A stretch of 43,655 bases of DNA from Armatimonadia bacterium. Lineage in GTDB: Bacteria; Armatimonadota; Zipacnadia; Zipacnadales; JABUFB01. Below the pieces are notes generated by a model that made no database searches, was not told where the DNA came from, and worked only from the letters and a program-made list of their open reading frames with translations. Location of the stretch: contig JBDKVB010000102.1 of NCBI GenBank assembly GCA_039679385.1, positions 1 to 43,655 on the forward strand, given 5' to 3'. This document shows positions 1 through 43,655 of this stretch, one piece after another; the first letter of the stretch is position 1; each line of letters begins with the position of its first letter. Both the position numbers and the translations under genes were made by a program.

Positions 1-80
1 AAGTCGATGATCACGGCCTGACTTGTGCTCGCCAGGAGCAAGAGTAGAACCACGATCAGAAGCGTCTTTGCACGCCCCAT
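1..80 (-). CDS. N-terminus of a secreted protein (cut by window edge)
   Basis: Only the first 26 codons are present. The ATG at 78-80 (minus strand) is preceded by a strong ribosome binding site (GGAGGAG, reverse complement of 88-94), about 7 bases away. The peptide has a basic start (MGRAKT), then a run of Leu and Val, then a small-residue region ending in Ser-Gln-Ala before Val-Ile-Ile-Asp. That is a classical Sec signal peptide with an AxA-like cleavage site, so the protein is exported. Nothing can be said about the mature protein. It was not in any long reading frame because the window edge truncates it. Confidence 0.7.
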   Translation of the reverse strand, partial: MGRAKTLLIVVLLLLLASTSQAVIID

Positions 81-379
81 CGCCAACTCCTCCTCGGACG
101 CATTCGGCCCCATGGTCTGCATCTACAGTTCCCCGCGTTCGGTTTGGCGGTCCGTCTGTCGAAGGTCACCTCCCTGTTTTGTGCTGACTGTCTTCATGAT
201 AGCGACGGCCCTGCGAAGGAGGCTCTCGCTAGAGTGAAGACTTCCTGAAGGCTTGGTAACGAGTCTGCAGGGCAAGGCGGCGTGTGCTTAGGGCTTCACC
301 TGGCAAAGGCAGGAGCGCCGGAGTGCACGGCGAATCCAGTGGCCAAACCTGCTGTGACGACCGACGGAAGGGTGGCAGC
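81..379. other. Divergent intergenic region, no gene recognised
   Basis: About 300 bases separate the minus-strand secreted protein at the left edge from the plus-strand gene starting at 380, so promoters for both should lie here. Short open frames exist on both strands, but they have no ribosome binding site or recognisable product. I see no convincing -35/-10 pair, RNA gene or strong hairpin. Confidence 0.5.
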
Positions 380-1168
380 ATGGGCGCGTGCGTTGACCGT
401 TCGGATTGGTCGCGGGGAGACTCTCGGCGATGGCGGAGAACCTGCGGTCTCGTGCCTCTGGTCGCGGTGGTGCTCCTTCTGGCGGCGGGCGATTCTGCTG
501 CAGATATCCTCTTCCGGGACAGGTTCAGCGGCCCGCGCCTGGGGGACCAGTGGGTCAAGACCAAGGCAGGAGACTTCGCCGAAGAGACGGTCGAGGTCGA
601 TGGCGGACGGTTGAGGCTGGCGGCCTCGACCCTGGGCACGGACGATCGCACGGTGAAGTACCACGGGGTGCGGACTCGCGAGGCGATTGCGGCCCTGGAG
701 CGGCGGATGAGGCTGGAGGTGGACTTGGACTGGGGAAGCCAGGCCAATGGCTGCTACATGACCTGCGGCTTGTACCTGTGCCCGACGGCTGCCCAGAACC
801 CCCGAGACGAGCCGGACTGGCTGCGCGTGGAGTACGTGGGTGTTCCGCCGGGGCTCAAGGCACGCTGCCAGGTGACGATATGCACCGCAGGTCAGCCCCG
901 CGACCTGTACACCGAGGGCTGGCCGGAGAAGCGAGAAGGACGGACGATTGGCCGCCAGAGACTGCGGATCGAGCTCTGCGGCCAGACGCTACGGCTGGAG
1001 GAAAACGGCATCCTCCTGTGCGGGGCCTCAGAGGTGAAGCTGCGGTTCACCAGGGCCTACGTATACCTGCAGCAATCCTCCCACAGCAACTATCCCCTGC
1101 GGGAAGTCTTCTTCGACAACCTCCGTATTGATCAGGACCCGAGGCCTACGGCCCCGGCACCCGAGTGA
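380..1168 (+). CDS. Small secreted protein, probable concanavalin-like beta-sandwich
   Basis: 262 residues from the ATG at 380, which follows an AAGGGTGG ribosome binding site; the frame could extend upstream to a GTG at 284, but that stretch looks non-coding. A basic N-terminus (SRRWRR) is followed by a hydrophobic run at about 23-36 and a small-residue cleavage region ending SAADI, which indicates export. The mature part is rich in beta-strand-like segments and resembles LamG / DUF1080-type jelly-rolls: it opens with a Phe-Arg-Asp-Arg-Phe strand followed by Asp-Gln-Trp, and ends with a Val-Phe-Phe-Asp-Asn-Leu-Arg-Ile strand, a common closing strand of carbohydrate-binding jelly-rolls. A sugar-binding or glycan-hydrolase accessory role is inference. 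No catalytic residues are recognised. It converges on the lyase operon ending at 1209. Confidence 0.6.
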   Translation: MGACVDRSDWSRGDSRRWRRTCGLVPLVAVVLLLAAGDSAADILFRDRFSGPRLGDQWVKTKAGDFAEETVEVDGGRLRLAASTLGTDDRTVKYHGVRTREAIAALERRMRLEVDLDWGSQANGCYMTCGLYLCPTAAQNPRDEPDWLRVEYVGVPPGLKARCQVTICTAGQPRDLYTEGWPEKREGRTIGRQRLRIELCGQTLRLEENGILLCGASEVKLRFTRAYVYLQQSSHSNYPLREVFFDNLRIDQDPRPTAPAPE

Positions 1169-1208
1169 ATCCCTGGGCAGTGGGTGTCGGGGACGCTAAG
1201 GACACGGG

Positions 1209-3473
1209 CTATCGCTTCGTCACCGTCCACAGGCCGGCAGGGCCGGTGAACCAGGCTGCGCCCTCCTCGGCGGACACCTTGGCCTCGGGGAACACAGAGG
1301 CCACGGCGGGCTGTGCACGCCAGGTGCCCGGAGCAAGATCGGTCACCAGGACCTGGACGAGACCTGTGCCCGGGACGGTGAAGCGAAGGCTTGCGTCGCT
1401 GCGGGCGGCATCGGTGCGGAAGAGGACGACCCGCGAGCCGTCACCCTCACCAATCTGACAGCCCACGACGCCCTCACCCTCGATGCGGCGGACGGGTAGT
1501 GACTTGCCGCTGAGCCGGTCGGTCACCTGCATCACATTCAGGAAGTGGTTTTCGGCTGCGGGTGCCCTCGGGCTGACCTCAAGACGCCAGGCCCCAGCCT
1601 CCTGGGAGGACTTGCGCAACTGCTCCTCGGGGACATCGTTGGCGAAGTTCTGACCGAAGACCCAGAACTCCTTGCCCGGACCGCCAACCTTGGAGAGCTC
1701 GAGGTCCTGGGGCTCCGGGAGCAGCACGGTGAGGTTCAGGCGGCCTCGGCTGTCGAACTCCGTGCGGTCGATGACGGCGGTTGAGCCGGAGACCTGCGGC
1801 TCTTCGAGGGAGTGCAGCAGCCAGTACTTGCGGAAGGAAGGATCGGCACTGACAACGCGATCGTATACCACCAGCGCTGCAGGAACGTCGGCCTGGCGTA
1901 GGTTCAGGAAGACGAAGGAGCGGACAACCTGCTTGACCTTGCCCGAGTAGGCGGAGGTAAGGTCGCCCTTGAGGTAGGTGTACGCGGGGCTCTGTGCGTC
2001 GGGTCCGAAGCCATGGGCCAGGACCTCGCCGGTCTTGTAGCCCTTCGCCGGGTCGAGCAGGGCCTCCAGAGTCGGCGGCTCTGAGCGACTGTTCGGGAGG
2101 CGCTGTCCACCGTCATTGCCCCAGTCCGGGGAGGTGCTGAAAACCTCCCTCGGGTCGTACACCAGCAGACTGTTGTGGGCGATGGTGCGCCAGTAGTAGT
2201 TGCGGCAGTGAGGGCTGCCGTAGGCACCCGAGGAGCCCGAGTAGCGGCCGGTGTCGGCGGCGAGAGCGCCCTTATAGTAGAGCTGGAAGGCGCCGGCATC
2301 CATGTGCTGGTGGTTGGTGAAGTTGAACACGTTGACTTTCATCTCGGCGATGACGGAGTCCTCACCCCAGCCGGTGCGAGCGACCATCCAGCCGAAGGGG
2401 CCGCCGAAGTACCGTGACAGGGGCAGGTCGGTGGCAGGCTTCGGGGTCAGGTCCGGATCCCGCCAGAGGAGCTCGAAGATCGCTTCGCCGTCACCGATTC
2501 CGCCCTGGGCAAGCGCGTGACTGAGAGCGTAGCCGTCGCCATAGTAGCTGGCGGTCAGCAGTGCACCGACGCCGAAGCCCCAGGGCTTGCCCCGAGGAGC
2601 ACTGTGGGAGAAGGTGTCGCCGGAGCGAAGGCGTTGACCGTCCGGACGAGTCGTGTACAGGTACAGGTAGGGCACGTACTGCTGCTGGGGATTGTAGACG
2701 TCTCCGGCGCCGAGACGGTCGAAGATCCACAGCGGGAAGGTGTCTGCGCTGTAGCGGTAGGGGCCATAGGAATCGCCCTGATGGTAGGCGTGACCCTCGT
2801 AGAGCCAGTTCCGGGCCGGCAGATGAGCGCGGAAGAAGCGCCCGGCAGCGAGACGGTACATCTCCGGGAACTCGTCGTAGATCGCGATCCCAGCCGAGAT
2901 CATGTCGCGCATGATCATAGCCTCGGAGCTGTGACCAGTGACTGAGCCCTGGCGTGTCGGCGGGTAGCCGCACTCCTGCGTCTTGGCGAGGCGGACTAGC
3001 TCGGTGACGAACTGCTGCTTCGTGTCGTCATCGATCAGCGGGTAGAGCCAGTCGTAGACAATGGCTCCGGTGACCATGGCGCGTCCGGTGGCCCGGCAGG
3101 CGTCCTGCTTGTCGGCGAGTTGGGTCGCCTTGAGGTAGTCCAGGGCATCGGCGACGGTGGCGCGACCGAGACTCTCGTCACGGGTGACGAGGTACTGCAG
3201 CGCGTTCCACTCCAGCCGATGAGGTCGGCTCCTGGTAGCCAGGGACTTGAGCCGCTCGGTCACCGGCTGCAAGACCGGGTGCTCCAGGCGGGCCTTGAGG
3301 TTCGCCACGTGCTCCGACCGCAGATAGAGGCGTGGATGCTCGCTCGGAGGCACGGGTATGGAGACGCCATCGACGTCCATCCACTGGGCCTTGCCGGGAG
3401 CTGGCTCCCAGGCGCAGGCGCTCAGGGCACACAGGGCGGTCAGCCCGACGGACAGGCCCATCGTCAGGTTCAT
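1209..3473 (-). CDS. Heparinase II/III-like polysaccharide lyase, lipoprotein
   Basis: 754 residues, last gene of the four-gene operon (44 bases after 3518-6718). The N-terminus has a lipobox Leu17-Ser18-Ala19-Cys20, so the protein is probably lipid-anchored. Residues about 45-350 look like the alpha/alpha toroid of the family, with His181 in a TGHSSEA motif and Tyr240/Tyr241 in the region that supplies the catalytic tyrosine. The C-terminal beta-sandwich begins near 360 and has the family hallmarks: NHQHMDAG at 387-394, in which His388/His390 and Asp392 align with the metal/active-site motif, and AHNSLLV at 432-438. Such enzymes cleave uronate-containing glycans by beta-elimination; the substrate cannot be read from sequence. 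The ATG is preceded by AGAGGGTAAG. A heparin substrate should not be assumed from the family name. Confidence 0.8.
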   Translation of the reverse strand: MNLTMGLSVGLTALCALSACAWEPAPGKAQWMDVDGVSIPVPPSEHPRLYLRSEHVANLKARLEHPVLQPVTERLKSLATRSRPHRLEWNALQYLVTRDESLGRATVADALDYLKATQLADKQDACRATGRAMVTGAIVYDWLYPLIDDDTKQQFVTELVRLAKTQECGYPPTRQGSVTGHSSEAMIMRDMISAGIAIYDEFPEMYRLAAGRFFRAHLPARNWLYEGHAYHQGDSYGPYRYSADTFPLWIFDRLGAGDVYNPQQQYVPYLYLYTTRPDGQRLRSGDTFSHSAPRGKPWGFGVGALLTASYYGDGYALSHALAQGGIGDGEAIFELLWRDPDLTPKPATDLPLSRYFGGPFGWMVARTGWGEDSVIAEMKVNVFNFTNHQHMDAGAFQLYYKGALAADTGRYSGSSGAYGSPHCRNYYWRTIAHNSLLVYDPREVFSTSPDWGNDGGQRLPNSRSEPPTLEALLDPAKGYKTGEVLAHGFGPDAQSPAYTYLKGDLTSAYSGKVKQVVRSFVFLNLRQADVPAALVVYDRVVSADPSFRKYWLLHSLEEPQVSGSTAVIDRTEFDSRGRLNLTVLLPEPQDLELSKVGGPGKEFWVFGQNFANDVPEEQLRKSSQEAGAWRLEVSPRAPAAENHFLNVMQVTDRLSGKSLPVRRIEGEGVVGCQIGEGDGSRVVLFRTDAARSDASLRFTVPGTGLVQVLVTDLAPGTWRAQPAVASVFPEAKVSAEEGAAWFTGPAGLWTVTKR

Positions 3474-3517
3474 GGCTTACCCTCTTTCGGTCTCCTGCGG
3501 GTTGTGCGGAAGCGCGC

Positions 3518-6500
3518 TCAGCGAGCGGCTCTCTGGGCCACTTCCTCTGCCGAGAGCGCACGACGATAGATGCGGACGTCGTCGAGCAGGCCGGTGAAGA
3601 AGGCCGTGTGGTTGCGGTCGTAGTTGCCCAGACACAAGGTGCTCTGGTTGCCCATCACCGGGCCCGAGCGAGGCATCGAGCCGCACTCCTTGCCGTTCAC
3701 GTACAGGCGTATCGTCTGCCCGTCGTAGGTGCCGGCGGCATGGACCCAGGTGCCCACCGGAAGGGGATCACCGGCGGCCAGGTGATGACTCCAGGGCGCG
3801 CTGGGAATAGCGAAGCAGAGCTTGCCGCCCGACAGGCCGAAGCGGAAGCCGCTGTCCCCGCCGTTGAAGACGTTGTTCACGAACCACTTGTCACTCTGGC
3901 CGGGTGCGTCGCAGCGGATCCAGGCTTCCACGGTCATCTCGTCGAGATCCTCGGTCATGGCCCCACGGGGGATCGCGACGCTTCCGCCACGGCAGGACAA
4001 GGCGCGACCGAAGCGGCCCGGCACCAGGGCAGCGTTCTCAATCAGACCTCCCCGGGCATGGCCGGACCAGTCGTCGGCGATGGTGCTGCCCTCGGGCTCA
4101 TCGAAGGTCCACCAACCGATCACAGCCGGGTCCATGTCGGCCGGAGGTGTCAGGACACGGCGGCACTCGGCATCCGCCAGTTCGTAGCGTCGGAAGCCTG
4201 CATCGTAGGGCCCGAGACCGAGGTCCTGCGGGATGAGGTCAAGATGCGTCTTGGGCGAGGTGCAGAAGGCGTTGCGAGCGGCATCGAGGTAGCCGAAACC
4301 GTACTGGCGATGAGGAGCGATGTAGTGGCCCTCGCCGAACTCGTTCCAGTTGTCAAGGAGAACCAGGCGATGTCCGAGTTGGTCGGGTGGCACCGTTGCC
4401 ATGAAGGCCTTGGCCCGCTCGCAGGCGACCTGGAAGTTGTCCGGAGTGAGCCGCCAGATCGAACTGGAAGGATGCCAGGGACGCGAGTCCCAGCCCATGG
4501 AGACGGTGACCAGATCGGGGATGATCCCCATCTTCTGCCGGTCCTTCCAGTAGCGCTCCTGCGCGTCGATCGACTCCTGCTGCGAGGGCTCGCCACCCAC
4601 CGGCCAGCAATAGGCGAAGCTGTAGTCGAGGCCCTCGGCGGCCATTAGCTCCAGGGGCGCGGGCTGCGTGCCACGGTACTCGCCGAGGATGGTCAAGCCG
4701 GCGAAGCCTGCACGCTTGCAGACCTCGCGAGCTTTGTCGAGTGCCTGCTTGACGGCCTCGACGCTCCCCAGGTCGTTGATGAGGAACTCGGGCCGGTAGA
4801 TGAAGAGCAGGGGCTTGTTGTCGATCTTCAGGTAGGAGGGGTTCTTGAAGTAGTTCTCGATCCAGTAGGGCAAGAGCGTGTTGAGGAAGTCGTCCTCAGA
4901 GGCGACGCCCGCCTGGCCCTTGCTCTGGTTCTCCCACATGATGGTGAACTTGAACTGCGAGCCGTAGCGGGAGTGGAACAGCCCGTCGTGGATGGCGTGC
5001 GATAGCATGGTCTGCACACCCTGGCCCTGGTTGCGGCGGTACCAGCAGTAGACGAAGTAGTTGATCCCGTGGTCGAGGGCCCATTTGACCTCCCAATCTG
5101 TGACCTCGGGATTCTCCTCGTCGTACCAGCCCAAGGCAGGCTCACGCTCCGGGAAGGGCACGATCTCCTGCCACCCACCGCCACGTGCCCCCTGCTTCCA
5201 CAGCGGGCAGTAGTGAGCGCCGACCAGGTACTCGGTCTGCGGCGGCGCGGGAGCAGGAACGTAGTCTGCCTTCGTCGGCTCCACCGCGGCGGCGAAGGTG
5301 ATGGGCGTCGTGGCAGTCAGCGGAGCCATCTGCGGCGCACCGGCACTGAGGCGGAGCTGACCGGAGACCGGCGCAGCCGCCTGGACCGACCAGGAGACCT
5401 CGCGCCTCTCGGCATGCGCCAGACTCACGGTCTGGGTTGCACCACTGAGGACCTGCAACCCTTCGGGGCCGTCGAGGCGGAGGGTAATGTCGGTTGCGGC
5501 GCCGCCAAGATTGCGGACCGTCGCCAGGATCTTGTTCGGCCGACCGGCACGAGGAATCACCTCGGCCGGGATGAAGTCGGTGACCGCAAGCTCGGGCGGT
5601 GCGTCCGCCGTCGCGGAGAGGCGCACGAAGTCAAGCTGAACCGACGTCGCCACTTCGGCGGGCAGGATGCCCAGGGCACGCAGATTCCCGCGCCCTTGCG
5701 AGGAGGCGCCGAGGTCGAAGACATAGGAGTGCAGGTTGCCGTCGGCGACAGGGGCAAACCGCACGCTCTTCAGACCGGAGTCGGTGACGGCGACGAGCTT
5801 GCCGACGGTGCCCTGGTCAGTGGCCATGCGCACTGCGACGTAGCGAAGGCCGCTGACCGGGAGGTTCAGGCGGCGGTTCAGCAGGATCGCGCTGCCTCCA
5901 TGAGTCTGGCTCACGAGCTGGCCTTCGACGATGCGTGCCTCGTCAGACTGCAGCGCTTCCCAGCCCTGAGCGGAGGCAGCAAACTCGAAGCGGGCCTCGG
6001 AGGTCTGAGCCAGGGCAGGGAACTCGCGCAGACCGTACTGGTCGAGGAGGATGTCGGAGTCAGTGAGCGCCCGGGTGTAGAGCCGGAGGCCATCGAGGGT
6101 GCCCTTGAGACCGACCGGCCCCCACTTGTAGGGTAGGCCGACCAGGATTGGACTGCCGGTGTCTGAGACGCTACCGCGTCGCTGGGCGGTGTACTCCTGA
6201 CCATCAACCCAGAGGGAGGCGGTCATCCCGTCCCAAGTGGCGATGAGGTGGTACCAGCGTCCGGCAACGGCCTTCGGACCTCTCACGCGAGGCTCCAGCG
6301 TGCCACCGGCGTTGACGAAGAAGGAGATCTGCCCGCCCTCGTTGGGTGGGTCGAGGCGGAGCAGGTATGCGCCGTCCTTGGCCACCAGATTGGCGTTGTC
6401 GCTGACGTCGGCGAACTTGACGCGCAACTCCACAGCGAAGGCACTCGTGACCTTCAGGTCACCGTCGCCGGGGATCTGGAGGCCGCCGTCACCAGCCAAC

Positions 6501-6718
6501 TCCAGGCCGCCACCTTCGTACCCGGCGACCGCCTGGGCCTTCACGACCTGCGCTGCATGGCCATGACCGGACGCGTCCTCACCGGCACTCGCGAGGCTGT
6601 CGAAGGAGTAGGAAGCAGCCGGCCCAGCATCTCCGACTGCCTCGGCTGCCGTCAGTCCCAGCAGGGGAACCACCGTCAACAACGCAACACCTACCGCAGG
6701 CAGAAAGAGCGCAGGCAT
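3518..6718 (-). CDS. Secreted LamG - GH99/WbsX-like - LamG multidomain protein
   Basis: 1066 residues with a signal peptide (hydrophobic 5-22, cleavage near Ala25-Glu-Ala27). Domains in order: LamG-like jelly-roll about 32-232, a second beta-rich domain about 240-372, an Ig/CARDB-like domain about 375-480, a WbsX/GH99-like TIM barrel about 495-855, and a C-terminal LamG about 865-1062. The barrel has the family signatures AHYCPLW (501-507), YFVYCWYRR (554-562) and WNEFGEGHY (791-799), whose Glu793 and Glu796 are the likely acids. GH99 enzymes are endo-acting on alpha-mannosides, but WbsX-like members are largely uncharacterised, so the substrate is open. The flanking LamG domains probably hold the enzyme on insoluble glycan. 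The start has a GGAGGT site 6 bases upstream. It lies between two lyase-operon genes with gaps of 63 and 44 bases. Confidence 0.75.
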   Translation of the reverse strand: MPALFLPAVGVALLTVVPLLGLTAAEAVGDAGPAASYSFDSLASAGEDASGHGHAAQVVKAQAVAGYEGGGLELAGDGGLQIPGDGDLKVTSAFAVELRVKFADVSDNANLVAKDGAYLLRLDPPNEGGQISFFVNAGGTLEPRVRGPKAVAGRWYHLIATWDGMTASLWVDGQEYTAQRRGSVSDTGSPILVGLPYKWGPVGLKGTLDGLRLYTRALTDSDILLDQYGLREFPALAQTSEARFEFAASAQGWEALQSDEARIVEGQLVSQTHGGSAILLNRRLNLPVSGLRYVAVRMATDQGTVGKLVAVTDSGLKSVRFAPVADGNLHSYVFDLGASSQGRGNLRALGILPAEVATSVQLDFVRLSATADAPPELAVTDFIPAEVIPRAGRPNKILATVRNLGGAATDITLRLDGPEGLQVLSGATQTVSLAHAERREVSWSVQAAAPVSGQLRLSAGAPQMAPLTATTPITFAAAVEPTKADYVPAPAPPQTEYLVGAHYCPLWKQGARGGGWQEIVPFPEREPALGWYDEENPEVTDWEVKWALDHGINYFVYCWYRRNQGQGVQTMLSHAIHDGLFHSRYGSQFKFTIMWENQSKGQAGVASEDDFLNTLLPYWIENYFKNPSYLKIDNKPLLFIYRPEFLINDLGSVEAVKQALDKAREVCKRAGFAGLTILGEYRGTQPAPLELMAAEGLDYSFAYCWPVGGEPSQQESIDAQERYWKDRQKMGIIPDLVTVSMGWDSRPWHPSSSIWRLTPDNFQVACERAKAFMATVPPDQLGHRLVLLDNWNEFGEGHYIAPHRQYGFGYLDAARNAFCTSPKTHLDLIPQDLGLGPYDAGFRRYELADAECRRVLTPPADMDPAVIGWWTFDEPEGSTIADDWSGHARGGLIENAALVPGRFGRALSCRGGSVAIPRGAMTEDLDEMTVEAWIRCDAPGQSDKWFVNNVFNGGDSGFRFGLSGGKLCFAIPSAPWSHHLAAGDPLPVGTWVHAAGTYDGQTIRLYVNGKECGSMPRSGPVMGNQSTLCLGNYDRNHTAFFTGLLDDVRIYRRALSAEEVAQRAAR

Positions 6719-6781
6719 CTTGACCTCCGTCGTGCGAAAGGGCCGAGTTGGTGAGACGCGTTCCAGGTGACGCCGGCTTGG

Positions 6782-9172
6782 CTACTCGTACGTGAACACG
6801 GCACTTGCCTTGCAGTCCGTATCGGCGGTGACGCGGACCCAATGAGCGCTGTAGCCCTCGGGGAAGACGTGGGTGACCGTCTCACCCGGGGGGATGCGGT
6901 AGGTTGCATAGCGGCACCACTGCTCGTGGTCGATGTCGACCTCGACGGCGAAGGCTACCTCGTGGTCCGCATCGTGCGACAGCTCCATTTGCTTGTGATC
7001 GTAGCCGGTCATGAGGTAAGGGTCGGAAGGCTGCTGGGCCTTCACCGGGGTGTTGAGCCATGGGCCGCCCTTGCCCACCGGCCTGCCAAGCTGCCACAGG
7101 TCGTCGAAGGCACCGAACCAGAGCCCGAGTTGCCCGTCCTCGCCGGAGAGGCAGTGCCCGTCAGGGCAGACCGGTCCGCGAGTGCCGCACAGAACCATCA
7201 GCCCGCGCCAGGTGCAGAAGTCGGCGATCTGACGACCGTGGCTGCACACCGGCTTGATCAGCGGCAGGCCATGATCGCGCGGCATCTCGTAGAGCGTCCC
7301 GTGGATATTCATCAGGTAACGCTCGGACACACACTCCCGGATTCCTCGCGGCCAGCCCCAGGCGAAGGGCTGATCATACCGGGCATCTCCTTTCGGGAGC
7401 CGGTAGCGACGGCCGTCCTGGATCATGATGACCGAGGCGGCATCGACCTCGAAGTCGCGCTGGACCCGAGCGACCTGAAGCACCTCGACGGAGCGGTCCT
7501 CGTCGGGCCTGACGAAGTGCAGGTCCTTGTCGACCTCCCAGTACCCGCGGTCGGTGACCTGGCCCCAGGCATCAGTGGTTCGGGCCACGAACTGGAGGTT
7601 CCGGTTATAGCGCGCCGGCCGAAGGATCCCGGCGACGACGGGCGCCTGGTCCTCGACGCGTGCCAGACCGGCGAAGATCTCCGGGCGGTCCTGGGTGGTA
7701 TCGCGCGGCGAAGTCTGGTGGAGATAGGCGGTCGCCACGCAGTCACGGTCGGCCTTGAGACGCAGCCAGGCGGCGTCGAAGTCGGCCGGAAGTACCTTCC
7801 CCACATAGCCATGAGCGGGCACCGGAACTCGCTCGTACTCGCTCCAGGCCCCGTCGCCGGAGCGGTCGATCTCGAGGGTGAAAGTGACCGTCTCGTCGGA
7901 GTCGTGGGCCAGGTGCAGTACACGGCGGTCGAAGCCCTTGACGAGGAAGGGGTCTGAGGGTACGCCCGCCTGCACCGCATCCTGACGCCAGGGACCGCCC
8001 CAGCCGGAACGAGGACCAAAGCTGCGCAGACCCTCCACCGAGCCGAACCAGAGGTTCGACTGCGACTGTCCCAGCATGGGGTTCTGCATGATCGAGGCGT
8101 CATCGGCGGCGAGGACCAGCCGCCCGTTCCAGTCGCAGAAGTCGGGGATGTAGCGCAGGTGGCTGGCGATCGGGGACAGCCCACCGGTGTTGGCAGCGCT
8201 GAAGGTCGGTGGGAAGTTGTAGAACATGCCGTGCATGTCCATCATCCAGCGACCCTGACCGACCTCTCGGATGCGCGGCCACTCGGTGTACCAGCCATGG
8301 CGCGGGTCATAGGTGTGCGTCGCCTTCGGGAGGCGGAAGCGCTGCCACCGGCCACCATCGAGGAGCATCAGCAGCACCGATCGGCGATCCCAGCCGACAC
8401 TCCAGAGGGGCGACTGGTCATCCGGTGCGCCGAGGAGCCCGCCAGGACCGGTGACCTCGGTGAACTGCCGCCGCTCGACGACGCGCCAGGTGGTCCCGTC
8501 CCATTCGGCCAGTACACCAGCGTCCTCCGGGCTCTTGACGGGCGCCTCAGCGAGGTAGGTGTACTGCTTGTTGTAGGCCGCCGACTCGCCGTTGTTGGAC
8601 ATCACCAGCCGGCCCTGGGAAGTGTAGCCGCCCTTCGCGTGCCAGCCGGGAACGGGCTTCTCGAAGAGCCGAGTAACCGCCAGCGTCTGGACGTCGACCT
8701 CGTAGATCGCGCCCTCCATGTCGATGAGGTAGACCTTGTTGGCCGGGTCGGTCAGGTGCCGGGCAACGGCCGTCATACGACCCACGAGGACGTTCACATC
8801 GCAGGCCCGCACCTTGCCCTCGCTGTCGATGAAGTAGGGGCCCATGACGAGCTGGTTGGATTCGCGGTGGATCATCCGCCCGGCGTGAGTTCCGCCGACA
8901 CTCTCGGGCCGGATCTCAAGGCTCATGTCGGGGCTGATCGCGTAGAGCTTGTCGGAGCCTCCCCGGATCTCGTGGGGTGGATAGGTCATCATCCACAGCT
9001 TCCCGGCCCAGGGAACGACGGCACCGATTCCGACCTCGCCGCTGCCACTGAAGACGGCGAGATGCGGGTAGATACCGCTGATCTGCAACGGCGGCTGGAC
9101 ACCATCGGAAGCAAGGCCTGCCGACATGATTGAGGACACCACAAGGATCCCTCCAAGGGACAGCCCGGGCAT
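6782..9172 (-). CDS. Secreted protein with an internal tandem duplication, function unknown
   Basis: 796 residues, ATG preceded by GGGAGGGT. The N-terminus is hydrophobic (5-20), ending Ala-Ser-Asp, consistent with export. The first ~260 residues read like beta-propeller blades, with short repeats such as KLWMMTY, KVYLIDMEGAIYEVD and GRLVMSNNG. The remainder holds two copies of a module of about 220 residues: copy A about 264-487 and copy B about 579-796. Matching blocks are HGMFYNFP / HGTLYEMP (314-321, 624-631), PDFCDWNG / ADFCTWRG (343-350, 650-657), LWFG (374-377, 684-687), PSDPFLVKGFD / PSDPYLMTGYD (405-415, 715-725) and Cys478 / Cys787. I recognise no catalytic family. Operon position between a lyase and a GH99-like gene suggests glycan recognition or degradation. 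Confidence 0.7.
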   Translation of the reverse strand: MPGLSLGGILVVSSIMSAGLASDGVQPPLQISGIYPHLAVFSGSGEVGIGAVVPWAGKLWMMTYPPHEIRGGSDKLYAISPDMSLEIRPESVGGTHAGRMIHRESNQLVMGPYFIDSEGKVRACDVNVLVGRMTAVARHLTDPANKVYLIDMEGAIYEVDVQTLAVTRLFEKPVPGWHAKGGYTSQGRLVMSNNGESAAYNKQYTYLAEAPVKSPEDAGVLAEWDGTTWRVVERRQFTEVTGPGGLLGAPDDQSPLWSVGWDRRSVLLMLLDGGRWQRFRLPKATHTYDPRHGWYTEWPRIREVGQGRWMMDMHGMFYNFPPTFSAANTGGLSPIASHLRYIPDFCDWNGRLVLAADDASIMQNPMLGQSQSNLWFGSVEGLRSFGPRSGWGGPWRQDAVQAGVPSDPFLVKGFDRRVLHLAHDSDETVTFTLEIDRSGDGAWSEYERVPVPAHGYVGKVLPADFDAAWLRLKADRDCVATAYLHQTSPRDTTQDRPEIFAGLARVEDQAPVVAGILRPARYNRNLQFVARTTDAWGQVTDRGYWEVDKDLHFVRPDEDRSVEVLQVARVQRDFEVDAASVIMIQDGRRYRLPKGDARYDQPFAWGWPRGIRECVSERYLMNIHGTLYEMPRDHGLPLIKPVCSHGRQIADFCTWRGLMVLCGTRGPVCPDGHCLSGEDGQLGLWFGAFDDLWQLGRPVGKGGPWLNTPVKAQQPSDPYLMTGYDHKQMELSHDADHEVAFAVEVDIDHEQWCRYATYRIPPGETVTHVFPEGYSAHWVRVTADTDCKASAVFTYE

Positions 9173-9214
9173 AGGTGACCCTCCCCAGGGCGTAGAGGTT
9201 GGTCAGTCGATGGG

Positions 9215-11344
9215 CTAGCCTCCGGCGCGTGGCCGGAGGAACTCGCACCGAAGCTGCAGGGCTGGATCAGAAGGCGCACGCAGCCGGACCTCACGGCCAT
9301 CTTCGCGGACGACGCGGAAGGTACCTTCCCCCTCCCGCCGCACTGAGCGAAGTCCTGTGGTCTGCCCCGGTCGCAGGGGCAAGAGCAAGGTCGCAAAGGT
9401 GATCTGTCCCGCACCCGAACGCGAGTGGCAGACCGTCGTCGCCGGGAACGGCTTGTCGATGACCCGCCAGCCGAGAAGCTCGGGCTCCGTCTGGGCGCTC
9501 ACTGCGCGGACGGTCAGGCCGTCGGTGGTCAGCGGCACAAGCTGCAGGTTCGGCTGTCGTGGGTCGGCCGTGCGCATCGAGAAGTGGTCCTCGCCTAGCT
9601 TCACCTGCAGGCTGTCGAGGTGCCAGCGGACCTCGTAGTTGTGAGGCTTGCCGTCCTTGCTCACCAGTGTGTCGACGACCAGGAAGAGGTCCGGCTTGAG
9701 GAAGAGGACACGCCGATGGTGTCGGGCCGGGTATCCCCATCCCTGGCGGAAGTCGCTGCCCTCACTATAGGGATAGGAGTTTGAGGGACCGGGGAGACCG
9801 TAGGCCTCATCGTACACGCCCGCCGCGTAGTCATAGGCGGGCTTGGTCTTCCAGCGGACGTCGGTCAGCGGCTGATAGGGCATCTGCTCGGGCCTCGGGT
9901 TGGTATACCAGGCCCTGCGCTGCGGACGGTCGTCGACGAGCACGGTATTGTGGGAGAAGGTGTCGCTGCAGTACCGCTGATAGGGCGTGTCGGAGTAGTC
10001 CCAGCGGCCGGGGTCGAAGAGAATCTGGCGACCATAGGCCCAGAGCACCACGCTAAGCTTGTCCTGGTGCACATGGCGGTAGCCGACCGGGCCGAAGTTA
10101 AAACCCAGGTAGTTCGCGGTCGTGCTCCAGTCGGAGCGCATAGCCCCGGCTCCCGCATAGGGAAGGTAGACCGAAGTGTAGGCAGGCGCCTGACCGCGTG
10201 TCCCGCCGGAGGAGATCCAGGCGAAGTCGGAACGCTGCGGGAACAGCTCCGCGGCCTTCGCGAGAGGCCCGGTCACGTCGAGCGGGCGGTTGTCGTTGTA
10301 GGCCGGCATCCTGCGGTCGGGAGCCATGAGCTTGACCAAGTAGGTGTAGGGCTCCTCGGTGCTCGCAACGAGCTGCTCCAGCCCACTCTCCTTCTCGCGG
10401 CCGACCGCCACGGCCAGATCGCGCATGAGCAGGTAGTTCGAGAAGAACTGGTGGTAGCCCGGGCACAGCTCGATGCTCGAGCCATCGGGAAGGTAGCCGC
10501 GCTGCATGTCCGTCACGGCGACCTGGGCGGCGTGACTGCGCCAGTCAGCGGCCTCGGTGAACTCGGGGTACATCACGCCGGAGCTGTACAGTCCGGCCAT
10601 CTCGAAGGTGAGCCAGTTCGAGGTCGCCGAGTGCTTCTCACGCAGGTACCGGGTCTGTTCGAGGGTCGACTTGAGGAACAGGACCAGGTCGTCGTCGGTG
10701 AAGGTCGGCGAGAGCAGGAAGTAGTTGAAGGCCTCAGGCCAGCCGCTGCGCATCCGGATGCCCGTGTGCATCGTGTTCCAGTAGCGCGTGTTCGAGCCGG
10801 GCGGCACCAGGCGCACCCAGCTTCGCAGCAGCTTGACCCACTCCGTCGCGGCGGGCTCCTCTCTGCCGGAGAACCAGTAGCCGGCCCCCAGCGCTCCCCA
10901 GAAGTACATTCGGCCCCAGTTCGCATGGTCGCCGTCGCGCTGCCAGTTGAGGTCACCGTCGGGGAGCCACCACGAAGGGTCGAACTCACCCGCACGATCA
11001 CGGAGGCGTTGGGCCATCGCCAACCCGGCTGAACCGCTCTTCACCTTGCGGTCGATGGCATGGGCGTCGAACCACCAGAACTTGCCCGAACGGTGGCGGT
11101 AGTAGCCGGCCAACTCATGGCGCGCATGGGCGTAGTCCTTCTCGGCTACCGCAGCACGCACCGAGGCGAGCTGCGGCATATCGAGTCGGAAGGCGGCGAA
11201 CAAGTCGGCGTCGGGCAGACGCTCGTCGAGGCCTGGCGCTGCTGCAGCCGACCGTGGCACGGCCAGCGCTGACAGCAGGACCAGGCAGCAAGCAAGCGCG
11301 ATCCCTGCTCTCTCTCGCGGGGCGTCCGAACCGAGGCTTGTCAT
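9215..11344 (-). CDS. Heparinase II/III-like polysaccharide lyase, secreted
   Basis: 709 residues, first gene of the four-gene minus-strand operon. A signal peptide is seen (hydrophobic 14-30, then SAAAA at 32-36). The N-terminal part (about 45-390) matches the heparin-sulfate-lyase N-terminal alpha/alpha toroid, with a Trp-rich strip (FWWF at 89-92, SWWLPDG at 124-130, DLNWQRDG at 131-138), TSNWLTFE at 241-248 including Asn243, and PGYHQFF at 295-301 with the Tyr/His pair expected of the active site. The C-terminal beta-sandwich has HVHQDKLS at 424-431 (His424, His426, Asp428) and the SHNTVLVDD signature at 464-472. Length and layout fit PL12/PL21-type lyases of about 700 residues. Beta-elimination of a uronate-containing polysaccharide is expected; the true substrate is unknown. 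Confidence 0.85.
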   Translation of the reverse strand: MTSLGSDAPRERAGIALACCLVLLSALAVPRSAAAAPGLDERLPDADLFAAFRLDMPQLASVRAAVAEKDYAHARHELAGYYRHRSGKFWWFDAHAIDRKVKSGSAGLAMAQRLRDRAGEFDPSWWLPDGDLNWQRDGDHANWGRMYFWGALGAGYWFSGREEPAATEWVKLLRSWVRLVPPGSNTRYWNTMHTGIRMRSGWPEAFNYFLLSPTFTDDDLVLFLKSTLEQTRYLREKHSATSNWLTFEMAGLYSSGVMYPEFTEAADWRSHAAQVAVTDMQRGYLPDGSSIELCPGYHQFFSNYLLMRDLAVAVGREKESGLEQLVASTEEPYTYLVKLMAPDRRMPAYNDNRPLDVTGPLAKAAELFPQRSDFAWISSGGTRGQAPAYTSVYLPYAGAGAMRSDWSTTANYLGFNFGPVGYRHVHQDKLSVVLWAYGRQILFDPGRWDYSDTPYQRYCSDTFSHNTVLVDDRPQRRAWYTNPRPEQMPYQPLTDVRWKTKPAYDYAAGVYDEAYGLPGPSNSYPYSEGSDFRQGWGYPARHHRRVLFLKPDLFLVVDTLVSKDGKPHNYEVRWHLDSLQVKLGEDHFSMRTADPRQPNLQLVPLTTDGLTVRAVSAQTEPELLGWRVIDKPFPATTVCHSRSGAGQITFATLLLPLRPGQTTGLRSVRREGEGTFRVVREDGREVRLRAPSDPALQLRCEFLRPRAGG

Positions 11345-11515
11345 GGGCGCAACACCCTTACCTTCCGACGGCCGTCAACGCGTCTGGTTCGCCAAGCCGT
11401 CTCACCTGATCACTTCCCCGGCGGGGCCTGTATCCCCTTTCGCGGAAGGCCCTGAGGTCATGAGCGGCGAAGAGGAGAGGAGACTATTCCGTTCGTCTGT
11501 GAGGGAGATGAGACC

Positions 11516-12445
11516 ATGCTCTACCGACCCTTTGGCAAGCTCTCCTGGGAAGTCTCGACTGTTGGTCTGGGGACCTGGAACATCGGGAACCAGTGGGGAG
11601 AGATTGATGAAGCCACCAGTTGTGCCACCGTCCGCGAGGCCTTCGATGCGGGCATCACACTCTTCGACACCGCAGAGTCCTATGGGATCCCGAACGGTCT
11701 CTCCGAGGAGCGTCTTGGCCGGGCACTGTCGGGCTTCCGGCACCAGATCGTGCTCGTGTCCAAGATCGGTCACTGGGGCCAGCGCACGGGCCAGATGGTG
11801 CCCAAGACGACCGTGGACATGATCCGCCTGTGCTGCCACGCCTCCCTGGGGAGACTGCGCACCGACTGGCTCGACGTTGAGCTGTGCCACGAGGGCGACA
11901 TCGAGGACCCGTCGGTATACCTGGACGCCTTCGAGACCCTCAAGCAGGAGGGGCGAATCCGCGCCTACGGGATCTCGACCAACAGCCTGGAGGTCGTGAA
12001 GCGGTTCAACCTTCACGGCACCTGCTCGGTGGTGGAACTGGACTACTCACTGCTGAACCGGACCCCTGAGGCCGATCTTCTCCCCTACTGCGAGGAGCAA
12101 GGGATCGCGGTCCTGGTTCGCGGCCCGCTGGCACGGGGGCTGCTGTCCGGTCGGTACTCGGCGGACACGCGGTTCTAGGACGCCGTCAGCGGCGCCTGGC
12201 ACCAGTCAGACTCGGGCCAGAAGGGCTTCGAGGCGCAGATCAGGCAGGTAGAGGGGCTGAAGTCGGTGGTGGAGGCTGGTGAGCCGATGGTCCGTGCGGC
12301 GCTGGGCTATGTCGTCTCCCATCCGGCAGCGCCCGTGGCGATTCCGGGAGCCAAGTCGCCGCAGCAGGCGCGGATGAATGCGGCTGCCGGGGAACGCCTC
12401 CTGACGGAGGAGGAGCGCACTCGTCTCGCTGCAGCGCTGGGCTAG
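11516..12445 (+). pseudogene. Aldo/keto reductase interrupted by an in-frame TAG
   Basis: The frame opens at ATG 11516 behind GAGGGAGA and runs to a TAG at 12176-12178 after 220 residues. It then continues without frame change for 88 more codons to a second TAG at 12443-12445. The downstream part reads as the normal C-terminus of the family (for example ALGYVVSHP, then VAIPGAKSPQQA, the cofactor-binding loop). The N-terminal part has the full catalytic tetrad: Asp51, Tyr56, Lys83 and His125. The stop removes the last NADP-binding strands and helices, so the short product would probably be inactive. TAG ends many intact genes in this window, so recoding is unlikely; a nonsense mutation or a base-call error are the two explanations. 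If intact, this would be an NADP-dependent carbonyl reductase or sugar dehydrogenase. Confidence 0.85.
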
Positions 12446-12494
12446 TTAGCGGCCGGCAAAGCGCCCGAGCGTGCCTCTGGGGAACCGTCGCGCG

Positions 12495-13649
12495 TCAGGC
12501 CGGGGTGATCTTGCCCAGCACGCGTGGGCCTCGTGCGCCGGTGGCAGAGGGTACGTTCGACGGTCGACCCCGCAGCGTCTCCCAGGCCAGGAAGGCGAAG
12601 GCCATGGCTTCCTTGGCGTCGGCCGGGATTCCGAGCTGGTCACTGAGGATCAGCGGGATCCCGGCTGAAACGCCGATCGCGCCCAGCAGGGCCTGGTTGT
12701 GGATGCCACCACCGGAAGCCACGATCTCCCAGGGACCCTCGCGACCTCGCAGGACCTCGGCGATCGCGTGACCGGTCGCCTGACCGCAGGCCCGGGTGAG
12801 GGTCGCCAGCGTGTCGGCCGGAGACAGATGACCGGCTCGCGACAGGACCGCCGCCACGAAGGCCTCCCCGAACTGCTCCCGCCCGCAAGACTTGGGATAG
12901 GGTCGCGCGAAATACTCGTGGCCGAGGATCGAGGCCAGAAGCGCTCCGTCGACCGAACCGGTGGCGGCAAGGGCGCCGTCTTCATCATAGCCTCGGCCAC
13001 CTGGGAAGAGACGCTGCACCGATAGGTCGAGGGGCATGTTCGCAGGACCGGTATCGAAGGCGATCACGTCCCCCAGGCGGCCCCGCGAGGGCAAGACAGT
13101 GAGGTTGGCGATGCCGCCCAGATTGAGGGCGACGCGGCCAAGGGAGTCGTCCGTGAGGAAGGAGTAGTCGAAGTAGGGCACCAAGGGCGCGCCCTGTCCA
13201 CCGGCGGCCATGTCTCGGACGCGGAAGTCCGAGACCACGCACAGGCCGAGACGCTCGGCCACGACAGCGGGCTCGCCGATCTGGAGGGTCGCAGCCGGTC
13301 GGCCAGGGCCTCCAGGCTGCGGGAGATGCGCCACGGTGTGCCCGTGGCTTCCGATCGCCAGGACCTGATCGGCCTGCACACCTGCTTGCTGGAGGGCCGC
13401 CTTCGCCGCCTCCGAGAGACGTTCGCCGAGAGAGAAGCTGAGGCACGCCAGGTCAGCCGGCGAGCCCTTGCCGCTCGCCAGACAAAGCAACTCCTGCCTG
13501 AACCCCTGGTCATAGGGCTCGGAGACGAAGGCCAGCAGACGGATTCCTGGTCGCGGGTCTCTCGCGGTCAGACCGACTACCGCGGCGTCGATGCCGTCGG
13601 TGGAAGTCCCCGACATCAGTCCGACCAGAAGCTGCTCAGCGTCTGCCAT
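12495..13649 (-). CDS. anmK: Anhydro-N-acetylmuramic acid kinase
   Basis: 384 residues from the ATG at 13649; an upstream extension to 13721 is open but lacks family similarity. The enzyme opens and phosphorylates 1,6-anhydro-MurNAc to MurNAc-6-phosphate, a step of cytoplasmic cell-wall recycling. The ATP-binding signature GLMSGTSTDGID is at 10-21, SHGHT at 101-105, RDMAAGGQGAP at 145-155 with the likely catalytic base Asp146, NLGGIANLT at 176-184, FDTGPAN at 198-204, GRE at 256-258, and ASGGGIHN at 311-318. Length is typical (about 370-390). The only small deviations are His104 where Gln is common and Cys255 where Thr is common in the STGRE motif. It is convergent with the interrupted reductase and divergent from the GH51 gene. 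No murQ or nagZ partner is in the window. Confidence 0.93.
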   Translation of the reverse strand: MADAEQLLVGLMSGTSTDGIDAAVVGLTARDPRPGIRLLAFVSEPYDQGFRQELLCLASGKGSPADLACLSFSLGERLSEAAKAALQQAGVQADQVLAIGSHGHTVAHLPQPGGPGRPAATLQIGEPAVVAERLGLCVVSDFRVRDMAAGGQGAPLVPYFDYSFLTDDSLGRVALNLGGIANLTVLPSRGRLGDVIAFDTGPANMPLDLSVQRLFPGGRGYDEDGALAATGSVDGALLASILGHEYFARPYPKSCGREQFGEAFVAAVLSRAGHLSPADTLATLTRACGQATGHAIAEVLRGREGPWEIVASGGGIHNQALLGAIGVSAGIPLILSDQLGIPADAKEAMAFAFLAWETLRGRPSNVPSATGARGPRVLGKITPA

Positions 13650-13852
13650 CTCGTATCCCCGCGGGTGTGGGTGAGTTCGAAGCAGGCAAGGAGGGCAGGT
13701 TCCCTGTCGTCCTCGCCGCACCTTCGAGGGCAGTCGACGGAAGCCTGCGTCTGGTTGCGAGGTGAAGGTGACTGGAAGGGCAACGTCGAAGACGGCGGCG
13801 TTGTCGGCGTGAACTCTGGCTCTGGGCCTCCGGGGCCTTGGAGGAAGTTACG

Positions 13853-15349
13853 ATGCAGGCACACGTCATCCTGGACAAGGACTACATCATCTCCGACGTT
13901 GACCCCCGCCTGTACGGGGGATTTGCCGAGCACCTGGGGCGTCACATCTACGAAGGCATCTACGAGCCCGACCACCCGACGGCCGACGAGCACGGCTTCC
14001 GCCGGGATGTCATTGAGATGGTCCGCGAGCTCAACATGCCGGTCATGCGCTACCCGGGCGGGAACTTCGTGTCCGGCTACAACTGGGAGGACGGCATCGG
14101 CCCACTGGACCAGCGACCGCGACGGCTGGACCTGGCCTGGAAGACCCTCGAGCCGAACACCTTCGGGACGAATGAGTTCGTGGACTGGTGCCGAGCGGTG
14201 AACTCGCAGCCGATGATCGCGGTCAACCTGGGGACCCGTGGCCCTGAGGAAGCGCGGAATATCGTGGAGTACTGCAACCACCCCAAAGGTTCGGCGTGGA
14301 GTGACCTGCGCCGCAAGCACGGCTGGGAAGAGCCCCATGGGGTGAAGCTGTGGTGCCTTGGCAACGAGCTCGACGGCCCGTGGCAGATGGGCCACAAGAG
14401 CGCGACGGAGTACGGTCGCGTCGCCTGCGAGGCTGCAAAGCTGATGAAGTGGACCGACCCGTCGATCCAGCTCGTGGCCTGCGGGTCGTCAGGTCGCGGG
14501 ATGCCCACCTTCGGCGCCTGGGAGCTGGAGGTACTGGATCACACCTACGACCAGATCGACTACCTGTCGATCCATTCCTACTACGGCAACCGTGATGGCG
14601 ACACGGCCAACTACCTCTCGAAGCCGGACGACATGGGAGAGTTCATTGAGGAGGTCGTGGCCTGCTGCGATGCTGCCGGAGCGCGGCGCAAGTCCCGCAA
14701 GCGTATCATGCTGTCCTTCGACGAATGGAACGTGTGGTTCCACTCCCATGACGCAACCAAGCCTGAGCCCTGGAGCGAGGCGCCACATCTGCTCGAGGAC
14801 CGCTACACAATGGAGGACGCGCTGTGCGTCGGCGGGATGCTCATCTCGCTCATCAACCACTGCGACCGGGTGAAGATCGGCTGCCTCGCGCAGGTCGTGA
14901 ACGTGATCGCGCCCATCATGACGGAGGAGGGTGGCCGAGCGTGGCGGCAGAGCATCTTCTACCCCTTCGCACAGGCGTCGAACCTCGGTCGAGGCACCGC
15001 TCTGCGAGCGCTGACGACCTCGCCGCTCTATGACTGCAAGGACCGCAAGGGCGTGCCGTACCTGAAGCTTGCGGCGGTCCTGGGGCCGGAAGGCGATGCG
15101 GTGACGCTCTTCTGCCTGAACCGCAACCTGACCGAGCCGATGGAGATGACGGTGGACCTGCGGGCCTTCGAGGGGCTGGAGCTGAAGAGCTGGACGGCCC
15201 TGCGGCACGATGACCTGCTCGCCAGCAACAGCGCCGATGCACCTCAGACGGTGGCACCGGCGGCCATGACCGGTGCAAGAGTGGATGGTGGGCAGCTCAC
15301 TGCCTTGCTGCCAGCGGCCTCGTGGAACGTGCTGCAACTGGCAAAGTAA
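13853..15349 (+). CDS. Alpha-L-arabinofuranosidase, GH51
   Basis: 498 residues from the ATG at 13853, preceded by GGAGGAAG at a good distance; the TTG at 13838 in the same frame overlaps this site and is not the start. The family removes terminal arabinofuranosyl groups from arabinans and arabinoxylans with retention. The TIM barrel carries YGGFAEHLG at 21-29, MRYPGGNF at 65-72, the acid/base Glu172 in CLGNELDGPW (168-177) and the nucleophile Glu291 in SFDEWNVW (288-295). The C-terminal beta domain covers about 390-498. No signal peptide is visible and the length is that of intracellular AbfA-type enzymes, so it probably acts on imported oligosaccharides. A strong hairpin follows the stop. 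Confidence 0.93.
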   Translation: MQAHVILDKDYIISDVDPRLYGGFAEHLGRHIYEGIYEPDHPTADEHGFRRDVIEMVRELNMPVMRYPGGNFVSGYNWEDGIGPLDQRPRRLDLAWKTLEPNTFGTNEFVDWCRAVNSQPMIAVNLGTRGPEEARNIVEYCNHPKGSAWSDLRRKHGWEEPHGVKLWCLGNELDGPWQMGHKSATEYGRVACEAAKLMKWTDPSIQLVACGSSGRGMPTFGAWELEVLDHTYDQIDYLSIHSYYGNRDGDTANYLSKPDDMGEFIEEVVACCDAAGARRKSRKRIMLSFDEWNVWFHSHDATKPEPWSEAPHLLEDRYTMEDALCVGGMLISLINHCDRVKIGCLAQVVNVIAPIMTEEGGRAWRQSIFYPFAQASNLGRGTALRALTTSPLYDCKDRKGVPYLKLAAVLGPEGDAVTLFCLNRNLTEPMEMTVDLRAFEGLELKSWTALRHDDLLASNSADAPQTVAPAAMTGARVDGGQLTALLPAASWNVLQLAK

Positions 15350-15379
15350 GGCTGCAACGAGGCTTGGGGAGACAAGCAG

Positions 15380-15416
15380 AAGGGCCGCGTCCGAGAGTGA
15401 ATCGGGCGCGGCCCTT
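15380..15416 (+). terminator. Strong hairpin between convergent genes, probable terminator
   Basis: AAGGGCCGCG at 15380-15389 pairs perfectly with CGCGGCCCTT at 15407-15416, and the stem extends inward by TCCGA/TCGGG (one G-T pair) to a seven-base loop, giving 15 pairs. It lies 30 bases after the GH51 stop and 24 bases before the end of the convergent lyase gene. The T run on the plus strand is short (CTTTGTGTG), so efficiency is uncertain; the hairpin could serve both directions. Confidence 0.7.
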
Positions 15417-15439
15417 TGTGTGCGAAGAGGTGGCTGGAT

Positions 15440-18400
15440 CTAGTGTGCAGCGGAACGCACCAGGCAGCGGCTTCCGAAGAAGAAGCTCTGCCCCGGCTTG
15501 AAGTTCAGCAAGGGCTGGTCGGCGAGAAGGACCGTGCAGCGACCGTTGCCCAAGATCTTGACGCTGTCGATCTCATAGGCACCATCGGGGGCACCACGCA
15601 GGAACAACTGTTGGCCACGTGCTCCGTCGCCCTCAGGCAGGCGGTCGGTGTCGAGCACCACGCTGAAGTGCTCTTGGTCGACGGATACCACTTTGCCCGT
15701 CACCGGGGGCTCCGACACGGCCTTCATCCCGTCCGCGTCGATGCTTGAACCATCGACCAGGCAGGCGGCGTTCTCCGTCGCACCTCGACTCAGGAAGGCG
15801 ACACGACCGCGGAAGGTCAGCGAACCGCAGGTCGTCACGCCCTTGGCGCTCTCGAAGTCACCGACGACGATCAGGTCGTCGAAGCCCTCTCCCTGAACGC
15901 GGACACCTGCGACCTCTCCCCTCTCGGCCTTCGCAGACTCGGAGGATACCGTCAGCGGCTTTGCGCTGCCGTCGGCCGAGATGACACTGACGAAGGTGTT
16001 GCTCGGACCCTCACGACGCACCACCAGGAGGTGCAGGTCGCGGTTTTCCCAGGGGTTGCTGCGATTGCGCAGGCCTGGGGCTGTGAGGTGGAGCAGCTTC
16101 GTTCCGGTCTGCCCGAGCACGTGGACGGTGACACCCTTGCCGGCTTCGCTCCACTGCGCGACCGCGTCGGCGTCGCCGGCGGCGATCTGTTGGCTGCGGA
16201 GCCACTTCGCACCAGCGGTGTCGGTGGCAACTGCGCCTTCGAAGGGCTTCCAGTCTCCCTGCGGAGCGACGAAGTCCTTGCCGGCGCCATGGATCACGAA
16301 GTCATGGGTCTTGCCGCCCGTCACGCGGAAGACGTCGACCACGTAGCGCTTGCCGGGACCGTGGTCGATGAGAGACACCGAGCGCTCATAGCGAGTTGCG
16401 TCCGGGTAGACGGTCTTGGACTCACCCAGGGCGGTCTGGAAGGCCTCGCCGCTGGAGAAGCTGAGCAACTCGGCGCTGGTCCGCCGCTGGGGTTGGCCGT
16501 CAACCAGAACCAGATTGTGGGAGAGGGTGGAGTGGTTCCAGGTTGTGAACTCGTGGCGGGCACCAAGGTAGCCCTGGTCGCTGATGAGTTCGACACCGTT
16601 GTCGTAGTAGATGATGTTGAGCTTGTCATCGTGACCGTGACCGGAGCCATAGGCGCCCGACTTGAAGTACAGGCCGGCTGCGTCCTTGCCTGTGCCTGCC
16701 CGCAGAATCGCCCAACCTACGCCCGGACGCACCGTGCTCGCAGCGGATAGGTCGAGCGGCGTCTCCTTGCTCAGGTCGGCGTTGGGGTCGCGGCGGAAGA
16801 GCGCGTACTCGCCACCTGCCTCGCTGTACTTGCCCTCATACACCCAGGCGAGCACCCGCCGATTCTCCGGCGTGGGATACCAGAAGTAGTTGGTCTCGGC
16901 ATGCTGCTTGGCCGGACGTGCGCCAGAAGCGCTGTCACTGAAGGGTATCCCGGTTCCGTCGGGCATGAGCACCCGCAGGGGCGCCAGGTAGATCTTGCGC
17001 AGGATCGGGTCGCTGAGCAGGTCGAGCTTGTCGTAGCGGTCCGCACCCGTATACTCCGGCGGGTCGGAGTAACCCTGAAGGACCTCCGGGCAGCCGTATA
17101 GCGGTCCCAGGGACATCTGCTCGTAGCTGAAGGTCCCGTCCTCCCAGTGGCCATCGCGCAGGAAGTACTTGCGGATGAAGCCGAGGAAGCCGTCGGGAGG
17201 ACTGACGGCCCACTTGACGGCCTCGTGGTCACCAAGGATCGCCCCGAGCAGGGCGCCGCAGGTCATGGCATAGGGGCCGTCATTGATGCAGCAACCGGCC
17301 GGAGAGGTGGCCGTGAAGAGCCTGACCGCCTCGCGGAAAGCGCCGTTCTCGATCAGCACCTTGTCGGCGTCGCTGAGGCAGCCGCTGTTGTACAGGAGGT
17401 CATAGCAGGTGACCAGTTGGGTGAAGGTCTGGGCATCATGCAGCTTCCAGCCCGAGAGCTTGCCGGACTGGAGGTTGCTGTAGTCGCGGTAGAAGCGGTT
17501 CCAGTCGTGGGCTACGTAACCGGGGTAGACCTCGGCGAGCCGCCGCAGGACCTTGACGGCCTTCTCCGCGTAGGCGCGATCGCCGGTCAGGGCATAGTAC
17601 TTGCCCAGGGCGCCCAGGGAGTCCAGCTTGCAGATGGCCTGGTAGCGAATCCGGCCGCTGATGCGGAAACGTTCACCCTTTTCGTTCTGGTAGAAGGTGT
17701 AGGTGACCCTCTTCCCGAGTGGATTGATGAGGGTCTCGCTACCGTTCTCCGGGTAGTCGGCGCTGGGAAGAACCAGCTCGCAACGTGTGCATTTGATCTG
17801 ATGCGGAGGGAGGTCACGCCAGGCGTAGTCCCAGTTCGCGCCGCACTTGGGGCAGTTCAGCACCCGGATCGGCGTCAACTCGGGGATCCACTCCGCGATC
17901 TGGTCGTCCGGCAGTTGCATCCAGAACTCGGCCCGTCGCTTGAGGTCTGCCAGGACCGCCTGCGCCCAGGGGTACTTCTCGATGTTGGCCTTGGCCCGGG
18001 CGATGTCCGCCTCACGGTACAGCCCGCAAGGGTGCTTCACCTTAGCGGGCGGCTGAGGGGTCCTGTCATAGGCGTCCACAACACCCTCCTTGAAGGTGAT
18101 GTCGTCGAAATAGCCGTCACCCGTCCCGCCTGAGTGACTGTAGGGCAGCACGGTGGCCTTGACGGCGTTCGGCGGGGATGGAAGCACGGCGCGCTTGTAC
18201 TCCCACTTGCCCGAGTCAGGGCACCCAAGCGAGGACACGCCGTCGGGATCGATGCGCTTGCCGTCGGCATCCCAGAACTCCACATAGAAGGAGCAGGCCC
18301 TGCCCGGCGCACACAGGCACCACCATTCCACGGTGTAGTCGGTGTCCGGCTTCACCGGGATGAAGGGACTGCGGAGACCCTCGGCGTCGGTGGCGCTGTC

Positions 18401-18631
18401 GTCGAGGACGTGGAGGGACATCTTGCCGGTATGGGCCTGGGCAGTGGAGAGCTTGATGCCGGTTGAACCGGCTCGAAAGAGCGTCCAGCCCTCGGGGAGC
18501 GCACCGGCTGCGCCTTCCTCAAAGGAGGTCGTGTACAGCGGGGCCGTCTTGACGTCGGCACAGGAAGTCAGGCATAGCAACAGGGAGCAGAGGATCAGGC
18601 CCAGACAGCGGGCTACGAGCGTTCGCGACAT
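15440..18631 (-). CDS. Large heparinase II/III-like lipoprotein lyase with Cys4 cluster
   Basis: 1063 residues, ATG behind AGGAGG. A lipobox (Leu21-Thr22-Ser23-Cys24) predicts lipid anchoring. Residues about 31-185 form a carbohydrate-binding-module-like jelly-roll, with a YTTSFEEG strand and a closing GYFDDITF strand at 173-180. The lyase toroid covers about 195-620 and the beta-sandwich 635 onward, with GSGHGHDDKL at 662-671 (His665, His667, Asp668/669), SHNLVLVDG at 704-712 and a RYVVDVFRVTGG strand further on. Between the binding module and the toroid is a Cys4 cluster: CPKC at 260-263 and CTRC at 281-284, a zinc-ribbon spacing unusual in an exported enzyme. Substrate is unknown, likely a uronate-containing glycan. 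The gene stands alone between a convergent GH51 gene and a divergent CBM9 gene. Confidence 0.8.
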   Translation of the reverse strand: MSRTLVARCLGLILCSLLLCLTSCADVKTAPLYTTSFEEGAAGALPEGWTLFRAGSTGIKLSTAQAHTGKMSLHVLDDSATDAEGLRSPFIPVKPDTDYTVEWWCLCAPGRACSFYVEFWDADGKRIDPDGVSSLGCPDSGKWEYKRAVLPSPPNAVKATVLPYSHSGGTGDGYFDDITFKEGVVDAYDRTPQPPAKVKHPCGLYREADIARAKANIEKYPWAQAVLADLKRRAEFWMQLPDDQIAEWIPELTPIRVLNCPKCGANWDYAWRDLPPHQIKCTRCELVLPSADYPENGSETLINPLGKRVTYTFYQNEKGERFRISGRIRYQAICKLDSLGALGKYYALTGDRAYAEKAVKVLRRLAEVYPGYVAHDWNRFYRDYSNLQSGKLSGWKLHDAQTFTQLVTCYDLLYNSGCLSDADKVLIENGAFREAVRLFTATSPAGCCINDGPYAMTCGALLGAILGDHEAVKWAVSPPDGFLGFIRKYFLRDGHWEDGTFSYEQMSLGPLYGCPEVLQGYSDPPEYTGADRYDKLDLLSDPILRKIYLAPLRVLMPDGTGIPFSDSASGARPAKQHAETNYFWYPTPENRRVLAWVYEGKYSEAGGEYALFRRDPNADLSKETPLDLSAASTVRPGVGWAILRAGTGKDAAGLYFKSGAYGSGHGHDDKLNIIYYDNGVELISDQGYLGARHEFTTWNHSTLSHNLVLVDGQPQRRTSAELLSFSSGEAFQTALGESKTVYPDATRYERSVSLIDHGPGKRYVVDVFRVTGGKTHDFVIHGAGKDFVAPQGDWKPFEGAVATDTAGAKWLRSQQIAAGDADAVAQWSEAGKGVTVHVLGQTGTKLLHLTAPGLRNRSNPWENRDLHLLVVRREGPSNTFVSVISADGSAKPLTVSSESAKAERGEVAGVRVQGEGFDDLIVVGDFESAKGVTTCGSLTFRGRVAFLSRGATENAACLVDGSSIDADGMKAVSEPPVTGKVVSVDQEHFSVVLDTDRLPEGDGARGQQLFLRGAPDGAYEIDSVKILGNGRCTVLLADQPLLNFKPGQSFFFGSRCLVRSAAH

Positions 18632-18847
18632 GGAGGCCTCCTGGTCATTGCGTTTGCCGGGTATTCCCCACTCCCTGCAACCCGGCCTCCCGGCGGTTCT
18701 TGCGCAGGGCCCTCGTTGGTGACCCGTCTGGGAGGTTGGACGCGCGAGCAGGTGGAAGTGTTGCTAGGACTTGCAGCACGCCATCACCCTGGCTGAGGAG
18801 GCTCCGTCACCGGGCCTCTACTGTCTCGGCCGCCCTGGAGACGCCTC

Positions 18848-21800
18848 GTGCAGACATCTCAGGCTCTGTCGGTCGTCGTGGTCCTCTGCGCCCTGCTCGC
18901 CTGTGCCTCGTGTTCCGGTCAGGCCCTCCTCACGGCCTATCAGACCACACAGCCCCCTGCGCTTGACGGTGTGCTCACCGACCCCTGCTGGCAAGCGGCG
19001 GTGGTTAGTTCACCCTTCCTGTCTGCCTCGGGACAAGAACTTCCCGAAGCCCAGACAGAGGTGCGGGTGTGCTGGGACGACCAGACCCTCTACCTGGGGA
19101 TCGAGGCGCGCGAACCCTACCTGGACCCGAAGCTGAACATGCTGCACCTGGTCAAGGCCGAGGCTACCGGTCGCGACGCCAGCGTGTTCTCCGAGGACTG
19201 CCTTGAGGTGTTCCTGCAGCCCGAGCCGGGGGCGTATTACCACTTCGCCACCAACTCGGGCACGGGACGCTACGAGGCCCGCAACCGTGACGCCGCCTGG
19301 AACGGCGACTGGCAGTGTGTGACCAGCCGGGGCATGGACCGGTGGACGGCGGAGATGGCGATTCCGCTCTCGTCGCTGAGCGCGAAGCCCTCCGGAGAGT
19401 GGCGCGCCAACTTCGCTCGCGAGCGCAGCGCGGTGAAGGAGCTCAGCACCTGGTGCGGCCTGCAGAACGATTTCCACGCGACGGAGGCCTACGGAAGGCT
19501 GCGCTTCGCGGAGTCTGGTCCGGCGCTGGGACCGGTGACTGTGGAGGCACGCGCCGGTGAGGTGACGCTTCGCAGCAACCTGCGTCCGTCAGCTACGGGT
19601 CGTGCGACTCTGGAGGCGCAGCTTCAGACAGGCGGCCAGACCGTCAGGGCCCAGACCCAGGCCTCCGGAAACGTGGCACTGCGACTGGCACCCCCGGCGA
19701 CTGCAGCGACGGGTGAAGCGAAGCTCACGTACCGTCTGCTCCAGGACGGAGTCGCACTGCTGGAGTCCGCGCCGATGCAGACGTCCCTGGGTGGCGCCAC
19801 GGCTGATCTCACACTTGGCTCGGCAGACGTGCGCGCCGAGGTTCTACTGAATGGCTCACCGGTGAAGGCCGGGGCTGAGGCCACGAAGCTGGCGCTGCGT
19901 CCGGGGCTGAACGTGCTGGCGCTGACGGCGGAGGCAACGGGGCCTCATCCAGGGCTGGAGCCTGAACTCCGCCTCGGGCAGCGCCCTTTGCCGTCGCGGT
20001 GGCTGACTCGCACACAGGCGCCGTCGGAAGATTGGACGCAGGCGGTTCCGGGCAAGGACTGGGCTCGCGCCTCGGAGGGAGAGCTCTGGCCAAAGGACCA
20101 GCCCGGTGTGCAGCGGCTGTGGGCCGTCTGTGCGATCTACCTTCCGCTCCAGGGCCCACAGTTGTTCCCGCGGACGGACACCTGCTACCTGCCGCGAGGT
20201 AGTCGCCAGTTCGTCCGGCTCAACCTGCACCTCCCGCCGGAGCTGCCGACGAACGGTTACTCGATGTTCGTGGAGGTTCCGGACTCGGTGCGCTGTGTGG
20301 CGCTCGACCCGCTGGGCTCGGTGACGCCGGGGATGACCTCGGAGCCGATCAGCGCTGAAGGTGGCGCGACCATGTCACGCTATCGGCTTCACTACTCGGG
20401 AGTGCCTGGCGACGGAATCGAGCTGTCCCTGCGTTGGGGTGATGAGAGCGGCGGGACGCTGGCATATCAGCCTTCCCTGCGCACCGGCGGGACTCACGAC
20501 TGGCGTCACCTGACTGCAGAAGTCACCGCGCCTGCGGGGGCCGCTAACGTCCGGCCGCTGGTCATCAAGTGGCAGGACCGCGGGATCGTGGGCACGGCCT
20601 GGGTGGACAACGTGGTCTTCCGGGCGGCTGACGCGAAGCAGAACTTGCTCAAGATGGGCACGCTGGACGAGCCGACCTGGGGCAACCACGGAATGCTCAA
20701 ACCCGAGGGGCCTGACGGGAGTCGCTGCATCAAGATAGTCTCGACGGCGGAGACCGCGAACCGGCAGCAGGCCCTGTGGGTGGACAACCAGGGGTCGGTG
20801 CCGGTCAAGGCAGGCCGCAAGTATGTCGTCGAGATGGATGTGCGTTGCGCGGACCTGCGCTCACCCAGTTCGCAGCCCCTGGTGGGGTTGCTGCTGGAGG
20901 CACCGGGAGACATGCCGCTAGGTGAGATGCCGATGTACACGTACTGCGAGGTCCTCGACGGGACCGTCACGGAGGTGCCCAGTCGCAGCCGCCTCGTGGT
21001 GCTCCCGGCCCTCAAGAACGTCCAGCCCGCGAGGGCGCGAATCTGCCCCTGCTACTACGGGTCGGTCTTCACCACGCCGGAGGTCGCAAAGGCCTTCGCC
21101 GACAACTGCCGGGCCTCCGGGATCACCTGGACCTACGGACGCTCGAGCAATGACGTCGTACCGCATCTGCTCCCGCAGGGCCACAAGGTCATCCTGAGCC
21201 TGCCCTGGGAGCCGTGGAGTGCTCCGCCGGGCGCCGCCGAGTGGCTTGAGCAACACCCCGAACTGCAGGCACGGGACTTCAGCGGCAAGCCGATGCTGCG
21301 GGCAATCTGCCCGACATGGTTCCTCGACGAGGGCAAGGAGCCCCTGGCGAAGCTGGAGGAATGGGTCCTCAGGCTAGTGAGTACAGAGAACTGCGCCGGG
21401 GTCGACTGGGACTTCGAGCAGTCCGTGCTCGACCCACCGACCTTCTGCACCTGCGACCGCTGCTTGAAGGAGTTCCGCCGGTATGGCAAACTCCCAGCGG
21501 AGGCGGTGCTGACGCCGCAGACCCTCCAGGGACAGTATCGGCGGCTGTGGACCGACTTCCGCTGTGAGCAGAACGCGCAGATGGTCGGGAAGCTGCGGGA
21601 GATGCTGCGCAAGGCGGACCGCCCCATCGAGTTCTCCATCTACTCGGGCTATCAGGGCGAGCGCACGCGTGAGCACTACGGCGTGGATTGGTTCCGCATG
21701 GCCCGGTTCATCGACCTCGCGATCGCCGGCTACAACGGGCACCGCGATGAGGTCTACAGCACGGTCGAAGCGCTGGGCAAGGTGCCCTTCATGGGCGGCG

Positions 21801-22213
21801 AGCTGTGGTACCTGTCCGACCGTGACAGCCGAAGTGGCGCACCTCGTATGGAGACCTGGCGGAACCGCATCCTCCGTCAGTACGTCGAGAGCGGCTGTCA
21901 GGGCTGCCTGATCTGGTGGCTGCCTCCAATGGAGGGTGGGGCGTTCTATGCTACCTCCGAGGCGACGGAGTTGATCGCCCGCTACGAGGATTATTTCGTG
22001 GCCACCCAACGCTGCGACGCGAGGGTCACGGTGACGGGGCTTCCCGAGACCGACTGGGCTGCCTTCGCCCACGGGGGGAAGACACTGGTGCTTCTGATGA
22101 ACTTCCGGGGGGAGCAGGCAAGCGCTGAAGTGAGGTTTGGGGACGCGACGACGACCCGCTCGGTCGCGCCCTATGGCTGTGAGGTAGTGCTGCTGGAGGA
22201 CGCCGAAGATTGA
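18848..22213 (+). CDS. Exported CBM9-like protein with a C-terminal glycosidase-like barrel
   Basis: 1121 residues from a GTG at 18848 with GGAG just upstream. The signal sequence (about 5-22) ends ALLACASCSG; Cys20-region spacing would allow lipidation, but the lipobox is imperfect. Residues about 27-225 match a CBM9-like domain: PPALDGVLTDPCW at 37-49, VRVCWDDQTLYLGIEA at 72-87, EDCLEVFLQP at 116-125, and WTAEMAIPLSSL at 166-177. Two beta-rich domains follow (about 230-700). The last 380 residues look like a TIM-barrel glycosidase: VDWDFEQS near 852 is followed by a CTCDRC cluster, then GGELWYLSDRD and LIWWLPP. The barrel resembles GHL/GH42-type uncharacterised families; catalytic residues are not certain. 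Predicted role: binding and hydrolysis of extracellular glycan. Confidence 0.65.
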   Translation: MQTSQALSVVVVLCALLACASCSGQALLTAYQTTQPPALDGVLTDPCWQAAVVSSPFLSASGQELPEAQTEVRVCWDDQTLYLGIEAREPYLDPKLNMLHLVKAEATGRDASVFSEDCLEVFLQPEPGAYYHFATNSGTGRYEARNRDAAWNGDWQCVTSRGMDRWTAEMAIPLSSLSAKPSGEWRANFARERSAVKELSTWCGLQNDFHATEAYGRLRFAESGPALGPVTVEARAGEVTLRSNLRPSATGRATLEAQLQTGGQTVRAQTQASGNVALRLAPPATAATGEAKLTYRLLQDGVALLESAPMQTSLGGATADLTLGSADVRAEVLLNGSPVKAGAEATKLALRPGLNVLALTAEATGPHPGLEPELRLGQRPLPSRWLTRTQAPSEDWTQAVPGKDWARASEGELWPKDQPGVQRLWAVCAIYLPLQGPQLFPRTDTCYLPRGSRQFVRLNLHLPPELPTNGYSMFVEVPDSVRCVALDPLGSVTPGMTSEPISAEGGATMSRYRLHYSGVPGDGIELSLRWGDESGGTLAYQPSLRTGGTHDWRHLTAEVTAPAGAANVRPLVIKWQDRGIVGTAWVDNVVFRAADAKQNLLKMGTLDEPTWGNHGMLKPEGPDGSRCIKIVSTAETANRQQALWVDNQGSVPVKAGRKYVVEMDVRCADLRSPSSQPLVGLLLEAPGDMPLGEMPMYTYCEVLDGTVTEVPSRSRLVVLPALKNVQPARARICPCYYGSVFTTPEVAKAFADNCRASGITWTYGRSSNDVVPHLLPQGHKVILSLPWEPWSAPPGAAEWLEQHPELQARDFSGKPMLRAICPTWFLDEGKEPLAKLEEWVLRLVSTENCAGVDWDFEQSVLDPPTFCTCDRCLKEFRRYGKLPAEAVLTPQTLQGQYRRLWTDFRCEQNAQMVGKLREMLRKADRPIEFSIYSGYQGERTREHYGVDWFRMARFIDLAIAGYNGHRDEVYSTVEALGKVPFMGGELWYLSDRDSRSGAPRMETWRNRILRQYVESGCQGCLIWWLPPMEGGAFYATSEATELIARYEDYFVATQRCDARVTVTGLPETDWAAFAHGGKTLVLLMNFRGEQASAEVRFGDATTTRSVAPYGCEVVLLEDAED

Positions 22214-22224
22214 GGTCCTGCTGG

Positions 22225-22614
22225 ATGGCTGTCGAGACCCCGTTCAAGGAGTGTACCTGCTGTTCTGCATCCTGGGAGAGCCTTTCGGCCTTCGTCCTGG
22301 ATCCTGAGTTGACGCTTGAGGGCTACCAGCCCAGCTTTGCGAACCCCTTTGAGGGCTGGCTGCTCCTCACCCATGACACTCCGGGCTGCAGGACCACGCT
22401 GGCCGTGAAGACAGCGCATCTGCGTGACCTGTACGATGGGCCGGACTATGCGGAGCGACGCACGGGAACGCCTGGCTGCCCGCTACTTTGCATCAGAGAG
22501 AACCGGCTGGAAGAGTGTACGATGGACTGCGACATGGCGTGGGTGCGCCAGGTGATGCAGTACCTGCGACGGCACACCCTTCCCCCGCGTCTGGTCACGG
22601 AGGAGGCGCAGTAG
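22225..22614 (+). CDS. Conserved Cys-rich hypothetical protein, probable metal binding
   Basis: 129 residues from the ATG at 22225, preceded by GAGGT at 22214-22218; a TTG at 22210 overlapping the upstream stop is possible but less likely. Cysteines fall in clusters: Cys10, Cys12, Cys13, Cys55, Cys85, Cys89, Cys98 and Cys102, with His50. Between them are LEGYQPSF (31-38), GWLLLTHD (44-51), TTLA (57-60) and RDLYDGP (67-73). This arrangement resembles small conserved hypothetical proteins of other bacteria that are thought to bind zinc or an iron-sulfur cluster; no function is known to me. It starts about 10 bases after the CBM9 protein stop, so it is probably cotranscribed, though nothing links it to glycan use. 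No signal peptide. Confidence 0.6.
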   Translation: MAVETPFKECTCCSASWESLSAFVLDPELTLEGYQPSFANPFEGWLLLTHDTPGCRTTLAVKTAHLRDLYDGPDYAERRTGTPGCPLLCIRENRLEECTMDCDMAWVRQVMQYLRRHTLPPRLVTEEAQ

Positions 22615-22659
22615 GCCACCGATCGTGTGCTGCGGGGCGAGGCTGCTGTGCGCAGGCGG

Positions 22660-23586
22660 CTAGACCGGGTCGATGCCGTCGATGAGGCGTCGCATGATCT
22701 CATCGTCGGCTGCCTTCGCCTCGGCGTCGTAGGCCTCCTCGAGCTTCCTGACCAGCTCGCGGAACTCTTCGTTCTCCCCCATCAGCTCCTTCAGTCGGGT
22801 CCGGATCGCCTGAGCCGTCTCCTGCAGACCCGAAGTGTCCACCCGTATCCCGAGCAGTTGCGACGCCACACTGATTCCCCTCACGAGGCTTGGGGTATAG
22901 GTGGGAATCTCCAGGAGCGGATAGTGCGGGATGTCCACCACGAGGGAGTACATGTCGGCGTTGCGCTCACTGGCCCGCGTGATGAGGTAGGTAACGAAGC
23001 CGGCCGGTCCCTCGTAGTCGCTGAAGCTGACATTGAGAGAGGACATCCTGGCGCGCAGCTCCGGGCGTGAGACCGACGCATGTGCCCTGGGCTCCCGGGT
23101 GTGCGGGACCGCGGCTGCGACACTCCCCACGAAGACGATCGTGCGGACGCCGAAGGTCTCCACCACCTCGAGAAGGCAGTCGGCGAACTGACGCCAATGC
23201 AGGTGCGGCTCCTCACCCGAGAACAGCAGCAGGTTGTCCTCGGGCGCCGCGTAGAGCTCGTTCTTGCTGAAGGAGAGCTGACGCACCAGGCCGTTCTGGA
23301 TCGCACAGTGGGGCCTGAGCAGGCCAGCCTGCTCCATGCCGCTGACCGCTCGCACCGTCGCGACCTCGCCGTCGGCGACCAGCGTCACCGGGCCCGACAG
23401 GATGGGGAGGTGCAACACCTGAAAGTCATTGGGGTCGATCTCGCCGATCTTGATGGCGGCGAGCTCGCGCCGGAAATGCTCCACGGTGCCCGTGGAGACG
23501 TGCCCGCCATCCATCCATCCGGTGAAGGCCAGCACCAGAGAGGGTGCCTCCATGGCCGGCCGGCTGCGCAGCTTCAGTTGCTCCAT
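22660..23586 (-). CDS. PAC2 family protein
   Basis: 308 residues, ATG behind AAAGGTGA. PAC2 proteins share the fold of proteasome assembly chaperone 2. Many bacteria and archaea have one, but their cellular role is not established. Family features are LVLAFTGWMDGG at 17-28 near the N-terminus, TIVFVGSVAAAVPHTREP in the middle, a DYEGPAGFVTYL segment and DIPHYPL followed by a TPSLVRG stretch. The last ~50 residues are charged and helical (KELMGENEEFRELVRKLEEA), probably a short coiled coil. It converges on the Cys-rich protein and lies 82 bases downstream of the lyase gene at 23669-26401 on the same strand. I see no sequence sign of a proteasome gene nearby. Confidence 0.88.
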   Translation of the reverse strand: MEQLKLRSRPAMEAPSLVLAFTGWMDGGHVSTGTVEHFRRELAAIKIGEIDPNDFQVLHLPILSGPVTLVADGEVATVRAVSGMEQAGLLRPHCAIQNGLVRQLSFSKNELYAAPEDNLLLFSGEEPHLHWRQFADCLLEVVETFGVRTIVFVGSVAAAVPHTREPRAHASVSRPELRARMSSLNVSFSDYEGPAGFVTYLITRASERNADMYSLVVDIPHYPLLEIPTYTPSLVRGISVASQLLGIRVDTSGLQETAQAIRTRLKELMGENEEFRELVRKLEEAYDAEAKAADDEIMRRLIDGIDPV

Positions 23587-23668
23587 GCCCTATCACCTTT
23601 GGCCGTGCTCAGCGGCCGCATCCTCGCAGGATTACGACACTCGTCTGCTTCAGACCGATGACGCCGGG

Positions 23669-26401
23669 CTAGAGACCGGCCGTTGCCGTCTCGGTGGCAA
23701 GCGCCGCTCCTCGGCCGTCAAGCCGCTGCAAGGTCACTGCTCCGGTCAGGCTTGAGGAGAGGGTGAAGCGGTCTTCGCCTCCCCGGTGCTTCACGATCAC
23801 CACCATCGTCTCCCCCGACTGCTGCATCGTAGCCTCAGCGACTGCCGCCTCGCCCCGGTGTGGCTCGATCACACTCACGTAGACGGTTCCCGGTCCCTTG
23901 CGGCGGTCGATGACGCAACTGTGAGTCTCTCCCCGAGAGGGGTCTTTGGCAAGGATCATCTCGGCGTCAGCGGGCTGCAGTTGCAGCACCGACAGCTTCC
24001 GGGGCCCCTCAGCAAACTCGACCCGGCAGAGGCCTGCGGGGACGTCACCGCGTCGCACCTCCGTCAGGTGGGCATACCCGCGAGCCGTGATGGGATTCTG
24101 CGCAAGCCGGCTGAGCGAGGCGCTGCTGCTCACCTGCCCCGGCCCGTGGAGAGCCAGGTCGTAAGTGTGCGGCTTGTCGGAGGATACGCGGAAGACGTCC
24201 AGGACGTAGTTGTCCACCAGGCACAGCGTCCGGTCGAGGAGGACGCCGGGATACGCGGTGTCGCAGGTCGCACGCGCGGCTTTGAAGACCGGACCAGAGT
24301 GGAACAGTCGGCAGACGCCATACACCCGCATATCGCCCGACTCTCCGGTCCAGATTCCGTTGGACATCGCCTGTGGAAGCTGGGCGACCTCGTCCACCGT
24401 CACCGTGTTGTGGGCGATGGTCTGGTTCGCCCAGGTCAGGTGCATGGGGTTGTCGTAGCCCCAGGAACCGGCGTCGGGGCACAGAACCTCATCGAGACCG
24501 TACAGGTCGATGCTAAGCCGGTCGGGATGGTCGTGACCGCTCCCGTAGGGCCCGAAGGCGAAGTTGACGCTGGTCGACTCCACGTCCAGTGGACGGTTGC
24601 GCAGGATCGCGAAGCCGCCAATCTGGAAGAGCGTGCAACCGGCCTCATGGCGTCCGCTGATTCCGATCCGCGCGTCCTTGCTCAGGTCATACTCGCCAGC
24701 CGGAACGTCCTTCGGGCTGTGCACAAGACTCCAGAAGTCGAGGCGGCGGCCGTCTCGTCCCTGCGTTTCGAAGCTACCGTTCTGGAGCACGTTGCGGCCG
24801 GTGGGGACCACTGTTACCTTCAGGTCATCCCAGAGGATCTCTCCGGCGCCGTCCTCAAGGAACACATGAAGGCGAACCTGACGGTACTGCCCGGCCTTGC
24901 CCTCGGGGTCCGGCGGAATCTGGGCCTTCACCGCCTGCCAGCCCTCGCCGTCCTTCACCCGGTTCGAGAAGAGGGTCTGGTCACCGAAGTTGCATCGCAG
25001 GTGCGCGCTGCCGCCTCCGGCCTTGAGCACCTTGACCCAGCCAGTCGCTTCGACCGCAGCGTCGACGGGAATGGTCACGTTGGCAACCAGGGCGCAGCGG
25101 CCACCGGCCTCGGTCTTGAGCTGGAAGGCGGCCTCACCATCGTGGGCATCACCGAAGACGACCTTGCCCTCGGACTTGCCTGAGGGCTGCCACAGGTCCC
25201 AGGGACCGGGGACCTTGCTGCCGAAGTTGCGCTCACGGCTAATGATCCAGGCGTACTTGGGGTCACCGTACTCCTGATAGGCCAACTCGTAGATCGGATG
25301 ATAGGCCAGGGCGCGTGAGCCGGAGTCGCCGACGGCCGCCAGACTCCCGTTGGGGAAGGCGTAGTAGAAGGGCGCATCGAGGAAGGCGCGAATCGAGCGG
25401 TCACCCGCCGGTCCGTATTCCTCGTGCGGTGCGCTTCCCTCGAAGGGTCCCATCAGGCCGGGGAGCTTCGCGTGCCACAGGTCGATGCCGGAGTTCCTCG
25501 CCGCGACCATGATGGGCACCAGCGCTGAGGCCGTGTAGTAGGTATAGCCCATCGAGCGCTCCCAGTGGATGCCGTCGGAGAAGATCGAGTGGGTGAGCTG
25601 CTGCACGATCCCATACAGGTAGCCGCGACGGTCGGGGTCCCAGACGCCGTTGATGGCTTCTTCGATGAGCTCGCGGTCGCCGATCGCAAAGCCGCAAGAG
25701 GCGACGATCGTCAGCGCCCAACTACGCCAGTTGCTGGAGTTCATATGGCCGCAGCGATGGCCACACTCCCAGCCGAGGATTCGCAGCAGGTCGCGCTCGA
25801 TCAGGCGGCTGTCGTCGGCGCTAACGAAAGGCGTTCCGGCGATGAGGTCATAGGCCATGGCAGCATCGATCGCCAGCGGACCCTCGCCAAGCGTGCTGTC
25901 GGTGAAGCGCCCTCGTGAAGGCGTTGTCTTGAGGGTCGGGCAGACGCGGGCGCAGGCAAGCAGAATCTCACGGCAGCGCTCTCCATACTTGCGCTCGCCG
26001 GTCAGGGCGTAGGCTTCGGCAAGAATCGCAGCGGTTGAGAAGTCGCCGCGTGTGGGCTGGCGAGACGCGTAGTCGGGCGAGCTGCGCAGGGCGTCCTCGG
26101 CCTGGCTGCGAATCAGGGTGACGACGGCCGTCGTGTAGGCATCGCCGGCAGCGAGGTCGGACTTGATGCGGGCGAGGTCGGCGGCTGTGCAGAAGACCCG
26201 TGGATGGTCGGGCAACTTGTCGGGAATCGGCACGCGGAGGATGTCACGGTAGGAAGGCAGGGCGGGCTTCGCCGCCTGCTCCGCAGCGGCAAGGGTCTGA
26301 GGCTTCGTGCTCTCGGGACCATCGGCGAAGCTAGCCATATGTGCTCCAAAGCCCAGGGCCAAGAAGCCCAGAAAGAGCGAAACTCGGGGTAGGTATGTCA
26401 T
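23669..26401 (-). CDS. Heparinase II/III-like lyase with inserted jelly-roll-like segment
   Basis: 910 residues from the ATG at 26401 (AAGGCAGG upstream); the frame extends to 26470 but the signal peptide begins here (hydrophobic 6-22). The toroid covers about 45-390, with HMNSSNWRSW at 219-228 and DGIHWERSMGYTYYT at 276-290. A segment at about 415-540 reads as a carbohydrate-binding jelly-roll inserted before the lyase sandwich, with paired strands ending GEILWDDLKVTVV. The sandwich has GSGHDHPDRL at 620-629 (His623, His625, Asp627) and AHNTVTVDE at 663-671. The spacing of these motifs is that of the other lyases in the window, so this is a fourth family member. It is divergent from the aldolase gene and probably secreted to the periplasm or outside. 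Substrate unknown. Confidence 0.8.
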   Translation of the reverse strand: MTYLPRVSLFLGFLALGFGAHMASFADGPESTKPQTLAAAEQAAKPALPSYRDILRVPIPDKLPDHPRVFCTAADLARIKSDLAAGDAYTTAVVTLIRSQAEDALRSSPDYASRQPTRGDFSTAAILAEAYALTGERKYGERCREILLACARVCPTLKTTPSRGRFTDSTLGEGPLAIDAAMAYDLIAGTPFVSADDSRLIERDLLRILGWECGHRCGHMNSSNWRSWALTIVASCGFAIGDRELIEEAINGVWDPDRRGYLYGIVQQLTHSIFSDGIHWERSMGYTYYTASALVPIMVAARNSGIDLWHAKLPGLMGPFEGSAPHEEYGPAGDRSIRAFLDAPFYYAFPNGSLAAVGDSGSRALAYHPIYELAYQEYGDPKYAWIISRERNFGSKVPGPWDLWQPSGKSEGKVVFGDAHDGEAAFQLKTEAGGRCALVANVTIPVDAAVEATGWVKVLKAGGGSAHLRCNFGDQTLFSNRVKDGEGWQAVKAQIPPDPEGKAGQYRQVRLHVFLEDGAGEILWDDLKVTVVPTGRNVLQNGSFETQGRDGRRLDFWSLVHSPKDVPAGEYDLSKDARIGISGRHEAGCTLFQIGGFAILRNRPLDVESTSVNFAFGPYGSGHDHPDRLSIDLYGLDEVLCPDAGSWGYDNPMHLTWANQTIAHNTVTVDEVAQLPQAMSNGIWTGESGDMRVYGVCRLFHSGPVFKAARATCDTAYPGVLLDRTLCLVDNYVLDVFRVSSDKPHTYDLALHGPGQVSSSASLSRLAQNPITARGYAHLTEVRRGDVPAGLCRVEFAEGPRKLSVLQLQPADAEMILAKDPSRGETHSCVIDRRKGPGTVYVSVIEPHRGEAAVAEATMQQSGETMVVIVKHRGGEDRFTLSSSLTGAVTLQRLDGRGAALATETATAGL

Positions 26402-26495
26402 TGCCAACCTGCCTTCGGTAGTTCGCGTAGGCCGCACCCAGTACCCTCGGCGAGATGGCCTGTCGCACACCAGTAATGCATGAGAATTCGTCGCC

Positions 26496-26532
26496 AGAGG
26501 GCCCTTACCCTTTGGGTATCGAAGAGGGCTCT
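26496..26532. repeat. Direct repeat pair flanking a palindrome, possible operator
   Basis: AGAGGGCCCT (26496-26505) and AGAGGGCTCT (26523-26532) differ at one base and are offset by 27 bases, and each is nearly self-complementary. Between them, TACCC-TTT-GGGTA (26506-26518) is a perfect five-pair inverted repeat. It sits between the divergent lyase and aldolase genes, where a regulator could control both. No promoter was recognised beside it. Confidence 0.35.
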
Positions 26533-26620
26533 GCAGGCTATGGGGAGGGACGGCTGAACCTCGGAGAGAAACTCAGGTCGAAGAGATCCGCTTCGCACAC
26601 AGGCAGGCAGGAGGACCACT

Positions 26621-27391
26621 ATGCGCACCAACCCCGTGAAGAAGACGCTGCGTGAGGGCGGCACGACGATCGGTACCTGGCTGGGACTACCGGACCCCTT
26701 CGTCGCCTACCACATGGCCGGAGTGGGATTCGACTGGCTCAACGTAGACCTGGAGCACAGCCCGATCAACATCGAGACGGCAGCCCTGATGTTCCAGGCG
26801 ATTGCGCAGGCCGGCGGCGTCCCGCTTGCCCGCGTTCCCTGGGCCAGCGGCGAGAACGTGAAGCGTGTGCTCGACGCCGGGGCCTGGGGTGTGATCTACC
26901 CGATGCAGAACACGCGCCAGGAGGTGGAGGACGCGGTCTCCTGGGCCAAGTACCCCCCACGCGGGTGCAGGAGTATGGGCGGATCGCTGCACGCAATGTC
27001 TTTCGGCGCCAGCGGGAGCGACTACTTCAACCGCGCCAAGGACGAGACGCTGGTCGTGATCCAGATCGAGCACATCGACGCCGTCGGGCGGCTCGATGAC
27101 CTGCTCTCGGTGCCGGATATCGACGCGGTGTTCATCGGGCCCAATGACCTGGGAGCCTCCATGGGCCTCGCGCCCGGCGCCTACGTGACCGACCCCGAGT
27201 TTGCCGCAGCCGTCGACGAGATTCGCAAGGCCTGTGAGCGCCATGGCGTCGCACCGGGGCTGCACGTCTTCAGCCCGGAGGATGCTGTGCGCCGCCAGAA
27301 GGAAGGCTTCCGGTTTCTCGCACTGTGCAGCGAGACGCGCTTCATGACCGCCGGAGCTCGGGAGGCTCTGTCGAAGGCCCGCAGCCTCTAG
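26621..27391 (+). CDS. HpcH/HpaI family class II aldolase
   Basis: 256 residues, ATG behind a strong AGGAGG. The family performs metal-dependent, reversible aldol cleavage of 2-keto-3-deoxy acids to pyruvate plus an aldehyde. Signatures: VDLEHSP at 42-48 (His46 as catalytic base), RVPW at 71-74 (Arg71), GVIYPMQNT at 90-98 where Met-Gln-Asn replaces the more usual Pro-x-Val, IQIEH at 147-151 (metal ligand Glu150) and FIGPNDLG at 171-178 (metal ligand Asp176). Close relatives are 2-keto-3-deoxy-L-rhamnonate and 4-hydroxy-2-oxoheptanedioate aldolases. Next to lyases that release unsaturated uronates, a 2-keto-3-deoxy sugar acid substrate is plausible, but that is inference. It is alone on its strand; a strong hairpin overlaps the stop. 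Confidence 0.9.
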   Translation: MRTNPVKKTLREGGTTIGTWLGLPDPFVAYHMAGVGFDWLNVDLEHSPINIETAALMFQAIAQAGGVPLARVPWASGENVKRVLDAGAWGVIYPMQNTRQEVEDAVSWAKYPPRGCRSMGGSLHAMSFGASGSDYFNRAKDETLVVIQIEHIDAVGRLDDLLSVPDIDAVFIGPNDLGASMGLAPGAYVTDPEFAAAVDEIRKACERHGVAPGLHVFSPEDAVRRQKEGFRFLALCSETRFMTAGAREALSKARSL

Positions 27392-27408
27392 GCTTCAGAG
27401 GCTGCGGG
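27378..27408 (+). terminator. 12-bp hairpin overlapping the aldolase stop codon
   Basis: CCCGCAGCCTCT at 27378-27389 pairs perfectly with AGAGGCTGCGGG at 27397-27408 around a seven-base loop. The TAG stop (27389-27391) lies at the loop edge, so part of the stem is coding. It lies 8 bases from the end of the convergent SDR gene (27416). No T run follows, so it is either a weak bidirectional terminator or an mRNA 3-prime stabiliser. Confidence 0.5.
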
Positions 27409-27415
27409 GAGTGTG

Positions 27416-28276
27416 CTAGCTGCGTGCCGGAGGTGGCGCCTGGGGTCCCTGCGGAGCCTGAGGCGCCTGCGGGCTTCTGGGCTGAGGAGGCACAACGGGT
27501 CGGTCGCCGAGACGATCGAGGAGGCCACCGTCGACGGTCAGCGTCGCCCCGTTCACGAAGGAGGCCTCCTCCGAGGCCAGGAAGCAGATGGCTGCAGCGA
27601 TCTCGTCCGGCGACCCGAGACGCTTGAGAACCTGCATCTCACTCGTCCGAGGTTGCCAGGTCTCGCGGTCCACCTCCAGGTTCTTGCGGCCGTAGAGGCT
27701 GACGTCGATGGTTCCCGGGAGGATGCAGTTGAAGCGGATGCCCCGGGCACCGAACTCGACGGCAAGCCCTCGCGTGAGCCCGCAGATGCCGGCCTTTGAG
27801 GCTGCATAGGCCGAGCAGCCCGGAACCGTCGCCTCGGCATGGACCGAGGAGATGTTCACGACACTGCCACTACCGCTCTCGAGCATGCTACCGATGACCG
27901 CGCGACTCATCAGGTACATGCTCTTCAGGTTCGTCCCCACGACGCGATCCCAGAAGTCCTCTTCCATCTCGAGCAAGGGCGCGGCTCGGGTGATCCCGGC
28001 GTTGTTGATCAGCACGTCTACCCGTCCGAAGGCCTGCAGCGTCTCCTCGGCGACGCGACGGCAGTCGTCGCCGATACCCACATCGGCCTGAACAAACAGC
28101 GCATGTCCGCCGCCGTCCTCGATCTCCTGCGCAGTAGCTTGCCCGCCCTCAACGTTGTTGTTCGCCACGACGCAGACACTCGCTCCCTCACGGGCCAGTC
28201 GCAAGGCGGTTGCCTTGCCGATCCCTGAGGAGGAGCCTGTCACAATAGCGGTCTTCCCGCTGAATCTGCCGTCCAC
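27416..28276 (-). CDS. SDR family oxidoreductase with Pro/Gln-rich tail
   Basis: 286 residues from a GTG start (28276). It is a classical short-chain dehydrogenase/reductase: TGSSSGIG at 13-20 (nucleotide binding), NNAG at 91-94, Ser143/Ser144, Tyr157 and Lys161 of the YxxxK catalytic set, and PGTI at 187-190 after the cofactor. Asn40 and Asn41 after the second strand give no clear NAD or NADP preference. The FabG-like core ends with VDGGLLDR at 248-255, and is followed by about 30 residues rich in Pro, Gln and Ala (257-286), which is not usual for the family. In this setting a sugar or sugar-acid dehydrogenase is more likely than a fatty-acid enzyme, but the substrate cannot be read. It converges on the aldolase. 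Confidence 0.88.
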   Translation of the reverse strand: MDGRFSGKTAIVTGSSSGIGKATALRLAREGASVCVVANNNVEGGQATAQEIEDGGGHALFVQADVGIGDDCRRVAEETLQAFGRVDVLINNAGITRAAPLLEMEEDFWDRVVGTNLKSMYLMSRAVIGSMLESGSGSVVNISSVHAEATVPGCSAYAASKAGICGLTRGLAVEFGARGIRFNCILPGTIDVSLYGRKNLEVDRETWQPRTSEMQVLKRLGSPDEIAAAICFLASEEASFVNGATLTVDGGLLDRLGDRPVVPPQPRSPQAPQAPQGPQAPPPARS

Positions 28277-28332
28277 CGGTTACACCTGCCTGTCACAGAC
28301 TGGGTTGTGCCGTCCTGCCTCGTCGAGTGCTC

Positions 28333-29271
28333 TCAGATCAGCTCTCGGAACCACTCCAGCGTCCGCTCGATCCCGGTGCGCAGGTCTGTCTTCGGCTCCC
28401 AGTCCAGGAGCTCCCGCGCGCGACTGATGTCGGGGCGACGGCGCTTCGGGTCATCCTCATGCAGCAGCGGCAGGTCGCACAGCTCGGACTTGCTCCCGGT
28501 GAGTTCAAGAACCAGCTCGGCGAAATCGCGGATCGAGGTTTCCGTCGGGTTGCCGATGTTGATCGGCCCGGTGTGCTCGGAGGTCATGAGCTGGTATAGC
28601 CCGTCGACCTCGTCCTCACAGTAGACGAAGCTGCGGGTCTGCCGGCCTCCTCCGTAGATGGTGAGAGGCTGGCCCGTAAGGGCCTGCATGCAGAAGTTGG
28701 AGACCACGCGACCGTCGTCGGAGCGCATTCGCGGACCGTAGGTATTGAAGATGCGCGCGATGTGAACCGGCACCCTGTACTTGCGGTGGAAGGCGAAGCA
28801 GAGGGCCTCCGCATAGCGCTTGCCTTCGTCGTAGACGGCACGAGGCCCGATGATGTTGACGTTGCCCGTGTAGTCCTCGCACTGCGGATGGACCTCGGGG
28901 TCTCCGTAGATCTCCGAAGTGGAGGCCTGGAGGAAGCCGGCACCCTTGCGCAGGGCGAGCTCGAGGAGATTGCGGGTGCCCTCGCTGCAGGCCCGCATGA
29001 TCTCGATGGGTATCCGGTCGAAGTCAACCGGGCTGGCTGGACAGGCAAGGTTGACGACGTAGTCCACAGGTCCGGCGACGTCGATGAGCTTGCAGATATC
29101 GTGCTGGATGAAGTCGCAGCGGTCGGGTATGGAGCAGTCCTGCGCATTCCGGCGGGTACCGGTGGCGTAGTTGTCCAGAACCACGACGTCAAAGTCGCGG
29201 GACAGCAAGTGCTTTACGAAGTGGTAGCCAAGGAAGCCGGCTCCCCCGGCCACAACAGCTCTGGGACGCAT
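28333..29271 (-). CDS. UDP-glucuronate decarboxylase (UDP-xylose synthase-like)
   Basis: 312 residues from the ATG at 29271, which has a GGAGGAAAG site; the frame is open further upstream but without family similarity. It belongs to the extended SDR epimerase/decarboxylase family. Rossmann motif GGAGFLG at 9-15, NLACPASP at 74-81, the ASTSEIYG strand at 116-123 (Thr118 and Glu120), and Tyr147-x-x-x-Lys151 in the decarboxylase-typical GPRAVYDEGKRYAE block at 142-155. ARIFNTYGPRM at 172-182 and a SFVY segment follow. These agree well with UXS-type enzymes that convert UDP-glucuronate to UDP-xylose. UDP-xylose would serve glycan synthesis, for example the operon at 35638-43655. Upstream is a hairpin leader, and the gene is divergent from the SGNH hydrolase. 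Confidence 0.88.
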   Translation of the reverse strand: MRPRAVVAGGAGFLGYHFVKHLLSRDFDVVVLDNYATGTRRNAQDCSIPDRCDFIQHDICKLIDVAGPVDYVVNLACPASPVDFDRIPIEIMRACSEGTRNLLELALRKGAGFLQASTSEIYGDPEVHPQCEDYTGNVNIIGPRAVYDEGKRYAEALCFAFHRKYRVPVHIARIFNTYGPRMRSDDGRVVSNFCMQALTGQPLTIYGGGRQTRSFVYCEDEVDGLYQLMTSEHTGPINIGNPTETSIRDFAELVLELTGSKSELCDLPLLHEDDPKRRRPDISRARELLDWEPKTDLRTGIERTLEWFRELI

Positions 29272-29296
29272 TTGGGATCTTTCCTCCAAGGGTTCA

Positions 29297-29322
29297 GCAG
29301 GAGGGGCACCCTGCCCCTCTGC
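29297..29322 (-). promoter_or_regulatory. Hairpin in the leader of the UDP-glucuronate decarboxylase gene
   Basis: GAGGGGCA (29301-29308) pairs with TGCCCCTC (29312-29319) around CCC, and a further three pairs (GCA 29297-29299 / TGC 29320-29322) follow a single bulged G. On the minus strand it ends 25 bases before the ATG, just upstream of the ribosome binding site. A role in translation or mRNA stability is possible; it does not match a riboswitch I know. Confidence 0.35.
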
Positions 29323-29473
29323 CCACACACCGCGCGACGCAGCGGCCATGCAACGTGCCCATGGCCGGAGGTCTGGCCAGTCAGCCTGGCGAAATACGTG
29401 TAGGTTGTACCACGTTCTGCGCTTGAGCGGTATACCCCTGTGCTGATATCCGTGACCGGAGGCCGTTACTCCC

Positions 29474-30484
29474 ATGAGAGTCAGGATCGATTCGTCCTAT
29501 GTCCACGGCGCCCTTTCGCTGGAGACCCTTGGCGACGCGGTGAAGCCCTGGCGTATCCCCTTCCCCCAGATCGGACTATTCCCCTCACCGGGCGACAGCA
29601 TGGTGAACACCGCAGGAAACGCAGCCGGAGTCCGTGTGCGGTTCACCACGGAGGCGGATCGGGTTGAGCTTCTGTGCGATAGCTTCGGGGGAGTTCGCAG
29701 CTTCGACCTGACCTGCGGGGGCGATCTGCTGGAGACGGTGGTTCTGCCGGCGGATGCCGACACGGTCAGCTTCATGAAGCTGACCGGGAGTGCGGCGACC
29801 TACGAGATCTGGCTGACGCAGGTGGCCCCGGTGGTGCTTCGTGAGCTCGCGGTGCCCGAAGGCGCAAGTCTCGCGCCGGCCCCGGACGATCGCCCACGGT
29901 GGACCACTTACGGGAGCTCCATTAGCCATTGCGGAGCGGCGCACAGTCCGGCTCGCACCTGGCCTGCGACGGCTGCCAGAATCGCCAACCTGAATCTGAC
30001 CTGCCTCGGCTACGGCGGGCAATGCCACCTCGACCCGATGATCGCGCGGATGATCCGTGACGTGCCGGCAGACCTCATCTCGCTGAAGGTCGGGATCAAC
30101 GTCCAGGGCGGGTCAAGCTTATCGCCACGGACCTTCCGGCCGGCGGTCATCGGGATGGTGCAGGTAATCCGGGAGCGCCAGCCCATCACTCCGATCGTCA
30201 TCGTCTCCCCGATCATCTCACCGCCGCGGGAGACTGCCGACAACGCCGTCGGCCTGAGCCTGACCAAGATGCGCGAGGAGCTGCAGGACGCTGTGCAGCG
30301 GCTGAAGGACTGCGGGGATGCCAACCTGTACTACGCGGACGGTCTCGAGCTCTTCGGGGAAGACTGCGTCGAGCCCTATCTGCCCGACCTGCTGCATCCC
30401 AACGGCGACGGCTATGAAGTGCTCGGCAGGAGGTTCGTGGAGCAGGTGCTGGACCGAGTGCCACTCAAGAAAGCCCAGGCTTGA
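29474..30484 (+). CDS. SGNH/GDSL hydrolase with N-terminal beta domain
   Basis: 336 residues; the ATG at 29474 has GGAGG 11-15 bases upstream. Residues about 1-125 form a beta-sandwich-like domain of the type found before some SGNH esterases. The hydrolase domain follows: block I YGSSISH at 146-152 with Ser149 as nucleophile, block II Gly in GYGG at 179-182, block III Asn209 in KVGIN (205-209), and block V DLLHPN at 305-310 with Asp305 and His308. All four SGNH blocks are therefore present. Such enzymes remove acetyl or other acyl groups from sugars and lipids. With lyases nearby, a carbohydrate esterase is the most likely role, but this is inference. No signal peptide is seen. Its stop is 40 bases from the end of the convergent Lon-domain gene. 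Confidence 0.85.
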   Translation: MRVRIDSSYVHGALSLETLGDAVKPWRIPFPQIGLFPSPGDSMVNTAGNAAGVRVRFTTEADRVELLCDSFGGVRSFDLTCGGDLLETVVLPADADTVSFMKLTGSAATYEIWLTQVAPVVLRELAVPEGASLAPAPDDRPRWTTYGSSISHCGAAHSPARTWPATAARIANLNLTCLGYGGQCHLDPMIARMIRDVPADLISLKVGINVQGGSSLSPRTFRPAVIGMVQVIRERQPITPIVIVSPIISPPRETADNAVGLSLTKMREELQDAVQRLKDCGDANLYYADGLELFGEDCVEPYLPDLLHPNGDGYEVLGRRFVEQVLDRVPLKKAQA

Positions 30485-30524
30485 GACCGTCGAGTACCCG
30501 GACACGCGGCAGGTGCCTGGAGGG

Positions 30525-31196
30525 TTAGTTGCGCGAGAACAGACCGTTCTTGCTGACGGTTCCCGGCTGGGTCTTCTCAGCCACTTCAAAGGCCGCGAGG
30601 AGTTCACGGTACTGCTCGCTCTCCTCGCGAAGCAACTCGCGTTCGTAGAGGAGACGCTCTGCGGCGGTCTCCACTTCGAGCAACTGCTGTCGCTGCTCCA
30701 GGGAGGCCGTCAGGTGCGCCGCAATCATATAGGATAGGCGCTCCGGGTCGTCGGGCACTGCAAGGTCGAGGGCGGGCATCCCCATCAGCTTCAGCACCGT
30801 CTCGATGTGTGCCGATAGCATCTGGCCAAGTTCCTGGCAGAGCTCTGAGGAAACCATGTGGTCACGCTGTTCGAACTCGAGCAGCGTGACTTCTGCTCTC
30901 AGCATGTCATCCTCGACCTCGACGCTGTCGACACGGAAGCGCTCCTGGCCGATCACGAGCGCCTGCAGCCCGGGCTCCGAAGGTGTGGTCCGCACCAGGC
31001 GGGCTGTTGTGCCGATGCGGTAGGGCTCAGCGATACCCCCGACCTCAGGGCCACGCCGGATTAGCGCGATGCCGAAGAGCTGCCCTGCCTCCTGGCACTC
31101 ACGCACCATGCGCAGGTAGCGTTCCTCGAAGACTGCCAGGGGCATGGGCATCCAGGGGAATAGCACCGCATTCAAGGGCATCAAGGGTAACCGCAC
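30525..31196 (-). CDS. Lon N-terminal substrate-binding domain protein
   Basis: About 223 residues. The start is taken as the GTG at 31196 because GGAGGTGGG lies 8 bases before it; the frame is open to a TTG at 31211. The protein consists of a LON substrate-binding domain without ATPase or protease: RLPLMPLNAVLFPWMPMPL at the start, FEERYLRMV, GIALIRRG, GTTARLV, and a VIGQERFRVDSVE strand. Residues about 150-205 are charged and probably form a helical coiled coil (EQRQQLLEVETAAERLLYERE). Stand-alone LonN-domain proteins are common and their role is not settled. It converges on the SGNH hydrolase and diverges from the RtcB-like gene. Confidence 0.88.
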   Translation of the reverse strand: MRLPLMPLNAVLFPWMPMPLAVFEERYLRMVRECQEAGQLFGIALIRRGPEVGGIAEPYRIGTTARLVRTTPSEPGLQALVIGQERFRVDSVEVEDDMLRAEVTLLEFEQRDHMVSSELCQELGQMLSAHIETVLKLMGMPALDLAVPDDPERLSYMIAAHLTASLEQRQQLLEVETAAERLLYERELLREESEQYRELLAAFEVAEKTQPGTVSKNGLFSRN

Positions 31197-31327
31197 GGTT
31201 CCCACCTCCAACTGACCGCGTCCATCGACCGCTGGCTGCTTCCTCGGCAGACCAGAGGCCCTCCTGTCGCAATTCCAGACGGTTGCAGTATTGCCGCATA
31301 GACCTTTTCACAAACGGGAAGGAGGCT

Positions 31328-31358
31328 TTGGGTCTGGCGACGAACTACCCCGTATAGT
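31328..31358 (+). promoter_or_regulatory. Possible promoter of the RtcB-like gene
   Basis: TATAGT at 31353-31358 is a good -10 match. The nearest -35-like hexamer, TTGGGT at 31328-31333, gives a long 19-base spacer. The gene starts at 31380, so the leader would be only about 15 bases and would consist almost entirely of the AGGAG site at 31367-31371. Confidence 0.25.
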
Positions 31359-31379
31359 AGCTTATGAGGAGTCTTCGCC

Positions 31380-32588
31380 ATGTCTGATATGATTGATCGT
31401 GAGACGGCCCTGCAGCGCGCGAGAGAGCATATCTTCTCGATGGCGGTTAGCGACGCCGCAGCCGATCTGTGCGCGGCGAATCTCGCCTTTGGCCTCGCGA
31501 AGATCCACTTCGCCCAGTCCCATTTCGGCTTCCCTGCCGATGCTTCCTTCATCGGCACGCCGGACATGACGATCACCCGCAACAGTGGACGCTGGCGGGC
31601 CGGTATCGGCTATGGTGGTCGTCTGAGTTGGGGTGACGGCGATCGCGACCTGGTCGTTCTCGATGTGAAGCCAAACACCTGCGGGATGCTCATGGGCGGC
31701 CTGCGGGAGCGGCCTGACGCAGGGGCTCTGACCAAGCGCCTGCACCAACTGCAGCACCATCAGGTTACGATCAAGGGCGTGCCGATTGAGTGGGACTTCG
31801 GTACCGGGAACCACTTCATCGACGTGTTCGAGACCGACGACTCAAGCCCCGGGCGTGACCTGCCTCCCTATGCCTTCGTGGTACACGCCTCGGGTGCGGA
31901 GCTCCGAGCCGAAAGCTCGTACGGCCCTGGCTTGTACTGGGACGACAGCGCGGAATGGCAGCGACGCTGCGAGGTTCTGGACACTCCCTGGGGTCCCCTG
32001 CATCTGCTCCGCGGCGACGAGGCACGCCAGTACATCGACCTGTACTGGGAGACCGATGACTTCGCAATGAAGCGCCGGATGTTGGCCGCCGAGTCGTTGT
32101 TCGGCGATTTCGAGATCCTCGGCAACATCAACCACCAGGGGCTGCTCAATGACAATGAAGTCCTGCTTGGGTGCCAGACGACCAGCGTGCCGGAGAACCA
32201 CTTGCTGGGTGTGATGGTGCGCGCCGATCGTCCGGCCTTCCTGCTCAAGGGTCTGCCGAACCTCACTGACGAGCATATCGATGCCCTGGGCTTCCGCGAG
32301 AGAGCCGAACGCTGGGGACTGATAGAGCGTCTGCGCGATGCCAACGTGATTCCACACGGGGCCGGGTACTCGCTACCCCATCTGAGCCGCGTCCGCCGGG
32401 TCATCGAGATCAACAACACCCGCTACTTCGAACTGGAGCGCGCAGGTCAGAACGACACCCAGATCATCAGCGAGCCGCGCGACCTCAACTGGGGCTACCG
32501 GGACGAGTCGGTGGTCGATCGAACCGTCGAGTGCGGTCTGGGTGAGGTTGCCGCCAAGCTGAACCCGCTGTTCGTCCTCAAGACGTGA
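31380..32588 (+). CDS. Divergent RtcB-like RNA ligase homologue
   Basis: 402 residues, ATG behind AGGAG. RtcB joins RNA 3-prime phosphate (or 2',3'-cyclic phosphate) to 5-prime hydroxyl ends using GTP and manganese. The family order of motifs is kept: SHFGFP at 47-52, Asp95 and Cys101 in the CGM block (101-103), GTGNHFID at 141-148 (Asn144, His145), VVHASG at 167-172 (His169), NINHQG at 249-254 (His252), PHGAGY at 325-330 with His326 in the place of the guanylated histidine, and a LNPLFVLK end at 394-401 matching the PLGVVKG end. Differences: Asp-to-Cys spacing is six residues, not three; the HSGSRG loop is changed; the protein is shorter than usual (about 480). Similarity was recognised from motifs only. 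It may have altered activity. Confidence 0.6.
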   Translation: MSDMIDRETALQRAREHIFSMAVSDAAADLCAANLAFGLAKIHFAQSHFGFPADASFIGTPDMTITRNSGRWRAGIGYGGRLSWGDGDRDLVVLDVKPNTCGMLMGGLRERPDAGALTKRLHQLQHHQVTIKGVPIEWDFGTGNHFIDVFETDDSSPGRDLPPYAFVVHASGAELRAESSYGPGLYWDDSAEWQRRCEVLDTPWGPLHLLRGDEARQYIDLYWETDDFAMKRRMLAAESLFGDFEILGNINHQGLLNDNEVLLGCQTTSVPENHLLGVMVRADRPAFLLKGLPNLTDEHIDALGFRERAERWGLIERLRDANVIPHGAGYSLPHLSRVRRVIEINNTRYFELERAGQNDTQIISEPRDLNWGYRDESVVDRTVECGLGEVAAKLNPLFVLKT

Positions 32589-32650
32589 GTTCGGTCGTCG
32601 TCAGCCCTGATCTGACTCCACTTCCCGTGGGTTTCCTGCTGCCGAGGCAC

Positions 32651-32672
32651 GCGCAGAGTCGTCCTTCTGCGC
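32651..32672 (+). terminator. Hairpin downstream of the RtcB-like gene
   Basis: GCGCAGA (32651-32657) pairs perfectly with TCTGCGC (32666-32672) around an eight-base loop, 63 bases after the stop. It is followed by only three T residues (ACCGTTTG), so it is a weak terminator candidate. Confidence 0.35.
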
Positions 32673-32677
32673 ACCGT

Positions 32678-32705
32678 TTGCGTCCGTTGCGGCGCGTGGT
32701 ATCAT
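32678..32705 (+). promoter_or_regulatory. Possible promoter of the fumarase operon
   Basis: TTGCGT at 32678-32683 and TATCAT at 32700-32705 are separated by 16 bases and lie about 106 bases before the fumarase alpha start, giving a GC-rich leader near 100 bases long. The pair matches sigma-70-type hexamers moderately. Confidence 0.35.
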
Positions 32706-32811
32706 AGGGGTCGTGTTGTGCCGGGACGGTGGAGGGCTGGTCGAGGCGTAGCCGACACGGGGTCTGCCGCCGGCCCAAAGAGGGGGACGCAGTTCCCTTC
32801 AGGAGTTGACC

Positions 32812-33654
32812 ATGCGAGAGATCGCCCCTGAGACCATCACGGAAGCCGTGTCCGTGATGTGCCGGAACGCCAACTACGACCTTCCCGGGGATGTTCGGGC
32901 AGCCCTGCAGCGCGCTCGCGAAGAAGAGACCAGTGCCGTCGCAGTCGAGGTGCTCGATACCCTCCTACGCAACGCCGAGGTCGCTGCCGCCGAGAGACTT
33001 GCGATCTGCCAGGACTGCGGCGTAGCCGTCCTTTTCGTTGAGCTGGGACGCGACGTCCATCTCGGCGGCGACTTGTACGCTGCCATCAACGAGGGCGTCC
33101 GTGCCGGCTATGAGTCCGGGTACCTGCGCAAGTCCATGGTGCGGGATCCCCTGCGCCGCGACACCAACACGGGCGACAACACACCCGCCGTCGTTCATGT
33201 GCGGCTCGTGGAGGGAGATCGGCTCAGGCTCACCATTGCTCCCAAAGGGGGCGGCAGTGAGAACATGAGCGCGGTGTGGCTGCTGACCCCGGCGGAGGGT
33301 CGCGAGGGGATCTTGCGGCGCGTCACTGAGCGCATCGCCGAGGCCGGAGGCAAGCCTTGTCCCCCACTGGTTCTCGGTGTCGGAGTTGGCGGCACGATGG
33401 AGAAGGCTGCGCTGCTGGCCAAGGAAGCGCTGCTGCGCGAGGTTGGTGCGCCGAGTCCCCTTCCCGAGGTGGCTGAGCTCGAGCAGGAGCTTCTCAGCCG
33501 GGTCAATGCGCTGGGGATCGGTCCGATGGGCCTGGGCGGTCGCACGACGGCGCTCTCGGTCCACGTGGAGCGTCATCCGTGCCACATCGCCAGCCTGCCG
33601 GTGGCGCTGAACGTGCAATGCCATGCCGCTCGTCATCTCACTGTGGAACTCTGA
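32812..33654 (+). CDS. Fumarate hydratase, alpha subunit (class I, Fe-S)
   Basis: 280 residues from the ATG at 32812, preceded by AGGAG; a TTG at 32806 is possible. With the next gene it forms the two-subunit oxygen-sensitive fumarase/tartrate dehydratase that interconverts fumarate and malate. Three cysteines in the positions that hold the 4Fe-4S cluster are present: Cys66 in AICQDCG (64-70), Cys183 in KPCPP (181-185) and Cys270 in NVQCHAARH (267-275). Other markers are DNTPAVVH at 122-129, PKGGGSENMSA at 144-154 and GVGVGGTMEKAA at 189-200. A Cys (69) replaces the usual Thr in the CQDTG motif. Whether the substrate is fumarate or tartrate cannot be decided from sequence alone; the organism probably uses it in the citric acid cycle. 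Confidence 0.92.
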   Translation: MREIAPETITEAVSVMCRNANYDLPGDVRAALQRAREEETSAVAVEVLDTLLRNAEVAAAERLAICQDCGVAVLFVELGRDVHLGGDLYAAINEGVRAGYESGYLRKSMVRDPLRRDTNTGDNTPAVVHVRLVEGDRLRLTIAPKGGGSENMSAVWLLTPAEGREGILRRVTERIAEAGGKPCPPLVLGVGVGGTMEKAALLAKEALLREVGAPSPLPEVAELEQELLSRVNALGIGPMGLGGRTTALSVHVERHPCHIASLPVALNVQCHAARHLTVEL

Positions 33655-33710
33655 GGGGGCCGAAGCGATCTGGTCGCAGCTCCCCTCATCTCACCTGATG
33701 GACACCTGCC

Positions 33711-34262
33711 ATGAGCACGTCTCCCAAGTCCGTGCAGATTCCGCTCTCCGCAGAGGCCGTTCTCGAGCTTCACGCCGGGGATAGCATTCTGCTGAACGGT
33801 CCGGTGTACACGGCCCGTGACGCTGGACACAAGCGCATGTTTGACCTTCTCGACGCCGGGCAGGAGCTTCCCTTGCCGCTTCAGGGCCAGGCGATCTACT
33901 ACTGCGGACCGGCACCGACGCCACCGGGACGGGCCATGGGTTCTGCAGGGCCGACCTCCAGCTACCGGATGGATGTCTTCACACCGCGACTGCTTGGTCT
34001 GGGGCTCAAGGCGACCATCGGCAAGGGTAACCGCAGCCTGGCCGTGCGCGAAGCCTGCAGGGAGCACGGTGCCGTCTACCTCGTCGCCGTCGGTGGGGCT
34101 GGTGCGCTGCTGGCTCAGCGTATCGTGGCCGCCGAGATCGTCGCCTGGGAGGACCTGGGCGCCGAGGCCCTGCGGCGACTGCAGGTACAGCAATTCCCGG
34201 TCATCGTGGCCTACGACGCCCACGGTGGCAGCGTCTTTCCGGGCGATGAGCCGCTCGGATAG
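33711..34262 (+). CDS. Fumarate hydratase, beta subunit (class I)
   Basis: 183 residues, 56 bases after the alpha subunit; the ribosome binding site is weak. The beta subunit supplies the substrate-binding half of the class I hydratase. Typical motifs are VYTARDAGHKRM at 32-43 (His40), YCGPAPTPPGR at 64-74, GPTSSYRMD at 81-89 (substrate binding), GKGN at 104-107 and GGAGAL at 128-133, with the common ending KRIV/QRIVAAEIVAWEDLG-like at 136-150. Length is normal for a separate beta chain. It completes the enzyme encoded by 32812-33654 and overlaps or directly precedes a TPR gene, suggesting one transcript. Confidence 0.92.
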   Translation: MSTSPKSVQIPLSAEAVLELHAGDSILLNGPVYTARDAGHKRMFDLLDAGQELPLPLQGQAIYYCGPAPTPPGRAMGSAGPTSSYRMDVFTPRLLGLGLKATIGKGNRSLAVREACREHGAVYLVAVGGAGALLAQRIVAAEIVAWEDLGAEALRRLQVQQFPVIVAYDAHGGSVFPGDEPLG

Positions 34263-35613
34263 TGAACTCTCGCTCACCGGCAACCGACTGATGGCAACTA
34301 CCGTATCGTCGCTCGTCGCAAAGACCTTCTACTGGGCCGCCCAGATCTCCCTGCCGCTGGGCAAGCCGGGCATGAGGATTGCCCGGTCGCTGCTGGGCAC
34401 AGCCCTGGTGTACGATCCCCGTCTCGATCGCGCTCGTGGCTGGCGTTCGCTCGTTGACGGGGCGTTGGCCCGTGAGCGCGGCGACCTCGAAACTGCCGTC
34501 GCTTCCCTGCGGGACGCCAGTGCGGTGCTTCCCGACAATGACGCCGTGACGGCGAACCTGGGGATTGCGCTGGCCCTCGCTGGTCGCTACGACGAAGCAG
34601 TGACCGTGATTGAGCGGGCCATGCGCGGGGACACCGACGTCACCGGCGAGCCGCAGATCTGGATGGCCCTGGCCTGGGCGCATCTGCGGACCGGTCGCAG
34701 CCCGAAGGCTCTCGAAGCCTGCGAACGGGCTGAGGAGAGCCGTGCCACCTCGGTTGATCTGCGGATTCTGCGGATACTGGCGCTGGCCTCGTGCCGGGGG
34801 TTTGTGCAGCGAGACGAACTGCGAAACCTGCTGCGGATGCGAGGCCAGATGCTCCCGCTGGTTCTTGAACACATTGAGCAACTGGCTGTTTCCGGCTCGC
34901 GGGATGTGGCGCGCCAGCTCGTGCGAGGATTGCCCGACAGCATCCAGACGCGGGCGCTGCAGGTGATCGTGCGCTCGGCGATGGCAGGCGACAACCTGGA
35001 GGCGGCCCACTGGGCCATCCGCGAGTTGGAGATTCGCCAGCCCGATTCCCCGACAGCCCCGGTGCTGCGGTCCGAGTTGGCACTGCGACGAGGGGATCTT
35101 CACGAGGCGCTCAGCGAGGCGATGGAGGCTGTGCGCCGAAGGCCGCAGGATGCGCAGGCACTCGACCAGATCGTCCGCGTGCGTGTGCTGCGTGGCGAAG
35201 CGGAACAGGCTGTCCAGGACGCTGTGGCGGCCGTGCAACGTCGGGGTACCGGAGGCCTCACAGCGGGCATCGCGGCCTTGCACTACCTCGAAGCACAGCA
35301 GCTCGAGGTGGCTCAACGAGTGTTCTCCGTCCAGCGCTCAGGTGACGAACTGGCCTGCGCCTTCGCCACCGCTGCCCAGGCGCTTCTCCATGCACGGCGG
35401 AAGCACTATGCAGAGGCGCTGCGCCAGGCCGAACGCTCAGTGGGATATGCCGGACGCATCCCGGCCTGGGCTGGTTCGGAGTACTGCCGGCAACGCATCG
35501 CCGAGTGCCTGCGGGAGACGCTGGAGCTCTCCAAGGCCTCTGGCGAGGAGGTCCCCGAGGCGCTGGCGCAGCAGGTTGCTTCCCTGCAACCGCCTGAAGA
35601 GGCCGCGACGTAG
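34246..35613 (+). CDS. TPR-repeat protein, function unknown
   Basis: About 455 residues if it starts at the ATG at 34246, which overlaps the fumarase stop by 17 bases; an ATG at 34291 is an alternative, and neither has a clear ribosome binding site. The protein is helical, Ala- and Arg-rich, and contains tetratricopeptide-like pairs: about 69-130 (LARERGDLETAVASLRDASAVLPDN followed by a second helix pair is the clearest, in segments), 245-300 (LALRRGDLHEALSEAMEA) and 345-385. No enzyme domain is recognised. Near the start is a hydrophobic stretch (FYWAAQISLPLG), too short for a clear membrane segment. TPR domains mediate protein contacts. Its gene is coupled to the fumarase pair, but a functional link is not shown. 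Confidence 0.65.
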   Translation: MSRSDSELSLTGNRLMATTVSSLVAKTFYWAAQISLPLGKPGMRIARSLLGTALVYDPRLDRARGWRSLVDGALARERGDLETAVASLRDASAVLPDNDAVTANLGIALALAGRYDEAVTVIERAMRGDTDVTGEPQIWMALAWAHLRTGRSPKALEACERAEESRATSVDLRILRILALASCRGFVQRDELRNLLRMRGQMLPLVLEHIEQLAVSGSRDVARQLVRGLPDSIQTRALQVIVRSAMAGDNLEAAHWAIRELEIRQPDSPTAPVLRSELALRRGDLHEALSEAMEAVRRRPQDAQALDQIVRVRVLRGEAEQAVQDAVAAVQRRGTGGLTAGIAALHYLEAQQLEVAQRVFSVQRSGDELACAFATAAQALLHARRKHYAEALRQAERSVGYAGRIPAWAGSEYCRQRIAECLRETLELSKASGEEVPEALAQQVASLQPPEEAAT

Positions 35614-35637
35614 ACTGCAGCACCGGTCAGTGTGATG

Positions 35638-36804
35638 CTATCCCCCACTCGTCCTCCCCTGTGTTTCGCTTGCGACGGTCTCGTACAGTTGCGCGGTGCC
35701 TGCGACCATGCGCTCCAAAGTGTAGCGCTCGCGCACCAGGGCTGAGGCTGCCTCACCACGTCGCCGACCTTCCTGCGGATCCGCCAGCGCCGCGAGCAGA
35801 GCCCGCGCAAGGTCTGCAGAGTCGCCTGGGCGGGCAAGCCAACCCGTCTGTCCTTCGTGCACGATGTCGCGGATGCCCGGGATGTCGCTGCCGACGACGG
35901 CGCAACCCGCTCCGGCAGCCTCGATCACCGCATAGGGGCAGCCCTCCCACAGCGACGGCTGGCAGAAGACGTCTGTGCAGGCCATCAGCTCGGCCACGTC
36001 ATCTCGCGGGCCGAGAAACTGCACCGACCCATCAGCCGGCCGGCGCAGACCACCACTCGCGGCGCCCACATCACCGGCCACCAGGAGTCTCGCCTGGGGC
36101 ATCTGCCGCCGGACCGTCTCCAGAGCCGCTACCGCGTAGGCGTGCCCTTTCTGCTTGCGCACATCCCCGGCGCACAGGATCACGAGCGCTTCCTCAGGGA
36201 GCCCCAACTGCCTGCGTTTCGCTTCACGGTCGACCTGCGCCGTGGGCCCGAAGGCCACGCCGTTTTCGATCACCACGACCTGCTCAGGACGGCCGACTCC
36301 GGCCGTCAGCGCGACCTCGCGTTCACTGTCGCAGACCGCGATCAGCCGAGTGGTGATTCGCGCCAGTCGCCTCTCGGTCAGCAGATAGGCCAAGCGCAGC
36401 GGCCCAGGCACGTGCATCAGGAAGGGGAAGCCGTGGGGAGTGTACAGAACCGCCGGCACACGGGCGCGATGGGCGGCAATCCGCCCAAGCACACCAGCCT
36501 TGGCGCTGTGGGTGTGGACGATGTCGGGCTGCAGACGCCCGAGCTCTCGCTCCAGGGCCCGCAGGCAAGCGAGGTCGCGGCCCGGGGAGAGCCCGCGGAC
36601 CATGGGGAGAAGGGTGACGGCGACGCCGGCGTCCTCAAGCGTCTGCCGGGTCTCCTCCGGCGCGGGATCACGCTCGGCGGACAGAATCGCGTGCAACTCG
36701 AAGCACTTACGATCCAGTCCCCGGCACAGGTCCAGGACGTGCTTCCGAGTGCCGCCGACGGTCGCTTCGAGGACCTGCACGACCCGCAGTCGGCTACTTG
36801 CCAC
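35638..36804 (-). CDS. Glycosyltransferase, GT4 family
   Basis: 388 residues from a GTG at 36804, overlapping the end of the flippase gene by 11 bases; it is the last gene of the minus-strand exopolysaccharide operon. A GT-B fold is evident: N-terminal VVQVLEATVGGTRKHVLDLCRGL, PDIVHTHSAKAGVLGR and YTPHGFPF; C-terminal ILCAGDVRKQKG and the sugar-nucleotide EX7E motif in LWEGCPYAVIEAAGAG. This is a retaining transferase that uses a nucleoside-diphosphate sugar. The product is probably the last or a late unit of an exopolysaccharide repeat. The opening segment resembles EpsF/EpsD-type glycosyltransferases. Donor and acceptor cannot be told from sequence. Confidence 0.9.
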   Translation of the reverse strand: MASSRLRVVQVLEATVGGTRKHVLDLCRGLDRKCFELHAILSAERDPAPEETRQTLEDAGVAVTLLPMVRGLSPGRDLACLRALERELGRLQPDIVHTHSAKAGVLGRIAAHRARVPAVLYTPHGFPFLMHVPGPLRLAYLLTERRLARITTRLIAVCDSEREVALTAGVGRPEQVVVIENGVAFGPTAQVDREAKRRQLGLPEEALVILCAGDVRKQKGHAYAVAALETVRRQMPQARLLVAGDVGAASGGLRRPADGSVQFLGPRDDVAELMACTDVFCQPSLWEGCPYAVIEAAGAGCAVVGSDIPGIRDIVHEGQTGWLARPGDSADLARALLAALADPQEGRRRGEAASALVRERYTLERMVAGTAQLYETVASETQGRTSGG

Positions 36805-38524
36805 GACCTCGTCCCAGCTTCCCGGCGATCTTGCCCGTGACCTTGCGCAGAGCCTGACTGACGATGCTGAGCTCCTCGATGTGCAGGGCGGCGGCGACGC
36901 CGAGCAGTACCACGACGGCTACGGCGAAGTTCATCGCCAGTTCCGCAAGCGACTGCAGCTTCACGCCTCCGCGACCCGCGAGCATCGTCTCCAGCATGGG
37001 CGTCGCCTGCTGGTTCGCCAGGAGCAGGGCGATCACCATCACGCCGGTGCAGATTGCCAGCTTCACTGCGAAGCTCACGACGGCCGCCCGGTTGATCTTG
37101 CCGATGCGCCCGCGGAGCATCGCGTACAGCACGAGGATCTTGCCGGTCTTGCTGATGGTCAGGGCCGCGGCGACCCAGGAGAGCTTGGCCTTCGGCGTCG
37201 CGCCGAGATGATAGACACCAAAGTAGCTAATGAGGATGTGGACGATCACGAACACGACGCCCATCACGTTCGGCGTCGTGGTGTCCTTGAGCGCAAAGTA
37301 CCAGTGGTTGATGGGAGCGTCCAGCGCTGAGAAGAACAGACCGGGCGAGTACCAGTAGACGCCCAGTGCAGAAAGGTCGGCCTGCTCGCTCGTGAAGCCG
37401 CCATGCTGGTACATGAGCTGGATGAGCGGCAGCGAGGCGATCATCAGGGCGGCGCTGACCGGGATGAAGATGAAGGCCATGGCGCGCGTCATCGTGACCA
37501 GGGCATCGGCCATCTTGTCCTTCTCGCCACGGATCGCCCACTCGGACAGGAACGGGTAGACGACGAAGCTGACAGCCAGCGCCAGGGTCTGAAGCAGCAC
37601 GTCGGGGATCTTCCGGGCGAAGTCGAGGCACGTGTAAACGCCCTCGCCGATCACGCTTCCGAAGCGGCTGTCGGCCCAAGTACGCAAGGTGGCGAAGATC
37701 AGCCCCAGCACCACCGGGGGCATCAGCCGGAGGACGGTGCGTGCATGAGGGTTCCGCCATACGTCGGCCGTGAAGCGGAACATCCGCAGCTTGCTCCACA
37801 GGCCGGGTAGCTGCACGAGAAAGCGGATGCTGCCACCGATCAACACTGCCCAGGCGGCCCCATAGACGGCATCCTTGGGTCGGCCCGGCCACAGGAGGGC
37901 GACCAGCACGACGAAGATCACGACAAGAGCCGTGCGAAAGGCCGCCTCCGCGACTGCGGGAAGGGTGAAGCGCTTGTAGGCATGGAGCGTGAGTTCGGGC
38001 ATGACCGAGAGCGAGAAGAGCACCAGGGCGGGAGCCATGATTCGCAGCATCACGACACCGCGGTGCAGGTCCTCCGGCGAGTCGGCCAACCCGGCTCCTA
38101 CAAGCAGAAGAAGCGGCTCGGCGAAGATCACACACAAGGCCGCCAGGATCAGCAGCAGGACGAACTGGAACCCGGTCATCACGCTGGTGACGTCCCAGGC
38201 CGCTTCTTCTCCCTCTTCCCGGCGCACCCGCACGAACTCGGGAAGGTACGTGGGGCGCATCAGCTTCTCGACCTTGGTGTAGATCGTGTAGATGACGCTG
38301 TTGTAGGCGATCTTGTAGGCGTCGGTGTGCCGTCCGGCCCCGAGGCTGGACAGCACGACCTCCTTGCCGATCCCCATCACTCGCCCGAGGGCCAGAAAGG
38401 CGGTGATGATGATGGCAGCGATCCCCATCTGTCTTCCGGCCCGAGCGTCAGACTCAAGATCCGACCGCTCCAGGTCCTTGAAGGGTGCAGCATCGTTGTC
38501 TGCAGGCGTGAGATCCTCTTCCAT
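36794..38524 (-). CDS. MurJ/MviN-type lipid-linked sugar flippase
   Basis: 576 residues, ATG behind GAGG. A charged ~30-residue N-terminus is followed by a dozen or more hydrophobic segments, as expected for the 14-helix MurJ/MOP exporter fold (ALGRVMGIGKEVVLSSLGAG near 45-64, then TDAYKIAYNS). Interhelix motifs typical of MurJ are recognisable, for example PTYLPEFVR at about 91-99 and LQTLALAVSFVVYPF in the middle. MurJ flips lipid II; within an operon of glycosyltransferases and exosortase-associated hydrolases, a flippase for an exopolysaccharide or glycan-lipid intermediate is equally possible. There is a 75-base gap from the upstream transferase. The window cannot show whether a separate murein MurJ exists elsewhere in the genome. 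Confidence 0.88.
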   Translation of the reverse strand: MEEDLTPADNDAAPFKDLERSDLESDARAGRQMGIAAIIITAFLALGRVMGIGKEVVLSSLGAGRHTDAYKIAYNSVIYTIYTKVEKLMRPTYLPEFVRVRREEGEEAAWDVTSVMTGFQFVLLLILAALCVIFAEPLLLLVGAGLADSPEDLHRGVVMLRIMAPALVLFSLSVMPELTLHAYKRFTLPAVAEAAFRTALVVIFVVLVALLWPGRPKDAVYGAAWAVLIGGSIRFLVQLPGLWSKLRMFRFTADVWRNPHARTVLRLMPPVVLGLIFATLRTWADSRFGSVIGEGVYTCLDFARKIPDVLLQTLALAVSFVVYPFLSEWAIRGEKDKMADALVTMTRAMAFIFIPVSAALMIASLPLIQLMYQHGGFTSEQADLSALGVYWYSPGLFFSALDAPINHWYFALKDTTTPNVMGVVFVIVHILISYFGVYHLGATPKAKLSWVAAALTISKTGKILVLYAMLRGRIGKINRAAVVSFAVKLAICTGVMVIALLLANQQATPMLETMLAGRGGVKLQSLAELAMNFAVAVVVLLGVAAALHIEELSIVSQALRKVTGKIAGKLGRGRGK

Positions 38525-38599
38525 AGTGGCCTCGGAGATACTGGTGCCTCCGGCCCTGCTCCTCGGTTGGCGTGATGGTTACCGCTCGCCTGTGCGGGC

Positions 38600-39880
38600 T
38601 CAGGCACCCTTCGCGTCTCGGTCGATACACTTGTCCAGTAACGTGATAAGCCCGTCGATGTTCCGTGTGATGTCAAAATCAAGAGCCACGCGCTCGCGTC
38701 CGGCCTTCCTGACCCGGTCGCGCAACTCCTCGTCATAGAGGATCCGCTCAAGTTGCTCAGACAGGTCGGCTGGATCGCCGGGCTTCGCCAACAACCCGGT
38801 CTCTTCGTGCTCGATCAACTCCGGGATGCCGCCGGTGTTCGTCGCAACGGTCGGCACGCCCATCGCCAGAGCCTCGAGCAGGACGTTGGGGATGCCGTCC
38901 CGGTCCCCATCCGCCGTGACAATGGAGGCGATGGCGAAGGCTCGTGCCTGCTCGTAGAGGGGCATTAGCTCCTCCTGGGTCATGCGCCCGTGGAACACGA
39001 CAGCATCACGCAGCCCCAGGCCGGAAGCAAGTCGCTCGAGGTCCTCGCGCTCCGGGCCATCTCCCACGAAGTGCAACTCAAACTGGGCGCCTCGCGAACG
39101 AGCCAACGCCGCTGCTCGGAGTAGGATGTCAAAGCCCTTCTTCTCGACCAGTCGCCCCACAGCCAGTACCATGGGCGGTCCTTCATGCCGCTCCAGGGGC
39201 GGCATGAATCTGGTTGGATCGATGCCATGATAGAGGAGATGCAGCCGCTCTCGTGTCTGTAGAGGATGGACCCGCTGCAGTCGCTCCAGCCCGTGCTGAG
39301 TGCATACCGCGGTGAACTCCGCAGCCCCGAGCTTCTCGCCGAGCAGGACCGCGTCGCCCGTGAAGATGTCCCGTGCATGGCAGGACATGCTGAAGGTGAC
39401 GCCGAGGATCTCGGCGAGCATCAGGCCAACGGTGGAGGGCTTTGTGCAGAACTGAGCGTGGACATGGCTGATGGAACGCCCTGCCGCCGACGCGGCCAAG
39501 GAACCGGCGATGAGCAGTGAGCTGACGAACTCGCGCAGGGATCGAACTTGGCGCAGTCCCCGGGTGAGGGCGAGGGCCAGGGCGCTCCCATAGCCTGCCG
39601 GGTAGCGGATCAGAGCCACGAACTGCCGCAACAGCAGGCCCACCGACAGCCCCTTCGGAGCGTACAGCGTCCTGGAAATGAGGTCCGTGGCGTCTGCATG
39701 GGTCTCCTCCTCAACAGGACACGAGAGCGCCACGGGTACCACGTCGAACCCGCGCTTCTCCAGCTCGAGCATCTCACGCAGGATGAAGGTCTCGGAGGTT
39801 GAGGGGAACTCACCCACAACCACTCCGAGCCGTCCTGTTCCAGGCTTACGACGATGACGCAAGGGCTGCTGCCTCCTCAT
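38600..39880 (-). CDS. Glycosyltransferase, GT4 family (WcaL/colanic-acid-like)
   Basis: About 426 residues from the ATG at 39880, which overlaps the upstream gene by 35 bases; GTG codons near 39830 are alternative starts, and no site has a strong ribosome binding sequence. The opening, VVVGEFPSTSETFILREMLEL, is typical of the colanic-acid WcaL-like transferases. The frame continues with ISHVHAQFCTKPSTVG, FSMSCHARDIF, LLYHGIDPTRF, VLAVGRLVEKKG and the donor-site block DGDRDGIPNVLLEALAMG, in which Asp replaces the first Glu of the EX7E pair while the second Glu is kept. This pattern of DGIPNVLLEA is also normal for WcaL-like enzymes. A sugar addition to a lipid-linked exopolysaccharide unit is expected. 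Confidence 0.85.
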   Translation of the reverse strand: MRRQQPLRHRRKPGTGRLGVVVGEFPSTSETFILREMLELEKRGFDVVPVALSCPVEEETHADATDLISRTLYAPKGLSVGLLLRQFVALIRYPAGYGSALALALTRGLRQVRSLREFVSSLLIAGSLAASAAGRSISHVHAQFCTKPSTVGLMLAEILGVTFSMSCHARDIFTGDAVLLGEKLGAAEFTAVCTQHGLERLQRVHPLQTRERLHLLYHGIDPTRFMPPLERHEGPPMVLAVGRLVEKKGFDILLRAAALARSRGAQFELHFVGDGPEREDLERLASGLGLRDAVVFHGRMTQEELMPLYEQARAFAIASIVTADGDRDGIPNVLLEALAMGVPTVATNTGGIPELIEHEETGLLAKPGDPADLSEQLERILYDEELRDRVRKAGRERVALDFDITRNIDGLITLLDKCIDRDAKGA

Positions 39881-40979
39881 AGAGCGCGACAATATGCTGT
39901 GCATACCGGGACCAGCGAAGACGTGAGACCAAGGCCTGTCCCTCGGCGACGATGCGAGCGCGCCGGTCGGAATCACCCAGCAGGGACACGATCTGCTCCG
40001 CCAGCGCCTCCGGTCCCGCGGCAAGGGGAACGACCGGTGCCACCTGACCGGCCAACTCGGGGAGCGCGCCGCCATCTGAGACGATGGCTGCCGTCCCACA
40101 CGCCAGGGCCTCCAGCGGCGTCAGCCCGGCGCCCTCATACAGCGACCAGTGAACCAGAAGGTCAGCCCCTGCATAGAGGGCGGGCAAGTCGGACGCAGGC
40201 ACGTAGTCCAGTCGCCGCAATCGGCCGGCAACAGGGCTCTCTGCGAGGGCCTGCAAGGAGGCCTGCGCCTGCCAGCCGACTTTGCCGGCCAGAACCAGGT
40301 CGTGCGGGATCCGACTGCTTGCAGCCTCAAAGGCCCGAATCAGCCCGGGCACGTTCTTCTTGGGTTCGAGATTCCCCACCCACAGCAAATAAGGTTTCTG
40401 CAATTGGTACAGTTCCCGGGCTCGGGCCACAGTCCCTTCCTCCACCGGCGCGAACTGATCGCCAAGGCCCAGCGGGATCACGCGAACCTTGCCTGCCTCG
40501 ATCGGAGCACAGGCCACCACCTCACGGCGCACGACCTCACTGGGGACGACTACCACGGTCGCGCGACGGAGACTGACCGGAAGGGCACGCCGGTAGTGCC
40601 AGACGTTGCTGCGCTTGCACCACTCGGGGTGACTCAGCGCCAGGACATCGTAGACCGTCAGCACGGACCCCCCTCTCCAGAAGAGGGGCATGACATAGCC
40701 CGGCGCATGGAGCACCCTTGCACCCCAACGGCGAGCGAAGCGCGACAGCGCGGACTGCTCCCAGAGGATGCGACCGGCTCTGCTGCAGGTCCAGCCCGGT
40801 GCCGCATGGGTGGTCAGGACCGGGCCTTGCAGCGCCTCCGCCTGATAGCTCGGGCGGTGGACGACCATGAACTCATGAGCGCCGATCTGCGCCCCAAGGC
40901 CCCGACAGAGGCCCTCGATGGACACCTCGACCCCGCTGGGGCGGTCGCCCAGGAGCATCCCGTCGACCAGCACTCTCAC
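39846..40979 (-). CDS. Glycosyltransferase, GT4 family
   Basis: 377 residues. The start is a GTG at 40979 with AAGGT upstream; it overlaps the stop of the preceding gene by four bases (GTGA), a sign of translational coupling. The N-terminus MRVLVDGMLLGDRPSGVEV is that of a GT-B enzyme, with VVHRPSY, LHAPGY and LTVYDVLAL following. The C-terminal half has LLWVGNLEPKKN and the EX7E donor motif in LYEGAGLTPLEALACG, with GGALPEL afterwards. This set is typical of mannosyl- or rhamnosyl-type transferases of the GT4 clan; the sugar is unknown. The gene sits in the middle of the exopolysaccharide operon and overlaps the next one by 35 bases. Confidence 0.9.
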   Translation of the reverse strand: MRVLVDGMLLGDRPSGVEVSIEGLCRGLGAQIGAHEFMVVHRPSYQAEALQGPVLTTHAAPGWTCSRAGRILWEQSALSRFARRWGARVLHAPGYVMPLFWRGGSVLTVYDVLALSHPEWCKRSNVWHYRRALPVSLRRATVVVVPSEVVRREVVACAPIEAGKVRVIPLGLGDQFAPVEEGTVARARELYQLQKPYLLWVGNLEPKKNVPGLIRAFEAASSRIPHDLVLAGKVGWQAQASLQALAESPVAGRLRRLDYVPASDLPALYAGADLLVHWSLYEGAGLTPLEALACGTAAIVSDGGALPELAGQVAPVVPLAAGPEALAEQIVSLLGDSDRRARIVAEGQALVSRLRWSRYAQHIVALYEEAAALASSS

Positions 40980-42184
40980 GCTTCGGACCTTTCGAGGACT
41001 CGTCGGTAGAGGGCGACCGTCTCCGCCGCCATCCTGTCCGCGGTGAACTCAGCCGCGACCCGCTCCCGGGCCTGCTCACCACAGCGCAGGGCCAGGTCCG
41101 GCTCTGTCAGCATTCGCAGCACACCCCCGGCAAGGGCCTCGGCACTTCCGACCGGCGTCACCGCGAGGCCTGACACCTCGTTTCGTACCAGCTCGCCGGG
41201 ACCGGCGGCGTCGTAGACCACCACCGGCCTGCCCAGGGCCATGGCCTCCAGGACCACGCGACCGAAGGGCTCATCCAGCGCTGCATGAACGAAGACGTCA
41301 CAGGCCTGGAGTAGATCCGCGACGTCCTCGCGATGGCCCGTGAAGCGCACCATCCCCGCGACGCCCAGGTCCTGCGCCAGCTTCTCCAACTCGCTTCGAC
41401 GCTGCTCATGGCGCTCCCCATGGCCGCCGACCACCACAAGCAGAAGGTCAGGCACTCTCGCTTGGAGTATTGCTGCCGCCTCCAGAAGCAGGTCGTGGCG
41501 CTTCCAGGTCACCAGGTCGCCGACGGCCATCATGACGCGTGCCTCAGCAGGCAGCCCCAGCTCCTGACGCACTTCGTCTCGGCTACGCCGGGGGCGGAAC
41601 TCCTCCCGGTCAAGCCCATTGTAGACCAGGTGCACCCTCTCGGGCGCCGCTCCCTGGGCCAGGAGGAACTCTCGCACCGCCCGGGAGATGGCGATGCAGT
41701 CGGAGGCCTGCCCGCCGAGACGGTTCAAAACGACCGGTCGAATTCGCAGGTCACGCACGTGCCAGATCACGGGGACGCCGCCGAGGCGTGCCTGGGTAGC
41801 CGCCAGAGCCGCAGGCCAGGTGTTTGCATGGATCAGGTCGGCGGCAAAGGCCTTCTGCGCTCGTAGAATCTCTTGGGAGAGTCTGGCGAGGTCGGCGCGC
41901 GCCTTGAGCAGTACCGCCGGGGATAGAGACCAGTGAAGCTGCAGCGGGGACACGGGCCGCAGGTCAGCCCTCCCAGCGGCCCCCGGGACTGACAGCGCTC
42001 CTCCCGGAGGGCTCAGCAAGGTGCCCGCGACCTCGGGCGGCAGATGGCGCAAGAGGGACAACAGGCTCTCGCAGGCGCCACCGGCCATCGGCGCGTGGTG
42101 CACATAGAGGACCTTCAAGGGCCGGTCGTCGCGCCCCTGGCGCCTTGGCGGGTTCTCGCGGCTGCCCTCCTCACGGGTGGGCAC
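40976..42184 (-). CDS. Glycosyltransferase, GT4 family
   Basis: About 402 residues from the GTG at 42184, chosen because GGAGG lies 9 bases upstream; the frame is open to a TTG at 42214, and a TTG at 42118 (directly before KVLYVHH) is another candidate. It overlaps the hydrolase 1 gene by 14 bases. After a charged, probably flexible start comes LKVLYVHHAPMAGGACESL, then LIHANTW, VIWHVRDL, VYNGLDREEF, MAVGDLVTWKRHDLLL and the EX7E motif in LDEPFGRVVLEAMALG with YDAAGPGEL. These show a GT-B retaining transferase. It adds a sugar to a lipid-linked glycan in the same pathway as the neighbouring transferases. Confidence 0.88.
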   Translation of the reverse strand: MPTREEGSRENPPRRQGRDDRPLKVLYVHHAPMAGGACESLLSLLRHLPPEVAGTLLSPPGGALSVPGAAGRADLRPVSPLQLHWSLSPAVLLKARADLARLSQEILRAQKAFAADLIHANTWPAALAATQARLGGVPVIWHVRDLRIRPVVLNRLGGQASDCIAISRAVREFLLAQGAAPERVHLVYNGLDREEFRPRRSRDEVRQELGLPAEARVMMAVGDLVTWKRHDLLLEAAAILQARVPDLLLVVVGGHGERHEQRRSELEKLAQDLGVAGMVRFTGHREDVADLLQACDVFVHAALDEPFGRVVLEAMALGRPVVVYDAAGPGELVRNEVSGLAVTPVGSAEALAGGVLRMLTEPDLALRCGEQARERVAAEFTADRMAAETVALYRRVLERSEA

Positions 42185-43028
42185 CGGAACCGCCCTCCAG
42201 GCTGCGGGCTTCAAGCCAATCGAGGCTTGCGCCGATGACCTCCCGCTCCCAAGGCAGGGAGTAGAAAGCGTGGTTCGCGCCCTCGACCAGGTGGCAATGC
42301 CAGGGCCTTCGGGCCGTCTCGGTCAGCCGCTGGAAGTGCGCGACAGAATCCGGAGTCGTTGGATCGGCGTTGCCATAGACGAAGAGCACGTCACCCCTGA
42401 AGCCCGCGAACCGGCCGATCCAGTCGATGTCCTTGTCAGAGGCACTGCCCTTCTCCCCCGCTCCTTTGCCTCCACCCAGCATGGCTCGTTTGATCATCCC
42501 GAGCTGCAGCTTGCCGCCGATCAGCTTCGACCAGGTCTCGCGTCGAAACAGCTTGGCGGCGTATTGCCGCAGGATGCCCTTCTTCTTGGCCTTGTCCATG
42601 GCGTCACGACTGGCGCCGACGATGGGAGCCGACCAGAGCATCAACTGGGTGCACTCCGGCACGAGGGTCCCGGTCCCGATCGCAACTTCACTCCCGGAGC
42701 AGTCGCCGAGGAAGGCCAGCTTGCTGACGCCGGCCTGAGAGAGCATGACCTGAGAGGCGGCGACCGTGTCCTGGATCATCGTGCTCAGGGTGGTCGTGGC
42801 AGCATCGCCCTCGCTATCACCGCGACCTCGGAAATCGAAGCGCAGGACCGCAAAGCCACGCTCACAGGCCTGCCGGGCCAGCTTCACGAACATCTGATGG
42901 GCGCCGATTCGATAGCCGGCCCAGCCGTGGAGCAGCACCAGGCCGACCGGCCGCACGCTTCCCTCGGGAAGGTGCAAGACCCCCAGTAGTCGGCTTCCCT
43001 CGCAGTCGAAGTGGAGATGCTGTTCCAT
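42171..43028 (-). CDS. Alpha/beta hydrolase, exosortase-associated hydrolase 1-like
   Basis: 285 residues, ATG behind GCGAGGA. Alpha/beta hydrolase fold: HGWAGYRIGAHQMF near 34-47, LRFDFRGRGDSEG at 62-74, and the nucleophile elbow FLGDCSGSE, where a Cys stands in the position usually held by Ser (GxCxG). The acid is in VYGNADPTTP and the His in EGANHAFYS. This Cys elbow, the GRGDSEGD segment and the adjacency to the following hydrolase match the pair of hydrolases known from exosortase A gene clusters, in which the sequence similarity is recognised but the substrate is not known. The next gene (43063-43655) is 34 bases upstream and the transferase downstream overlaps by 14 bases, so all are one transcript. 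Confidence 0.75.
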   Translation of the reverse strand: MEQHLHFDCEGSRLLGVLHLPEGSVRPVGLVLLHGWAGYRIGAHQMFVKLARQACERGFAVLRFDFRGRGDSEGDAATTTLSTMIQDTVAASQVMLSQAGVSKLAFLGDCSGSEVAIGTGTLVPECTQLMLWSAPIVGASRDAMDKAKKKGILRQYAAKLFRRETWSKLIGGKLQLGMIKRAMLGGGKGAGEKGSASDKDIDWIGRFAGFRGDVLFVYGNADPTTPDSVAHFQRLTETARRPWHCHLVEGANHAFYSLPWEREVIGASLDWLEARSLEGGSGAHP

Positions 43029-43062
43029 GGGTCCTCGCAGGTGGCCTGTTGAGCTGAGGCCC

Positions 43063-43655
43063 TCAGGCCCCGCAGTGGGTCTTCAGCCAGTCAAGGGTCA
43101 GGTTGAGCGCGGGGTTGCAGTCGATGAGGCCGATGCGATTCCAGAAGGGCTCGAGACGCAGACCCAAGGCTGTTCCCTCTGGGTAGCTTTGGGCAAGCCG
43201 GCGGTAGGCTTCGCCCGGCTCCTCCCGCGGGCCGATGTTGAGCGCCAGAGTCGGGCCGCCGAAGGTGGCCTCGGAAGCCCCCATCTGGAGCGCTTCAAGC
43301 CAGCGTCGCGTCTCCTGGCTCACCTCGTACCCGTCGAAGTCGATGAGGTCCGAGTCCTGGCGCTCGGAGACCGATTGGGCGTCGAACTTGTCGCCCTCCG
43401 TGAGCATGGCCTTGATCATGGACCGGCGCAGGTTCTGGGACACGTAGCGCTTGCCATCGAGGATGGGCTCCCACAGAATCAGAGCGTCGGCCTCGCACGG
43501 GACGGCGGCCTGGGAAGCCAGAGCTGCTCCCAACCGCAGGCCGGCAAGTCCGAGCCAGGTGGCTTTGCCGAGCCCTCTGACGTGCTCGACGGTCGCCAGG
43601 AGGTCCTGCAGCCAGTCGGCCGGAGTGAACTGCCCGAAGTCGCCCTCGCTATCGC
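43063..43655 (-). CDS. Exosortase-associated hydrolase 2-like (5-prime end cut by window)
   Basis: The last ~197 residues are present; the true start lies beyond the right edge (an internal TTG at 43533 is not the start). The visible part opens with DSEGDFGQFTPADWLQDL, the loop after the oxyanion strand of alpha/beta hydrolases, then KATWLGLAGLRLGAALAS, in which the nucleophile elbow reads GLRLG with Arg where Ser or Cys is expected, and LILWEPILDGKRYVSQNLRR. This combination is characteristic of the exosortase A-associated hydrolase 2 group, which always sits next to hydrolase 1. Lack of a catalytic nucleophile suggests a non-enzymatic or atypical role. It is the first visible gene of the exopolysaccharide operon; the exosortase gene may follow to the right. 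Confidence 0.7.
   Translation of the reverse strand, partial: DSEGDFGQFTPADWLQDLLATVEHVRGLGKATWLGLAGLRLGAALASQAAVPCEADALILWEPILDGKRYVSQNLRRSMIKAMLTEGDKFDAQSVSERQDSDLIDFDGYEVSQETRRWLEALQMGASEATFGGPTLALNIGPREEPGEAYRRLAQSYPEGTALGLRLEPFWNRIGLIDCNPALNLTLDWLKTHCGA

Follow-up and report, generated by a model that had tools for sequence, protein, structure and literature searches.

The open reading frame at positions 31380-32588 (+) of the window, the 43,655-nucleotide stretch of an Armatimonadia genome that was analyzed, encodes a protein that is, on the evidence of its predicted fold and the profile of its family, securely homologous to RtcB. It lies outside the RtcB family proper and inside the RtcB superfamily. 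Its family is a new and unannotated member of that superfamily, with a known fold and a known chemistry; no description of it was found in the open-access literature. We assign a probability of roughly 60% to the view that the protein uses Mn and a histidine-nucleotide intermediate to activate a phosphate end, and that it acts on something other than tRNA exons. Four features carry this explanation: the fold, the catalytic residues that have been kept, the coexistence of the gene with a canonical RtcB, and its linkage in relatives to a gene encoding an HD-domain protein. The RtcB fold has been described as unique and as tied to RNA ligation. A deep second family that has the catalytic core without the RNA-facing features would show this chemistry in another role.

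The reading frame itself is real, as initially annotated. It runs for 402 codons from ATG to TGA to give a protein of 402 amino acids, and a ribosome-binding site (GAGGAG, 31366..31371, +) lies 8 bases 5' of the ATG. A reading of the region on the opposite strand was discarded, being interrupted by two stops. Full-length homologs that hold the same invariant residues are found in many phyla, which puts the observation far beyond chance. The designation of the frame as an RtcB-fold family protein draws on the frame call, these homologs, an AlphaFold2 model, and a fold match to RtcB only. Its neighbors have metabolic roles, as had been noted from the start, or general ones: a gene for a LON substrate-binding domain lies upstream and divergent, genes for fumarase alpha and beta (PF05681, PF05683) lie downstream on the same strand, and a GDSL lipase is also among them. 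A homology search agreed with the earlier reading that the window has no archease gene.

Homology to RtcB emerges when the family, rather than the single protein, is compared. Searched alone, the window protein finds no match up to E 10 in Pfam, NCBIfam, PHROGs or PADLOC, no RtcB match by sequence in the PDB, and no relatives in genome contigs, where an alignment query is needed to detect them. It does not reach the cut-off of the curated RtcB profile (PF01139 / NCBIfam RtcB). A profile built from 108 family members, however, aligns to one built from 34 canonical RtcBs at E 3.1e-6, pairing the GNHF motif, the second and third metal histidines, the guanylylated histidine, and the C-terminal lysine. 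Thus, the profile search suggested in the initial annotation failed for the protein and succeeded for the family; the refuting condition set there, no significant RtcB profile match, holds for the single protein in letter but not in substance. In genome searches, the family profile also matches the C-termini of canonical RtcBs at E about 1e-4, and the Pfam RtcB model makes a weak match to three members (best E 0.0012).

The predicted structure speaks to the same point. An AlphaFold2 model made with 25 homologs (pLDDT 93.7, pTM 0.92) has the RtcB tertiary fold. Searching 350,542 PDB chains with Foldseek, the only matches with E < 0.001 were to RtcB (13 chains, E about 1e-8). VIA-align 2 scored 9i8v_C at Z 22.6 and 4dwq_A at Z 21.9, with an rmsd of 3.2-3.4 over 308-317 residues; for RtcB structures as a set, Z was about 19-23 (19.4-22.6) over 306-319 residues, and the next fold had a Z of 6.0. 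Fold and family profile together uphold the first description of the protein as a divergent RtcB subfamily. It is placed outside the family proper because two defining features fail, these being the match to the curated profile and an aspartate metal ligand.

Compared with RtcB (PF01139; P. horikoshii PH1602, 4DWQ; human RTCB), the fold is alike over about 310 residues, and GNHF, HGAG and the C-terminal VxK come in the same order. In the window protein these and the other motifs read GNHF (N144, H145), HASG (H169), NHQG (H252), PHGAG (H326) and PLFVLK (K401), all present as first reported. Conservation was assessed in 108 aligned family members, divergent Asgard paralogs included, and five residues, C101, H145, H169, H252 and H326, are invariant in all 108. 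Their counterparts in P. horikoshii RtcB are the metal ligands C98, H203, H234 and H329 and the guanylylated H404, the roles of which are taken from PMC10630183. The three metal histidines and H326 were matched to RtcB by profile alignment, C101 by motif order only.

On the forward strand, C101 (the shared metal ligand corresponding to C98) closes the element N99-x-C101 at 31674..31682; H145 (H203) sits within N144-H145-F146 at 31809..31817; H169 (H234) is at 31884..31886, where the GSRG that follows in RtcB is lost; and H252 (H329) is at 32133..32135. H326 (H404), encoded at 32355..32357, also aligns to the guanylylated histidine of the canonical RtcB of its own genome, so that the histidine said to accept GMP is indeed kept. 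Two further positions are near constant. K401 of the C-terminal VLK (32580..32582, +), aligned to K480 of P. horikoshii RtcB, is Lys in 98 of the 108 members. D62 of TPDxTxTRN (31563..31565, +), a candidate counterpart, by motif order, of D65 in the MPD motif of RtcB, is kept in all members except three divergent ones. One further member from Zipacnadia (L050:9168-10343) is missing the NHQGLLxxNE segment, H252 with it, and is otherwise intact; it is possibly an inactivated copy or an assembly error.

What has been lost is as specific. The aspartate that serves RtcB as a metal ligand (Asp95, three residues before the cysteine) is Pro in the family and Ile in four divergent paralogs. The initial annotation saw here an Asp-Cys pair set three residues further apart. 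The spacing is as described, six rather than three, but there is no conserved pair: D95 of the window protein is Asp in 67 of 108 members, Asn in 31, Leu in 6, Gln in 2 and Glu in 2. With Asp in 67 members and one of these four other residues in 41, an obligatory role for D95 in metal binding is unlikely, and it is probably not a ligand at all. This displaced Asp, not conserved, is the exception in an interpretation that was otherwise largely right. Next to the replaced ligand, the family has a constant Asn, N99, found in 104 of 108 members, with Asp in the remaining four divergent paralogs; N99 could stand in for the aspartate that RtcB uses. In human RTCB, ligation needs all five metal ligands (PMC10944509). 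One of the five is missing here, and the chemistry may therefore be altered or lost.

Other losses concern the HSGSRG loop and the length of the protein, and both had been correctly seen. The HSGSRG of RtcB is HASGAE in the window protein, and the alignment has no Arg at the position whose counterpart in Thermococcus (Tb-RtcB R237) contacts RNA (PMC12135372). The metal cysteine and first metal histidine are 44 residues apart, versus 105 in the canonical RtcB of the same genome, as about 60 residues of RtcB between the cysteine and GNHF are missing. Overall, the protein has 402 amino acids against 483 for that RtcB, which makes it 81 shorter (about 80 had been estimated). In RtcB, E206 contacts the base. 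The family has D, N, S, T, Q, A or K at this position, and because it varies, the nucleotide may not be GTP. Together, the lost Asp, the lost RNA-contacting Arg, the altered residue on the guanine side, and the lost insert point away from tRNA exons as the substrate.

The family is widespread and patchy. Of 101 related Armatimonadota genomes, 29 encode full-length relatives, mostly at 41-70% identity. An alignment-based scan of genome contigs found 54 loci labeled as Armatimonadota (Zipacnadia, WS1), Chloroflexi, Deltaproteobacteria, Spirochaetes, Bathyarchaeota, Woesearchaeota, Nanoarchaeota, Helarchaeota and others; the labels come from metagenome assemblies, and single ones may be wrong. 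In the Asgard archaea, the phylum of the Helarchaeota genome, a profile count finds the family in 81 of 195 genomes, about four in ten of those sampled, and some of these hold two or three copies. Four other phyla have it in 3/279, 3/300, 2/301 and 2/247 genomes (about 1%), counts that exclude short matches to canonical RtcB and that are, if anything, overestimates, the draws containing the center genome. Since no Pfam or NCBIfam model was matched over its cut-off, the family has likely been missed in current genome descriptions.

In a tree, the family forms its own deep group, and the window gene falls inside the clade of Armatimonadota, of which Zipacnadia is a class, beside a relative from the same family. 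A viral origin was considered and found to be without support: a scan of viral contigs gave no family relative, and the sole viral fold match was to one phage RtcB.

The genome that holds the window also has one canonical RtcB (C31, E 1e-178), which answers a question raised when the gene was first described, and one archease (C128), outside the window. Because the host carries both, tRNA splicing is an unlikely role for the window gene. Among Armatimonadota, 27 of the 29 carrier genomes likewise have a canonical RtcB; outside that phylum, 20 of 28 carriers do.

RtcB is often, though not universally, linked to archease. Relatives of the window gene have an HD partner instead. In 21 distinct genomes, drawn from archaea (Asgard, DPANN and Bathyarchaeota) and from several lineages of bacteria, an HD-domain gene sits next to the family gene or, at L089, is separated from it by one short gene; it may be upstream, downstream or divergent. 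On the family tree, the HD neighbor appears in 20 of 76 labeled rows with 10 changes of state, which implies that the association either arose early and was lost several times, or was gained several times. The HD protein has a match to PF01966, and resembles the YpgQ/YedJ class of HD pyrophosphohydrolases both by profile, where these are its closest solved structures (E 1e-22), and by the fold of its model (Z 19.4 to YpgQ-ADP; Z 17-20 across the class). YpgQ is a Mn-dependent nucleotide pyrophosphohydrolase (PMC8177086). The partner differs from the YpgQ/YedJ proteins in being linked to an RtcB-fold gene. Where it recurs, the pair is a two-gene unit that can be directly expressed and assayed.

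The partner is not in the window. Indeed, in Armatimonadota no HD gene adjoins the family gene; only generic, non-adjacent HD proteins were found, and these were rejected as partners in the window's own clade. The neighbors of the gene are not conserved there, and it stands alone. This absence from the clade of the window counts against the preferred explanation. The canonical RtcB and archease in the genome, and the HD neighbors elsewhere, favor the initial suggestion that the substrate or role is different.

If the preferred reading is right, the window enzyme would bind Mn, as RtcB does, and would react with an NTP to form a covalent intermediate between His326 and GMP or a related NMP. Transfer of the NMP to a terminal phosphate would then yield X-pp-N, a phosphoanhydride. 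This might be joined to a hydroxyl group to form a phosphodiester, or be left or released as a cap. In relatives, the HD pyrophosphohydrolase could cleave X-pp-N or NTP species. So stated, the reading spans two substrate classes, nucleic-acid ends and small phosphoesters. The first two alternatives below split these classes between them, and confidence in them overlaps with confidence in the whole.

In the first, the enzyme heals nucleic-acid ends. Here, it would be a second ligase for RNA (or DNA) 3'-phosphates, or a capping enzyme used in repair, like the RtcB2 or capping RtcB3 paralogs, and the HD protein would trim or decap the ends. We hold this tentatively, at something short of even odds. 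RtcB paralogs that differ in ligation and capping do exist, in Myxococcus (PMC10630183), the nucleotide-accepting histidine and most of the metal residues are kept, and a partner of the nucleotide pyrophosphohydrolase class fits decapping. Like the RtcB2-PrfH or TIGR03073-type proteins and the Myxococcus RtcB1-3, the family would then supply second RtcB copies with specialized roles. Those proteins, however, are named and have curated models, and the family matches TIGR03073 and PRK09588 marginally (E 0.02-0.05 only, by one or two of 39 members); no PrfH-like gene was seen beside the family gene in the neighborhoods examined. The reading must also contend with the loss of the RNA-contacting Arg and of the insert, and with the fact that genes for RNA repair, release factors, nucleases and archease do not recur beside the family gene at the loci examined.

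In the second, the enzyme would act on small molecules. It would reuse RtcB chemistry to link a phosphomonoester metabolite with an alcohol, or to activate that metabolite, and so serve the metabolism of phosphodiesters, lipid head groups or inositol phosphates. This is possible, and doubtful. One setting for it is an inositol-phosphate operon that holds a divergent Asgard paralog (L225-L228), together with a GT4 glycosyltransferase, a homolog of inositol-1-phosphate cytidylyltransferase (IPCT), and a CDP-alcohol phosphotransferase related to DIPP synthase. Inositol-1-phosphate synthase is present at three of the four loci; not every gene of the operon was seen everywhere. Other members adjoin a metallophosphoesterase (four Asgard loci, L081, L204, L211 and L230), a GDPD (two of these, L204 and L230), an ATP-grasp protein (L078, L081 and L101, in one Asgard and two Chloroflexi genomes) or TLC/MFS-type carriers (L078, L110 and L111, in one Chloroflexi and two delta genomes), and the window gene itself adjoins fumarase. 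The operon, however, belongs to one divergent group with altered pocket residues, and may not reflect the window gene; nor are neighbors in Armatimonadota conserved. In the four operon paralogs themselves, D62 is Gly in three and N144 is replaced. The ATP-grasp-like protein (L078:9196-10554 (-), L081:9237-10616, and L101) has about 455 amino acids and a weak Pfam match.

A broader form of this metabolite hypothesis is somewhat unlikely. It would make the family a second branch of the RtcB fold, common among Asgard archaea and scattered among bacteria, that applies histidine-nucleotide chemistry to small phosphorylated metabolites in concert with an HD pyrophosphohydrolase. With substrates of this kind, for example inositol or lipid head-group phosphates, the RtcB fold would not be confined to RNA ligation.

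A third alternative, which we consider unlikely, is that the protein is a degenerate relative that has lost the ability to form a nucleotide adduct; it might then be a metal-dependent phosphodiesterase or phosphatase built on the RtcB scaffold. The loss of an essential Asp and the variability of the guanine-contacting Glu would fit, and the reaction of RtcB itself includes a 2',3'-cyclic phosphodiesterase step (PMC12135372). In such a protein, however, one would not expect the adduct histidine (H326, 108/108) and the C-terminal Lys to be so constant. Last, a fast-evolving but ordinary RtcB ortholog for tRNA or rRNA processing is disfavored as very improbable, since canonical RtcB coexists in most carrier genomes, the family is deep and its own, and archease is a neighbor once only, even if 8 of the 28 carriers outside Armatimonadota, mostly incomplete metagenome assemblies, yielded no canonical RtcB. 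That one archease (L083:4186-4629 (-), Bathyarchaeota) is convergent with the family gene and directly downstream of it.

Some recurring neighbors were set aside as local, namely a pyruvate kinase gene close to four members from archaea, and genes for PilT/PilB-type ATPases close to some from Armatimonadota. Conserved Asgard neighbors (c1-c4 and c11) were also put aside, having no clear link to the chemistry. Two arrangements recur among them. At L200, L203, L206, L209 and L229, a gamma-glutamyltransferase-like gene precedes an Asgard paralog, which is followed by a protein of about 305 amino acids without a Pfam match (c11). In many Asgard genomes (L197, L198, L199 and L219-L224), a conserved protein of about 210 amino acids (c4) is encoded divergently from the family gene, and a P-loop ATPase-like gene (c2) follows.
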